NCBI RefSeq assembly: GCF_000002865.3 | Contig: NW_001865065.1 | Span: 422,812 to 486,811 of the forward strand | Source: Monosiga brevicollis MX1 | Lineage: Eukaryota > Opisthokonta > Choanoflagellata > Craspedida > Salpingoecidae | Length of the DNA: 64,000 nucleotides | Direction of reading: 5' to 3' | In this document: one piece after another, positions 1 through 64,000 of the stretch | Layout of the letters: each line of letters begins with the position of its first letter | Position numbering within the stretch: position 1 is the stretch's first letter | Program-made: the position numbers and the translations under genes | The notes under the pieces: model-generated | Seen by the model: only the letters and a program-made list of their open reading frames with translations | Databases searched by the model: none | What the model was told of the DNA's origin: nothing

Positions 1-1187
1 TCGGGGCCTTTTTCCTGTCCTGCCTTGCGCCTAGGGCGTCGTGTTTAGTCATTGACGTTCTCCCTGGGTTGCGTGGCCCCTTGTTTGGCGGCTTTTACTT
101 TCTGTTGTTTGCACGTTCCCGGTTTGTGTGCCGAGGTTCCGTGCATCGACATGAAGAATTCATCATTTCGAAGTATAAATCATCCCGTTGGGAGAAATGA
201 CATGATAGAGATGTGAAGAAAAAAAAATTTCGCCCAGCTCTTGACTTGTCGATTGAACGCGGCCCACAGCGAGCCAGGGGTGTTGAAGACAGCTGTTGTG
301 CATATTTTTGGCTGCAGCAAACAACAGATTTTCAGCTGTTTTTCTGACTTTAACGGTTCAGAAATCCATCACGAGGCAAAGGGTCGTGTGTCCCGATCAG
401 GACTACCAAGTGTCAGAGACTGGGCAGACTCAACAAAACTTGAGGAGACTTGTTAACACCAATTCGCCGTTTTTTTTTTTTCTCTCTCTCTCTCTCCTTT
501 TCTCTCTCTTTTTCTCTCTCTCTCTCTCTTTTTCTCTTTCATTTGTGTGTGTGTGTGTCTCGTTTTTCTCTTTGCAGCTCTGTGTCTCTGTGTCCCTCTG
601 TCTCTGTGTCTCTCTCTGTGTCTGTGTCTCTGTCTGTCTGTCGCTCTCTCTCTCTCCCGTGCAAGAGGTCAGTCGGTCAGTCGGTGCGGTTGGCTCAACA
701 GCGGGGCACCGTCACCACTGCCCAGAGGCAGGTGCCTTTGAGCCTTGGGCTGCCCGCTGGCGTGGTGGTGAAGCCATGTTGGATCCTTGAGCTATCTCAA
801 CGTGTGTAGATCGCACTCACCGGCACCAATTGTGTGGTAGGAAGGGTCGCCGTTCGCCCCCGACCCATCAGTTGCGATTTCGCCTCGCGTCGCTTCCGCC
901 TTCCACACTTTGAGGTGAGTGCCCCTTTGCCCATGGTAGCCCACCGTAGCGTAGCGGCTGCTTCCTGCTGTTGGAGCTCCGTTTTTCGGTTTCTCTCAAT
1001 CGCCTGGTGCACATGCGCACGCACGGATTGGCACCCGTTTAGCCGCGGCCGCTTTCCTTCTTGCCGAGGGCCTCCCCACACTACTCCCACACGCACCCAG
1101 CAAGGGCAGGGACGGCCTGAACCGGCATTTCAAGACGGGAGCGAGTGGGACATGGCGCCTGGTGGTGCCATGCAATAACGGATCGCC
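1..1187. other. Region upstream of TBL1, no gene seen
   Basis: No coding region was recognised here. The main structure is a CT/GT-rich low-complexity tract at about 471-660, on the strand that is sense for the downstream TBL1 gene. The rest probably holds the promoter and 5' UTR of TBL1. The short open frames are low-complexity or lack family similarity. Confidence 0.5.
471..660 (+). repeat. CT/GT-rich simple-sequence tract upstream of TBL1
   Basis: A poly-T run is followed by interrupted CT dinucleotides and then mixed GTGTCT and CTGT units. It lies about 530 nt upstream of the TBL1 start codon with the pyrimidine strand as sense. It belongs to the recurring set of CT tracts described in the findings. 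Confidence 0.9.
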
Positions 1188-3894
1188 ATGAGTATCGATT
1201 CAGACCAGATCAACTACTTGATCTATCGCTACCTCATTGAATCTGGTCGCGTCGCCAATCCGCGCTCTCGCCCTCGCCCTCGCCCGCGCCCTCGCCGAGC
1301 GCTTCCACCTTCTCTGACCAGGTCCTGCATCCCTGCACCGTGTGGACTCTGCTCAACACAGGCTTCCAGCATAGCTCTTTCACATTTGCCCAAGAAAGTG
1401 GCATTACCAAAAGCACTGTCACTGCCAACAAGCTTCCCCCGGGTGCCCTCATTGCTCACCTGCAAAAAGCCCTCAACTATGTGCAGGCTGAGGTGAACCT
1501 GACCGAGGTACATGCTTCTGCCCTCTCACGTGTCATGCCGTGTTGGCACACACACGCACACACACACACACACAACCACAGCAGCGTGCATCGTCTTCCT
1601 TATGCAAAGGACAATGCATGTCCTCTGCGTTTTGCATCTTACTCCCCCCACCCAATGTTGCTGACCGACAAGTATCGCTTGTCAGCTCTTCTTTTGTGCT
1701 CACAGCGACCTGGCATGCCATGCCCTCTCGTCTTTCCTTTCCAGGATGGTCGGCCCGCTGATCTTGAAGACCTCGAGACCATTGAAGCGCTCAATCTCAT
1801 TGAAGCATGCCAGGTAATTTTTGGCCTCCTCGTTTTTCATGAACGGCATTTGCCACGCCATCAATGTGTGATCCTCCTTTGTCGTCCTGCACGCGTGCAC
1901 ATATGTGGCGCCGCGCTTTCCCGGGCACCTTTTTGTGCCTCAGTTCTTTTGACACAATGCGTACACATCGGCGATCCTTCTGCTGCTGTGCTGCTTCGCG
2001 CATCCTCTTAATCATTTGCCCTTTGGTTTGTATGTACTGTTAGCCCGAGGTTTGCCAGCAGCGCCGCCAGCAGCTCATGGAGCGGCTACGCGAACAAAAT
2101 AAGCCCGGTGCCGATGTAAAGCTTGGTACGCTTCAACCTCACTGCTCAAAGGGGTTCCAGTCATCCGCGCGTGGTCCCGCCACACTCAACGGCAAAAACT
2201 CATGATGTTTGCTCCTCAATCTATCGACCTGATCTCAGAACCAGCTGACGAGGCCGCAGAACCCATGGAGGTGCCAACTGATAGCGTTACCACATTTCGC
2301 GTACGTCAATTCGACAACCCCTGTGTTTACTCTGGCATTCAGCGGCTCCTGCATCACGCCCATGTCTCACACAATGCACCACCACATGCTTAGGGCCATG
2401 AGCAAATTGTATTTACTTGTGTCTGGCACCCGACAGAACCCTTGCTGGCGTCGGGCTCCAATGACGCCACCGTACGCATCTGGAATCTGAAGGAACCCAA
2501 GAGCATGCCCCTCATTCTACGCCATCTGGCACCACCGGGTGAAGAAGTGCCGATGGACGTCACATCCGTACAATGGTCTCCTGCTGGCGAGCTTCTTGCC
2601 TCGGGCTGCTTTGATGGTTCGGCGCGCATCTGGACCAAACAGGGCGAGCTGCAGTGCAGGCTTCGCGCACATACCGGGCCCCTCTTCTGCCTGCGCTGGA
2701 GCCCCTCGGGCAAGCAGCTGCTCACATGCAGCGTGGATCAGTCTGCCATCGTCTGGGACGTGGCCAGTGGTACCACCCGCCGGGTCTTCACCTTTCACCA
2801 CGGCCCCTGCGTGGGTGTGGCTTGGAAGTCGGAGGAAGTTTTTGCCTCTTGCTCGATCGATGGGTCGGTCATTGTCTGCCACGTGACCGAGAACGAACCC
2901 TTGCATCGCTTCACCGGCCATACCGACGAGGTTAACGTGGTCAGCTGGCATGCAGCCGGCCAACTTTTGGCCTCGTGCTCTGACGACAACACGGCTCGAG
3001 TAAGTCGCAATTGGGAAGAGGGCTCGGGTAGAAAGTCTTTGTTTGCCCAAGTGTTCTTGTGTGCATACGCCTGCGGTTCTGCGTCCCCCTCTCTCTTCCC
3101 GTCTCTCGCTACGGCTCTGCCCGACTGCGGTTTTCCCTATGGAATACGCGGACTCATATCCGTGCACGATTCGGCTGTGGCTTTGCACAGATCTGGAGTC
3201 TTGAAGCAGCAGCATGCCAACATGTTTTGCGACACGATGACAAGTTGTACACGCTTGCCTGGGCTAGACCCTTTGGTGTCAAGCGGACTGATGCCACTTT
3301 GGCTGAAACAGACATGCGTATTGCAACGTAAGCACGGCCTTGCTACTCAGCTTTTGCTGGCGTACTAGAGCATTGTTCAGAGCCGCTTGGTAGTGGCCCA
3401 GATATCTAAACCCATATCCTTTCCCCTGCTTTGCTCGTCTCACGCTCACGCTCTTTAAATTTTCATAGAGCCTCCTTTGATCGGACCATCAAAGTGTGGG
3501 ACGGCCGCAAGGGGTCGTGCATCTTTTCGCTAGTCGGACATACCAGTCCTGTTTACTCGGTGTGCTTTAGCCATGATTGCCGTTACGTCGCCTCTGGCTC
3601 TTTTGATCATCGTGTTATCATCTGGTCGCTCGAGGTAGGCGGTGTTTTGACATGTCTCAAATTGGGATTGCGGTTGCTTTTCTCAGGCGTCCTTGACCAA
3701 CTCGCTGGTTTCTGGCTATCACCTCGTCTGTTCTCTGACCATGCCCATGGCGCTGCCGAATGCAGAATGGGCAACCAGTTGCCACGCGCAAGCAACAAGA
3801 GGGCATCTACGAAGTAGGTTGGGACGCCAAGGATGAGCACGTTTCTCTTTGCACCTCTGGCGGTATCGTGGCCGTCATTCAAGCCCCAAGATGA
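1188..3894 (+). CDS. TBL1: TBL1/TBLR1-type WD40 co-repressor subunit, 9 exons
   Basis: Orthologue of TBL1X/TBL1XR1, the nuclear LisH-WD40 scaffold of the NCoR/SMRT-HDAC3 complex that exchanges co-repressors for co-activators. Exons read as 1188-1245, 1362-1507, 1745-1813, 2044-2125, 2161-2300, 2394-2999, 3191-3327, 3469-3634 and 3766-3894. They join in frame to a 510-residue protein; human TBL1XR1 has 514. The N-terminus (MSIDSDQINYLIYRYLIESG) is a LisH motif, followed by the F-box-like segment (LQKALNYVQAEVNLTE and following). Seven to eight WD repeats then run to the C-terminus, with repeat ends such as ATVRIWNL, IKVWDGRKG and HRVIIWSLE. The chosen ATG lies where human TBL1 starts. All introns have GT-AG ends; the first donor (CTG-GTCGCG) is weak but is the only one that keeps the frame. 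Confidence 0.95.
1549..1575 (+). repeat. CA dinucleotide repeat in TBL1 intron 2
   Basis: Short CA array, slightly interrupted, inside the second intron of TBL1 about 40 nt after the donor site. It is noncoding. Confidence 0.9.
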
Positions 3895-4855
3895 AAGCCA
3901 AAGACTGCAAAGGGTCTTCTTTATTCGTGCGCGACTTGAAACGAGACAAGCCCGATGAGACGGGAGGTGAGGCAAGGGGTTTGCTTTGGCATGCGGTTTT
4001 TACCTTTCATATCCCAGCGGGTTTGGTGCTTGCTGCTGAGCGGCCCGTTGGGGCTGTGTTTTGTCTGATTTGCTGTTTATCTGTCCTTCTTGAATTCTTT
4101 CCATGTGTGTTTTCCTTGATTTGCCTGGTGAGTTTGCTCTTGTGTGAGCCTCTATTTCGTGCTGGCGCTCGGGGCGGCTGGCTGTAGCCCAATCTTGTAT
4201 AGGGGCTGCGGCCCTTCTTGTGAAGGCACCGGCTTGCTCTTGTCCCGTTTGCTTCTGATCCAGCATCTTGCCAGTTTTGGCCAGGTGTTGCCATGGCCTG
4301 GTTGCGCATTGCCTTTATGCATATTCGGCGGCACAGATAGATGGCAACCAGGGGAGGTTCAAAATAATTGACACAGAATGAAATGAAATGAAAAACTTGC
4401 TCGTGCCCAAAAAGTGAGCACATCGCCTTTACTCACAAAGGACACTACCAAATGATATCATCCATTCCAGTTGGTAATTCTTTTGTTCTTTGCGCTCGAG
4501 GATTTGGTCAAGCCGCGCGCGCGGAAGTGACATTGCCTCTCTCTCTCTGAGTCGTGTCTGTCTCTGAGTCTCTTTGTCTCTCTCTGTCTCTCTCTGTCTC
4601 TCTCTGTCTCTCTCTGTCTCTCTCTGTCTCTGTCTCTCTCTGTCTCTCTCTCTCTCTCTCTGTCTGTCTCTAGTCTCTTTCGGTCTCTCACCAATTTATC
4701 TCTCTCTCTCTGTCTCCCTCTCTGGCTGCCTGCGCGGTCGAGCTTCATCCGTGTATTTCCGTCTCAAACTCGAGTTGACTCAAGGACTCGATCTTTCGCG
4801 GTTGCCTTGTGTGCTGCTTGTTGTCTTGCGCCCGCGCTTGGTGCAGCTATTCAAC
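3895..4855. other. Intergenic spacer TBL1-ENY2
   Basis: No gene was found between the TBL1 stop and the ENY2 start. It holds an ordinary stretch, then a CT-rich tract at about 4541-4732 that ends roughly 120 nt before the ENY2 start codon. The 3' UTR of TBL1 and the promoter of ENY2 must lie here. Confidence 0.6.
4541..4732 (+). repeat. CT / CTCTGT simple repeat upstream of ENY2
   Basis: Repeated CTCTCTGT units on the plus strand, directly upstream of ENY2 and on its sense strand. Confidence 0.9.
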
Positions 4856-5802
<947 letters not shown>

Positions 5803-6778
5803 AGTTCGCACGCCATGCTGCCTCCCCCGTGACCTGTGTCGCGCTTGATCGTACCTGGGAATGACCGCAGTAGACCCGAAATAGACCCTCTCATTTTCGA
5901 AGAGTGCATGAGCCTAAAGCAAGCGCCTTGAACATCCTGTATGCAAGGCGATGTTTGCAGCCATGTACTGTGTCAATCTGTGAGCCAGCCATAGCGCGAC
6001 ATTTTGTTCGGTCCTTTTGTGTTTATTTACCGTCCATCTGCTCACAGCGCCTCGAGCTTTTGGATACGTGTTCGTGAGCTTGTTCCAACCTCGAGTCTGC
6101 TTCTGATCTGCCGGCTTGATCTTTTAGTGGTTCCATTGTTTTACTCCTGTGCCGTGTTGTTGAACGGATTGTAAATGCTTTCTTTTCTTTTTTTTTTTTT
6201 TTGTGCGATGCTGCCACCCGCGTCCACTGCCAACAACCTTCCTACAGCCCCAAGAGTCCTGGTTGGCGCTTCTTTGATTACCTGTCCAGGGGGTTGCTTT
6301 CGAGAAATCTTGGCCGTATTGACCTCATTTGCCATCATTCTTTTCCTTTGTTCTCTTGTGACCGTGGTGGTGTGTGCGTGTACCGATGTTTGACTTGGCT
6401 GTGCTGAATTGACTCCCCACACGCATGTACTGCTGTTGAGATGTCTTGGTATCTGGATTTCTCACATTCATACACTCTCACTCTCACGGCACACAACCCA
6501 GTGCCTCAAGGTAGAGCACGCTGATTGCGCGGCCCAGGAAGCATGCCAACTCATGCTTAGATAGGATGAGAGCACGTTGCGTTCTGGCTCGAGCGCACTC
6601 GTGCGTCGTCTTGCAGCCAGTGACAAAGAAGAAATGAGGGAAGGGTCATGAGCCATCGAGAAGGGCCAAGGCGAGGAACAAAAGCCTGCGGCCATGCTAG
6701 AACGTGGGGGGCTCTTTTGGGGAGCAAGTCATCCCCTGGCCACTATGTCGAGGGGTTGCAGTGGCGCTTGCAGGGTCC
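5803..6778. other. Convergent spacer ENY2 / PPC gene
   Basis: This lies between the 3' ends of ENY2 (+) and the PPC-domain gene (-). Apart from T-rich runs near 6183-6204 I see no gene, RNA or repeat. Confidence 0.5.
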
Positions 6779-7435
6779 CTAGCGAGGTTCAACGGTGAGC
6801 TCGTCGTAGCCCGTCTCTGGGTCAAGGGGCCGGTCAAACACGGCCTGAGTCAATTCACCCAGAACAACTTCTGCAGTGGTAAAGAGTTGGAGGCTCATGA
6901 CATGGCCTCCCACGACTCGACCAGCCTTGTCGGCCAGCGTCACGTGGAGGTGCTTGGCAAAGTTGCCGGCCTCATCAACGGCCAGCGTTCCGACAAGCGA
7001 GCAAATCTCGCAGCGTTCATCCAGTTCCAGGAAATCAGAGAAATCCTCTCCATTTTCACGGTTGGCACTGGCAAGGCGCAAGCATGCTTTTTCAATGCTG
7101 CCTACGCAGGTCTGCACAAAGGCTGCTCGCAAGCCATGTTGGGTCACCACGTCCTTGAGCACATCCACAAGCTCCTCGTGGGGATGAGCCCGAAAGGCAA
7201 CGCTGGTGCAGGCTGAGGCCACGCCTCGTGTGGGCCGATCTGCACGCAAGGGTGAATACACTGCTGCCTGCCGACGACTGTCCTGGCTGTCTGAGCTCTG
7301 TTGGCGCCGTGGCGATGAAGACAAGGACGTCTCACTGCCCACTGTACACCTCGGCGAATGAAAGCAGACACGGGGATCAAGTTGAGCGAGTTTCTTCACC
7401 AACCACAAGCAAAAACTTCCAAAAAGAAATGGCAT
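6779..7435 (-). CDS. PPC/DUF296-domain protein, 5' end uncertain
   Basis: The C-terminal half reads as a PPC domain (plants and prokaryotes conserved; DUF296). The visible signatures are the start AFRAHPHEELVDVLKDVV, the core LRAAFVQTCVGSIEKACLRL, the histidine stretch HLHVTLADKAGRVVGGHV, and the closing strand LFTTAEVVLGEL. Prokaryotic members form trimers, some bound to metal or nucleotide; plant members join the domain to AT-hooks. No AT-hook is visible here, so the biochemical role is unknown. The stop is at 6779-6781. The ATG at 7435 gives 218 residues, but the first 60 or so look noncoding, and the true start may lie behind an intron. The stretch before the domain is serine/arginine/glutamine-rich. 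Confidence 0.7.
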   Translation of the reverse strand: MPFLFGSFCLWLVKKLAQLDPRVCFHSPRCTVGSETSLSSSPRRQQSSDSQDSRRQAAVYSPLRADRPTRGVASACTSVAFRAHPHEELVDVLKDVVTQHGLRAAFVQTCVGSIEKACLRLASANRENGEDFSDFLELDERCEICSLVGTLAVDEAGNFAKHLHVTLADKAGRVVGGHVMSLQLFTTAEVVLGELTQAVFDRPLDPETGYDELTVEPR

Positions 7436-8192
7436 GCACAAGACCTGGCTACAGAAGGCACCAGAGACGGTCCAACATACCCGCCTTGGGCAACAGGCCC
7501 TGCAAGCCTTCGGAGGCACCACCCGTCGCCATACTGTCGTTCGAGTCGGCGATCGGCACCGAAAAAAAAAAAAAAAATAACGATAAAACATGATCTCACT
7601 GTATTCGTCGACTGTACGGTTTATGGTCACTACTTTCGTCTTTATTTCATTCTGGTTGACTACATTTGGTAATCAGAGCCCCCCTCCCACGCGCTCTGTT
7701 GTTCCGTCCATCGCTTTGTCTCTCTCGTCTTTGCCTCCATCTCTGTCCTCTCTCTGAGTTTCCTCTGTTGCGGACTTCTTCTCTGACTTCTCTCTTGTCT
7801 CTCTTACTCTCTCTTTTATCGCTTCTCTATGCTCTCGTTTCTTCTTTCCTTCCTTTCTTCTCTCTTTTCTGGCTCTCCTTTCCTCTTCTCTCTCTGCCTC
7901 GCGCTCTCACTCTCTCCCACTCTCTCTCGCTCGCGCGCTCTCTCTCTTCCTGTCTTTTTCGTGGTGACGAGCTCGTGAGTCGGCGCTGATGGCTTGTGAC
8001 GGGTGTCGGGACGTCGGGGCGACTTGCTCAGAGCGTCGCGTCCCCATACAAATGCCTTTCGCTGATCGTGCGCTGATCGTGGCCTTGGTGGTGGTATGGG
8101 TCCGTGTCAGCACTCATCTTGCGTTCGGGTCGCACCTTAGTTTGGACCAGCTGTCGTCGCTTGCCTGCTTTTCCTTGAACACAACCAGCATC
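7436..8192. other. Spacer between PPC gene and NHP2 with CT-rich tract
   Basis: Likely divergent promoter region. A CT/TCTC-rich tract fills about 7684-7960 with the pyrimidine strand as sense for NHP2, ending about 230 nt before its start codon. A short poly-A run lies at 7561-7576. No gene seen. Confidence 0.6.
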
Positions 8193-9036
8193 ATGAGTAT
8201 GTAGCGAAGAGCGGGCTGACCAGGCCTCGTCCGTCCTGTCAACGTCTAGTCCTGGGCATTGCACCAGTCGTCAGTCTCATGTGCGATGTATCCTTTGCAG
8301 GCAAGGGTGAGAAGAAGGCCAAGCGCGCCAAGGTGGACAAGGAAGAAGCCGAGGATGAGAGCCGCACCTACGAGATCCTGGCCTCTCGCGTGAGCGTCAT
8401 TGCCCAGCCTCTGGCCAGCAAGAAGCTCACCAAGAAGGTGTACAAGGTCAGTCTAGATCCCCAACCATCATCCACCATCATCAACCGGAGACTAGGACAC
8501 GGCCTTTGCCCATTCTTGCTGCTCGACGGCGTGCTCAATGTCTGTGCTCTTTCTTGTGGGCGACTTCTCTTGCTCTAGGTGGTCAAGCGCGCTCACAAAG
8601 CCAAGTCCTTGTGCCGCGGTGTCAAGGAAGTCAGCAAGGCGCTCCGCAAGGGTGGCACGGGGTATGTTCTCAACGGTACCCGCGAAATGCAGCGCCCGCC
8701 CGTTGTCCGTGTCGTTTTCGCGTTCTTAAGATTCTGAACACCTTTTTCTTATGACCCCTTCATGCCCGAGTTGCCCACCTCACACCTTCTTCCTGCGCTT
8801 GTTTGGATCTTAGCGTGTGTGTGTTTGCCGGTGACATCTCGCCAATTGACGTCATCACGCACATGCCCGTCATGTGCGAGGAGGCACATGTCCCCTACTG
8901 CTTTGTGCCCTCCAAGGAGGATTTGGGTGCCGCCGGTCAGACGAAGCGCCCAACCAGTGTTGTGCTCATCAAGACCAACAAGAGCGTTGAGGGCTATGAG
9001 GAGCTTGAGTCGGAGGTCAAGGAGCTGGCGGCATAA
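8193..9036 (+). CDS. NHP2: NHP2, H/ACA snoRNP core protein (L7Ae family), 4 exons
   Basis: NHP2 binds H/ACA guide RNA together with dyskerin, NOP10 and GAR1 for rRNA and snRNA pseudouridylation and for telomerase RNA stability. Exons 8193-8196, 8301-8446, 8579-8661 and 8814-9036 join to 151 residues; human NHP2 has 153. Family motifs: SVIAQPLASKKLTKKVYK, CRGVKEVSKALRKG, VFAGDISPIDVITHMPVMCE and PSKEDLGAAGQTKRPTSVVL. These include the L7Ae RNA-binding segment. The N-terminus is lysine-rich (GEKKAKRAKVDKEEAED). The first coding exon is only 4 nt (ATGA), a clear oddity, yet the splice ATGA-GTATGT to TTGCAG-GCAAGG keeps the frame. Confidence 0.95.
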
Positions 9037-9816
9037 ATCTGCCTCGATAGTTCGTGTCCATCTCATCGTGCCGTGCCCAAGTTCCATTTTCTGTTTTATA
9101 CCTCGTGTTGCACGTGGCAGCGCCTGTGAAGTTTCACGAGGTACAAAGCAGGAAAAAAAGAAAAAACAAAAAAAAGAAACAGAGTATACTCCGTGCGCCC
9201 ATCGAGTCAGTGAGCAGGCTACCAAGATTTGCCGATCAAACCCCCTCGTCAGAGCAATTTGCACTTGTCGCCGAAATTCTCCTCTGTTCCATGTCTCTTC
9301 GTTCCGCCCGGGCTCGTGGTTGTTGTTTTCCTTTCTTTGTTCGAGCCCACCATTGAGGATGCATTTTTTTTTCTTTTTGCTCCTTCTTCCTCGTGCTTTG
9401 TGCCGTGTATGATTTCTCCTTCATGTCTGGTCCGGATCGTGCCATGCCCTGTGTGACATGTGCCATTAGCCACGCGTCCATTCACAAATTGACTACAAAG
9501 ACGACAAACCTTCCTGACCAGGGCATCATTATTTCCATGAGGCATTGTTGGGGGGAGGGGAGGTTTTTTATTACCACAAGTTGAAAGCTTCATGATCACG
9601 ATCTCAAGGTTTTGCGTCTTCTCCGTACATATCGACCACCCTCACTATTCGCCACGACAAAATGATGTTTTTTTTTTTTTTTTTCCAAGTTATGGCCATG
9701 GTAATGCAATTACAACAGCCACGTGTAGGCAGGCCACGAGCAACAATACCGTCAGGGCGGTACAGCCAGTCAGTCTTTGTTTCCAACAACAACAACAACA
9801 AAAAAACCATCAAAAT
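9037..9816. other. Convergent spacer NHP2 / RIOK3
   Basis: 3' flanks of NHP2 (+) and RIOK3 (-). It holds A-rich and T-rich homopolymer runs (about 9151-9180, 9366-9380 and 9667-9683). No gene seen. Confidence 0.5.
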
Positions 9817-12800
9817 CTACTGAACGGAGACATCGTCAGCAGCCGATTGTGCCGACGCGTCGCAAGTGGCACCCGACCTGGACTGCTGAACAGCCAAATC
9901 ACTGTCTACGCGTTCCAAGAATTGCTTCAAGTCGGCATCGTCCTCGGAAGCATCAGAATCAATATCCTCGCCCTCTTCGACATCCTGCTCCTCTTGATCC
10001 TCCTCCGCATCGCTCTGCTCAAGCTCAAGTTTGGCACCTTCGCCGTGGTCGCCGCTCATCTCGGCCTGTTTGTGCACCATTAAACCCGACGGGAGCTGGT
10101 CGGCAGGCGTGAAGACGACGTTACTTGAGTCTGCCATGGCTGACTGCAGCTCATGTGTCTTCATGGCACCTCGGCTCACACATTGAATCTTGTGCTTAAA
10201 CTCGGCTTGGGCTTCCTCGCTGATGGCTTCGCCCGTCAACTGTGCAAACATGTCGGCAGGCGACACGAGCTCCGTAGCTCCAGCCCGCTCGAAAAACTCG
10301 TAGACGTTGAGGCAGTCACGGAACAAGTACTCAAAAGCACGTGGATGCTGAGGTTCGACTGCTTGACCCACATCAATGATCCAAGGCTTCTCTTCGTGGT
10401 ACAGAATATTGTACTCGCTGAGATCACAGTGGACCAGACGGCATTGCTGCCACATAAGTGCCATCTGCTCCAACGTGTCGTGAAAGCATTGGTTCAGACG
10501 CTTCAGAGACCATCGCACATCCTACCCAAAGCCACAAGATGAGTTGGACGACGTCGTAGATCCCAGCCAACACAGGGCCGCACGCCAACCAGAACACACG
10601 AAACGGTATATGGAGCCGACCTTGAGCTTGGGTGCGGAGTGACCGTCCTGTCCAATAAAGGACATGACCAGCACATGGTGTTTGCGAAGTACAACACGCG
10701 GGCAGTTCATGCCTTGGCGATGCATTCGAGTCAAATTGGCCATCTCCTTCTCTGCCCACACGCGCACCAGCTTGCGAGCCGGCTGGCGACCCACGCGATT
10801 CTCGAAGCGCCGATCACCTATCCACAAGACCCCACCAGCGGTGAGAAGCCAGTGTGACAACCGAAAAGCAAAGGGAAAAAAAAAAATACAAAAAGAAAGA
10901 AAGCAAGAAAGAAAGAATAAATCCTTCCTCACCGTGCAAAAACTGCTGGCGTTGGGTAAACTCGGTCAACGTCGTCTTGAAAACCTGATTGAACATGTAC
11001 AAATGCCCGAGAGAAAGAAACACCGAGTATTGGATGAGAAGACATGGTACCCAGCATGCGTGACCATCAAGGGACAAGCATACAAAGGCAAAAGCAAAGG
11101 CGATGCATGACGCTATTGGTGCAAACACAGCACGCCATGCTGCCAGCAGCATACCTTGATGGCCACCTCAGTCACTTCCGAGGTCAAATCCTCCGGGTCG
11201 ATGTGTGCTGCTCCATGGAAAACGACGGCTTCCTTACCGGTACTGATGGCACCGTTGATTTGTTCAAACACGCCTCGGTTGAGGAGCTTGAAGAGAAGAA
11301 GGCGTGTCGTCTTGTCCATGGCCATGACCGAGGTCGAGTGGTCCTTCTGCTCGCCGCCCCATCACACCAAAGCATCAGCCATCAGCAATCGCAGGCGAAT
11401 GCGAAAACGAACAGGCACAAGACTTGGGCCAGCAAGAGCGTCAGCGATACCTTTTCATGCACGCGTGCGGTGTGACGCTCCTCACGATGGGCAAACCGGC
11501 GAAGGTGGTTGAACACGGCATTGTTAATCTTGAGATCCTTGCCATGCGCTTTCATGTCCCCGCTAATTGGCAAATCCGGGTACATGTGGACCCCATTGTC
11601 AACAACGCGTCGGCTCTGATAGTTGCGAGAAGCGAGGAGGTGGCAAGGGCAGCAATAAACTGGCAGGCAAAGACGAGCCCGGACTCACCTGGCAAATCCA
11701 ATGGGGAACTGTGACTCCATTCGTTGGCGATTCTTACGGCCGTTGACAATAGGGTTGTGCTTGGTGATAATCTTGTTGTTCATGTCTCGCATGGTGCGAG
11801 TTTGTTTGTGGTAATACACAGCTTCATCAATACTGTCGTCCCAGTTATCCTCCTCCTGCTCATCCCTAAAAGAACAGCAAAGCCGTGAGCCAATTGGTTG
11901 GACTTGAACAGGGGCATAACTAGGGCTCTGAATGCATCACTTGGCGTTGGCACTAGCACATAAACAACGTCGATCGTACGTGAGATCGGGGGCAACTTGA
12001 TCGACAAAGGTAGGGTATGGGCTGAGGTAGCGCTCGAAGGAAACAGTCAGTTTCTGGCTGTTGGTCAGGTTGGCCTTTTGTTGGGCCATGTGAACGTGCT
12101 CGTCATGCTCTGCATTAAAGTGGGCTTGCAAGGCCATGGCAAACTGCAGATCCTCTTCGGGGTTGACAGCCGGGGTCGAAGCAGCTGTGCTGCTGGCCCC
12201 GTTTTGACTGTTGGACCGCGCCATCGCATCTTCCTCTTCCTACACATAGAAAAATAACCCCCAAAGCCATGCGAATGAGTGGAGGGGCAGGCAAAGAATA
12301 GGACAAGGCGTGATGGATGGACGAAGCAAATCAACAAACAAGACAAGAAGCAAAAGGCAACACAGCAGGCCATCGGTCGTGGTGCAAGAATGCTGCGGCG
12401 CCATACCTGTAGTTTGCGTGCCAAGGCAAGATCCGGGTCTTCCTCGTCCCCTGTTGCAGGAACAGGGGTAGCAGTTGCCTCTGTGCTGGTTGCTTCAAAG
12501 GCTTCTTGTAAGAAAGCCGCCTCACGCGCGCTTTCGGCAATTGCACGCTGTAGCTCATCGGCTTCTGTGTCACGCAAGTGACGATCCATGTCATGTGCTA
12601 CTCGCTCGTCCTTTTGCTCCTGGGCCACCGCCGCTGTCACAAGTCGCATCGCACGGTCGAGGGAGAAAAAATAACAACACAAAACAAAGGTGAAGTGAGG
12701 TGAGACGCTGTGAAAAAGAGAAAGGACACTCAGCATAGAGTCCATAAGCAAGGTGCGAGTGGGCATGATCGATGGTGCCCACGACCATCGGGGCTGCACA

Positions 12801-12884
12801 CATACCGAGCGAGACGGGTGCGGCAGCTGGTGCCTGAGCCGGAGTGCCCCAAGGGCTCTTATTCCAGGGGTTGCTCTGCGCCAT
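9817..12884 (-). CDS. RIOK3: RIO3 atypical protein kinase, 9 exons
   Basis: RIO-family kinase, closest to RIOK3, which takes part in late 40S ribosome maturation. In transcript order the exons are 12884-12806, 12633-12407, 12239-11980, 11865-11689, 11613-11451, 11346-11155, 10984-10933, 10817-10621 and 10521-9817, giving 683 residues. The start MAQSNPWNKSPWGTP resembles the WG/PW start of human RIOK3. Then come the RIO N-lobe loop STGKEAVVFHG (the flexible ATP loop), RVWAEKEMANL, and the hinge-side VLVMSFIG. The catalytic loop is HCDLSEYN (Asp about 482) and the metal loop WIIDVGQAVEP (Asp about 499); both key aspartates are present. After the kinase domain the chain carries a long acidic tail (runs of E and D) not found in the 519-residue human protein. 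Gene head faces Nup205 across about 1.4 kb. Confidence 0.93.
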
Positions 12885-13412
12885 GGTGGGCTGTGGAGGC
12901 CGGGGGCTCGTTGCACAACTGGACATGGTGATGTTGGAGTGCAAACAAGCGAGCGCCGTCCGCATCAGACCGAGATGTGACACAAAAGTTGGCAGTGTCG
13001 GCAGTGGGCCAGACGAGGCAGAACGGGCAGAATGGGCAGCGTCAGTCGGTGTTCAATAACGGGAGAATGTCAAGGCCAGCGGCACTTGTTCGGGTCGCAA
13101 CAGCGGCGGAAAATGAATCCCGTCGAGTGGTATCGCCCACACGTACGTCTTCCAAGGCCAGATCAGTTATGACATGTCACGTACCGACGAGGACGTTAGC
13201 GGCGAGGAGCTGGTGTGATGAGCTATCCTGGCGCGGCCGAGGTTGGACCGACCTCAGCCTGAGCCGCAGCCTCTCTTTTTTTTTTTTTGGCCAACGTACC
13301 GCTCTCGCTGTGGGCCCAATACCAGGGCTGCCAGGCCCCTCGCAACATGCACCCAGCAACAGCTCCCGTCGCCTCCGACTGCCCTTTTGCATATATATCT
13401 GCCGGCGCCGAC

Positions 13413-13415
<3 letters not shown>

Positions 13416-13453
<38 letters not shown>
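13416..13453 (+). repeat. TG dinucleotide repeat
   Basis: Uninterrupted TG array of about 19 units in the RIOK3-Nup205 spacer. Confidence 0.95.
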
Positions 13454-13456
<3 letters not shown>

Positions 13457-13596
13457 GACGTGTTATGAAATAGCTAAATGTCAGCAATAAAATTTAATTC
13501 TGACATTCGATCAAGACTTGTCAGAGAAGTTGACTGCTACCAATTGTAGATGTACATGAAGTTGGTGCTGGTGTTTCAACAGCATGTTTCACTGTG

Positions 13597-13790
13597 AGCT
13601 CTATCTCTGTGTGTGTCTTTCTCTCTGTCTGTCTGTCTGTCTCTCTTTCTCTCTTCCCTCTCTCTCTGTCTCTCTTTTTATTTCTCTTTCTCTGTTTCTC
13701 TCTGTCTGTCTCTCTCTTCTCTCTCTTCTCTCAAAAAAAAAAATTCGTTCGGGTTTTGAATTTTCCTCTCTCTGTCTCTCTCTCTCTGGT
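13597..13790 (+). repeat. CT-rich tract with CTGT units
   Basis: CT and CTGT repeats, interrupted by a poly-A run at about 13732-13743. The pyrimidine strand is sense for the downstream Nup205 gene. Confidence 0.9.
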
Positions 13791-14011
13791 CCATGAGCTC
13801 TTTCACTTGCTCGTTCAGCCGTTCAGCCGTTCAGTCGTGCCCTCCTGCTCGGCCTCGCTCGGCTCACTGTGATTGCGGTACTGTCTGGGTTGATTTATGG
13901 CCGTAGAACGTGGAGAGAAGAGGTGTGCTCACCAGGTTTGTGTTTGTCGCCATTCATATACCCACTGCACTGTACCCGCCACGAGGCCGTTGGCACCTCA
14001 ACTTGTATCCC

Positions 14012-14082
14012 TTGCCTCTCTCTCTCTCTCTCTCTCCGTCCCCCTCTCCCTCTCTCTCCCTTTTTTTTTTTTTTTTTTTTTG
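14012..14082 (+). repeat. CT run followed by poly-T
   Basis: CTCTCT repeat passing into about 22 T residues, ending about 170 nt upstream of the Nup205 start codon. Confidence 0.9.
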
Positions 14083-14248
14083 CTTCACTCCCACCCTTCC
14101 TTCCCGTCTCTTTGTGCTCTTGACCAGGTACCAGTGACGCCGGCCGAGCCGATAAGCGCGCGCACACCAGCGCCGTGCGGCCGTTTTGAGCCGACCAGAG
14201 ACCTCGCTGCCCGCCTGGAAGCCATCTCAATAGAACGAGACCAGTGCC

Positions 14249-17200
14249 ATGTGGGCCTTTGCCCGTCAGCTGCTGGCGGACATTGAGGCGGCAGCCTATT
14301 CAACCGACGAGCGCCAATTGCACCGGCTCAAGGCCGCCTTTGAGGATGCCGTGCCGGAATTCTACTATCTTCAGTCCCCCAAGGTGCACAGCTTGCGCCG
14401 CATCCCAGCACCGCATCGCAGCACCTCATCATCCCAGCAGCCTTTCATGGCCTTTTGGTCGTTTTGACCTTACCCTTTTGCTCGCCCACAACTCGCCATC
14501 ATGTGTAGGACAAGGACCGCGATGGTGGTGCCAGTGAGACCCTGGTCTTCCACACCCTGCCCAACAGTAGCGATCAGCAAGCCGTAGACCAGGCACGCAC
14601 CAAACCCCTGGCCATCTTCAAGGCCCGGGTGGAGGGCGCCGCCACAACCACCATCCTCACCGACCAGCAGGTGGCCAATGCCCACACCCTGAGTGGAATC
14701 CTCGGTATCAGCCAAGTCACTGCGGCCGCTTTGCTTGTCGAGGCCGAAGACATTACCAACCATCCCCTCGTCTTTCGCGAAGCCTCCCTGCTCACCCGGG
14801 GTGCCTTTCTCTTCTACGAAGCTGAACGCATGCTCTTCAGCATCCTCTGCATCCTCCTCGAGGCTGTGACCAAGCAGTCCTTCAGCCCCAACTTTAACAC
14901 TTTGGCCCTTGAGCTCCTCGAAAGCCTTCAGGAACTCCCAGCCATCGTTCTCACAGCAGTCCTGGCCCTTCACCGTAGTGACTTTGAGGCCCGTGCCGAT
15001 GCAGCTCAACTCCTGGCCCACGACCGCAGTGCCGCTCGCCTTCTTCAGGAAGTCAAGGATTGCTGGCTTGAAGCCTGCGACGCCCTTTTGCTTTTTGTCA
15101 CCGCGGCTCGAGTCGTCGCCCAACGTCAACCAAGTGACTCCAACGTAGACACCATCACCACTCAGGAATGCCTCATCCTCCTCAAAACCCTCCAGCAAAC
15201 CCTCGGTGATGGCCCCGCAGGGTCCGCGCTCGCACCAACCAACACGCACGCCAGCCATACTACGGCCGCCCTGGACGGAACCCGCGTTTTCGTAGCCCCA
15301 ACAGCTGTCATCTGTCTCCTGCACGTCTTCCTTCGCCGCCGTCTCCACGCCGTTGCCGCTCTCCGCACCGGTGACCGGACCAGCGACTACAACGACCCGT
15401 TGGCCAATGACCTTGACTTTGCCCGCGCCCTGGACGACACCACTGCCTGGAACAACAACCCCACCTGGCGCCTCCTCATGCAGCTGGCATTTGGTCTCTG
15501 CCGGACTGCCCTCGACAAGCCGGAGGACGTCTGGGAGGGCGTTCAGCAACAGGCCACCACCCTTATCGACCACCGTAGTGATGAATCCGTCTTTGAGTGC
15601 CTGCACCAGCTGGCCAACGCACCCCAGTGTGGGGCCGAGGACAAGTCGAGCGCCATTAGTATCGACACCCTCCTTGCCTTTTGCGACTGGCTCATTGAAG
15701 ATGGTGGCCTTCTTCGCATGCTCATGTACAATTACACCGAGGCCGTGGCTAGCGGATCAGACGTCACCCACGACGACTTTGTTTGGCTCCTCAAGACCAT
15801 TGCCACCGTGGCCCAGCGCGCTGATGCAGACATGATGGCGGAACGAGTCTCCGTGTGGGATGGCTTCTTGCGCATGGTTGGCGACCAACTCGATGCCACC
15901 ACCTACATCGTCTATCTTGAGGTCCTGGCCGCCTTTGCCAAGCCTGGCCCCGCGAGCCAGTACGTCTTCACCCTCCTCATGGACAATGGTCGTGAAGGCT
16001 TCCGCCAAGCCCCCGTCTCGTGGCGCTCCCTCTTTGCCGCCATCGCCTCAGCCACCAGCATGTCACACGAATCTGGTCAAGCTGTTGACATTCTCACGCA
16101 ACAAATGCTCGAGGCCTTTTTGCACCTCCTCGCCACTGTCTGCGAGGATCCAGAATGCGCCCGCGGCATTGTTAGCCGAGACGACTGGCACGCCATCGAC
16201 ACCCTCTTCACTTTCTTCTGCTCCCACTTGGAGACCACGCTCAAGGGCAAATTGCTGGCTGCTTTGGCCGCCATCTGCGCCGCTCATCCCCCGGCGGCCC
16301 GCGTCGTTTGGCACCTCATCTGTGCGAGCCACGTTTTGGTGGGTGACTCCACAAACATGGGCAATATCCAAATTCGGGACCTCGGTGTCGTGCATGACCT
16401 TCGAAAGCGCGAAGCAGAAGCCAAGACTTACCCCGAGACCTTCAACTTTGTGCGCCTCCTCAAAGCCGTCCTCCCCCACGTGGTTGATGAACCTCAGAGT
16501 CGCCACAGCCTCCGCGTCGCCATCAACTACCTCATTTCCGAGGTCTTCTTGGCAGCCCTTCGTAGCCTACAATTCATCAGCGAAACGGAGCGCTGGGAAC
16601 TTTTGGCCGATGCTCTCACCACTCTGCGCGAGCTCCTGTCGCGCTATCAGCCCACTGAGGGCGACTTTGGCGGTGCGATTCCGGCAGGAGCCACCCCTGC
16701 GGAAGCCTTCACGAACGTAGCCGGTTCTGGATTGGACATGACTGCGGACGATGAAGGGGAAGTACAACGTTTTGACGACCACCGCCACGTCCAAGGCCCG
16801 CGTTACGTCGGCTTTCTGGTTCTGGCCAGCCTTTTGCAAGACCCCACCGGCAACGTGCTCGTTGGTCTGGGCAACATTTTGGCGCGCTCGGCCCCACATG
16901 AATGGGTGGACAAGCCAGTACAGCTCCAGGAGGCCGTCATCAACTGTGTTACCCTCACGGTTCAGATTCTCGAGGTGGCTGCAGGCTTCAGCGCTGCCCT
17001 CAATGACATGCACGTCAAGGTTCGTTCCACCCCAGCCCATCAAGACTTTGACTCACCTTTGGCTGCTTCACCACTAGCCTCTGACCTACTCGCGCTTGTA
17101 CCCTTCTTCCAACATAGACGCACCAACGCGTAGACTCCTTCCTTATGAACCAATCACGAGGCGACGACGTGCTCTCGCCCCTCGTTGTTCATCTCATCAT

Positions 17201-20200
17201 GCTTCTCGATGCCGAGCACTCGGCCGAACTGGCACTCGATGTACGGTCTTGGCCCCATCGCCTGAGTGCCGTGTTTTTTTTTGTTTTGCTTTTTTTGTTT
17301 TTTTGTTTTTTGTTTTTTTTTCTGCTTTTTTTTTTTTGTTTTTTTTTTCCCCGGATTCATTTGGTTATGCTGATTACTCACCTCTTCTTGTGTTTGTGTC
17401 CCGCGCGGTGCGTGCTCTGCAGGCCATCAAGTTGGTGTATCGAATTGCCGGCACATCGCACAACAATGTATCTCTGCGCTCAATCTTCAACGCTGCCCCT
17501 GCGCTGGAACGCCAGAAAATGCTCTTCGCCTTCCAGTATCGCCTCATGGCCATCGGCCCCGAGCTAGTGTCGGACCAACAAGACGTCTATGTGGACGTGC
17601 TTGACGAGGAACACTACTCGTGCGATAATGCTGTGGCCTCCAGCGTGGTACAGCTCCTTCGCTACAGCCTCAGCGAAGACGGGCTTTGGGAGATCACGCC
17701 CCTCCTGCTTATGATTGGTGTCGCCGCTCGCATCACCAAGCCTCGGGACGTGATGCAGGTGCAGCTGCTGCCCAGCCAAGCTGCCGACGCACAGTCCTGT
17801 CTGCACGTTCTCATTGACCTCATCACCAACAAGAGCGCCGCCAACCGCCTCCCCCTGTACCAGCTTCACCCGCTTTTCGCAGAGAATTGCTTTGCTTTGC
17901 TCTACGCTCTGCAGTCCCATCCGGTGGTCGGCCCAATGGTTGTCCGCTTTACGCGCGAGTCGTCCCTGGCCCGAGATCTGCTCGAACAGCTCAAGGGTTT
18001 ACTCGAACTGAGTACCTTTAGTACGGAGCTGGACCGCCGCAGCGCGGCTTGGACCAGCACCATGGGGTGGATCCTCAAATCCATCGCCCTCGAACTCTAC
18101 GTGGCTGCGAAGGAGCCCTCCGAGGAGCAGCGCTGGTTGTATAAGGAGCTGTTTGGCCTTCCGCAGCAGTCGGCCGTTTTCTCCGACACATTTGTGGGTG
18201 ATGCTGCCGCCCAGCCCGTGAGCCTGATGCGCCGCGTGCTCAACGCCATTGACTTTCGTCTCGAGACAGTGGGCCAGCTGAATCTCTCGCATCTGCCCCT
18301 TGGCATTGCCAATCAAGCTTTTCAGGCCTGTACCAAGACCCAAGTGACTTTGGGCGACGAGCCCATTCCATACTGCTTTGTGCGTGAGATGCATGAGCAG
18401 CTGCTGGGAATGTTGGAGCGCGGGGGCTATGACCTGGGCCTGCGCGAGGCCTATGTGGATGACATCACGGCCGCAGTCAACGTGGCGCTCCAGACCAATC
18501 TCATTGCCGAGCGACGTGGCGCGCGGCTCCATCTGCTCAAGGGCTGGGAACGCGTGCTCACCATCATGTTCAGCAAAACCGCCCCGCTGGTGACGGGAGA
18601 CGACCAAATCGCCGAGCTTGGCGAACAACTCATGTACTTGCTCACCCACCTGCCAGTTGACCTGCAGATGACGCAGCAGTTGGACCCGGCGCTCATGTCT
18701 GTTCTGTCCAACAATATTGTGACCCTGACAGCCAACCTGCAGGGGAGCCTCCAGCGTATGAGTGGCATTGAGGAAGCACAGAGCAGTGCTCTGAGTGTTG
18801 TTCGTAACCTGCAAGAACCCCTCCTGGCCAGCCTTGTTCAGGGTGTCCTGACCGCAGGATGTGGCCCACGGATGCGCCAGAACCATTACTGTAGCCTTCA
18901 CTTTTACATTACGATTGCACGCACGGCTGAATCATCTCTGCCTTCGGACTGGATTGCGGGACCCAGTGAACGCTTCATGGACATGGTCTGCCGCGATGCT
19001 TGCGATGGAACTGGCGTGACCTGTATCCTGGCCCTTCTCGCCCTTTCAGAGCTGGTGGCTTTGGACGATAAGGGCAACTGGCTGGCATTCATGGCTCGGC
19101 GCGGCTTTTTGGACCAGTACGTTCATGAAGCACAGGCTGCTGAAGAACAGCTTCAAGCGCTCGCGTTCCAGTCTAGCTCCAACTTTAACCCGTTTTATAA
19201 GCATCAGGCGCGTTATGCCCTTTTTCTCAATTGCGCCCGCTCCTCAAGCGGTGCCAAGGCCTTGCTCGAGTCACCTCTGCTCTTGCAGCTTGAGCATAGC
19301 AAGCTCTTGCGTGCCCACAACGTGTCCGATGATGGGTCCGTCGGCAGCAGTGGCGCGAGCTGGAGCAATGTCGATCCTCGCAGCATTGTATTGCCCATGC
19401 TTCGCGTCCTCGATCAAATGACCATGCATGCGGCTGGCACGGACATTCACCTGGGCATGGCTCGCGTCTTCCGAGCCAACTTTACCGCCTACTTTAGGCC
19501 GGTCCTGAAGGTACGCACCGATTGCTCGTGGATCATCGGGACGGAGCAGTTGTGGTCATGTCATCGAATGGTCGCCGCTCCTTTTGTGTCGTCTGCTCTT
19601 TGTCTCTCCTGTGATCCCTTTTCATGGTTCCTCATTTGGTCGCAGGGTTGGAGTGCCCTCAAGACGCCGAATGCGCTGGACGAGCTCATGTTGGTTACCT
19701 CCTTGGTGCGCAAACTGATTGCACGCGCTGCCAAGCTCGATCCGGAGTGCTTCGATCAGGAAGAGTATGTTTCTTGAATTCTCATTGACAGCTCGCGCAA
19801 AAGTGCATGCTTGGGCCCTACGGTACCCTGATGCACCTTCTTCCCTCCGCTGTTGGCCATCCGTTTTGGATGTTTTGATTTTTCGTTTTCGTTTTCTTTT
19901 TTTTACAAACTCGCAGGGTGCAGCGCTTGATCATTCCACTTTTGGCCTATCTCATGCGTGCCGAGTACGTGACTTGCATCATTGAGCTCTTCGCACTTGT
20001 GCACATGTCCTTGAGATGTGTTGAAAAAAAAAAGAGAAAGAAAGAAAGAACAATGGTATTTCATTTTGATTGTTGTCCCCTCCGACCTCTGTTCTCACTT
20101 TGTTGCTCTTGAATTATTGCTCTTATGATAACTCAGCTGGAAAGCAGCCATTCATTACAACTCCAGAGAAGCGTTTGAGCAGAACGAGATTATGGTGCTG

Positions 20201-22009
20201 GTCCAGAATACTTTGTTCAACATTCTCTGCTTCCTGCGCCAGTCACTTGATCGTGACGTAGAAGGTGAGTGCGTCTTTTGGCTCACCAATGCCGTGGCAC
20301 AACAAGCGTAGCGCCCACCTATGGACGCCTGACGAACTCACTGCTGCTCCCGCAGTGGGCAAGCGTGTCCACGTGGCCTTGGCAGCCCGGGTCTTTATCA
20401 AACCCTCCTTTGTGGAAGACGTGGCTGACGAAATCACGTGTGGATCGGCTTTGAGCCTGCTCAAGCAGCTTTTGGCCACCCAGCAGGTAGGATCCTGCAG
20501 CAGTTGATGCTGGCGCATACGTGCGTGCCTGTGTACGTGTGTGTGTGCCGTCTTGCAGCCTGCTCAACACACCTTGCGAGGATAGGATGCGAAGAAGGAG
20601 CAGCTCAATGCTCGCTCCAGCGAAGGCTCCATCTCCATGCTGGGTCCAGACCGGTTACGCCGGGTATGTGGATCAGTCAACGTACCGCTTGCAGGCACTG
20701 GTCGAGGTACTTTGTGTTCACCATCACGCTACCTACCTTGGTGTTCCGTTTCCGCAGATTGGTGTGGCTGAGGACGATGCCAAAAACGAGCAAGTGGTGG
20801 CCCGAGCCCTTGAGTTGATGGTGAGGCTTTCTTCTTGGACATTCCTCTATTGTCTCTGTCTCTGTCTCTGTCTCTGTCTCTGTCTCTGTCTCTGTCTCTC
20901 TGTCTCTGTCTCTGTCTCTGTCTCTGGTCTCTGTCTCTGTCTCTGTCTCTGTCTCTGTCTCTGTCTGTGTCTCTGTCTGTGTGTCTGTGTGTCTGTGTGT
21001 CTGTGTGTCTGTGTGTCTGTGTGTCTGTGTGTCTGTGTGTCTGTGTGTCTGTGTGTCTGTGTGTGTGGGGGCGGGTGTACCTTTTTCTCTTTCTTTTTAC
21101 TTTCCCCTTTCTTCGAGCTCACGTCTCTTGTACTTGCAGGCGGACACCAGCGAGCAGATTGTCCGCATCACCCAGTCCTCGACCGAATGCCTTCTATACA
21201 TGCTATGGCGTCACCTCGACTTTTATCTGAACAGTCAGCGTGCCCATCAAGTAGGTCTAGCGTTTAACTTTGCAGCTTGAACGGCCAAGATACGGTCTTT
21301 GCTTTCTCTCGGTCTGGGTCGGATTGCTTTTTCTCGCCCTCACTTTCCTACCTTGTCACGCAGACTTCCACGTTCCAACCTCAGCGAAAAATTCGAACGC
21401 TGGAAGGTAAAGATTGCCGCCTGCTAACACCACTCTGCTATTTGTTGCTGCTATTTGTTGCGCCTGTTTGTCGTGCAATGTGGGCACGCTCTACGCTCAC
21501 TTCAGCTCTGCTCCAATGGCTCATTTATTAGCTGGGATTGTGGGGGCACCTCTTCATCACAATTCTGATATGAGCGATATGCGTGAGGACCCTTCGCTCT
21601 CAGCACCGGTATGTTTTTTTTTACCCCTGAGTTTCTCAAAGACCCCCGGACCGATGCATCGCCTTACTATGATGCCCAAATCTTATTGATTCCTTGTGTT
21701 TGGGGCCCTAAGCATGCTTTGACCACCGAAGAACTCAAAGTCTTCCAGGACGAGGTACAGAAGGTGTCGGCTTTGCGGTCCAATGCCGATAGCTTGCTGT
21801 CCAAGCTCGTTGCACGAGAAAAGGTGTGTCTCCTGGCAGTTGGCTGCCTGTCTTTCTGGAGTCTCGTATTGAGCCGCCGCTGACGTCAAATCGTGGCCGT
21901 TGGATAGGAATTATTGGTCGAACAAAAGTTTCAGCATGGCGTTGCTTTGACCCTGATCAAGCCCATTGAGCGACGCATTCGCTCTCTGGTGGATGGTTTG
22001 AATGCCTAA
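14249..22009 (+). CDS. NUP205: Nup205/Nup192-type inner-ring nucleoporin, 16 exons
   Basis: Large alpha-solenoid scaffold nucleoporin of the pore inner ring, partner of Nup93 and Nup35 in the known complex. Exons: 14249-14383, 14509-17019, 17118-17240, 17423-19510, 19646-19764, 19917-19964, 20137-20264, 20356-20486, 20586-20663, 20695-20706, 20758-20820, 21140-21254, 21364-21406, 21506-21608, 21749-21823 and 21908-22009. They give about 1957 residues, against about 2012 in human NUP205. The N-terminal block ([17 protein letters not shown], then [20 protein letters not shown]) follows the NUP205 pattern; the rest is helical and divergent. Two exons exceed 2 kb, and exon 10 is a 12-nt microexon (ALVE). 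The intron at 19511-19645 is 135 nt with no stop, so in-frame retention is possible. The exon 12/13/14 joints depend on a GTCTAG donor at 21255. The function rests on family similarity and length; no catalytic motif is expected. Confidence 0.85.
17270..17352 (+). repeat. T-rich tract in Nup205 intron 3
   Basis: Poly-T broken by single G and C residues, inside the intron between 17240 and 17423. It may act as an extended polypyrimidine tract. Confidence 0.85.
20848..21070 (+). repeat. TCTGTC / TGTGTC repeats in Nup205 intron 11
   Basis: About 20 TCTGTC-type hexamers pass gradually into TGTGTC octamer-like units, filling most of the 319-nt intron between 20820 and 21140. The change of unit along the array is visible directly. 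Confidence 0.95.
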
Positions 22010-22228
22010 GAGTCGACCGCATGGCAGATACAATGAAGACTCTCTTCTGATGGTCAGGCGATGGAGTAGTTGTTGTGGCACCCTGATTGGAAGCACGATG
22101 TGAATTGACATAAGGATGATGACACTTGTGTCAACTGATTGATTATCACTTCTCTTGCCACATCATGGTTGTGTGCGTGCTCCGCGGCACCTCAAGAGGC
22201 GCGTGTAAAATTGCAGTGACAAAGCAAG

Positions 22229-25200
22229 CTATGCACGCGGGAGGCCATTGACAAAAGCGACTGGCCACCAGCTCATGGTTGGCAAAATTTGTTCGAGGTC
22301 GGCGAGACTGCAGGCTTTGGTGGCCCGGTTGTTCACAAAGTATTCGTTGCCCTCGACAGACCATCTCACGTGGTGGTGAGTGAGCTTGCCACGGTGAACA
22401 ATGCTGAGCACCATGTCCTTCTTGTATGGGCGAAATAAAAATGTGCCATCCCGCATGTTTGACTTGAATTTTTCTGGCGCGCGCGTGTGGCAAAGCAACG
22501 AGGTCGGGATGAGCAAGACGGGTTCAGATGCACCCTCCGGAATCAAACGTTGCCCTCTGTACCAATCTCTCGAAGAAAAGCAGAAACTCACCTAGGGCTT
22601 GCTCACGATCCAGTTGGTGAAAAAAAGGGTAATCTGAGGCATTTGCAGACGTGGCAGATTCAGTCTCCGCTTTGTTGCTGGAGGAGGCGGCCTGTAAAGG
22701 CTCGTAGTGTGGCTGATCTGACGTGAGCACCGGTTGCTCATAGCGCGGATCATCCACTGGCTCGTACATACTGTCGTCTGTGGCTGCCACAACGGTCGGA
22801 TCTTTGGAGTCGGTGACGGTGGAGACTGGCGATACCGGGGCACCGTAAACGTTGGTCACAGCCCTGTTATCCTGTGCGTCAGTTGCGTCTGCGCTGCCGT
22901 AGACTGGCTCTGTTTGAGGCGGCGGCAAAGCCTCCCCATAAGTGACGTCTTCTGCCTCAACGTTCACGTCCTCGTAAGCAGGCATGGAAGAACGGACAGA
23001 TGTGGTGTCATTGCCGTAAACTGGCTCTGTTTCGCGCGGTAAAGCCTCCCCATAGGTATTATCCGCTGTCAAACTCATTTCTTCGTAAGCAGCAGAAGGC
23101 GAAGGGACTGACTCGGCATTGCCATACACTAGATCTACGGAAACACCATCGTCAATCTCCTCGGCAGCGGCAGAGGATGTTTGCGTTGCTGTCACTGCCA
23201 GGCTAGCATCAGGCTGACCCTGACCCGGCGTATTGACGTATGTGTGCTCCGCTGGCTTAGCTGTAACGCTGTGCAAGTTCATGTAGGTGTGATCGCTCTC
23301 GTGGATGTTGGCCTGAATGACACCGGCCGACCTAGGCGTCGATGCCTCCGCTGTGCGCGGGGTCAAAGCTGGTGGAGCAACAATGTTCTGCGTCATTGCC
23401 GAAGTTTTACCAAACAATGGCTTGGCCGGTTGTGGAGAAGCTCCAGCCGATGGCTAAAGTTCAGTGATCGAGACCTGGGTGAGTATACACGCCAAGTTGC
23501 TGTCAGAAGCAAAAAGCATTCTTGATAGTTGTACCTGATTGTACAGCTGTTGGCCCGGGATGGCAGTTGTTGGAGGCAAGGGAGAAAAAAAAGCCGCGTC
23601 GATATACGGTTCAAAGGATGAATAGTCAGTGAGCCCGGCACGATACCAAAGTTGCATTCCAGCAACGCCTGATTGGACCTGCTCAGATAGTCTTACCCTA
23701 CGACCCAACTTGGGTGTCCCCTGGGCCAGGCTATCTTTGAAATACGCGTCGTTGCTCTCCGCACGTTTGGCCAGCTGTTCCAATTCCGTGGCCACATCGG
23801 TCGTTCCCACGCTCCGTCGGAAGTTGGGCTTTAACAAGGCTTGTGCCCTAACAGTATGATAACCCGGTCGAGGCAGACCAGAGTTAAGAGAGAACACCTG
23901 ATCATGATATCTCAACGTTTGTTAGTGTGCTCGGAAAGGGTCGAGCAGAGGCGAGCGCAGAAGAACTTGCGTGAGCGTTGCAGGCTCGGGTCGAGGACGC
24001 GAATTGATTTTGGGTTGCGACCGACCAGCAGCGAAAAGGCGGGCCACAGACTGGAGGCAAACCAGGTGCACAGGCACGCCGGGCAAGCGAGTGAGAGAAC
24101 CATTTGACAGGTGCAAAAATTAATCAAGAAAATAGGGGCGTCGAACGCAATAGGCTCGCATACACAACTTTCGGCAAATTATGATCTTTGCCATACCGCA
24201 GGTACAGCGTTTTGCTCCACGATGACCACCGAAGCCAGGCTTTGCAAGGACTGGTTTTGCTGTTGCATCCATTGCAGGGCTTTCAGAACGAGGCGACTAC
24301 TAGCCACCTCGGGCAGCGCCTGGTTGCCACGCCATAGCACGATGGCATTGTCCGCAACTATTCGAGGCGTAGTTTGCATTGTGAATCAGTGGGACGGCAT
24401 CATGCCCCGCAGAAGGAAATGGATCTCGAATACCCACAGGCAAGCACGATGTGACCAGGGCCCAGCACTGTAGACGTGAACGGCAGGACAGCACCCTGCT
24501 CTTGCACAAAGTTCAAGGCCTCGATGGACGCTGGTAAACGGCACGTCCACAACTCGCTTGGAGGGATTGCGGGTGCAACGGCCTCAGACACTTGATCCTC
24601 AGACTCGCCAAGCGCCGTAAAAAACGAAGTGGCAAGCTCCAGACCTACCGCCAGTCTCGCTGTTCGTGAGACAGTATGGACTCGCCGTTTACGGACGAGA
24701 TGACGGTCGAGATGACGGTCGAGCCCGTCACAGGATATGAATGTCAGCACATCACAGCCTACTCACCTGCGGTGATGTACTCGAGTGCCCCGCGGGTGCG
24801 GCGATGGTGTGCCAAGAGCTTGCAAAGCCGCTCGGCCTGTCATTTGCGGCATGCAATCACTCGTTCGTGAGGCAAGTCAAATTCGCTAGAAAGTTTCTGG
24901 TCCCTCTTACCAAAAGTTTGTCTTTGTTCGGCACGTCGCGCCCTTGCCACGCCCAAAGGCGATCCCCAACGTTGAGAATGAAGATGCCATTCTGGTGCAT
25001 TTGAGCTGCTTGCGCGGGAATCTCACGGCCCACAGGTGGGCTGTTCTTGGACCCATTGCGCTGGATATGTACGGCGACCAAGCAGGGGGTCGCCTTGTCG
25101 CTGGTGGAGGGCCCCGTAGTACCCGGATCAAGACCATTCAACACAAGCAGCTGCCCAAACAAGCTCACAAAGTGGGGCGACTCGGTGCCTTGAATCTCGA

Positions 25201-25738
25201 AATGCAGTGCCGGTGTTTCACCAGTGTGCTCACACCAGGCGATGAGGTCACTCCAGAAGATGCCTGACGCAAGAAGATTGGGCATGTTTCACAACGAGCG
25301 CCTGAGAGAATGCTGAGGGACAAGAACAAAAGGGGAGAGACCAGAACCTCCATGCAATCTCATTGAGATGCGTCCAGCTCCGTATCGCACGACCAAGGTG
25401 GCGTGCCCGTTTGGAGTTTGCAGAGCACAATCGGGGGTCACCTGGTTGAGGCAGCACGTACCGGCATACTGCATATCCTCCAGTTCGGCATCGGCTCCAA
25501 ACCATATAGCTACGCGAGGCACGCGACTCTTGACGTGCACGAGGTAGACGCCGCGGGAGTAGAAGATGCCAGCGCTCACTGGTGCTTGCAACTGCAGGGC
25601 ATGGTGACGGACTTGCCACACAGTGATAGTCGCACCCGCCTTGGCTCCAGCGTCGAACTGTGGCGTCAAGGGATGAGCATGAATGTCCAACCACGGATCG
25701 CGTCAAGGATTGAATACATGGTCAACGTGCACGGGCAT
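22229..25738 (-). CDS. Gelsolin-repeat protein with phosphotyrosine array and SH2 domain, 10 exons
   Basis: Exons in transcript order: 25738-25718, 25657-25348, 25263-24911, 24836-24767, 24644-24438, 24357-24197, 24050-23967, 23897-23535, 23453-22592 and 22473-22229. They join in frame to 891 residues. N-terminal third: gelsolin-like repeats. The first holds ITVWQVRHHALQL, SAGIFYSRGVYLVHVKS, IWFGADAELEDMQYAG and HFEIQGTESPHFVSLF; the second holds GIFILNVGDRLWAWQGRD. A third, weaker one holds GPGHIVLAFADNAIVLWRGN. Residues about 524-800 contain 13 spaced tyrosines: YMNL, YVN, YEEM, YEDV and repeated VYGN and TYGEAL. The C-terminus is an SH2 domain: FFHQLDREQALEKFK, then GTFLFRPYKKD with the phosphate-binding arginine, then GKLTHHHVRW. 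In known families gelsolin repeats bind and sever actin, and SH2 binds phosphotyrosine. The combined role, tyrosine-kinase-controlled actin remodelling, is inference. The tiny first exon is the least certain; the intron before 23897 shows a CTAAC branch-point-like site. Confidence 0.85.
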
Positions 25739-26638
<900 letters not shown>

Positions 26639-27737
26639 ATGAGTCAAACCCAAACAGAGGAGCGTGTGGATGCCACCGTCGAAACCAAGGGAGTGGAGCA
26701 CCATGATCAGGAGCATCAGAACCTCAGCTTGGCCCTGCGCGCCATGGCTGGTGAGTGAAACTGTGCCCACCATTTGACAAGGCTCGTCCAGCTTATCGGG
26801 ACATGTGCCTGCAATCGTTGACGCAATCCCTCCATGCCGTGCACCGACTGCTTCTTGTGTTTTTTTTTTTTTTTTTTCAACCAACGCCGCAGGTCCAGTC
26901 ATGACCAATCTCTCTGTCGGTGGCGTCTCGGGCTATGTGAGTGTCCTGATCCATTCCGCTGTACACCCAGGGCAGGAGGCCTCGCACATGCTTCCTCACC
27001 TCAACCTCAACGCGTGCGGGCCGTAGTGCGCTGGCATGGCTGTAAAAAAGGTCAGCAAGGCTGCTGCCAGTGCTGTAGGCGTGGCCTTTTTGACCCTGCA
27101 GCTTTTAGGTACGCGTATATACCCGGTGCTGGTGCTGGGCTGGCTCGTGTTCTGCCCCACCACCATCTCATGTCAAACGCCCACTCGTTGCGTGCCCTCC
27201 CCTGAAGCCTACAATGGCTTTATCACAGTGCATTGGTAGGTTACTACGTGCCTGTACTTCTTTCGCCTCGCCGCCATCCATCTTCACCCATTGTCTTGGT
27301 ATGCTGCCTGGCAATACTGACCATGGTGCCAACCTTACCTAATGTGCAGGGACAGGATTGAGGCGAAGATCAAGTCGATCTTTGACAAGGACGGTGATGG
27401 CAAGATTGACCCCGAGTTTTGGCAGCAGCAGGTGGGGCTCAGCATCGCTCAACACCAGATAGCAAAATGAGCTTATTGCAGACAGCTGGCTGTCCTGTTG
27501 CATCATCTCACTCCCTTGGCTCCATTGACGTAGCTGGAGAAGGTCATGACATATCAGCTCCCTGCCTCATTCACGGGCTTTGGCATCGGATTTGGTCTGG
27601 GCCTGCGGTATGATTGCCCACTTGTCCACTCATCTTATGGATACATGGATGAATTTAAACACTCGCACCTAAATCCCGCACTCACTGGCACTATAACCGT
27701 CCAATGTTGCTGCGTGGACGCCCATAGCTACTCGTGA
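26639..27737 (+). CDS. FUN14-domain (FUNDC1-like) membrane protein, 7 exons
   Basis: FUN14 proteins are small proteins of the mitochondrial outer membrane; animal FUNDC1 is a mitophagy receptor. Exons 26639-26750, 26893-26936, 27027-27108, 27208-27235, 27350-27431, 27534-27607 and 27728-27737 give 143 residues. The core matches the family in order: NLSVGGVSGYCAGMAVKKVS, AAASAVGVAFLTLQLL, YNGFITVHWDRIEAKIK, and a C-terminal glycine-rich membrane segment FGIGFGLGLR. The soluble loop holds DKDGDGKIDPEF, which resembles an EF-hand calcium loop except for F at position 12. No YxxL-type LC3-interacting motif is seen near the N-terminus, so a mitophagy role is unproven. The last exon is 10 nt (RYS-stop in frame); reading through its donor would add about 40 unrelated residues instead. 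Confidence 0.88.
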
Positions 27738-30700
27738 TCATGGATTGGAGACTCGGCCCCCGGCCCCTCGGCAGGACCGGCATTTGGCTCGGTGCTTGCG
27801 GGCCGCTGTGCCTCTTGTGTTGCAGGCACCTCCTCGACTGCTTCGGTTTCGGAAGGACGCTGGCGCAATGTGCCCGTGACAAAAGCCGTGTTGCGAAGCG
27901 GTTGTAGCTGAATCACCACCTGCTCAATCCGGCATAACCCCCAGCATCACCAGATCAGATGGATGTACAAAGGCAGTTTGTGCGTGCACGTCTGCTTGGG
28001 GCTCATAGGCGTGTTTGAATGTTCTCGTGTTTTGTGACAGAACGAGTGTGTTTGTGTGCGTAGCGTTGTCCCCACACAGAAATCAATCCCAAGTACTTTG
28101 GGCGTCAAACAACACACCTTGATGCCATCTTGTCGGAGTGCACTGCGTCGATGGTAGGCCCGCTGCACTTTGCTGCTGTCGGCAGCGCTGGCCAAGACCA
28201 TCATCCACGCATGCAGTTGACCCCCACTCAATCCGGAGCGCACCAGCTGGCGAAAGCGGGCCCGCTATTATTACCAAGCCCAAGCAACATGATGGGTGAA
28301 GACGTGAAGCGGCAAGGCGTTTTGAAGGGGGCGCTCAACCAGCTTGGCATGCATCATACCCGTGGTTGGGGCTCGTTCTCAGCCTGTTGGTTCAGTGTTT
28401 GAACCAAGCTGCACAAGGCGGTCTCAGCGTTGCGAACTTCCGTTGTCTCACACAAGCCCGGCTCCCTGCCGGATGATCAAATTTGACAGACGAGCGGGCA
28501 AGGTGTTAAGGTCAAATCAGGAAATCAGGGAATGAAGGTGACGAGCACACACAACAGCATGAGCGCCTGGGAGAGGGATCTGAAACACACCCCTCCAGCT
28601 CCAGCTCGTCAAGGCGCAATAGCTCGCTCACTGCCTCGCACACTAGCCACACATCTTGCTCACTCTTGGTCAAGCTGGGCGTCAATGGCAAGGCCGTAAA
28701 CTGCAGCCCGTGTAGAAGTAGAACCTCAAGGCAGTCGGCCAGGCTAATGATTGTCAGCAGAGTCGATTCGGTAATCCGATGGTACCGCGGACGATGGTGA
28801 GCACGTGCGGGAGCCACGCTGGAGTACACGACACTTGGAGCATGACAACTCAACGCACCGATCAGCAGCTTCATTGAGATCGGCTCGTGTGGGCTTGCGG
28901 CCCTCAACGAGCAGTTCCTGCATTGTTTCACCTAGCTTGTGCAAAATGGCATCGGCTGACTTGATCAGCCGGTCGTCGCGTTGTGCCGCTATATTGTGCG
29001 CAGCACAAAGTGAGTTACTACCCAGGCAGGCCAGTCAAATCGATGATATGGTGCCGCATGTGCCACGACTTACAACGGCTGAACCAGTTCCAAGCTGACG
29101 CCTAAGAGGCACAGACAAAGTAGGAAAGTGGGCCAAGCATCAATGAGGATGAAAACGTTGCCCCAGCTCGCCTAGAGTTCCAGGCTCGATCTAGTCTCAG
29201 GAAGAACTTGGAACTTTCCATTCTAACTTACCCGTTTGGTGGCGGGCGTGTCCTGTTCGGCGCGTCGGGCCAAAAGCCGGCGCTTATAATCATCGAAGTG
29301 CACGCGCAACTGCTGGCGCGCATCGTCCACCAGCTGTTGCAAATCCTCTTCGATGAACTGAAAGGCATAGCTGTCCAACGCCGCAGAAGATTTGACACCA
29401 AGAAAATAAGCGGTTGGCTGGGAACAAAGGGGGCCTCCGACAGAGGCCCCAAAAATTGGCTGCACAGTCGGTACTGACCTGAGTTTGATGATTTCGTCGG
29501 GCGAGTGGGCCATATTGGGGGCTTCTGAAATGGCGTTGAGAACGGCAGCCGTATCTTCGGCCTGAGTCAGGCGCGATTCAGCCAACGTCAACAGCGCAAG
29601 GCTTATCTGCAAGCGTGTGTGTGTGTGGCGCAGACAGTGAGACCTGGACACAACAATGGCGAGGCAGTGCATCCAACGATGCTCTTATTCTTCCATGGTG
29701 CGTGAAATGCATCCAACCTTGAACAGACTGAGACGACCATCAAAGACGTAGCAGTCCCAAATGCGGAGCGTAAAATGCGTGGGGGCAACTCCGGCAAAGA
29801 TGGTAATAAACCAATTCAGGGTAATGAGGGACAGCTCAATACTGTATTCCTCCAGAATGTCATGTACCCTGGGTAAATGCAATCGCACAAGTTCCCTGTT
29901 CCAAACAAACGATAAAAAAACTGGTCCATGAGACAAAAAGAACCTGAAATGCCTGTCAAAGTCTCAGTAGCCAACACGGCTCTGAGTTAACCTACCGAAG
30001 AACCTGTTGATCCGCCATGGCGCCTAGCAACGTGGAGCCATAGTAGTCATCACTGACGTGCTCGCGGAGCAAGGCCTGTATAAACCAAAAGGCCTCTTCT
30101 TCCTCCATGATTAATGTGGCCCAGCCGACAAGCATGCCCAGCCCTTGACAATAGCCGATGTCTGGACGGTACCAGGCCGTGGCCGTCAAAATCCGCCGCA
30201 GGCTGCATTGGTGGTGTCGCGAATTGGGGTGAGAAGCGAACGAGAGAGGGTTCATCAGTTGTGAGGGACAAGAAATAAAATTTTGGGCTTGAGGTGGATA
30301 AGCGAGTACTGACCGGGCCACGGCCTCGGACTCGAGCGATTGGAAAAGAATATTATCAGGGAAGGTGCGCAAAAGATCTTTGCGCATCTGGTGAGGTCCC
30401 CGAACGAGATGAAGTGAGAAAAGGATGTCCCCCATGGCTACAATGCAGACATGGACAATGCTAGATGCATGTCAGAAAGCGAGCCATTGGAGAGGATGGG
30501 ACAAGCACCTGGACGAGCGACTCGGTCGTCTCGAGCTCAAATCCTCCACAGGCCACAAGCTCGTCGTAGCGCAGAGGACATTCCTGCCGCAGAAGAGGGG
30601 CACGCGTGGCACGCAGCCACACTTGTCGCCGCAAATCGTGGGGACAGCCGCCCAGCAAGGCTTGCTACAGAACAAAAGCGAAAAGACGCTACCCGTGAGT

Positions 30701-31622
30701 AGCAGCTCCACGATTGTGCGGGCGCTCCAAACAAGGGGAGAGGAACCAGGATACGAAGAAGAACAAGCCTGTGAAGACGCACCCAGACGTTGTCCATTTT
30801 GGGCAGGAACCAGAGCGGAGACAGCCAAGCGTTCCATTCTGGATCGGCAATACGGTCATCGGGGCCGATTTGCACAATAAAGACATCCTCGCGGGCCTTG
30901 GCATTGTAGTCTTCAAGGAGGTCCAACCATTGTGGCCGGGTGTTGTGACGCTCCTGGATGAGATTGGTGGGTTTGGACGTGTACTGCCGTGCCGCATCAT
31001 CTGGGGAGCGCCCGACGGAAGCGTGTTCTTCCTCTGGGACTTTGCCTGTTGGTTGTGCAGGCTCAACAGATGGGCTGTCGTGCACGTCAGTAAAGGCATC
31101 ATCCTCGCCACTCCCCGTGATACTGGCATCGACCTGGATGGGAGCACCGGTCGCATCGGCGCTGCAATCAAATCCCAGTGCATCAATGGTCGGGCCTGGC
31201 TCGAAGCGTACGCGCTGCCGAGCAAAGGGCTTGCGTGCACTGGGCTGGAGCACGAGGAGCTTGACATGATCGGCACCGTGTGAGCGCAACAGGGATTGAA
31301 CGGCAGCGACGTTGACATGGATGATGTGATGGCCGTTGATGGCAAGGCACTGGTCTCCTGATCGAGCACCAGCGACCTGGGCAGCTCCCAGATTTTCCAC
31401 AGTGGCAATGCTGACTGGGCGTGTATCTTGCAGGGTCATGTGAAAGCTGTGGTTGCCCTTGCGCAGGCAAAGCAGCCGCGGGTTGGCGCGATGTTCGTTG
31501 TTTTCGGGCAGTGCTTCGCATTCGCGGGCCAAGGGGCGACCCTGCTCGACCACGCTGGCCAACACACCAGACAAGGGCTCACCCAGCAAAAGGCTGTGTG
31601 CGCGTGCCGGGCCGCCCACCAT
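27728..31622 (-). CDS. PDZ-TBC-RUN RabGAP, SGSM3-related
   Basis: A multi-exon gene; exon edges are approximate except for the ends. The ATG is at 31622 and the TAG at 27730-27728. The first exon (to about 30780) encodes a PDZ domain with IATVENLGAAQVAGARSGDQ and CLAINGHHI, then a disordered stretch. Next is a TBC domain (about 30660-29480): LLGGCPHDLRRQVWLR, then the arginine-finger motif MRKDLLRTFPDN and the glutamine-finger motif IGYCQGLGMLVGWATL. It continues with YYGSTLLGAMADQQVLREL and IELSLITLNWFITIFAGV. Both catalytic fingers are present, so it should act as a GTPase-activating protein for a Rab. The C-terminus resembles a RUN domain (LEVLLLHGLQFTALP; LVRSGLSGGQLHAWMMVLAS). TBC and RUN order and wording match SGSM3/RUTBC3; the N-terminal PDZ does not, and I did not find the SGSM3 SH3. 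Confidence 0.8.
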
Positions 31623-31705
31623 GTTGGCCACGCGCACACACACACGCACGCACGCACTCTCTCTCGTCTGCGCGGCGCGCTGCCGATGAGCGATATGGAG
31701 GAGCG

Positions 31706-31707
31706 CT

Positions 31708-31753
<46 letters not shown>
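31706..31753 (+). repeat. CA dinucleotide repeat
   Basis: About 22 CA units roughly 85 nt upstream of the PDZ-TBC-RUN start codon; it reads as GT on that gene's sense strand. Confidence 0.95.
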
Positions 31754-31755
<2 letters not shown>

Positions 31756-32101
31756 AGAGTTCTTTGTAACTTTCAAGACTGCGGACAGTGAGAGGGGTTC
31801 ACATTGGAGATGACAGCTCCACCTCTGTAAAATGAAGTTTTGGCTCGGGTGTATCAAGCACTGTTGTTGGTTTTGACTCATAATCTGCTTGTTCTTCTTC
31901 ATCTTCTCTCCTTAGTTTAACCTTGTATAGAGTTGACTTTCTCATAAAGTCTTCATTATCTCCCTCGCTGTCTTCATCATCTCAATCTTTGACGGAACAG
32001 CAAGCGGCCGATGTTACCAAGTGTAAGCCATTTACTGACAGCTGGTTCCCCAGTTCAGGTTTGTAACAAAAGAACTCAAAGCAACAAAAGAATCAACACA
32101 A

Positions 32102-32103
<2 letters not shown>

Positions 32104-32188
<85 letters not shown>
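32104..32188 (+). repeat. CT microsatellite upstream of PSMB7
   Basis: About 40 CT units with one interruption. The pyrimidine strand is sense for PSMB7. Confidence 0.97.
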
Positions 32189-32189
<1 letters not shown>

Positions 32190-32542
32190 GTGTAAGTGAG
32201 GTGGCGCTGGCTCGGCCGGCCAGGAAACGGCAGCGTCCGTTTGGCCAGTGCCTGTGTGTGAATGAAAGCATTCGAAAATAAACAGAAAGAGGGCTCGCAC
32301 GGTTGTCACATGGCTGTTTTTGCTGGTGTGAGGTGGTCACTGCCGCCCAGGGTGGGAATGAGCGCGGCGTGACGTGCTCGCTGCACTTGTGTGTGAGCCA
32401 GTGACCTCACGCGCGGGCGCTTTTGCTGAACTGACCCTGGACATCCCACTGGCTGTTCCTGGTGTCATGACATGAGTAGAACAACATTAGTAGCTCAGTG
32501 CACCAGTGCCTCAGTTCCGACGCTCCCTTTTTGTCCAGCAAA

Positions 32543-34442
32543 ATGGCCCAGGAACTTGTGGCCCCGAGCCTTCCCGGCTTCACCTTTGACAATGTTGAGC
32601 GGTGCGTCCGGCAATGGCGCGGCGGCAGCCTTTGAAAACCCAGCCTCGCTTTGCCTCGCCGTATTCGAAACCACATGGCTTGCCCTCACTTGAATCTCCC
32701 CGTGCAGCAACCAGCACCTTGGCGCTGCCGGCTACGCCTTGCCCAAGTTTACCAAGACCGGTACCACTATTTGCGGTGTCATCTACAAGGTCAGTTGATC
32801 AAGAATGTGCCGTCCCAACGTTCTTGCCCACCGACGCATGTGGCTCCTTTTTGTTACTGCAGCGCGGTACCCTGGCTTCAATCAAAAAGGGCTGGCTTAA
32901 GCACAGCGCCAAGGGCCAAGAGGGCTTGCGTGGCCGTTGTCTCATGTATTATGGCGGCATGATCTGTCCGTGTCTATCTGCTTGGCTACCATCAGGATGG
33001 CGTTGTTCTTGGCGCTGATACCCGCGCCACGGCGGTACGTGAGGCATACATACCCAGGGTTTGCTGGGACCGTGATTGCCTGGGTGCACAATCCCAACAC
33101 CGTTGACTCACGCTCGGCGCTGTCATGGCACCGTCTTTCCCGCAGGGCTCCATTGTTGCTGACAAGAACTGCTCCAAGATTCACTACATCGCTCCCAACA
33201 TCTAGTGCGTGTGCATTGATCTGACCACTTGCGCTGTGGTGCCCTTGGTGCTGGGCGCTGAGCTACCTTGCCCCGATCAAGAGGCTCACTCACCAGCCGC
33301 TCATTCGCATCTCATAGTTGCTGTGGCGCCGGTACGGCTGCCGACACGGAGAGCGTCACCAACGTGGTGGCCTCGCAGCTCGAGCTGCACCGTCTTCAGA
33401 CTGACCGCGAGGTGCGATGCCGTCGCGCGAAGCCTCCCCCCTGTCCCGCCCTTTTTTTGTCAAGACTTGAACCTCTCACTACCTTGCGGATTGCTTCTTT
33501 AGTCACGAACCATCACGGCGCTGCGCGTCCTGAAGCAGCACCTTTTCAGGTCAGAACCGCGCAGCCTCGATTTTTTTTATCGTTGCGGTATCAATCCTAT
33601 CTGACCAAATTGTCATAATTTGATTTGACTCGGGGAACGCACAGGTATCAAGGCCACGTGTCGGCAGCCCTGGTGCTGGGTGGCGTTGACATCAACGGCC
33701 CAGTGCTGTACAGCATCCATCCCCACGGCAGTACAGACAAACTTCCCTACGTCACGATGGGTGCGTCTGGCCCCGTGCCTGACGCCACATGTGCATCTTA
33801 TCGTCGTTCAAAACGCTTATCTCCGCGCGCATGTCGCACAACCACGCTAACACGGTTTCTTTTTTGATAGGCTCTGGTTCCCTTGCCGCCATGGGTGTCT
33901 TTGAGGCCGGTTTCCGCAAGGACATGAGCGTAAGTGGGAGTAGCAGAGTGAAGGAAGCGAGCCCAAAAGCGTCTGCATAAATCTTTGACTTTGTTGCCCA
34001 CCACCCCTGCCCCTCGGGCCAACCTGCTGTTAGGAGGAGGAGGCGAAGAAGCTTGTGCGCGATGCCATTGCTGCGGGTATCTTTAATGATCTGGTATGTG
34101 TGGCACGCCATATTCATATGCATTGGCAATTGCGAGGCTTTGATATTCGATGAGCGTGCGTTGTTCCTGATTGTGGCATCTCCAACGCGTTGCTCCTGTG
34201 GCCGCACGGTACAGGGCTCGGGCAGCAACGTCGACTTGTGTGTGATCAAGAAGGGTGAGGTGGACTACATTCGGCCCCACGAGATTGCCAACGTCAAGGG
34301 TGAGCGCCTGAACGAGTACAAATACCCCAAGGGCTCGACGGCCGTCCTCACAGAGCTGATCAAGCCCGTGGTGGTGGATGAAGTGGTCCACCCCGTGACT
34401 GCCTCTGCGGTGGCCGGCATGGAAACGGCTTCTGATTTGTAA
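32543..34442 (+). CDS. PSMB7: 20S proteasome subunit beta-2 (PSMB7), 10 exons
   Basis: Trypsin-like catalytic subunit of the 20S proteasome. Exons 32543-32601, 32708-32789, 32996-33034, 33146-33204, 33318-33411, 33503-33549, 33645-33760, 33871-33929, 34034-34093 and 34215-34442 give 280 residues (human 277). The propeptide ends at TKTG, and the mature N-terminal threonine is about residue 39 ([19 protein letters not shown]). Further family blocks are [54 protein letters not shown] and the C-terminal arm [16 protein letters not shown], which in the family wraps around beta-3. The [10 protein letters not shown] segment near the C-terminus is also conserved. All ten exons join in frame. Confidence 0.96.
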
Positions 34443-35178
34443 CATGTTTCTATCCGTGGGGCTCTGGCCCTTTTTGTACGTACATCCGAAAGGATGCCTG
34501 TGTCATCTGTGACCCTTTGTGTGTTCCCCTTTCTGCCTTTGTGCAATTTTGTCTTGCCGCCGTTTCACGGCCCCCAGCCCCGTACAAACGTTGACCTTTG
34601 ATTGTCCAACTGCCCCAGCCATGCGCATGTCATTGATGCGACCCTCCACTTGATGTTGTTTGTCTTTTCTCCTCACCTGCTCGACGAGCCGACCCTGTGT
34701 CATCGTTACACGCAATTCACATGGCATCAACACCATCATGCTGCAACTTTCGACGTGAACGAGCATTCACTCACTCTTCGCACACACACCCCAATAAGAA
34801 AAAAAAAAAAAAAAAAGATGAAAGAAAGAAAGATGACATGTGTGTGTGTGTGTGTGTGTGTCAACAAATGAGAGGACACCCCGCCCCCTCTTGGTTTCCG
34901 TCTGCCGGACACATGTTTGAGCTGCGCATTTGGCTCGCCGATGCTCCCCGCCCCCCCAAAAAAGGGTTGGGCACCCCGTGTAGCCGTTTGCCGCCGTTGC
35001 TTTTCACTGCCCCTCTTCTGCATCAAGCGTGCTGAGCCACGTGAAGTTTCTTCATTCCATGGATCGCAGGGTTATGAGCCGGTTGTGAGCTAGAAGCTCA
35101 ACAATTCATGCACGCGTGCCTGGCTGCTGGGCCGCAGCGAGTCGGCGTTGAGAGCGAGCCCGGCCACATAGAGGCAGC
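34443..35178. other. Spacer PSMB7 / rhomboid-like gene
   Basis: Tandem spacer. It contains a run of about 18 A residues (34799-34816), a GT array (34842-34862), and a short C-run/A-run at about 34951-34965. No gene seen. Confidence 0.55.
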
Positions 35179-37381
35179 ATGAATCGCTCTGGGCGGGTGG
35201 GACCCTTACCGCCACTGCAGCTCTCGCCCAGGCGTCAGTCGCGCATGCTTACTTTGGAAGAGACTACAAATGCCTCTCCCGGTGCCTCATCCGTGTTTTG
35301 GGCAGAGTCTGCGCCTCAAAGCCCCTTGCGAGACACCATCACCCCCAGCCACGTGAACCTGATCAAGAGCCCCACAACCGCAACACGCCACAGTCGCCTC
35401 GGCCTTTTCAACTCGAGCCACACAACCATTGTAACCCAGCTCTCCTACCGCGATGACCAGAGCGAACATGCTTCCCTAGACCTTGCTGATGCCAGCAGTC
35501 CACACGTGTCAAAGCGGGGTGGCACCTACCTTCAGGGTCTCTTGCAGTACGTGGTGCCCCATCAAGGTCGGCTGGACCCCGAATTCTCGCCCTTTGGCCA
35601 TATGTACACTCTCTATGTGCCAGACTCAGCCGACCAGCTATACTTTGACGCCGGTGCATACAACGGTCGCGTTTTGATCAATGGCGAGCCCCCACAGCAA
35701 CCCGTTACCGTCGCGCACGCCACCACCGCTCAGGTGGTGGTCCTCGAAGTTTTTTCCCAACCACCAACTACCGTTCGTACAGCCCCAGATCTGGTCACCC
35801 CAGATGCTGACCTTGGTGGGCCGACGACCGAGACAGAAGGGACGGAGCCGGATGCGCTTATGCAAGTGCGCGTGAGCTACTCCCTGCACATAGTCCGAGT
35901 TCCCGCCAATGACTCGCGCCTGGCGCCGCCCATCAAATCCCGGGCCCAATTTCTGGAAGAGGCCGTGCAGCAACCACCCAACGATGAAGCCATGATGGTT
36001 GTGCGTGCCCGTACAAGCGAGTTCCCCGATGATTTGACCCTGGTACCCGGAACTTTGCTCGATGCTGAGGTTGTGACCGAGGACTGGGCCTTTGGCACCA
36101 CCCGTAGCGTGCGTCCGGAGAGCGGTTGGTTTCCACTTGCCTGCGTTGAACCCATGACACAACATGCGCCCCGCTTGCAAGCCTCTTGTCGGCTGGGCTT
36201 GGCCTGGGAAAACTGGCCCACGCAGCTGCCGTCAATGCCTGCCCGTGGGCAGCAGCGCCGTGAAAGCCACCCCTCGCAACGGGAGCATGCCAACCCCGAC
36301 ATGCCAGATCGCGATGGGATGAGCGACGATGACGATTACAGCGATTCGGGCTGGTTGGGCTCGATATATTGCGGTGGAGGTGTCCCCTACATGACCGTGC
36401 TCCTTTGTGTCACCAACCTGGCTCTGTGGCTTGCGTCCCTTGGCTCGGATGAGGGCACTGCGACCCTGCAAGAGAATCCTTTAATAGGAGCTTCGATGAA
36501 AACCCTGCGCGATTACGGCGCCTGTGACCCGCACAGCTTGCGAGAGGGACAGTTGCAGTTGCTGGTGAGCCCGGTGCTGGTGAGCCGAGGCGTCATTGCT
36601 CTGATTCACGACATCATCTGCCTTGCCCTCATGGGTGTCCCTTTTGAGCACGCGCACGGCGCCTGGGCCATGGTGGTGCTGGCTGTATGTGCCACCAGCT
36701 GCGGTACAGCCGTGGCAGCGGTGGCCACGGCCCCGTGGATTACAACGGGTCCTGCCGCTCTAGTGGCTGGTCTCATGGCGACCAATGTCGGCGTGGTTGT
36801 GGCAGACGAAGTTCAGGGGGCTCGCCGGCGGCTCGTGCTGTGGACGTGCAGCATGGTTTTGGTTACATCCGTCATCCTGGCCCTCTTTCCGGGTGCCTCC
36901 TGGTGGTATCTGGTACGTCCCAGCATTCCGCCTGTGATAATTGACATATACAACTTTTATGTTGTTGTTTTTTTGTTTTTTTTGCTTACCCGCTCTGGCT
37001 TTTTTGTTGCATGTAGCTGGGCGGCTTTTTTGGTGGTGCCGCGGCAGGCCTTTACTTTCACTGTCGCAGCGAAGACACGCTCAGCGCCAAGCTGGCTGTA
37101 GTGGATCCGTCGCGGCGTGCTTTTCAGACCCGTCGAGCGCGCTATGCGCTGCTGTTTCTCCTTGTCACCTTTGTGGTGACGCTTGGTATGTTGTTTTGTG
37201 CAGTTCTCGCGGCACGTCCGACAAACGACCTTAGCTCATCTCATGGTGTCCATGGTGTGTGGGTACATTTGCAGTGCTGGTGGTCGTGTCGCTGACTGCG
37301 ATTACAGTAGACGATTCATGTCAAGCGTGCAGGCATGCCACTTGTATTGATGCATATGATTGGTGTCGCCTCGATCGGTAG
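35179..37381 (+). CDS. Rhomboid-like multi-pass protein lacking protease residues, with SH3-like region, 3 exons
   Basis: Exons 35179-36912, 37017-37185 and about 37275-37381 give 669 residues. The N-terminal cytosolic half of about 400 residues includes a beta-rich segment (YTLYVPDSADQLYFDAG, then NGRVLINGEPP). It also has a segment that reads as an SH3 fold (VRARTSEFPDDLTLVPGTLL, then SGWFPLACVEPM). The C-terminal half has about seven hydrophobic spans, starting at VPYMTVLLCVTNLALWLAS. The span pattern, a loop with SPVLVSRGVIALIHDIICLALMG, and the glycine helix GGFFGGAAAGLYF recall the rhomboid fold. Where active rhomboids have GxSG the sequence reads TGPAALVAG, and the catalytic histidine helix lacks histidine. 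It would thus be a pseudoprotease like iRhoms or derlins. Rhomboid assignment is moderate; the membrane topology is clear. Confidence 0.7.
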
Positions 37382-38044
37382 CGACAAGCAAGTGACGCTT
37401 TGGGGCGCCCGGAACCAAGCACCGCGGAGTCTCGGCGCGTGTAACAAAAGTTGGCGTATCGAATACGACCTTTTGCGCATTGAGCAGCATGCTGCGCGTG
37501 CTGCCGAAGCGGCTTGTAGCCGCGGGGGGTGATGTGTGCCAAGACTTGCTGCGCAAGTCGAGTTGTCGAGTGAATAGACTAGTAAATCTAGAGCTAAATC
37601 ATCCAAGCACACTAAAAATTTATTATGAAGCACAACATTTTACTAGATTTTATGCTTTTTTCGCCCCTTTGCAGAGAGTAGGAGGAAAAAGCAAGCCGTT
37701 TTGCCGTGCCCATGCCACCGGTTGACATGTATAGATCTTGCCACAAGGCCGCCGACCTTGAATTGACATGTAAATCAAAACCATGTTGGTGTCGGAGTCG
37801 ACGAGTAAAAGGGAGAGCACAAATTCAAAGAAAAAAAAGGGAAGATTATTCATGAGGAGCTACAGGTTCGGCATTCATACAATAAACGTCGAAACAGGAG
37901 CCTCTGAAACAGCCCTTAGCCTGAGAAGAGCTCAAGCCCACATCAGCTCGGAGCTCGATATCACAGCCCCCGCCAAGTCCACCCAGTCGCTCGATCCTCA
38001 CCTCCATAACGTCCAATACACCATAACAACAGCCCCATACGTTT

Positions 38045-38047
<3 letters not shown>

Positions 38048-38083
<36 letters not shown>
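38048..38083 (+). repeat. GT repeat on left edge of assembly gap
   Basis: About 18 GT units followed by a short CAAAA and then N. After the gap the plus strand carries CA rather than GT units. Confidence 0.95.
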
Positions 38084-38087
38084 AAAA

Positions 38088-38223
38088 NNNNNNNNNNNNN
38101 NNNNNNNNNNNNNNNNNNNNNNNNNNNNNNNNNNNNNNNNNNNNNNNNNNNNNNNNNNNNNNNNNNNNNNNNNNNNNNNNNNNNNNNNNNNNNNNNNNNN
38201 NNNNNNNNNNNNNNNNNNNNNNN
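38088..38223. other. Assembly gap (136 N)
   Basis: Unresolved bases between a GT array and a CA array; another single N is at 38235. True length and content are unknown. Confidence 1.
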
Positions 38224-38476
38224 CACACACACACNACACACGCATAAAAGCGCGAGAGGAAACGGCAGCGTCGCAACAATATAGGAGGTGGTCAAGGACG
38301 GACAGTGGTGGTGAGAGAAGTGGGGTTGAGTCAAGTATCGGAGCAACGAGGCGCTTGAGCTTGTCCTTGGTGCTGTGTTAGTGTTGGTACGCGGTTGCTG
38401 AGATCCGCGGCAGAGTAGCTCCGACGCACGCCAATAAGGCTGGTTTGAACTCGGGTGAGAGATCTGACCGGACGTC

Positions 38477-40474
38477 ATGGCGAGCGGTCGGCGCTGGGCG
38501 CTGCCGGCACTTCTTCTTCTGCTGGTGTCTTTGAAAGCCATCGCTGGCACATCGGTACAAACCTGTGCCGACGGCGTCAGTCAATGCCCAGCTGGAGGAA
38601 GCTGCTGTGCGCTGGCCGATGGTCATTATGGCTGCTGCGCGACATCTTCAGGAGGTTTGTTGAGCCGCAAATCCTTGTTGCGCCTTGCGCTTGATCCCTT
38701 TGGTGCCATTGCCACTGATGTAGTGCATGTCCTTGACCCACCGGGACGTATCTCGCCGCCACAGTATGCTGCGCGGGCAGTGCGACCTGCTGTCCCTCAG
38801 GCTACACTTGCCACGCCACGGATGGATCATGCTTGGCTAACAACGTGACGGCTCACCCATATCAGCCATGGACCCCCCAGTGGAACCTGTGTGAGGGACC
38901 TTTGCCTGTTTATCGCCTGCCCAAGGTGGTAGATGACCTCAACTTTCTTTACTACAGTTCCCGAGGCCACATTGAGACCCCACAAACTGAGACTGACCCC
39001 GAGATGGCCGTGATCGTCGTCCACGGAGCTTCCCGCAATGCCGACGAGTACTTTTGCACCATGCTCAAGGCAGCGCAACTGCAGACATCCATTGACCCCC
39101 ATCGGGTTCACGTCATTGCTCCCTGGTTCACAGAGCCGCAAGATGGCGTGGCCAGTGGTACGACCGCTGAGAGCAGGCCCGAACCTCCCCACTTGCTTTT
39201 TTGCATCGCCTTGGCTCTGACCAAGCCGCTTGGCTCTGTGTCTCATCTCTACACCGCCTGTCTCCTGATGTCGGGGTTGTATGGTCAAAACGAATAGATG
39301 TTGTTGTTTGGAATGGCAGCGACCCGAATGGTCCCTGGCGCGCCGGCCTGCAAAGCCTGCCCTCGCCGCAAAACCACACCATCAGCTCCTATGCCATTCT
39401 GGATCGACTCGTGGATACCTTTGCCAACCGTACTGTATGTTTTCTCCACCATTATACTGTGCACCCAGTCGCAATTTCGGGCTGCGGTGAGGCGTGTCTG
39501 ATTTTATTGCCCTGGCGCTATGTTTACCTTCGCCTTTTGTAGCTGTTTCCAAGCCTCCGGCAGATTGCTATCCTGGGTCACTCAAGCGGCGGCCAAACGG
39601 TGCAACGTTACGCATTTTCGCACGCATTTGCCCAAAGCACCGTGCCCGTCCGATTTGTTGTGGCCAACCCGTCCTCCTACGTCTACCTGGATGGTCGGCG
39701 CTGGAACGCAAACGGCACCAAGCTAGCGGTACGGCTTCCATTTGTGATTGGTGCTGCACTTGGGCTGACTTAACTCCATACGCATCGTCCTTGCTCTCCT
39801 CAACCAGCACCCTCACTTGGTATCAACCCTGGGCTTTTGTTTTTCTCCAGACACCTTCTTCGGATCAGCAGCAAGCCTGCCCAAGTTACAATGCCTGGGA
39901 ATGGGGCCTGGGTTCGGACTTGCCTCCTTATCTGGAGCGGGCTTCCGGCATTGACTCGCTCATCTCACGTTACCCACAACTGGACGTGGCCTATCTGGCC
40001 GGGCAAAATGACACGTGCAACGAGGACCGCGAGCCGGGCTGCACGTCCCACGGCCTAGAGAAGACATGCGCTGATATGTTTGAGGGTTGGATGCGCCTGA
40101 ACCGCGCTCAGCAGTACTTTGCCTACCTGCGCGCCTACTTTGGCAAGGAGGTGCACAGCTTTCATGCCATTCCCAATGCCGCTCACGACCACACCCTCAT
40201 CTTCGAGAGCCCGATCGCATTGTCTTTGGTCTTTGCCCTGCCTGATGTACCAAGCACAACTTCCGGCCCATCTGACAAGCATCCTTCAAATAGGAATGGC
40301 ATGTACATTGGGGTGGGTCTCGTGGGTTTGGTCGCCATCTTTGCAGGTGTGGCCGTGTGGCGCTGGTCCCATTCCCGCCGCCTTGGCAGGCGTGTTTCCA
40401 TAGATGACGCTCGCGGCCCTTACACGCCTCTGAACGCGCCTCTTAACGAGGATGACGACATGTTTGGGCGTTAA
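38477..40474 (+). CDS. Granulin-domain plus alpha/beta-hydrolase type I membrane protein, 5 exons
   Basis: Exons 38477-38654, 38765-39157, 39298-39434, 39543-39728 and 39851-40474 join to 505 residues. It begins with a signal peptide (ALPALLLLLVSLKAIAG). A complete granulin module follows, with exactly 12 cysteines in the family pattern, four of them as CC pairs in a row (SCCALADGHYGCC, then GVCCAGSATCCPSGYTC). The luminal body is an alpha/beta hydrolase: strand VIVVHGAS, nucleophile elbow LGHSSGG (Ser about 250), a conserved ANPSSYVYLDG, an acid candidate in AGQND (about 352), and a histidine candidate in NAAHDHTL. A transmembrane helix (MYIGVGLVGLVAIFAGVAVW) and a short basic then acidic tail end the protein. 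Substrate is unknown. Granulins act as secreted growth-factor-like modules in animals; their tethering to a hydrolase here is unusual. The granulin is split by an intron. Confidence 0.85.
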
Positions 40475-40725
40475 GTAGTGGTTTGAGTAGAGGCCCTGTG
40501 CCGTGGTGGCGTCGTGTGTCAAACCCGATTGCATTCAACACGAGGGCACTGATAATTCATCCTTTACATGTCTATTGATTTTACTCACCAATGGGCTCGG
40601 GCTGCAACAGCCATCTTACTCGTATAATCATACTCACATGTCAAAAACAAGAACAAAAATATCATAACAAACCAGCAAGTCCTGGCAACTATTGCCATCT
40701 CATGGCAGCTCTCGGGGGTCGATTG

Positions 40726-41709
40726 CTAGGCTTGTTTGAGGTGACCGTGAAGCTCGATCCGGTCATAGGGAGTTGCTGGTTGATATGGGCCATCGTAGTT
40801 GCAGAGCTGCAACCACTGCGAGGTGACCTCAAAGCCGTAGGTGCCTTTGAGCTCGGCCACCTCTGGTCGCCCAGAGGGGCCGGCGTCAACCCAGCGCAGC
40901 CCTGGGGTTTGAATGGCACGCTGAACGCCGGCACGAAGCACGGCAAACCACAGGAGGCAGCGGGGATCACTGCAGTAGAACCACATGAGACGCAAAGTGT
41001 CTCCTTTAACGACAGAGTGGCCCAGAGCGACAGGCCGTTCCTGAAAAGCTGAAAGCCCAGGTGCTGCTGCCACGTCTGCTGCTGTTGCTGCTCCCGTGCT
41101 CTCAGGTGCATTGGTCAGGGGTGCTGTTGCGTGGGCAGTGCGATGGTGTAGGCCATTTGGACCCTCGGCAACTACAGAGGTGGTGGGGTCTGGTGAGCGG
41201 GCCTCGATCTGGCTACTACAACTTGGCTTGACCGTGGCATAGTAAACATCAACCTGGCCTGGCATGGCGCGACAAATGAGGAAGCGAAAAACGCCGATAA
41301 GCAGCGCGATAGGGGTGCTGTAGTGGCGCTGTTGGTGGGCGATCACGATCTGGAGATGTGCCCAGCCAAGGCGATTAGCAGGCAGCGTTTCGACGCGAAG
41401 TCCATTTTTGATGAAGCTCTTATCGACTTGCTTCAAGAGTGTGGTGCGGGGCGACCGTGCCAGCGGCCGAGCCCAGGCTGTCCAATCAGCAAAGCCGGTT
41501 GTGTCCAAAATCGCGTGCGCTCGCGGCTGGCGTCTTCGGCGCAAGCCTAGTGGGCCTGCGTTGATGCGAGGCTCAAGCCAGGCTCGCGGCAGACAAGGAG
41601 CCAGGGCCAATAGCAAACCCGCACCGGCAATGGGCAAACAGACCAGCGTCACGGCTGATCCCACCCACCAGGCGACGCACAACACGGACGGTGTCACCGT
41701 GTCCGCCAT
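40726..41709 (-). CDS. Uncharacterised protein with N-terminal membrane segment, single exon
   Basis: An uninterrupted 327-residue frame from the ATG at 41709 to the TAG at 40726. The N-terminus holds one or two hydrophobic spans (VLCVAWWVGSAVTLVCLPIA, then GAGLLLALAP) and a basic patch (LRRRRQPRAH), suggesting a membrane anchor. The body has GFADWTAWARPLARSP near the start and, near the end, GDTLRLMWFYCSDPRCLLWF and LRWVDAGPSGRPEVAELK. The latter resembles the closing part of GNAT-fold or FemAB-like acyltransferases, but I cannot name a family. It is convergent with the granulin-hydrolase gene (252 nt between stops). A GA/CT minisatellite lies about 210 nt upstream. Confidence 0.65.
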   Translation of the reverse strand: MADTVTPSVLCVAWWVGSAVTLVCLPIAGAGLLLALAPCLPRAWLEPRINAGPLGLRRRRQPRAHAILDTTGFADWTAWARPLARSPRTTLLKQVDKSFIKNGLRVETLPANRLGWAHLQIVIAHQQRHYSTPIALLIGVFRFLICRAMPGQVDVYYATVKPSCSSQIEARSPDPTTSVVAEGPNGLHHRTAHATAPLTNAPESTGAATAADVAAAPGLSAFQERPVALGHSVVKGDTLRLMWFYCSDPRCLLWFAVLRAGVQRAIQTPGLRWVDAGPSGRPEVAELKGTYGFEVTSQWLQLCNYDGPYQPATPYDRIELHGHLKQA

Positions 41710-42542
41710 GATCCCGGGTACCGTCGACGCGGAAAAAAAAAAGGGAAGCGGCAGCCAACGTGGTGCAGCCCAGGCTCTTCCTTCTGCAGATCCAAACTAA
41801 CAGCTCAACTACCAGCTGCTGGCCGATCAGAGAAGTTGAACTGCCAGCGATCGCCAGTAAAAACGCGGCTCCACGTCACATGTGCACGTGTGGTTGAATT
41901 GCACAAAAAGTTCAGATGAGAGAGAGAGATGAGAGAGATTTGAGAGATTCGAGAGATTCGAGAGATGAGAGATGAGAGAGATTCGAGAGATGAGGAAAGA
42001 TGAGAGAGAGATTCGAGAGATTCGAGAGATACGAGAGCTTGAGAGACGCTGTGCGTGAACAAGGGGCATAACCGGATGTGTCGTAACGACGTGCCAACAT
42101 CGGGTAGAGGGTACGGCAGAGAAGTGGTGCTTGTCGTGATTGTCTGAGGGCACATGGTCTCAGGGATGGTTCTTGCTGGGATTTGGTTGTGGACAGGGAG
42201 GATCAGGTCTTTATGTCGGGGGATTGATTCAAATAAGATCGTCGTGGTTGTGGCAACACCACGAAGGGCTCAGCGTGGGTGTCGCTCACACTCTCTTGGC
42301 CCGATGTACGGCACGGGAGCAGGGGTCGGTCAGTTATGATCCGTGGAAACACAAAACTCGGCGCTGAAAAGCTGCGCTACTCGGCAAACATGCAGGTTTC
42401 AGCGCCGTTCACAAAAAAAAGAAACGTGGCGGTAAAACAGTCAGGTCGGTCAAGAGGAAGCGGCGAGGACGAGGGGCCGATTCACTCTTGGTCAGGGTGT
42501 GTGGTCTAGGCTAAGCAGGGCAATTGTTGCGGCAGGGTGTGT
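41710..42542. other. Spacer between unknown gene and exostosin gene
   Basis: Both flanking genes are on the minus strand. A purine-rich minisatellite fills about 41916-42046. No gene seen. Confidence 0.55.
41916..42046 (+). repeat. GAGAGATTC / GAGATGAGA minisatellite
   Basis: Irregular tandem units of about 9 nt (GAGAGATTC) mixed with GAGATGAGA. It is CT-rich on the sense strand of the minus-strand gene that starts at 41709. Confidence 0.9.
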
Positions 42543-44002
42543 TTAGGGTTGATAGCGGCTATACCCCCACAGGTCTTCGAGGCCAGAGCGGTCCTCGTTG
42601 AGGGCGGCAAGCGCATACTGCAATCCAGGGGCGCCATTGCACTTGGCATGGGTGAGGTGTATCGCGGCATCACGCATGCGGAGGCGCTGCTGGTGCAGCT
42701 CATCCTCGGTCTTTTGGGCCAAGTCGCGGAGCAAGCGCTTGAAGCCGGCAACTTTTGTATTACGCATGTAGGTTTCCGACCAATTCCAGTACTCGACGTG
42801 GCGGACGTACGGGGTCGGCCGCATACGATTGGTGACGATGGGGATACAGCCGGCGCGCATGGCGTCAAAGAAGCGCGTGTCACAGTTGGTGTCGCCGCGC
42901 GGGGTCGGGCAGTACTCGCACTGGGAGTAGACCACGGCCGATTCGCTAGACCGAAAGTGGCCGTTGGTGAGCTCGCTACGAGAGGAGCGGCAGTTGGCCA
43001 GGACAAAACTGTCATCTCGCCCACTGAGCGCCTCAGCCACCATGCTACGTTCGTCATTCAACAGGGTGCCCTGAAAGCAGAAGCGAAAAGGGCGCTTCCA
43101 ATTTCGGTCAAAGGGGGCATCGAAGACGGCAAAGTCCAACGGGAACTGAGGCAGCACGATGTGGTTTTGAAATTCAAGGCGCGTCTTCAGTGCCTTGAGT
43201 TCGCTCTGTTGCATGTTCTTAATGTCGGGCGAGAGAAATTTGACATCGGGGTGGTCGTGCAAAAGTTGGCGCATGGGCTTTCGGAAATTAGTGCGCGCCG
43301 GGAAAGGCCGGCGGCTGACGGTGAAGAGCTTGGCGCGCGGGTTGCGGGCCTGAAGCGGCTTCATGGCACGCACGGCACGGCTAAAGTCGGCACGAGAGTT
43401 GTGCTCGCACTCGTCGTGGCACTCGGCTGGAAAGGGGATGAGAATGTAATCGGCTTGTTCAACGTCGGTGACAAGGGTCCCGGTCATGTTGTTGCGGACC
43501 TGGCTGTAAACGATGAATTCTTCACAGTCTCCGCACCTGATACCCAGGGCGTCGTCCATTTCTTGGTCCGCCACGTAGATGCGCGGAACGAGAACGCGGG
43601 GGTGGATGCGGGTGCAGTTTTGTGGGCCCAAATCAATGTCATCAACGTCCAGTTCGTCGAGCTCATGTATCGCGGGTGTGCAAACCAACCGGTCCACCTG
43701 TAGTCGCATCCATTCAATCAGGGGCAAGAACTTAATGTTGCCGCGCAAGCCCATGGTGACCACGATCATGCTCAGCGTGAAGGCGACAAAGTATAGCACA
43801 AGATGCCGAGGCTTGGTCTTGGCCAGGTGCTTGAGCACCCAGCTCCTATCAACAGGCGTCAGAGGCAACACCGCACCGTTGGCCCAAAACCAGGTGAGAC
43901 AGGAAGACGTGTCCGAGCAAGAAGGTCAAGCAAGGCCCGGGGCAACAACTAGTACAGGAGTGAGCTGTTGGACAAGAAGTCTTACCTTGCCCGAGCATAC
44001 AT
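42543..44002 (-). CDS. Exostosin-family (GT47) glycosyltransferase, type II membrane protein, 2 exons
   Basis: Exons 44002-43986 (17 nt, MYARA plus part of a codon) and 43845-42543 join in frame to 439 residues. A single N-terminal hydrophobic span (LVLYFVAFTLSMIVVTMG) gives the type II Golgi topology usual for the family. The C-terminal catalytic part shows the exostosin signature CPTPRGDTNCDTRFFDAMRA followed by GCIPIVTNRM, where family members bind the nucleotide sugar. Preceding blocks are ADYILIPFPAECH and RPFRFCFQGTLLNDE. GT47 members transfer GlcA, Gal, Xyl or Ara; which sugar is used here cannot be told. The acidic stem DELDVDDIDLG is not proof of a DXD metal motif. The long open frame on the opposite strand (42537-43703) is its antisense shadow. 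Confidence 0.85.
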
Positions 44003-44344
44003 GGCGCCGAGGCAGCCGATGCTCTGTTTGACAAACCGCTTCCCCAGGATATTTATTGTGCAAACACCTATCCAGCCTTATCTAAGGCCCAGCGTCGGCC
44101 ACCAGCAACCACCAGCCAGCGTCCCCACCAAGCCTGCCTCAAGGCCTCCGCCGCTCACCGCTCGTCGCGCTCATCAACATCCAACATCAGCAGACAGAGA
44201 CGTGGAGGAGAAGTTTGAAAAATTCAAACCTCACTGTCTTCGCCAGCCAGCTCGCCAGGTTTATAATGTCATCCTTTATTTTTAGCTGACATTCACACAT
44301 TTTTATGATCTGACATTTTTCAAAGGGCTGTTTTGCTTGCATAG

Positions 44345-44376
44345 ACTCCCGCACACACGCAGACACACACAGACAC

Positions 44377-44407
<31 letters not shown>

Positions 44408-44460
44408 CACACACACACACACAGACACACAGACACACATACACAGACACACATACAGCC
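44345..44460 (+). repeat. ACAC / ACAG simple repeat
   Basis: CA and GACA units (CAGACAGACAGA, then CACACA, then ACACAGACAC) in the spacer upstream of the exostosin gene. Confidence 0.95.
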
Positions 44461-44971
44461 AGACAGGCACACGAGGAAAAAAAAGCATCACTCCCGCGTC
44501 GCTCCATTGCACTTTGAATTCTCTCACTTGACTCAACTGTTTGGCGCAAATGATCAATCATCTGAAAGTAGCGCTAATCAAAACGTGGGATTGGGAAACT
44601 AAACGTGGGATTCAAGTTTTATACCGAACAATTCGTCCATTTCATCCCTACTAACCTGAGATGGCGCCCCATACAGTTTGATGCAGATGGCTGGTGTTCG
44701 GGTTGAGATGAAAAAGCAGCCTGGGTACACTTGGCGTTTGGCACACCATCGACCCCGGCTGGGCATGCACCATTTGCTATAACAGAAAGAAAAAAAAAAG
44801 GCAGGCAGGCATGAACGTCAACCCAGAGCACCACACGCACAGCCTGATTGAAGGGTGGGGCAGCGGTAGTACGAACCGGGGCGTTTCCCGATAATATGTC
44901 CTAAATGTAAAACATGGTGACAGCATCATCCCATCTGTTATACTCTCACTTAACCCTGCGTTCGTTGCTCA

Positions 44972-45054
44972 TTTCAATTTCATCGATACCCTGAATGCGC
45001 GAGGTTGATATACGAAATGCGCTAGGTTCAATTTCATCGATACCCTAAATGCGC
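44972..45054 (+). repeat. Direct repeat pair containing TTTCATCGATACCCT
   Basis: Two copies of a 28-nt sequence ending in AATGCGC, about 55 nt apart start to start, differ at one position. Each holds the palindrome ATCGAT. A third partial AAATGCGCTAGG lies between them. They lie about 340-420 nt upstream of the 45395 start codon. Confidence 0.85.
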
Positions 45055-45394
45055 TCCCGATGGGCACACCATCTTCATGCGTGTGGTCAAACAATGGTGG
45101 TGCTTTCCAAGTTGGCGTCTGACCCTTCACGTGGCTAGGCCGTCAAAATGCGAGATGCGGCGGTTGTACACAAGGCAGCGCATTACCTTTCTGCGTCTCT
45201 GCGCTGTGCCTTCCCCACCACCAACGAAGCTCCCCATCAGAACAATGGCCCATAGTGGGCGGAGCCATCGCCTCACGCACCCCACCTAAATGCCCGCGTG
45301 GTCGAATGAATTACGGGCGAGGCAGCCACGGCAAGTTGCATTTTCCCCCCACGCCCTGTTCACTGAAGTTGGACTACTCGCCGCCACCGAAATC

Positions 45395-47024
45395 ATGTCC
45401 AAGGATAGCTTTGCCAGCACAATGAACAACCTCCAACAGAGCATTGTCTCATACGCTGCCGAGCGCGGTGTGGCCATCGTGTCGTCCCGCGGCAAAGCCT
45501 CCGTGCTTTTGAACAGCGCGAATGCGGTTCCATGGACTCCCAAGTACTCGGTCTTCCTCTTTGTCGTCGAGGGCAGCCAGGCATACATTGCCCTCAACAC
45601 GGTGGATGATGGCAGCTGCATTGCTTGCCGCTCCAGCGACCACAAGGTCTATACCTTTGACTTTGAGATCAAGGCTGAGTCTGGCTTTTCCACTGTCATC
45701 GGTGGTAGCAAGTGCAGCGGCGCCACCGTGGCTGACATGATGGACCAGGTTAGCAATAGTAATAAAAATCCTTGCGTCCATCAGATACATCCTCGAGCGC
45801 TCACTCACCCAGTTTGGTTTGTGCTTTGTCGTTCTCACGTGTTAGCTGGAGGCTGCCGATTTGAACATGACCTCTCCTCAAGGCTACGAGTTCAACACCC
45901 GCGTGTGCTTCGGCCTTAAGGGGGCTACCGGTATCGATTACTCTCTCGTCAACTTCAACGATTCGGCTGGTGGTCTTGGCCTCGAGCCTCGCACCCTCTC
46001 CTCTGAACTGAACTCCACTGCCATCAATGACCACATGCGTCGCGACTATCTTCACATGATCAGCAAGCCTCGCAGCCTCTGTCAATCTTCTAAGATTGTG
46101 AACCTCGATGATGCTCTCGTCGACACTATCAACACGTCGGCAGCCGATGCGCAAGGCGTTGTTCGCTCAGAATTTGAAGAGATGGGCGGCCAGACCAACA
46201 CGGAGCACGTGCTGAAGCTGCTGAACGTTGACCCCAAGGACGCCGTGGTGGTCAAGGAAATGACCTTTTACGACGGATCTGGTGTCCGCGTGCAAATGCG
46301 CAATGTTTTTGTCGGCATTGCCAACGGGAACTTGGTGTTTGCCTCCAAGATGGAGGAGCTTGAAATGAACGTCGATCACTTTGGTGCGCTTGATGTGAGC
46401 TTTGAGACAGACATGGCCGCTCGCAACACCAGCTGCATTAGCTCAGCCCGGGCGTGCTGCATCAAGTACAACCCCATCTCCCTGATTGCCGGTGCCATCG
46501 GTTCCTGCTTCAGCTTCTGCACCCGAAATGTTTGCGTTTGCTGCAAGCCCAGCCTGCCTATGTACACGCAAATCAAGGACCTCGACCAGCTCGGTGCCAC
46601 TCGCATTAGCACCAAGTCGATTGTCTCCACCCGTTACATGAGCACCAAGACGGTCGTTGCCACGTCCAAGGCTGAACAGTTTGGTCCTTGCTATGGTGTG
46701 CTCAAGTGCTGCAACCCTTGCTGCTGCTGCTGCAGCAAGAGCGAGTATCAGGTCACCTCTCGCTCCGTGGACAGTGCCACTGAGCGTGTGGCCCATATTG
46801 GTGTCTATAACGATGTCGTGCCCGGCTCCTATGAGGAGATGTCCGGTACTCTCCAGCTCATTTTTGCTCGTGGTGAGCGCGAGGATAAGGCTCTCGCTCT
46901 CATCCAGCGCCTCATGGACATGGCTGCCGACAATGCAAGCAATTTGGCTGAGGCCCGTCTCCAGATGCATGCCGCTCATGGTCCTACTCAGCACAAGGGA
47001 TGGTTCTCCAGCATCAGCGCCTAA
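45395..47024 (+). CDS. Cysteine-rich protein of unknown family, 2 exons
   Basis: Exons 45395-45748 and 45846-47024 join to 510 residues. I recognise no domain. The N-terminal part is globular-looking (YSVFLFVVEGSQAYIALNTV). The central part holds the cluster ARACCIKYNPISLIAGAIGS followed by CFSFCTRNVCVCCKP, and farther on CYGVLKCCNPCCCCCSKSEY. Such short-spaced cysteine runs next to hydrophobic residues look like palmitoylation clusters or metal-binding knots; neither can be decided from sequence. The C-terminus is helical (REDKALALIQRLMDMAAD). An in-frame upstream ATG near 45290 would add 35 residues; the internal ATG at 45395 is preferred for its context and the poor composition of the extension. 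Codon use is like its neighbours, so this is an ordinary expressed gene. Confidence 0.8.
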
Positions 47025-47880
47025 TTTTAATGTCAAACATCATCAGCTTGAGGCTGAGTCTTGCGTGTCGAGACCTTAGTTCCGAACGTCTTTGGTAGTG
47101 TTCACGGGTCGTGGCCCGTTTCATTCTTACTCCGTGATGCATGGAGACCAGCAGCATTATGTGCTTGAGTTTTGTCAACGGCATTAACAACCACACCACC
47201 AATAAAACCTTGTTCTCTGACACACGCTCTTGTCTGGTTGTTACAAGCCAAATTGAAGCATGCTACCCAATGCCCTGCTGCTACCTCCCTTCTTGGTCTA
47301 TCATTCGGGTCAGGCGCACGCTCCCATGACACTTGCCTGTCTTGATCCGGTACATACGGGTGGTACAAACCCCTCTTTTCTTTAAATAATAAGAAAGAAA
47401 GCATTACATGCTGACAATTTGAGTTGCCGCCAAAATTTAAATACGACCAACCATCCAATTTTTATTTTTTCCTCATTTTGAGTTGGCGACAACAGACGGT
47501 GACAACAGCAGGTTCGCGCTTAAGGTCAAGCTCCTGGGGGGCGGTTGTTGCTGTTGCGGTGCTTATTTTTTTCTTCTTCAGCCTTGGTCTCATCCGTTGC
47601 TTGAGCTTTGGTTAGCTTGTACGCTTGTGGGTTACGATGGCAACTCGTTTGTGCCAGTCTGCTGGTCTCCTCTGACACCTGTGTTCTCTGTCTGACTGCC
47701 CTCTGTATTCCGTCCTCACGTTGATGACCATTGTGCCCCTCCCTCCCTTGCAAACACTGCCTCTCTGGAACACTTGCTCGGGTCTTGCGGGCTGCCCAAC
47801 GCGCATTCGACGCCCAAACACAATGCTCTTTTGACATGTGTCTCGACGATCTAGGCTGCCGCAGGCGAGACGCCTTCAGC
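47025..47880. other. Spacer Cys-rich gene / kinesin-8
   Basis: Tandem spacer. T-rich runs at about 47456-47480 and 47563-47580. No CT array and no gene seen. Confidence 0.5.
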
Positions 47881-50511
47881 ATGGCTGTCGAAAGCTTTCG
47901 GTAAGATCTCAGTCTCAGCAATTTAGCGGCGCACAGCATCTGGAGTTTAAACAGGAGCTCATGATACAATTGCACGTTTCTACCGCTGTCGCAGTGTGTT
48001 CGTGCGGGTGCGTCCTCTCAACGAATCGGAGACGCGAGGCGACACGCGCCATACCGTGGTCCCGCTCGATGAGCAGGTGTTGGTGTTTGACCCCCAATCC
48101 GATGAAGACCTCAAGGCCTTTCACCACCACAAGCGGCGTCGCGAAGGCCGCACGCGAGCTCGGTATGACTGATCGCCTTGCCCGTTCTTTCCGCGCACGG
48201 TCTGGCGGTGGTCCCCTCCTGTTGTTGGTTGCGCTCGCCACTCGGGCTGGTTTGCTCACAAGTTCATGCCTGACTTGCCCGTCTAATCCAGCAATGCCAA
48301 GTTCGCTTTTGATCATGTCTTCCCCGAGCAGTCGTCGCAGTTGCAGGTTTTCCAGAAGACCACCAAGTACGTGCTTACACAAAAGGCATGCTCACAGCAG
48401 CAGAAATTACACGTTGATTTGACACGGGCCTTGTTGCATTTGCTACTCCACCAACAGACCCATCTTGCAGGACGTCCTCAGTGGCCATAATGTGAGCGTC
48501 TTTGCCTATGGAGCCACAGGGGCAGGCAAAACGCATACCATGTTGGGTCACGGTGGTGAGCCTGGTATCATCGTGTTGACCATGGTCGAGCTCTTTGAGC
48601 AGTTGCGTCAGCGCTCCCAAGAATACGAAACAGACCTTTCTGTCTCTTATCTCGAGGTTTATAACGAGACGATCCGTGATCTTTTGAATCCAAGCGTCGG
48701 CGTTTTGAACCTTCGCGAATCAGGGGATGGTAAGTTGCCACGGTGCAGAACTTGCCAACACCCAACCTCCGATCCCCAGCTTTCCTCCAGTTCTTTTGGC
48801 CCCCACCCGACCGACTTGTTTTCTTTGCTTTCCTTACTACACGTTGACTGGCTTCTCACATACTCATTCCCTCAGGCGTGGTCATAAAAAAACTGAGCTA
48901 TCACACTCCCAACACCGTCGATGAGGTCATGGCCTTGCTGACCAAGGGCAACCAGAACCGGACACAACACCCCACGGACGCCAACGCAACCTCCTCACGG
49001 TCACACGCAGTCTTTCAGCTTCATGTTAAACAGACGCCTCGCAACAGCGGAACCACGTGAGTCACCGACTTGGCTCGGCGTCATTGTCCCTTCCGTTTCT
49101 TGCTCTTCCGTTTCCTGCTCATCGACTGGTACAACGTGCGGTATGGTCAGGGCCCATGTGCTGACGGCCAAGATGAGCCTTATTGATCTGGCGGGATCTG
49201 AGCGCGCCTCAGCCACCAGCAATCGTGGGGCGCGAATGCGCGAGGGCGCCAACATCAACAAATCCCTTTTGGCGCTGGGAAGCTGCATCAATGCGCTTGC
49301 TTGTAGGTCAATGTCTCTTGGAGTCAACTCAGGTTGCGAGCGTTACAATGGCACCCTCACTCACATTGCACGCCTTGGCATTTGCCATCGAATCCTAGCA
49401 ACGGCGCGCCGTAAACCCCATGTGCCCTACCGCAACAGCAAACTCACCCGCCTCTTAAAAGACAGCCTGGGTGGCAACACACGCACAATCATGCTGGCCA
49501 ATGTTAGTCCTTCCTATGGCACCTACGATGATACCTTCAACACGCTGCAGTACGCTAAAAGCGCCAAGAATATCAAGGTACAGTCTGCCGGGAGCTTTTT
49601 TTCGCACCTTCTATTTGAGCTTTCAATGTCAAGGTAATGCTAGCGATGCATGGTCAAGCAGAATTCACCCATGTGCGCGCATGTGTGTGGCTGAACGCAA
49701 CAGGTGCAAATCAAGCAAAATGTGGTCAAAATAAATCACCATGTTGCCGAGTACAAGCGAATCGTTGAAAAGTTGCAGCGCGAGATGGCTGAGCTTCAGG
49801 CTCGCTTGCAACAGAGTGAAGCACGCGCGCCTGTAGCAGCACTCCCCGCTGCAGACATTCACGTTCGCGATGAGACCCTTCAGATGCAGCGAGCTCACCT
49901 AGAGCCGCTTTTCAAAGCTCGCCGTGCGGCCATGATGGCCATCGTGCAAGCCGAGGTGCGGAGCCTATCCTACGTACATCCAGCCAGCAGTAGTTTCATC
50001 TTTTGACGCACAGCGCTGCTTGGTTGATTCTCACAACGATCCGACATTGCTACTTTGCTATTTGCAGAGTGAAATTCGTTCCAGCGACGTTGATCTCAAG
50101 AACAATCAGCGCGAGCAAGATTTGGCACGCACGCTTCGGTCAGATTTCGTGCGATACACTTTTTCGTTTCTCCATGCGATCCCAACCCGATCGTTCTTTC
50201 ATGTTTATCTGCGCCTGTGACAGTCCCGTGGCTATGGACGTGCCGGATGCCTCGGTGTTTTCAGAAAAGCGCGAGCGCTTGGAGAAGGACCAGACCGCTT
50301 TGAAGGATGCGTTGATGCAGGCACAACATCAGTTGGTCAACAGCAATGAAGCCAGTTCCTCTTGGCAAACTCAAGCTCAAAGTAGCTTTCCTGAGAATGC
50401 ATGGCAATTGGAAATGCTAAAGCTTGAGTACTCTTGTCGGTCTCTGCAAACAGAGGTATGAATCTTCCCAAGCTGCACGTCTCCGCTCGCGTCTCGGCAG
50501 ATATGAACAAG

Positions 50512-50551
<40 letters not shown>

Positions 50552-51930
50552 TATCAAGAACTGGAGACTAAGGAGGGGAGACTTTTGCTCTCAATTTCTT
50601 GCCTGACAACCCGGTGTTTGGTATAGAACGATGCCATGCAGCAGCGCATTAGCAATCTCCATCGCGAGCTGGCCTTTGCAAGCCGTACTCAGAAGCAGCA
50701 AGGCCGCACGACCAACAAGCTTGTCCAATTGCTCGTGCAGTGCCGCGAGCGTCTGGGGTCCGATGATGAAGAATTGCGCGACCAAGTGGACAAGGCCTTG
50801 CGAGCTTCCATCAGTGGCAAGGTTAGCTCTGCGCTCGCTCCGCACGATTTTTTTTTTTTTTTTCCGCAAACGGAAGTCACTCACAATCCTGTTATTCTTG
50901 GTCTGATACTTATGATAGGAGGTCGTATGGCCTGACCAGGAAGTCCATGAGCCGCATTCACCAGAGCTAGTGCCCGCAGCAGCTGCGCCAAGCTCGCTCA
51001 CTTTTGGCACACCGGATCAACTGCACACCCCACGTTCAGCGCGCTCCAAGGGTCGCACTCCGATGCGTTCCGTTTTGCGCAGCTCGACCAAAGCAAAGCT
51101 GTTCACACCATGTAAGAATAGTGTGGTCTGTTCTGCTGTTCACTTGTGGCCTTGAGATATTTGGGAACGGAGCACATTGACTCATGTATTGACACGTTGC
51201 TGGCAGTGGTTCAACACGAGCCTTTTACGGCCATGCCTGCCGCGGCCGTGGCGGAGGAGTTTCAAGACGCTCAGCAGATGTCCTTCACACCACCTGGCAC
51301 CTATAATGTGGGGCGACGTGCGGTTGCGCGCCTGAAACGAGGAAATGATGAGGATGCTATCAGCGAGAACATCCGTCCCATGCCCGGCAGCTTGGTCATG
51401 GATGAAGAAGACACTGGCGAGCCAGCCAGCAAGCTTGCCAAGGCCGACGTGCTGGACAAAAGCAGCTCGTGCACGTCAAGCAAGACACCGTCCTCGTCGT
51501 CCCGAGGCAGCGCATTGTCACGTGCCGGCTCCAAGCGTACCTCGCTGCGTTCCAGTACTCGAGGCTCCACCCGCAAATCGTACCGTGACATGACCAGTGC
51601 AGCCAAGAGGGTAGGTCTTCGCATTCGATCGATGTGCTGCGTTTGATGCACGTTGAAACAATATCATGTTCGGTAGCGAGAGTGTTCTCACAGAGCCTGC
51701 AAATGGGATTGCGAGTAGGGCCTGCGCTCTGAAAAGCCTCTCGGCGTCATCAACGGCAACAACAATGCCTCTGCGTACGTTTGAAATGCGCTTGTTGCTT
51801 CAGCTCGTATTTGGTAGCTGACCTTGGTCGTCTTCCTTGTCTTTGGCGCAGGGCCGACAAAATGCCTAGGTACATGCGACCCACGCTGGCCACGCGTTCG
51901 CGATCTCAGAGCAACCTGGCACAGCAGTAA
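47881..51930 (+). CDS. Kinesin-8 (KIF18A/Kip3 type) motor protein, about 14 exons
   Basis: Plus-end-directed microtubule motor; kinesin-8s control microtubule length and chromosome congression. Motor exons: 47881-47900, 47995-48162, 48292-48366, 48458-48729, about 48876-49057, 49151-49302, 49400-49575. Neck and coiled-coil exons include 49704-49954, 50068-50138 and 50224-50455. Motor motifs in order: [12 protein letters not shown], the P-loop [31 protein letters not shown], switch [16 protein letters not shown], switch [14 protein letters not shown], and [34 protein letters not shown] is the kinesin-8 wording. The motor is at the N-terminus, followed by the neck helix ([19 protein letters not shown]) and coiled coil. 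A basic Ser/Arg-rich tail ([15 protein letters not shown]) follows, ending [14 protein letters not shown]. The exon joints between 50455 and 51210 are uncertain. Confidence 0.88.
50515..50550 (+). repeat. TG dinucleotide repeat in kinesin-8 tail region
   Basis: About 17 TG units following a coiled-coil-like reading (YEQEL), apparently at the 5' end of an intron. Confidence 0.95.
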
Positions 51931-52785
51931 AGTCGCCTGTAGCCTCGGAGATCATTGCTGAATGTGAGGAGGCCTCCTTTGCTGCGTGTCAGAGTTCTGC
52001 CCAAGGAGTTTGAACTTTCAACCAATGTTGCGTTGTAGTGTGAGTGAATGGCAAGTGCTTGTGTTGTCAAGCCTTTCTCTGTTTGGACGTTTGGGTTTTG
52101 TTTCTTATTTTACCACAGATAGTATTTTTGATGAACGGAAGTGGTGTGGTGATGTGTGTGACTGTTATCGTTCTCCTTTTCCAGGCAAAGGGAGGGCTCT
52201 TGATTCTGTGAGCCTAGCGTGCGTGGAGTTGTGCAAAAGGACATTGGAGACAAGATGAACAGGTGTTGTGCTCATCTTGTCTCCAGGAATTGAACAGGAT
52301 CAACATGACACTGTGCCAACCGATGTCTCGTCTCCACGTGTGTATCCACTCACCACAGATCAAATCAGCATGGATGGGGACACATCATTTCCGTTGTTTA
52401 ACGTTGGCGGGCTTTGTGAATGTGAATTGGCGCCAGGCTGAGAAGAGAAGATTGACTTTGTTCAGTTAGTAGGATTTGTGGTAGAACCAGACTAGATAAA
52501 GTAGCTGGTTCATCAGTCGAAGAGGTAACGTCACAAAACAAGGACACGTCACGGTAGGGTAACATTGGCGATCAGGTACTATGAGATGCGGCACAACAGA
52601 CCTAGCACAGCTGTGTGTGTGCCGCGTTCTCGAAAGAGATACACACGCATTTGGCACTGGGAACATGCGGAAAGGAAATAACCAGAAAGGAGAGGTAACT
52701 GGCGCAACACGGGGAGAGAACTCAAGAAAGAGACTAGGCACATGAAAGTTGAAGCAAGTCAACAACAAAAGCACTAAGGCAGAAG
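51931..52785. other. Convergent spacer kinesin-8 / HMG-CoA synthase
   Basis: Tail-to-tail spacer. The only structure found is a 13-bp perfect inverted repeat at 52245-52285. No gene seen. Confidence 0.55.
52245..52285. repeat. Perfect 13-bp inverted repeat (hairpin)
   Basis: The arms GGAGACAAGATGA and TCATCTTGTCTCC are exact reverse complements separated by about 13 nt. It lies about 315 nt after the kinesin-8 stop. A transcript could form a stable hairpin in the 3' flank. Confidence 0.85.
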
Positions 52786-54430
52786 CTATCGCTTGAGGAA
52801 GCGGAGGCCACGCAGGGCGGTCGTCATCAGGGACTGGGCGGCCGGGAGGCGGGCAGCGGGTGTGGTAGTGTGCATGGCGCGGCGGGCCAAGGTGCTGTAG
52901 GCGCGGCTGTACTTGCGACGCTCAAGGGCATCGATCTCGGTGAGAAAGTAGGTGCCACGACGAAGGCCGGCAGCGCCCTGGGGAATTTGATAGTCAAACT
53001 TGGTATAGTTGTTCTCGCGGGTCTCCAGTTCCTGTTCGAAAGTTGAGGGCTCAAGCTTGGTGCGTGATTCCAGACGAGGCTTGACCTGAACGGTGTCCTT
53101 GATGAAGCTGACATCCTCGTTGACCTTGATGGAGAACAGGGTGGCGGCGAGCCCGCTGCCGTAGGAGAACATCATGATGCGCTTGCCGACGAGGTCCTTG
53201 GCCTTGTTATCAATGAGGGAGAGAAGGCCGGCGTAGAGGGAACCGCAGTACGAGTTGCCACACTCTTTGGTGATGTACTCTGAGTCTTGAACGTACTTTT
53301 GGTAGTGGGGCTTGGTGAGCGCGCTGAGCTGCTTTTGGAAGTCACGATCGACGTACGTCTCCTCGTTGGAGAGCTGGGCAAAGTCCTTCATGGGGGCGAG
53401 TTCGGGCAGGGCTTCAGGATGGCGGAGAAATTCCTGGTAAACGAAGCGGCCCATGGACTTTTGCACGAGTTTGTTGTAAGGGGCGTGGAAGATGGCAAAA
53501 TCGGCCTTGTCCATGGTCCACGGCTGGCCATGGGCCGCCTCGTACTTGTCAGCGTAACGCTGGTAGCAAATGTCGAGGGCGCGGAGGTAGCAGGCGTTGC
53601 TGAGATGGCCATCGACGCGGGGGTATTCGGAGACCATGGTGGGCTTGTAAAAGTCCCAGACGTTCTCCATGTGGGTGGCACGAAGACGAGGCTCCAAGAC
53701 GAGCGGAGCCTCGGGCCCAATGAGCATGGCGAAGACGCCAGCGCCGCCCGTGGGTCGGGCCGGGCCCTTTTCATAAACGGCAATGTCACCGGCAATGGCA
53801 ATGGCATAGCGACCGTCCCAGGCCGAGGACTCGACCCAGGCGGCCGAGTTGAAGACGGCAGCCGTACCACCGTAGCAGGCGTTCTTGCTATCGACACCTT
53901 CAATGTCAGTGTTGCCGTGGGCAGCGAACAGGTCCATGAGGGAGGTCTTGACGGCCTTGGACTTGTCTACGAGGGACTCGGTGCCCACTTCCAGGCGGCC
54001 AATGGCGTCCCATGGAATGTTGTACTTTTCCATGAGGTTGGCGACGGCCGACATGCAGACCGAGTTGATGTCCTCTTGTTGGCCACAGACTGCCATGTTG
54101 GTTTGGCCAAGGCCAATGGTGTACTTGCCTGTGATGGCCGGGTTAAGTGGATGTGTGAGTGGGCTTCCTCATCAAGGTGTGGCAGGAGGCAGGAGAGGAG
54201 GCCTTGAACGGGACAAGGCAAGAGAAGTAGGCGAGGGCGGGTTTTGGGTATATGCTCGACTGACCTTGAGAGACGCCGTCGTACTGTTCCAAGTCGGCCT
54301 GGGAGACGTACCACTGGGGGACATAGAACTCCATGGCCTTGATACCAACGTTGGCGGGGCGACTGTCGGTCACGGCGTGGGTGCTAAAGCTGGCCATGCC
54401 GGCGGCAGCGGCACTCTTGGTGGTCTGCAT
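52786..54430 (-). CDS. HMGCS: Hydroxymethylglutaryl-CoA synthase, 2 exons
   Basis: Condenses acetyl-CoA with acetoacetyl-CoA to HMG-CoA for the mevalonate pathway (cytosol) or ketogenesis (mitochondria). Exons 54430-54265 and 54128-52786 give 502 residues. Family blocks: GIKAMEFYVPQWYVSQADLE, KYTIGLGQTNMAVC, RLEVGTESLVDKSK (general base Glu about 106), DSKNACYGGTAAVFN (nucleophile Cys about 140), FAIFHAPYNKLVQKS (catalytic His) and CGNSYCGSLYAGLLSL. All catalytic residues are present. The C-terminus runs past the usual end with a basic, hydroxylated stretch (YSTLARRAMHTTTPAAR, ending TALRGLRFLKR) that looks like a mitochondrial presequence at the wrong end. The open frame on the plus strand at 53287-54207 is an antisense shadow. 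A GA/CT array begins about 110 nt upstream of the start. Confidence 0.95.
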
Positions 54431-54538
54431 GCTGATGGTCGTGGCTGCGTCGCTCCGGATCGGGTAGAGAGACGTTGATGGCTTTAGCAATTGCCACGCG
54501 GCTGGGCAGAGAAGCAGGAGGAAAATGCAGCCCAGCCG

Positions 54539-54540
<2 letters not shown>

Positions 54541-54627
<87 letters not shown>

Positions 54628-54686
54628 AGGGAGAAGGAGGGAGAGAGAGAGAGAAGGAGGGAGAAGGAGGGAGAGAGAGAGAGCGA

Positions 54687-54690
<4 letters not shown>
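54541..54690 (+). repeat. GA microsatellite with GAAGGAGG interruptions
   Basis: Over 40 GA units, then three GAAGGAGGGAG blocks. It reads as CT on the sense strand of the HMG-CoA synthase gene and lies about 110-260 nt upstream of its ATG. Confidence 0.97.

Positions 54691-54720
<30 letters not shown>
54690..54720 (+). repeat. CAG trinucleotide repeat, about 10 units
   Basis: Pure GCA/CAG triplets directly after the GA array, in the probable 5' flank of HMG-CoA synthase. Confidence 0.95.
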
Positions 54721-54722
<2 letters not shown>

Positions 54723-54975
54723 GGATGAGGATCGCGTGAGGTTGAGGGGGAGGCGGGTGAGAAATTGAGGCGCAGGTGGGGTGATTGACACATCCACCGG
54801 TCATCGACAATAACATCAAATGTATCTGCAATAAGTATCATTATCTTTCTGTTTAAATCAGCATAAAGTGGAAAACGGGTGAGAATAAGTACATCAATAA
54901 CAACAACACGAGCTTTTTCCATTTCGCACCCACAACAACTTTTTTTAACGATAAACTCCACATGCGGACCCTTTA

Positions 54976-55001
54976 TGTGTGTGTGTGTGTGTGTGTGTGT
55001 G
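54976..55001 (+). repeat. GT dinucleotide repeat
   Basis: About 12 GT units in the HMG-CoA synthase / LTO1 spacer. Confidence 0.9.
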
Positions 55002-55165
55002 CTGTGGGGAGGTATCGAATACGAAGCAACAGCGCAGAGAGAGAGAAGTCACACACACACAGACACAGAGACACAGAGACACAGACACACGCACAGGTGG
55101 TGTGATCTTCATACTCAGGGGGGAGAGAGTGCGCATGCGGGCACACGTCGTTCTTGTTCTCGCTT

Positions 55166-55191
55166 CGCTGACTGACTGACTGACTGACTGA
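55166..55191 (+). repeat. GACT tetranucleotide repeat
   Basis: Six GACT units in the HMG-CoA synthase / LTO1 spacer. Confidence 0.9.
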
Positions 55192-55577
55192 CTTGGGATC
55201 AAATGTTCGCGGAAGGGCGATGCAGCTGGATCATGAGATGACGCAGGCGCCGTGGTGGGACTGGCTGGCATTCAGGTGGTGAGATGAGGGCATGGGGACG
55301 GTGGCTGCCAATGAATTCGGCACCTAAACCGGTGTCCCCTTTTTCTCTTGTGCGCCGGTGCCAGCAGCGACCGTTTCTTTGCAATAAGGGGATGGAGCGA
55401 GCGTTTATGCCCTGCCCTTTTCTCTCTCCCAATCCAAAGGCGGCCAACGCTCGCCTTGCCAAGCCACCATCATCTCCTGCCCCACACCCAGTTGACAGTT
55501 GACGCCCGATCGCCGCCCAGCCGACGCCCAATTTGTAAAGTCGCGTGACGTCCGCCAAGACAGACAGACGCCCGGCT

Positions 55578-55626
55578 AGCTCAGGCAAGGTTAGCTAAGG
55601 CAAGGTGAGGTAAGGTAAGATAAGGC
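55578..55626 (+). repeat. Degenerate AAGGTA / AAGGCA repeat
   Basis: Short units of the form (T)AAGG(C/T)AAGG(T/C) repeat six to eight times imperfectly. Confidence 0.75.
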
Positions 55627-55987
55627 AATGACGGAGTGATGCCCTACGTCATTTTTGGGCGGGAACGATTTGTCGACAACTTTTTTGCCTTGTGTGTGTT
55701 GGTGCGAATGTCCCCATCTTCATCATCACACCACTGAACGTGCCTGCTGACAAACAAAACATCCAAGCCACGAAAAAGTCGCAGAATGTGCGCATCAGGC
55801 GACTTATTCGTTGCCTGAAACTTGTCATCCAACAATGCTGACAAAAGTTGATGAGCAAAAAGTACTTTACTTTTTATCCATAAGATAAAGTAAAATACAT
55901 AATACGACCACAATCCTTGGATGTATTTTACTTCCTGCCTCAAGCGTGCGCACGTTGATTTTTTTTTCTGCTCATGACACCGAGGAA

Positions 55988-56995
55988 ATGGCAGCGCCAG
56001 TGTCGACGACTCCAGAGAGGATGAATGAGAAGGCGGACCAGAGGGAGGTCACAGACATGGATATCGACCTGGACCGCATGGCCAACCTGCGCTTGCAGAG
56101 TCAGTACAGTGCCTTGGACGTCACGGCCGTCGCAAATGGGGACCACGCTGATGACGCTTTTGATCCCTTTGCTGCCGTGGCCTTTGGCAGCGCCCAGGGT
56201 AAGTTGCCCGCAGTGCTCGCGAACCGTCCCGGTGATCTAGCCGCCTATATACTACTTGACAGCGTGCATGGCGTGCACAGCGTTGCAGCCTTTTTTGTCT
56301 CCTCATTCTTTCTCACCTTGACTTTGACGTTGCTCAGATGACGTGCAGGCCGGCCACACCGCCGGCTGGCGTGATGGTCAGCGCCAGGGCCTTGCCGACG
56401 GCTTTTTAACTGGTTCCAAGACGGCCTTTGACCTGTTCAAAGAGGTCAGCGCCTCCTCCTCGCCAGTTTGCCATCACCTTCACCCGTTGCTGCAAACCCA
56501 AAGCCGCGGTGCACGCCTCACACTCTGCCCGTGTAGATGGGCTATTACCGCGGCTGCTGCCAGTTTTTTGCTGCTGCATACGCGCCGCTTGCCGCCCCGT
56601 GCGTAGACCTCGCTTGCTGTTCTCCCTTTGTCGTGCCTCAGCCCCTATGCCCACCACCCGTGGTTGAGTGACCCCTCACGCCCTTGCCAAACCTGATAAT
56701 AAATACCGGCGTCTTTCCGGCCAGGTCTCGTCGCGCCCTGAGCCGCCTTGAAACTCTGCTTGACGAAGCTGACGCCGTGACCAACGTTGCTCAATTGGAA
56801 CCAGAGGCCACCATCCGCACTCTCCGCCAAGCCTACAAAGTGGTGGGTCAGACACTGCCCTTCACCACCACCACAACAGGAACCCCCTCAACTCACTTTC
56901 TTTTGCTGCCTCACCAACAAATTTAGCTTTGTGTCACCCTCAAAGTTGAACAACCCTACACCTTTGAGCCAACCCAGTCCCAGCTGAGCTTTTGA
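55988..56995 (+). CDS. LTO1: LTO1 (ORAOV1) homologue, Fe-S targeting adaptor, 5 exons
   Basis: In yeast and human, LTO1 with YAE1 brings the Fe-S protein ABCE1/Rli1 to the cytosolic Fe-S assembly machinery, needed for ribosome function. Exons read as 55988-56198, about 56338-56443, 56537-56599, 56725-56838 and 56926-56995. The diagnostic deca-GX3 motif is present: GHTAGWRDGQRQGLADGFLT followed by GSKTAFDLFKEMGYYRG, with glycines spaced every four residues. Helical segments SRRALSRLETLLDEADAV and ATIRTLRQAYKV follow. The C-terminus TQSQLSF matches the short hydrophobic tail by which LTO1 recruits the targeting complex. The N-terminus has an extra acidic segment of about 70 residues compared with human LTO1. 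Confidence 0.85.
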
Positions 56996-57401
56996 AGGCG
57001 GCCTTTGGTCCAGAGCAAAGACGGCGCAGGCCCCTCGAGTCAAAAAAAACTTATTTGTCAAGACAAGGCAGCTTGGCAGCCCCGCCCCGGGCGCCGCCGT
57101 GGTCCTTGGCAATCGTTGCCCGGCACTGTTGGGCGATGTGCCCCAGACAAGAGACCTCACGACACTTGTGGCGGAAGCGGCTTCTTTATCATATCGCGAG
57201 AATACGTGTCCTGGAGCAGCCGAAACGTGGCAGACCGACCCAGTTGGTATGCCCGACACCGCTCCTACGCACCACCCGGGACCCAGGTCCACAGTGCCAC
57301 ACGCACCGCAGCAACGGCATGAGTTCAACTCGTCCCTGACATGCACTGCAAAGAGACGCATTCGAGTGGCTGGCCCGTCTTTCCTTCCCCCTAGCCATCA
57401 T
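56996..57401. other. Convergent spacer LTO1 / sulfotransferase
   Basis: Short tail-to-tail spacer of about 400 nt, no recognisable gene or repeat. Confidence 0.5.
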
Positions 57402-60400
57402 TCAGGACCCCTGACCCACCTCAAGCCGTGCAAACTGCATTTCCGGATGACGACCCGGTTCACCGCGGCACCGCCGCATGGCCTCTGCGTGCAGGGCTCG
57501 AAATTGTTTCAGCTCCTCTGCAAACGCCACCTGCAAGCCCATCGAGCCACCGTCAGCAAGCTGACTGTTGTCATTGTGGCAATTCAAGCCCCGTGTCGCA
57601 AGCTCGTTGCCCCGCCCACTTCTCTGCCAAACGCTTTGCGCGAACCTGGCGGTCTATTTTGCCCCATAGCGTCTCATTGGCACGCATGTAGATTTTGGTG
57701 TCCCACGAATTGAGTAAAAGAATGCGCTGCTCCAAGGCTGCTGCGTCCATGCTGGGCTCAACATGATCCGCCAACTGACACGTGTCCAAAAACAAACAAA
57801 CTTGGTGGCATGAGGAGGGCGAGACACCCCATTGTGCATGGAATGCCCTCAGCGACGAGAAAGCGGCCAGAAGCGACTTGTACGTACGCGAAGGGTTGTC
57901 GAGGACCGAAACCGTTCGCGATCGAAGATGGCAATCGTCTCTTCTTGCCAGCACATGGTGCGGCGCAGCATAACCTGCCGAACCCCAGCCCCAACCAAAC
58001 CCGTGCATCAGCGCCATTCCATGACACAACAAATCCGCTTCGAAAATATACCGTACCATTGACTCATCAATGTGCTCAGCGACCAAAATGTGCGCAAACC
58101 ACCACAGATGCTTCATCATGTACTCCTCTGCTTCTTTGGTGGGAGCATCGCGAGGAAAGCCCATGCGATACGCTTGGCGATCCAGTAGATGGAAACGCAC
58201 ATCAAAGTCATCCTGCGCGGCGAAACAAAACAATCCACCACGACAACAGCCACCCATCAGCTCTGGACAGGCCGGCAGCAGACGCGATTCATGTGCGACG
58301 CATCCAGCCGCAGGGTCGACGTACCGTGGTAAGCGCTGCGAGGAACCGGTGCGGGTCTAACAAAAACTGTGCAAGGGAAATGTCGCGCCCCAGCTTGCGT
58401 TGAAGTCGCCCCGGCATGTCCAACCGACGCCAAGCATCGAGAAACTCTTGGACGGGGTGACTGCCATGCCAACACGTTCAACGCGGCAGCAGCAACGCCG
58501 GTAAACAATTCGTGGTGAGGCCAGACCGACGAGACATTCAGATTCAGATTCGGGGCGTGGCGTGCCAGTCGTGCGGGACACACGACACCTGCTCAATCAT
58601 ACCGGAAGACGGCGATGAAGATGAGGCTTGGCACCCAAGAATCCATGTACGGGCGGTCGTAGCGTAGGCCCGGGACGGCATAGATTTGGGGTCCGGGCTT
58701 GGTCCACCATGTAGTTGTGGGCGCATAGATTAGGCCCTGTTCCCGTGCCGTTGCCTTGCTCTCGGCCGGGACCACCATCGAGGAGCCTGAGGTAATGGAC
58801 CATTGGGCCAAAAGATTGATAATGACATCATCAGCCGGGTGGTCCGTCACCAGGTTCAGAATCTTGCGGGCAGGATACGTCGCCCAGCACTCCAGCTTGT
58901 CAATCGGATAGCCGTGCTGCCGCTTGAGGTGTTTGACGAAGCCCTTGCTATCAAGCCACATGTAGTGGCACTGTCGCTGATCAGTGGTGAGGGTCCTTTC
59001 TTCCAATTGGACGCGGTGTGCATCCTCATCCCACATCTGGTAGTCCTGGCACTTGAGGCTCCAAAACTGTTGGGCGTTGGCAGGCCAAACACATTGAATC
59101 GTGTAAGGCGAGGCCCGAGAAGTTGCTTTGGGCAGAAACCGGCAAAGGCAGTGGTGAAACAACGCATGTGGCCCTGCCTTGATTTTAGCACGAAAGTCGG
59201 TCAGTTCCTGCTCAAAGCCTGGTTCCGCAGCGATTTGGCGAAAGAGGCTGGCGTTGAAGTGTTGGTAGAGGCGCCAGTCGGCCCAGCTTATTTTTTGAAT
59301 GCGCTCGCTTCTGCAGGTGTCACGCAATAATAGTTGGTGTGGCGCCAGAAGCGAACAGTGCGAGCATCTATTGCAAGAGAGTTTGTCAAGCCCCTAACGG
59401 CAATGTCTGCAGACCTGGCCTTGATAGTGGCTTGATCAACATTTGTGTGTGGTTTATCGTGAGCTGCCTTGAGTTTGAGGTACACAATGTCCTCCAAAGT
59501 CCAGCAAAACCTGTCGAAGCAAGGTCAAGACGTCGAGTCAGTCGGTGCGTCTGGCTACGCGTGCCACAGTATTTGCCTCATAGCAGCCAAACACAGGGGC
59601 TTCGGACCGGCGCTTGAGGAGCAAAAGGCTTTCGTCCATGTGTTCCGTGATCATGACCATGGCAAACTTTCGCTCCATCTCCTCGATCAGCTGACAGTCA
59701 GGTGAGGGTTAGGGTCAAAACAAATCGCAAAGTGATGTCGACTCGGCAAGCCGAGCCGAGAACATTGGATGGTACTTACCTGTGTGACTTGTGCAGGCAG
59801 CGGGTCATCGGTCAACCCGAGATCGAATGCGAAACTGTTGATGGTAAGCATGCGGTCTGTCTCTTTCAGGCGATGCTGATGTTGGGCAAACTGCTGCAAA
59901 AACTAGGTCGCCATTCGCACACGTGGCCATCCAAGAGGCAAGCAGACGCTGGGGTCAACGGCGGCCCGTGTGAGCATGATATGCCTGCGGGCGTTTCTAC
60001 GCTTGACAAACCTCGTCGGGTGTCAACTTGGGCCCGTTGTTTTGAGCCAAGTGCTCCCACACGTGCCAGTGGTGCCATGAAGAAAAAAAGTGCGAGGTTG
60101 GGTTACGCAGAACAGTGATATAGGTGGCCTGTGGAACCAGCGTCTACAGAGCTTGTGTGAGGAGCAAGAACAAGGGCTGGTAACCACGGCGATGGAGTTG
60201 GCGATGTGCAGAATGACGACAAACACGCACTTCCAAGGCCTCGGGAACGTAGCGCACATGTGCGCTCACAAGCATATCATATGGGGGCTGGCTCCCGTTG
60301 ACAGTATCAACACTTTGCATGATTCGATGCGGATCCGCTGCACAGCAAGAAGAGCAAAGACCAGGGCAAAACATGGGGCCCAGGCGAGACGACAGAGCAT

Positions 60401-60990
60401 GTTTGAGGGATGGCGGGCCGGGTCTAGCTCACGATGACAAGCTGCTTCGGGCAAAAACACGGTTCAGCGATATTGGCAGAGCGTACCTTGCGGCCAGGCA
60501 TAAAACACATTGTCCGTGGGGAGAGCCATCTTGAGGTTCTTGGCCACGCCATAGCGGTGGAGAATGTTGGTCAAGGTGCTGCTCCCCGTCTTGTGGGTCT
60601 GTGCATGGTACAAAGGCGGGGTGAAATGAGGCTGCGTCAGATATTGGAGCAAGACTGCTCCACAGCGGCCAACAACCAAAGAGAAGCAACCTTAATATAG
60701 ACCACGCGCCGCCAGTCTGCACACTGTGCAGCGGGCGCTCCATTGGTCGTGCTGCGGAGGGGTGCTGGTGTGTGCGTTGTGGCACGAGGATGAAGGGCAG
60801 CACCACGGTCGGCACCAGTGCCGGTGCCGGCGTTGGCCGGGCGAACCAGGGGCAATTCGGGCGCGTTGGATGGATGCAGGCCGGGTGACTGGCAGTTGTG
60901 GGTCATGACGAACAGCAAGATGGAAGCCGTGATGGCCCAGCTGGCGAGCAGCGCCACCACTGCCGGTGAGGTCCAAAGTCGCCCTGTCAT
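57402..60990 (-). CDS. Double-domain Gal3ST-type sulfotransferase, type II membrane protein
   Basis: Starts at the ATG at 60990 with a signal-anchor (SPAVVALLASWAITASILLFV). Domain 1 follows the galactose-3-O-sulfotransferase family. The 5'-phosphosulfate loop is THKTGSSTLTNILHRYG (exon 60598-60487), then YDMLVSAHVRYVP. The 3'-phosphate motif is TVLRNPTSHFFSSWH, then FAFDLGL, FAMVMITEHMDESLLLL, and a C-terminal DWRLYQHFNASLFRQI. One open exon (about 59325-58596) carries that domain end and, without a break, the start of a second copy (ILNLVTDHPADDVIINLLAQ). The second copy goes on with FIAVFRHPVQEFLDAWRRL, FAHILVAEHIDESMV and WDTKIYMRANETLWGKI, ending at 57402. So domain 2 keeps the fold but has lost KTGSST and the serine of RxPxxxFxS. 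Gal3ST enzymes use PAPS to sulfate galactose in glycolipids and glycans in the Golgi. Some middle exon joints are approximate. Confidence 0.82.
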
Positions 60991-61652
60991 GCTGCTGTTA
61001 GCGGCGGCACTCGGTGCTATACGACTCTCAGCTTCTTGCCAGATACCGGGCACCCTTCAGGCCCCTACTATTCCGTTGGCCAAGGACTCAGCATCCAGTC
61101 ACGACAACCATTCGACCCGCGTACATTGATCAAATGAACTTTTTTTTTTTTTCTGATGATGCTTGAAAAAAATTGCATGCATGAAAGCATGAGGTTGAGT
61201 GTCCAAATGAAGGAGAGAGTGTGTTCTGTCTTTTCTGGTGCCTGATGTCTGGTAGCTGTGCTGAGTGCTTGGTGCCTGATGCCTGCGTCTGTGTTTGTGC
61301 CTTTGTGTGCCTCTGACTGCGTCTGTGTTTGTGCGTTTGTCTGCGTCTGTGCCTGATTCTGTGTCTGATTCTGTGTCTGATTCTGTGCCTGATTCTGTGT
61401 GTGTCTGTCACCGTTTGTTAGAAAGGCACTTTGCAGCTTGGCGAGTTAGACCCACATCTGATCATGCCGGTCATCAACCAGACGTAGCGAGAATGCCAGG
61501 TGATGGTGGCGCGCTATGATGGAGGGCTGCAAGTCACTGAATGGATCTGCACCGTAGAAATCTTTTATGACATCGGCATGTGCACAAGGCGCGTGCGGTT
61601 TCTTGACTGCGGTTTCAGAACAACCCATGACAGGGGCCTGGGGCGGAGAAGA

Positions 61653-61683
61653 AGAAGAAGAAGAAGAAGAAGAAGAAGAAGAA
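61653..61683 (+). repeat. AGA trinucleotide repeat
   Basis: About 10 AGA units. Confidence 0.95.
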
Positions 61684-62017
61684 AACATACAATGTGATCA
61701 TACCGATCAACTTCACAGTGTCGCTGTACCGGTGACCATGGCCAGCGGCGTTGCCTCTAATCGTTTTCTCAGTCTGCCGCGACGACCTGCCTCCATCGCC
61801 CATACAAAAGCAGGACTTTTGGACCACAATGTACACGATAACTCGACAACAGCCCTTCTGATTGTCCTCTGGGGCACGCTGGTTCATCACTTTGGACAAG
61901 TGCTCTCAACGGCAGGGGCCTTCCAGCCAATTGCTGGATCTGAGTCTCTCACTTGCCCTCCTTAGGGGCGCGGTCCAAGCGCACGCAGTACCTGTACTGG
62001 TGCAATTCGGGACCTGT

Positions 62018-62104
62018 GTATAGTGTGTTTGGTGTGTATAGTGTGTATAGTGTGTCTAGTGTGTATAGTGTGTCTAGTGTGTATAGTGTGCATATGTGTA
62101 TAGT
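62018..62104 (+). repeat. GTGTATAGT / GTGTCTAGT tandem repeat
   Basis: About eight 9-10 nt units alternating between GTGTATAGT and GTGTCTAGT. Confidence 0.92.
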
Positions 62105-62113
62105 GTGTCCGTA

Positions 62114-62358
62114 AACCAATTCATCCTCTCTCTCTTTCTTATAAATCTGCTCTCTTCGTCTCGAACCAATTCATCTCTCTGTCTCTCCTTTGTTTCTCTC
62201 TGTCTCACTGTCTCTATCTCCCAAACCAATTGATCTGTCTCTCGCGCGCTCTCTCTCTCTGTCAATCGTTGTCTCTCTCTGTGTCTCTCTGTGTCTCTCT
62301 GCATTTGTCTCTCAGCTCTGTCTCTCTCTCTCTCTGTCTCTCTCTCTCTCTCTCTCTG
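62114..62358 (+). repeat. CT-rich tract ending at assembly gap
   Basis: CTCT and CTGT units with interspersed CCAATT(C/G)AT motifs (AACCAATTCATC twice, AACCAATTGATC once). The pyrimidine strand is sense for the downstream partial gene. Confidence 0.9.
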
Positions 62359-62537
62359 NNNNNNNNNNNNNNNNNNNNNNNNNNNNNNNNNNNNNNNNNN
62401 NNNNNNNNNNNNNNNNNNNNNNNNNNNNNNNNNNNNNNNNNNNNNNNNNNNNNNNNNNNNNNNNNNNNNNNNNNNNNNNNNNNNNNNNNNNNNNNNNNNN
62501 NNNNNNNNNNNNNNNNNNNNNNNNNNNNNNNNNNNNN
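62359..62537. other. Assembly gap (179 N)
   Basis: Unresolved bases that hide the 5' end of the following gene. Confidence 1.
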
Positions 62538-63994
62538 GAGGCTGTTCAAGCTCCGACGCCGGCACCGCGACCATCTCCCAGACCGTCACCACGCCCGGCC
62601 CGGCGCACCGATTTGCAAGCAAAGCCAGTGCCCGCTGAACGTCCCGCTGTGCTCAATGCGTGGGCCGATCCCGAGGCTACCACATCGCCCATACGGCAGA
62701 GTGAACCTCCCACGCCACCACCAAAGCCCCACGCTTTCCCCACCGTCTCAGATTCCGTACCCGCTGCCGGTCCCGTCGACACTACGCAGCCCGAGCCCAG
62801 CCAGAACCCCGACCTGGCTCAGCCCAGCGAGAATCAACCCGCGACCATGGCCACGAACAACAACATTGGACGCTCCCCCTTTCGGAACATGCTCCGCAAA
62901 GGCAACAACAAGTCAGTCATCCTGTTTTTTATTTCATTTTTTATTTTCTTCCATGCCTTTTGCATGCGCATCGACACGCGGCCTGGCGCGCTCGTTTTTT
63001 TTTTTTTTTTTTTTTTTTTTTTTCTCTCCCTTGCATCTCACAACACATTTCCTCTTTCTTCTTGCCCTGGTCTTCCTTTCCTCCCCATTCCCCTGGCCTC
63101 CTCTCTTTTGCCTCTTGCTTTTTGCTGACGGCGTTTGCTTCTGCTCAGGCGTCTACCCTCAGTTCCGGAAACCGAGTTCAAGCATCGCATTGGTGAACTC
63201 AAGCAAAAACCTGTCGTCCTCGTCGAAGGCCTCCCCGAAGACTGCAAGTAGTATTCGCGAGCATTCCTCCCTCGCCCCAATCCACCGGGAGCAAAAAGCA
63301 GAAGCGATACAATCTGTCACCCTGTCCCGTCTTGATCTTACCTGTCTCCTTCACACATTTTCCACTGCTGTAGTGCTTCTTCAATCGGGCCGGCTTAAAG
63401 AGGTATGCCTTCCCATCATTGCCCGGTGTGATCAGCAGGCTGGCTCATCGCATTATGATTTGCTGTCGCCTTGATCATGCAGTCCAATCCCACCATTGCC
63501 AAGCGCTATGAACGTATCCGAGCTCTGCGCGTACGTCCCCTCTCACCAAACCTTATTTGCACATGGGGGCAAGGGGAGGGGAAAAGGCATGCTTCAACCC
63601 AGGTTCCATCGTGGCCCTTGCCACTCACATCATCCTCACCTTTGATGATTCTCACCTTCTGAGCATTCTCATCTTCTGTCCCCCCAAACTTGGTTGAAAA
63701 CCTACTCCAGGCTCTGCTGGCGGAAAAGCAGCAGCGCCGTGAGACATTGGTCGAGCAGGAAGAATCCCTGCTCAACAAACTCGCCGCCAACGAAATCTCC
63801 ATGGATGACAGTCGTCGTTTTACCCTCTCCCCGGGCTACATCCCTCGTTCCGACTCGATCGCCAGTGTTTCTTCGACCGGCACCTCCTATGGTCCGCCAC
63901 TCGCCGCGTACTGAAGTACCGCTGTCGTGGACAAAGGGCACAGGCACTCCATCGCATTTCACTAATCCTGCTCTTGCCTCCCCGCTCTCTGCAG
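62538..63994 (+). CDS. Partial proline-rich / coiled-coil protein, unrecognised, runs off right edge
   Basis: The 5' end is lost in the gap and the gene continues past the window. The first visible exon (62538 to about 62909) encodes a proline-rich stretch (PAPRPSPRPSPRPARR, then SEPPTPPPKPHAFPT) and then NIGRSPFRNMLRKGNNK. The PPPKP-type runs could bind SH3 domains. Further exons: about 63150-63248 (LPSVPETEFKHRIGELKQ), 63482-63531 (SNPTIAKRYERIRALR) and 63713-63910. The last one is a charged helix (LLAEKQQRRETLVEQEESLL) followed by a Ser-rich stretch. A donor inside the last frame (GCCGC-GTACTG) and the CTGCAG at 63990-63995 suggest a further exon starting at about 63996. The joint between the second and third exons is not resolved. 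No family assigned. Confidence 0.55.
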
Positions 63995-64000
63995 GCTGGG

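What the first reader, a model, noticed from the sequence alone, without database searches (positions are those of the whole stretch)
22229..25738. Gelsolin repeats, 13-tyrosine array and SH2 domain in one protein
Seen: about three gelsolin-like repeats, then evenly spaced tyrosines in motifs such as YMNL and YVN (Grb2-type), YEEM (PI3K-type) and repeated VYGN/TYGEAL, then an SH2 domain with FLFR arginine. Known: gelsolin repeats remodel actin; SH2 reads phosphotyrosine. I know of no animal protein with this order. Inference: a scaffold that couples tyrosine kinase signalling to actin, perhaps with internal SH2-phosphotyrosine locking.
Basis: partly seen in the sequence, partly recalled or inferred. 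Interest (0 to 1): 0.8.

Follow-up and report, generated by a model that had tools for sequence, protein, structure and literature searches.

The report
Gelsolin-SH2 scaffold with tyrosine array
A single-celled relative of animals carries a gene that appears to join an actin-protein module, a string of thirteen tyrosine switches and a phosphotyrosine reader in one protein, a predicted link between tyrosine-kinase signalling and the cell skeleton that still needs RNA and protein proof.

Summary
Largely real. On the minus strand, ten GT-AG exons (25738-22229) give 853 residues, not 891: two gelsolin repeats (PDB gelsolin 6.9e-15), an Ala/Ser/Pro/Thr-rich stretch with 13 tyrosines, and a C-terminal SH2 domain (Pfam 32.2 bits, cut-off 21). 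A third gelsolin repeat is uncertain: three tests negative, one positive. The organism is Monosiga brevicollis: both published MbAbl2 primers match exactly.

Best reading: a phosphotyrosine docking adaptor carried on a calcium-insensitive gelsolin module. Actin binding is inferred. One transcript is likely but unproven; exons 7-8 are uncertain. A new combination of known parts; the two 2008 M. brevicollis surveys could not be read.

The parts
25718..25738 (-). exon 1, start codon, MPVHVDH
   Evidence: frame, GTATTC donor, 60-nt intron; weakly determined
25462..25657 (-). exon 2, first half of gelsolin repeat 1
   Evidence: PDB and Pfam alignment; codon bias in frame 0.20 against -0.42/-0.32
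24911..25263 (-). exon 3, end of gelsolin repeat 1 and most of repeat 2
   Evidence: codon bias 0.06 against -0.37/-0.45
24767..24836 (-). exon 4, repeat 2 helix
24438..24644 (-). exon 5, end of repeat 2 and start of the third, gelsolin-like stretch (alternative acceptor at 24659 adds 5 residues)
24197..24357 (-). exon 6, third gelsolin-like stretch (ADNAIVLWRGNQA)
   Evidence: position; z 6.2 to repeat 2 of the genome's villin; other tests negative
23967..24050 (-). exon 7, uncertain
   Evidence: weak GTTCTT donor; codon bias 0.02 in frame but 0.18 in another frame; many alternative splice paths
23535..23897 (-). exon 8, linker with no Pfam family over cut-off; start uncertain
   Evidence: frame open from 23921 to the TAG at 23456-23454; codon bias 0.00 against -0.36/-0.61; Pfam scan
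22592..23453 (-). exon 9, Ala/Ser/Pro/Thr-rich tyrosine array and start of the SH2 domain
   Evidence: codon bias 0.17 against -0.48/-0.58
22704..23285 (-). 13 array tyrosines, residues 542-735
   Evidence: tandem duplication inside it
22895..23057 (-). tandem duplication around TYGEALP and EPVYG, 114-117 nt period (28 nt at 86%, 22 nt at 91%)
22229..22473 (-). exon 10, rest of the SH2 domain with FLFR arginine, THHH and WWPV, to the stop codon
   Evidence: Pfam SH2 23.9 bits on the open frame of this exon, 32.2 when spliced; PDB ZAP-70 1.4e-6; subfamily alignment

Best explanation
One gene of Monosiga brevicollis encodes a docking adaptor: an N-terminal gelsolin module (repeats 1 and 2, perhaps a degenerate third), a probably disordered tail of 13 tyrosines and a C-terminal SH2 domain. 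I propose that the gelsolin module, having lost calcium ligands, no longer severs actin on a calcium signal but holds the protein on actin or another cytoskeletal partner; that RTKB- and Src-type kinases phosphorylate the VYG/TYG array; that the protein's own SH2 domain binds the first phosphotyrosines of a receptor or of a neighbouring copy, bringing the array to the kinase so that it is phosphorylated processively; and that the phosphorylated array then recruits SH2 partners to the cytoskeleton. Shown: domains, frame, lost ligands, array and motif statistics, SH2 arginine. Inferred: disorder, actin binding, phosphorylation, processivity, one transcript.
For: Gelsolin homology: PDB gelsolin 6.9e-15 for repeats 1-2, villin 3e-15 for the whole N-terminal part; repeat 1 is closest to repeat 1 and repeat 2 to repeat 2 of the same genome's villin (z 11.0 and 12.9). 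SH2 over Pfam cut-off with the FLVR-type arginine, invariant in 7 of 7 aligned SH2 sequences. Array: 13 Tyr in 274 residues, G at +1 in 6 against 0.59 expected (0 of 5000 shuffles); five acidic-[VT]-Y-G sites among 13 Tyr against 0.47 expected (0 of 10000 shuffles), and 5 among 89 Tyr in seven other stretches of the genome (motif chosen after seeing the sites). In this organism peptides SEEVYGAVV and AEEVYEAIA (flanked by assay tags) were tested as RTKB2 substrates and found to be so, an RM2 domain is phosphorylated by RTKB2 or MbSrc1, and the phosphorylated domain binds the MbSrc1 SH2 domain (PMC3584944, passages). Lost Asp ligand: G, G, H where 5 of 5 complete repeats of the genome's villin have Asp, as do the gelsolin repeats aligned to repeats 1 and 2; D187N/Y prevents calcium binding in gelsolin repeat 2 (PMC13013752, passages).
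Against: No RNA, protein or relative in another species was available, so nothing proves that both halves share a transcript; 1240 stop-free splice paths can join exon 6 to exon 9, so frame continuity is weak evidence. Exon 7 shows more codon bias in another frame, and intron 5 scores 0.10 in one frame, as high as an exon. The third repeat is unsettled. The calcium Asp is also missing (Ala) in one of the 8 canonical-looking repeats of alignment A1, from L066, so its loss is not unique to this gene. The Glu ligand is conservatively Asp in repeats 1 and 2, so weak calcium binding is not excluded. The lost residues may mean that actin is not bound at all. The array counts are not independent, since part of it is a tandem duplication. 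Vertebrate gelsolin aligns best through its repeats 4-5, not 1-2.
Confidence: 0.5

Rival explanations
1. Internal lock: the SH2 domain binds a phosphotyrosine of its own array, folding the protein so that the gelsolin module is hidden until dephosphorylated or out-competed.
For: The last array tyrosine (735) is about 24 residues from the SH2 domain, the others up to about 220; the FLVR-type arginine is kept.
Against: No evidence for intramolecular preference; no Trp where I place the EF loop from memory, so its own YxN sites are not obvious ligands; close linkage also favours processive phosphorylation.
Confidence: 0.15
2. The gelsolin module is a retired fold: it no longer binds actin and serves only as an interaction platform, so the protein is an ordinary SH2/tyrosine docking adaptor.
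For: All three Asp calcium ligands, the LDDY of gelsolin repeat 1 (aligned to LIAW), GGVASGF and KGRR are missing; the third repeat is barely recognisable.
Against: Repeats 1 and 2 are still recognised with E about 1e-14, which suggests that the fold is under constraint.
Confidence: 0.2
3. Two genes read as one: a short gelsolin protein ending at or before the TAG at 23456-23454, and a separate tyrosine-SH2 adaptor starting at the ATG (23396) that begins MTQNIV.
For: An in-frame stop lies just before exon 9 if intron 8 is kept; exons 7-8 are weakly coding, and splice joins are arbitrary.
Against: It would leave under 60 nt between two same-strand coding regions; exon 8 keeps the expected frame preference (0.00 against -0.36/-0.61), and so does the short stretch of exon 9 before MTQ (-0.11 against -0.45/-0.24); intron 8 is GT-AG with no coding bias.
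Confidence: 0.13

Closest known systems
Gelsolin/villin superfamily (gelsolin, villin, adseverin, CapG, severin/fragmin)
   Same: Two collinear gelsolin repeats at the N terminus, closest to repeats 1 and 2 of the genome's villin
   Different: Asp calcium ligands, GGVASGF and KGRR signatures lost; no villin headpiece at this locus; tyrosine array and SH2 domain added
SLP-76/BLNK and SHB-type adaptors (recalled)
   Same: Tyrosine motifs followed by a C-terminal SH2 domain; same working principle
   Different: As recalled, those have no gelsolin repeats; the nearest SH2 relatives found here are other M. brevicollis proteins
Tensins (recalled)
   Same: An SH2 domain and an actin-linked region in one protein
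   Different: No gelsolin repeats in tensins (recalled); Pfam found no PTB or phosphatase-like domain here
M. brevicollis RTKB2 RM2 tail (PMC3584944, passages)
   Same: Repeated acidic-V-Y-G/E sites, shown there to be phosphorylated and to bind an SH2 domain
   Different: There they sit in a receptor tail; here in a protein with its own SH2 domain. RM2 homology itself was not tested
M. brevicollis GKxTHH SH2 proteins (e.g. loci L055, L056)
   Same: SH2 subfamily; L056 also carries YGN and YGT and, in a downstream frame, AYGEAV
   Different: No gelsolin hit within 60 kb of the listed SH2 hits

Membership tests
Gelsolin/villin superfamily | gelsolin repeats recognised above curated cut-off | tested here: met
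   Pfam Gelsolin 33.4 bits on the N-terminal part, cut-off 21, two stretches; PDB 6.9e-15
Gelsolin/villin superfamily | three or six repeats | tested here: inconclusive
   third repeat: negative; z 6.2; leaving it out raises gelsolin by 4.4 bits and lowers villin by 4.4
Gelsolin/villin superfamily | calcium ligands of the repeat (Asp187 and Glu209 positions of gelsolin repeat 2) | tested here: not met
   Asp to G, G, H; Glu to D, D, V (ligand roles from PMC13013752 passages). Not absolute for the family: the L066 repeat has Ala at the Asp position
Gelsolin/villin superfamily | actin binding, capping or severing | not testable with these tools
   needs purified protein
Villin subfamily | C-terminal headpiece | tested here: not met
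   4 headpiece hits in the genome, none at this locus
SH2 domain | Pfam SH2 over cut-off and arginine of the FLVR motif | tested here: met
   32.2 bits; arginine invariant in the alignment of 7 SH2 sequences
SH2 domain | binds phosphotyrosine | not testable with these tools
   needs binding assay
Grb2-type SH2 | Trp of the EF loop | tested here: inconclusive
   no Trp in YFVNNRATKACSLADL (sequence), but the loop was placed from memory
SLP-76/SHB-type adaptor | tyrosine motifs plus C-terminal SH2 | tested here: met
   the definition itself is recalled
SLP-76/SHB-type adaptor | sequence kinship of SH2 with SLP-76 or SHB | tested here: inconclusive
   24 PDB sequences matched at E up to 1, none named SLP-76 or SHB; whether those are in the library was not checked

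The most novel reading that the evidence does not exclude
A gelsolin in which the calcium latch has been traded for a phosphotyrosine latch: kinase phosphorylation of the array and SH2 engagement, instead of calcium, open or place the actin-binding module, making it a tyrosine-kinase-gated actin regulator with no animal counterpart known to me.
Probability: 0.17. Interest if true: 0.75.

Novelty: new variant of a known kind. Interest (0 to 1): 0.5.

Why it matters
M. brevicollis is reported to have tyrosine kinases and SH2 domains in numbers comparable to or greater than mammals (PMC3507883, passages), but how they reach cell behaviour is, to my knowledge, largely open. A protein that physically joins the tyrosine-phosphorylation vocabulary shown for RTKB2/MbSrc1 to a gelsolin module would make the question 'does tyrosine-kinase signalling control actin in choanoflagellates?' directly testable with one gene. 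If ordinary, it is one more shuffled SH2 adaptor.

Tried and rejected
Third gelsolin repeat by separate PDB search, hhalign and shuffled profile search: negative; the alignment to the villin's repeat 2 is positive, so I call it uncertain. The profile is insensitive: solid repeat 1 scores 3.1 bits in it and the best shuffle 4.6.

Another gelsolin-SH2 gene in the genome: none of 17 gelsolin hits lies within 60 kb of any of the 114 listed SH2 hits (by inspection). Neither scan rings on this gene itself, so equally divergent copies could be missed. Searches with its own protein found, besides itself, only villins, one gelsolin-like exon (C44) and SH2 exons.

PDB identity as a way to name the organism failed (cut at 1e-100: seven EGFR or ABL1 entries); the published primers did it. 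A first codon-bias run used one villin training stretch in the wrong frame; only, with it corrected, is used. Relatives in other choanoflagellates could not be sought: no eukaryote collection other than this genome is held.

Literature on a gelsolin-SH2 pairing: searches (2 papers; 30 of 58 listed; 4; 9 of 10 listed; 15 of 282 listed; 3; 25 of 28 listed) showed nothing that by title or opening abstract describes one. Passages of PMC4758236 and PMC3507883 do not; PMC6651758, PMC1420674 and PMC8584932, which hold the words, were not opened. The two 2008 M. brevicollis surveys (Manning, Pincus; recalled, Manning also cited in PMC3507883) were not read, so I do not claim that the architecture is unpublished. 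Structure prediction was not used, because a spliced product is not a letter-for-letter translation of the window. For alignment A1 I used part of the L063 and L066 frames; L064 gave no usable repeat. Six GKxTHH stretches were found in the loci held; five were aligned.

Full report
What is there. The minus strand between 25738 and 22229 holds a gene that can be spliced with nine GT-AG introns of 60-198 nt into ten exons and 853 residues (an alternative acceptor at 24659 adds five). Codon bias, trained on six long open frames of the same genome, favours the chosen frame in 9 of 10 exons; exon 7 prefers another frame, exons 8 and 10 score near zero while still best in the chosen frame, and intron 5 scores 0.10 in one frame. 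By my reading of the open frames the gene lies between a plus-strand gene ending near 22010 and a plus-strand FUN14 gene starting at 26639.

Which organism. Both cloning primers published for M. brevicollis MbAbl2 (PMC4474922, passages) occur exactly once each, about 2.5 kb apart and facing each other, on contig C47, around an Abl-like kinase. The genome has at least 114 SH2 exon matches and 169 matches to PF07714, which also covers Ser/Thr kinases.

Gelsolin part. Pfam finds Gelsolin at 33.4 bits on the N-terminal part (cut-off 21); phmmer against the PDB finds villin at 3e-15 and gelsolin at 1.3e-13. With repeats 1 and 2 only, gelsolin improves to 6.9e-15 (53.9 to 58.3 bits), adseverin changes from 42.6 to 43.7 bits, and villin drops from 59.3 to 54.9 bits, so the third stretch adds little. 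Alone it has no significant PDB hit, hhalign gives 0.4% (repeat 2 gives 89.6%), and 25 of 1000 shuffles, of which 801 were scored, reach its profile score; that profile is insensitive, giving solid repeat 1 only 3.1 bits. Compared with one villin of the same genome, repeat 1 is closest to its repeat 1 (z 11.0), repeat 2 to its repeat 2 (z 12.9), and the third stretch to its repeat 2 (z 6.2), with about zero to repeat 3. So two repeats are firm and a third is possible. Vertebrate gelsolin aligns best through repeats 4-5, adseverin and CapG through their first two.

Lost calcium site. In gelsolin repeat 2 calcium is held by G186, D187, E209 and D259, and D187N/Y prevents binding (PMC13013752, passages). 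At the Asp position 5 of 5 complete repeats of the villin have Asp; the three repeats here have G, G and H. At the Glu position they have D, D and V (the PDB alignments of repeats 1 and 2 agree). The loss is not unique: of the 8 repeats in alignment A1, 7 have Asp and one, from L066, has Ala. The GGV(A)SGF and VKGRRK stretches of the villins are replaced by unrelated sequence, and the LDDY of gelsolin repeat 1 is aligned to LIAW. Calcium-gated severing is therefore unlikely; plain actin binding is open.

Array. Thirteen tyrosines stand in 274 residues (4.7% against 2.0% in the training proteins, binomial P 0.004; region chosen after the fact), more evenly spaced than chance (P 0.005). G follows Tyr in 6 of 13 (shuffle mean 0.59, 0 of 5000), Asn stands at +2 in 4 (P 0.0006), E at +1 in 5 (P 0.0014), and an acidic residue at -4 to -1 in 10 (P 0.03). 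A tandem duplication with period 114-117 nt made part of it, so these counts are not independent events. Five sites have an acidic residue at -4 to -2, V or T at -1 and G at +1; the motif class counted expects 0.47 (0 of 10000 shuffles reach 5) and occurs at 5 of 89 tyrosines in seven other stretches of the genome (motif defined after seeing the sites). They resemble peptides from the M. brevicollis receptor RTKB2 (SEEVYGAVV, AEEVYEAIA), reported as RTKB2 substrates; an RM2 domain is phosphorylated by RTKB2 or MbSrc1 and then binds the MbSrc1 SH2 domain (PMC3584944, passages).

SH2 part. Spliced, it scores 32.2 bits in Pfam and finds ZAP-70 at 1.4e-6. It keeps the FLVR-type arginine, considered key to phosphotyrosine recognition (PMC7530234, passages), and a His of THHH that is invariant in the alignment. 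Five relatives in the genome, 26-34% identical, share GKxTHH; three of the five also share the C-terminal WPV. One of these genes (L056) bears YGN and YGT sites and, in a downstream frame whose joining I did not model, AYGEAV. This looks like a local family of docking proteins, of which this one acquired gelsolin repeats. No other gelsolin hit lies within 60 kb of a listed SH2 hit, with the caveat that those scans also miss this gene.

One gene or two. The frame can be carried from exon 6 to exon 9 by 1240 stop-free paths with one or two introns, so continuity of frame proves little; exon 8 keeps the expected frame preference, and two separate genes would have under 60 nt between coding regions. 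I put about 85% on one transcript (judgement).

How it works. Best reading: a docking adaptor kept near the cytoskeleton by a calcium-insensitive gelsolin module, phosphorylated on its array by Src- or RTKB-type kinases with help from its own SH2 domain, and recruiting SH2 partners. Domain content, lost ligands and motif statistics are shown; disorder, actin binding, phosphorylation and processivity are inferred.

Novelty. The parts are known; the combination is not one that I know from animals, and searches listed no paper whose title or opening abstract describes it. The genome has been public since 2008 (recalled), and the two surveys of that year could not be read here, so the model may already be listed there.

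Noticed in passing
26639 to about 27610 (+): FUN14-family gene (Pfam 89.6 bits on a product that I joined by eye) with an EF-hand-like loop DKDGDGKIDPEF inside the FUN14 match; EF-hand scores are below cut-off.
   Followed up: partly
about 26054-26278; also about 20850-21067: A CT-rich simple repeat of some 220 bases between the divergent FUN14 and gelsolin-SH2 genes; a second CT/GT repeat of similar length lies in the plus-strand gene downstream.
   Followed up: no
G000:C24, loci L061 and L062: Two very similar villin genes with headpiece in opposite orientation about 65 kb apart, apparently an inverted duplication.
   Followed up: no
L056 3982-6929 (+): GKxTHH-type SH2 frame with a proline/glutamine-rich repeat, followed by a frame with YG-type tyrosines and a C-terminal CLVM that looks like a prenylation (CaaX) signal; the exon joins were not modelled.
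   Followed up: partly
L065 3603-6140 (+): Long N-terminal extension ahead of a gelsolin repeat and a headpiece in one frame, supervillin-like in order (resemblance recalled).
   Followed up: no
L066: Gelsolin-like frame of 575 aa in which one repeat has Ala at the calcium Asp position, so calcium-ligand loss occurs elsewhere in this genome too.
   Followed up: no
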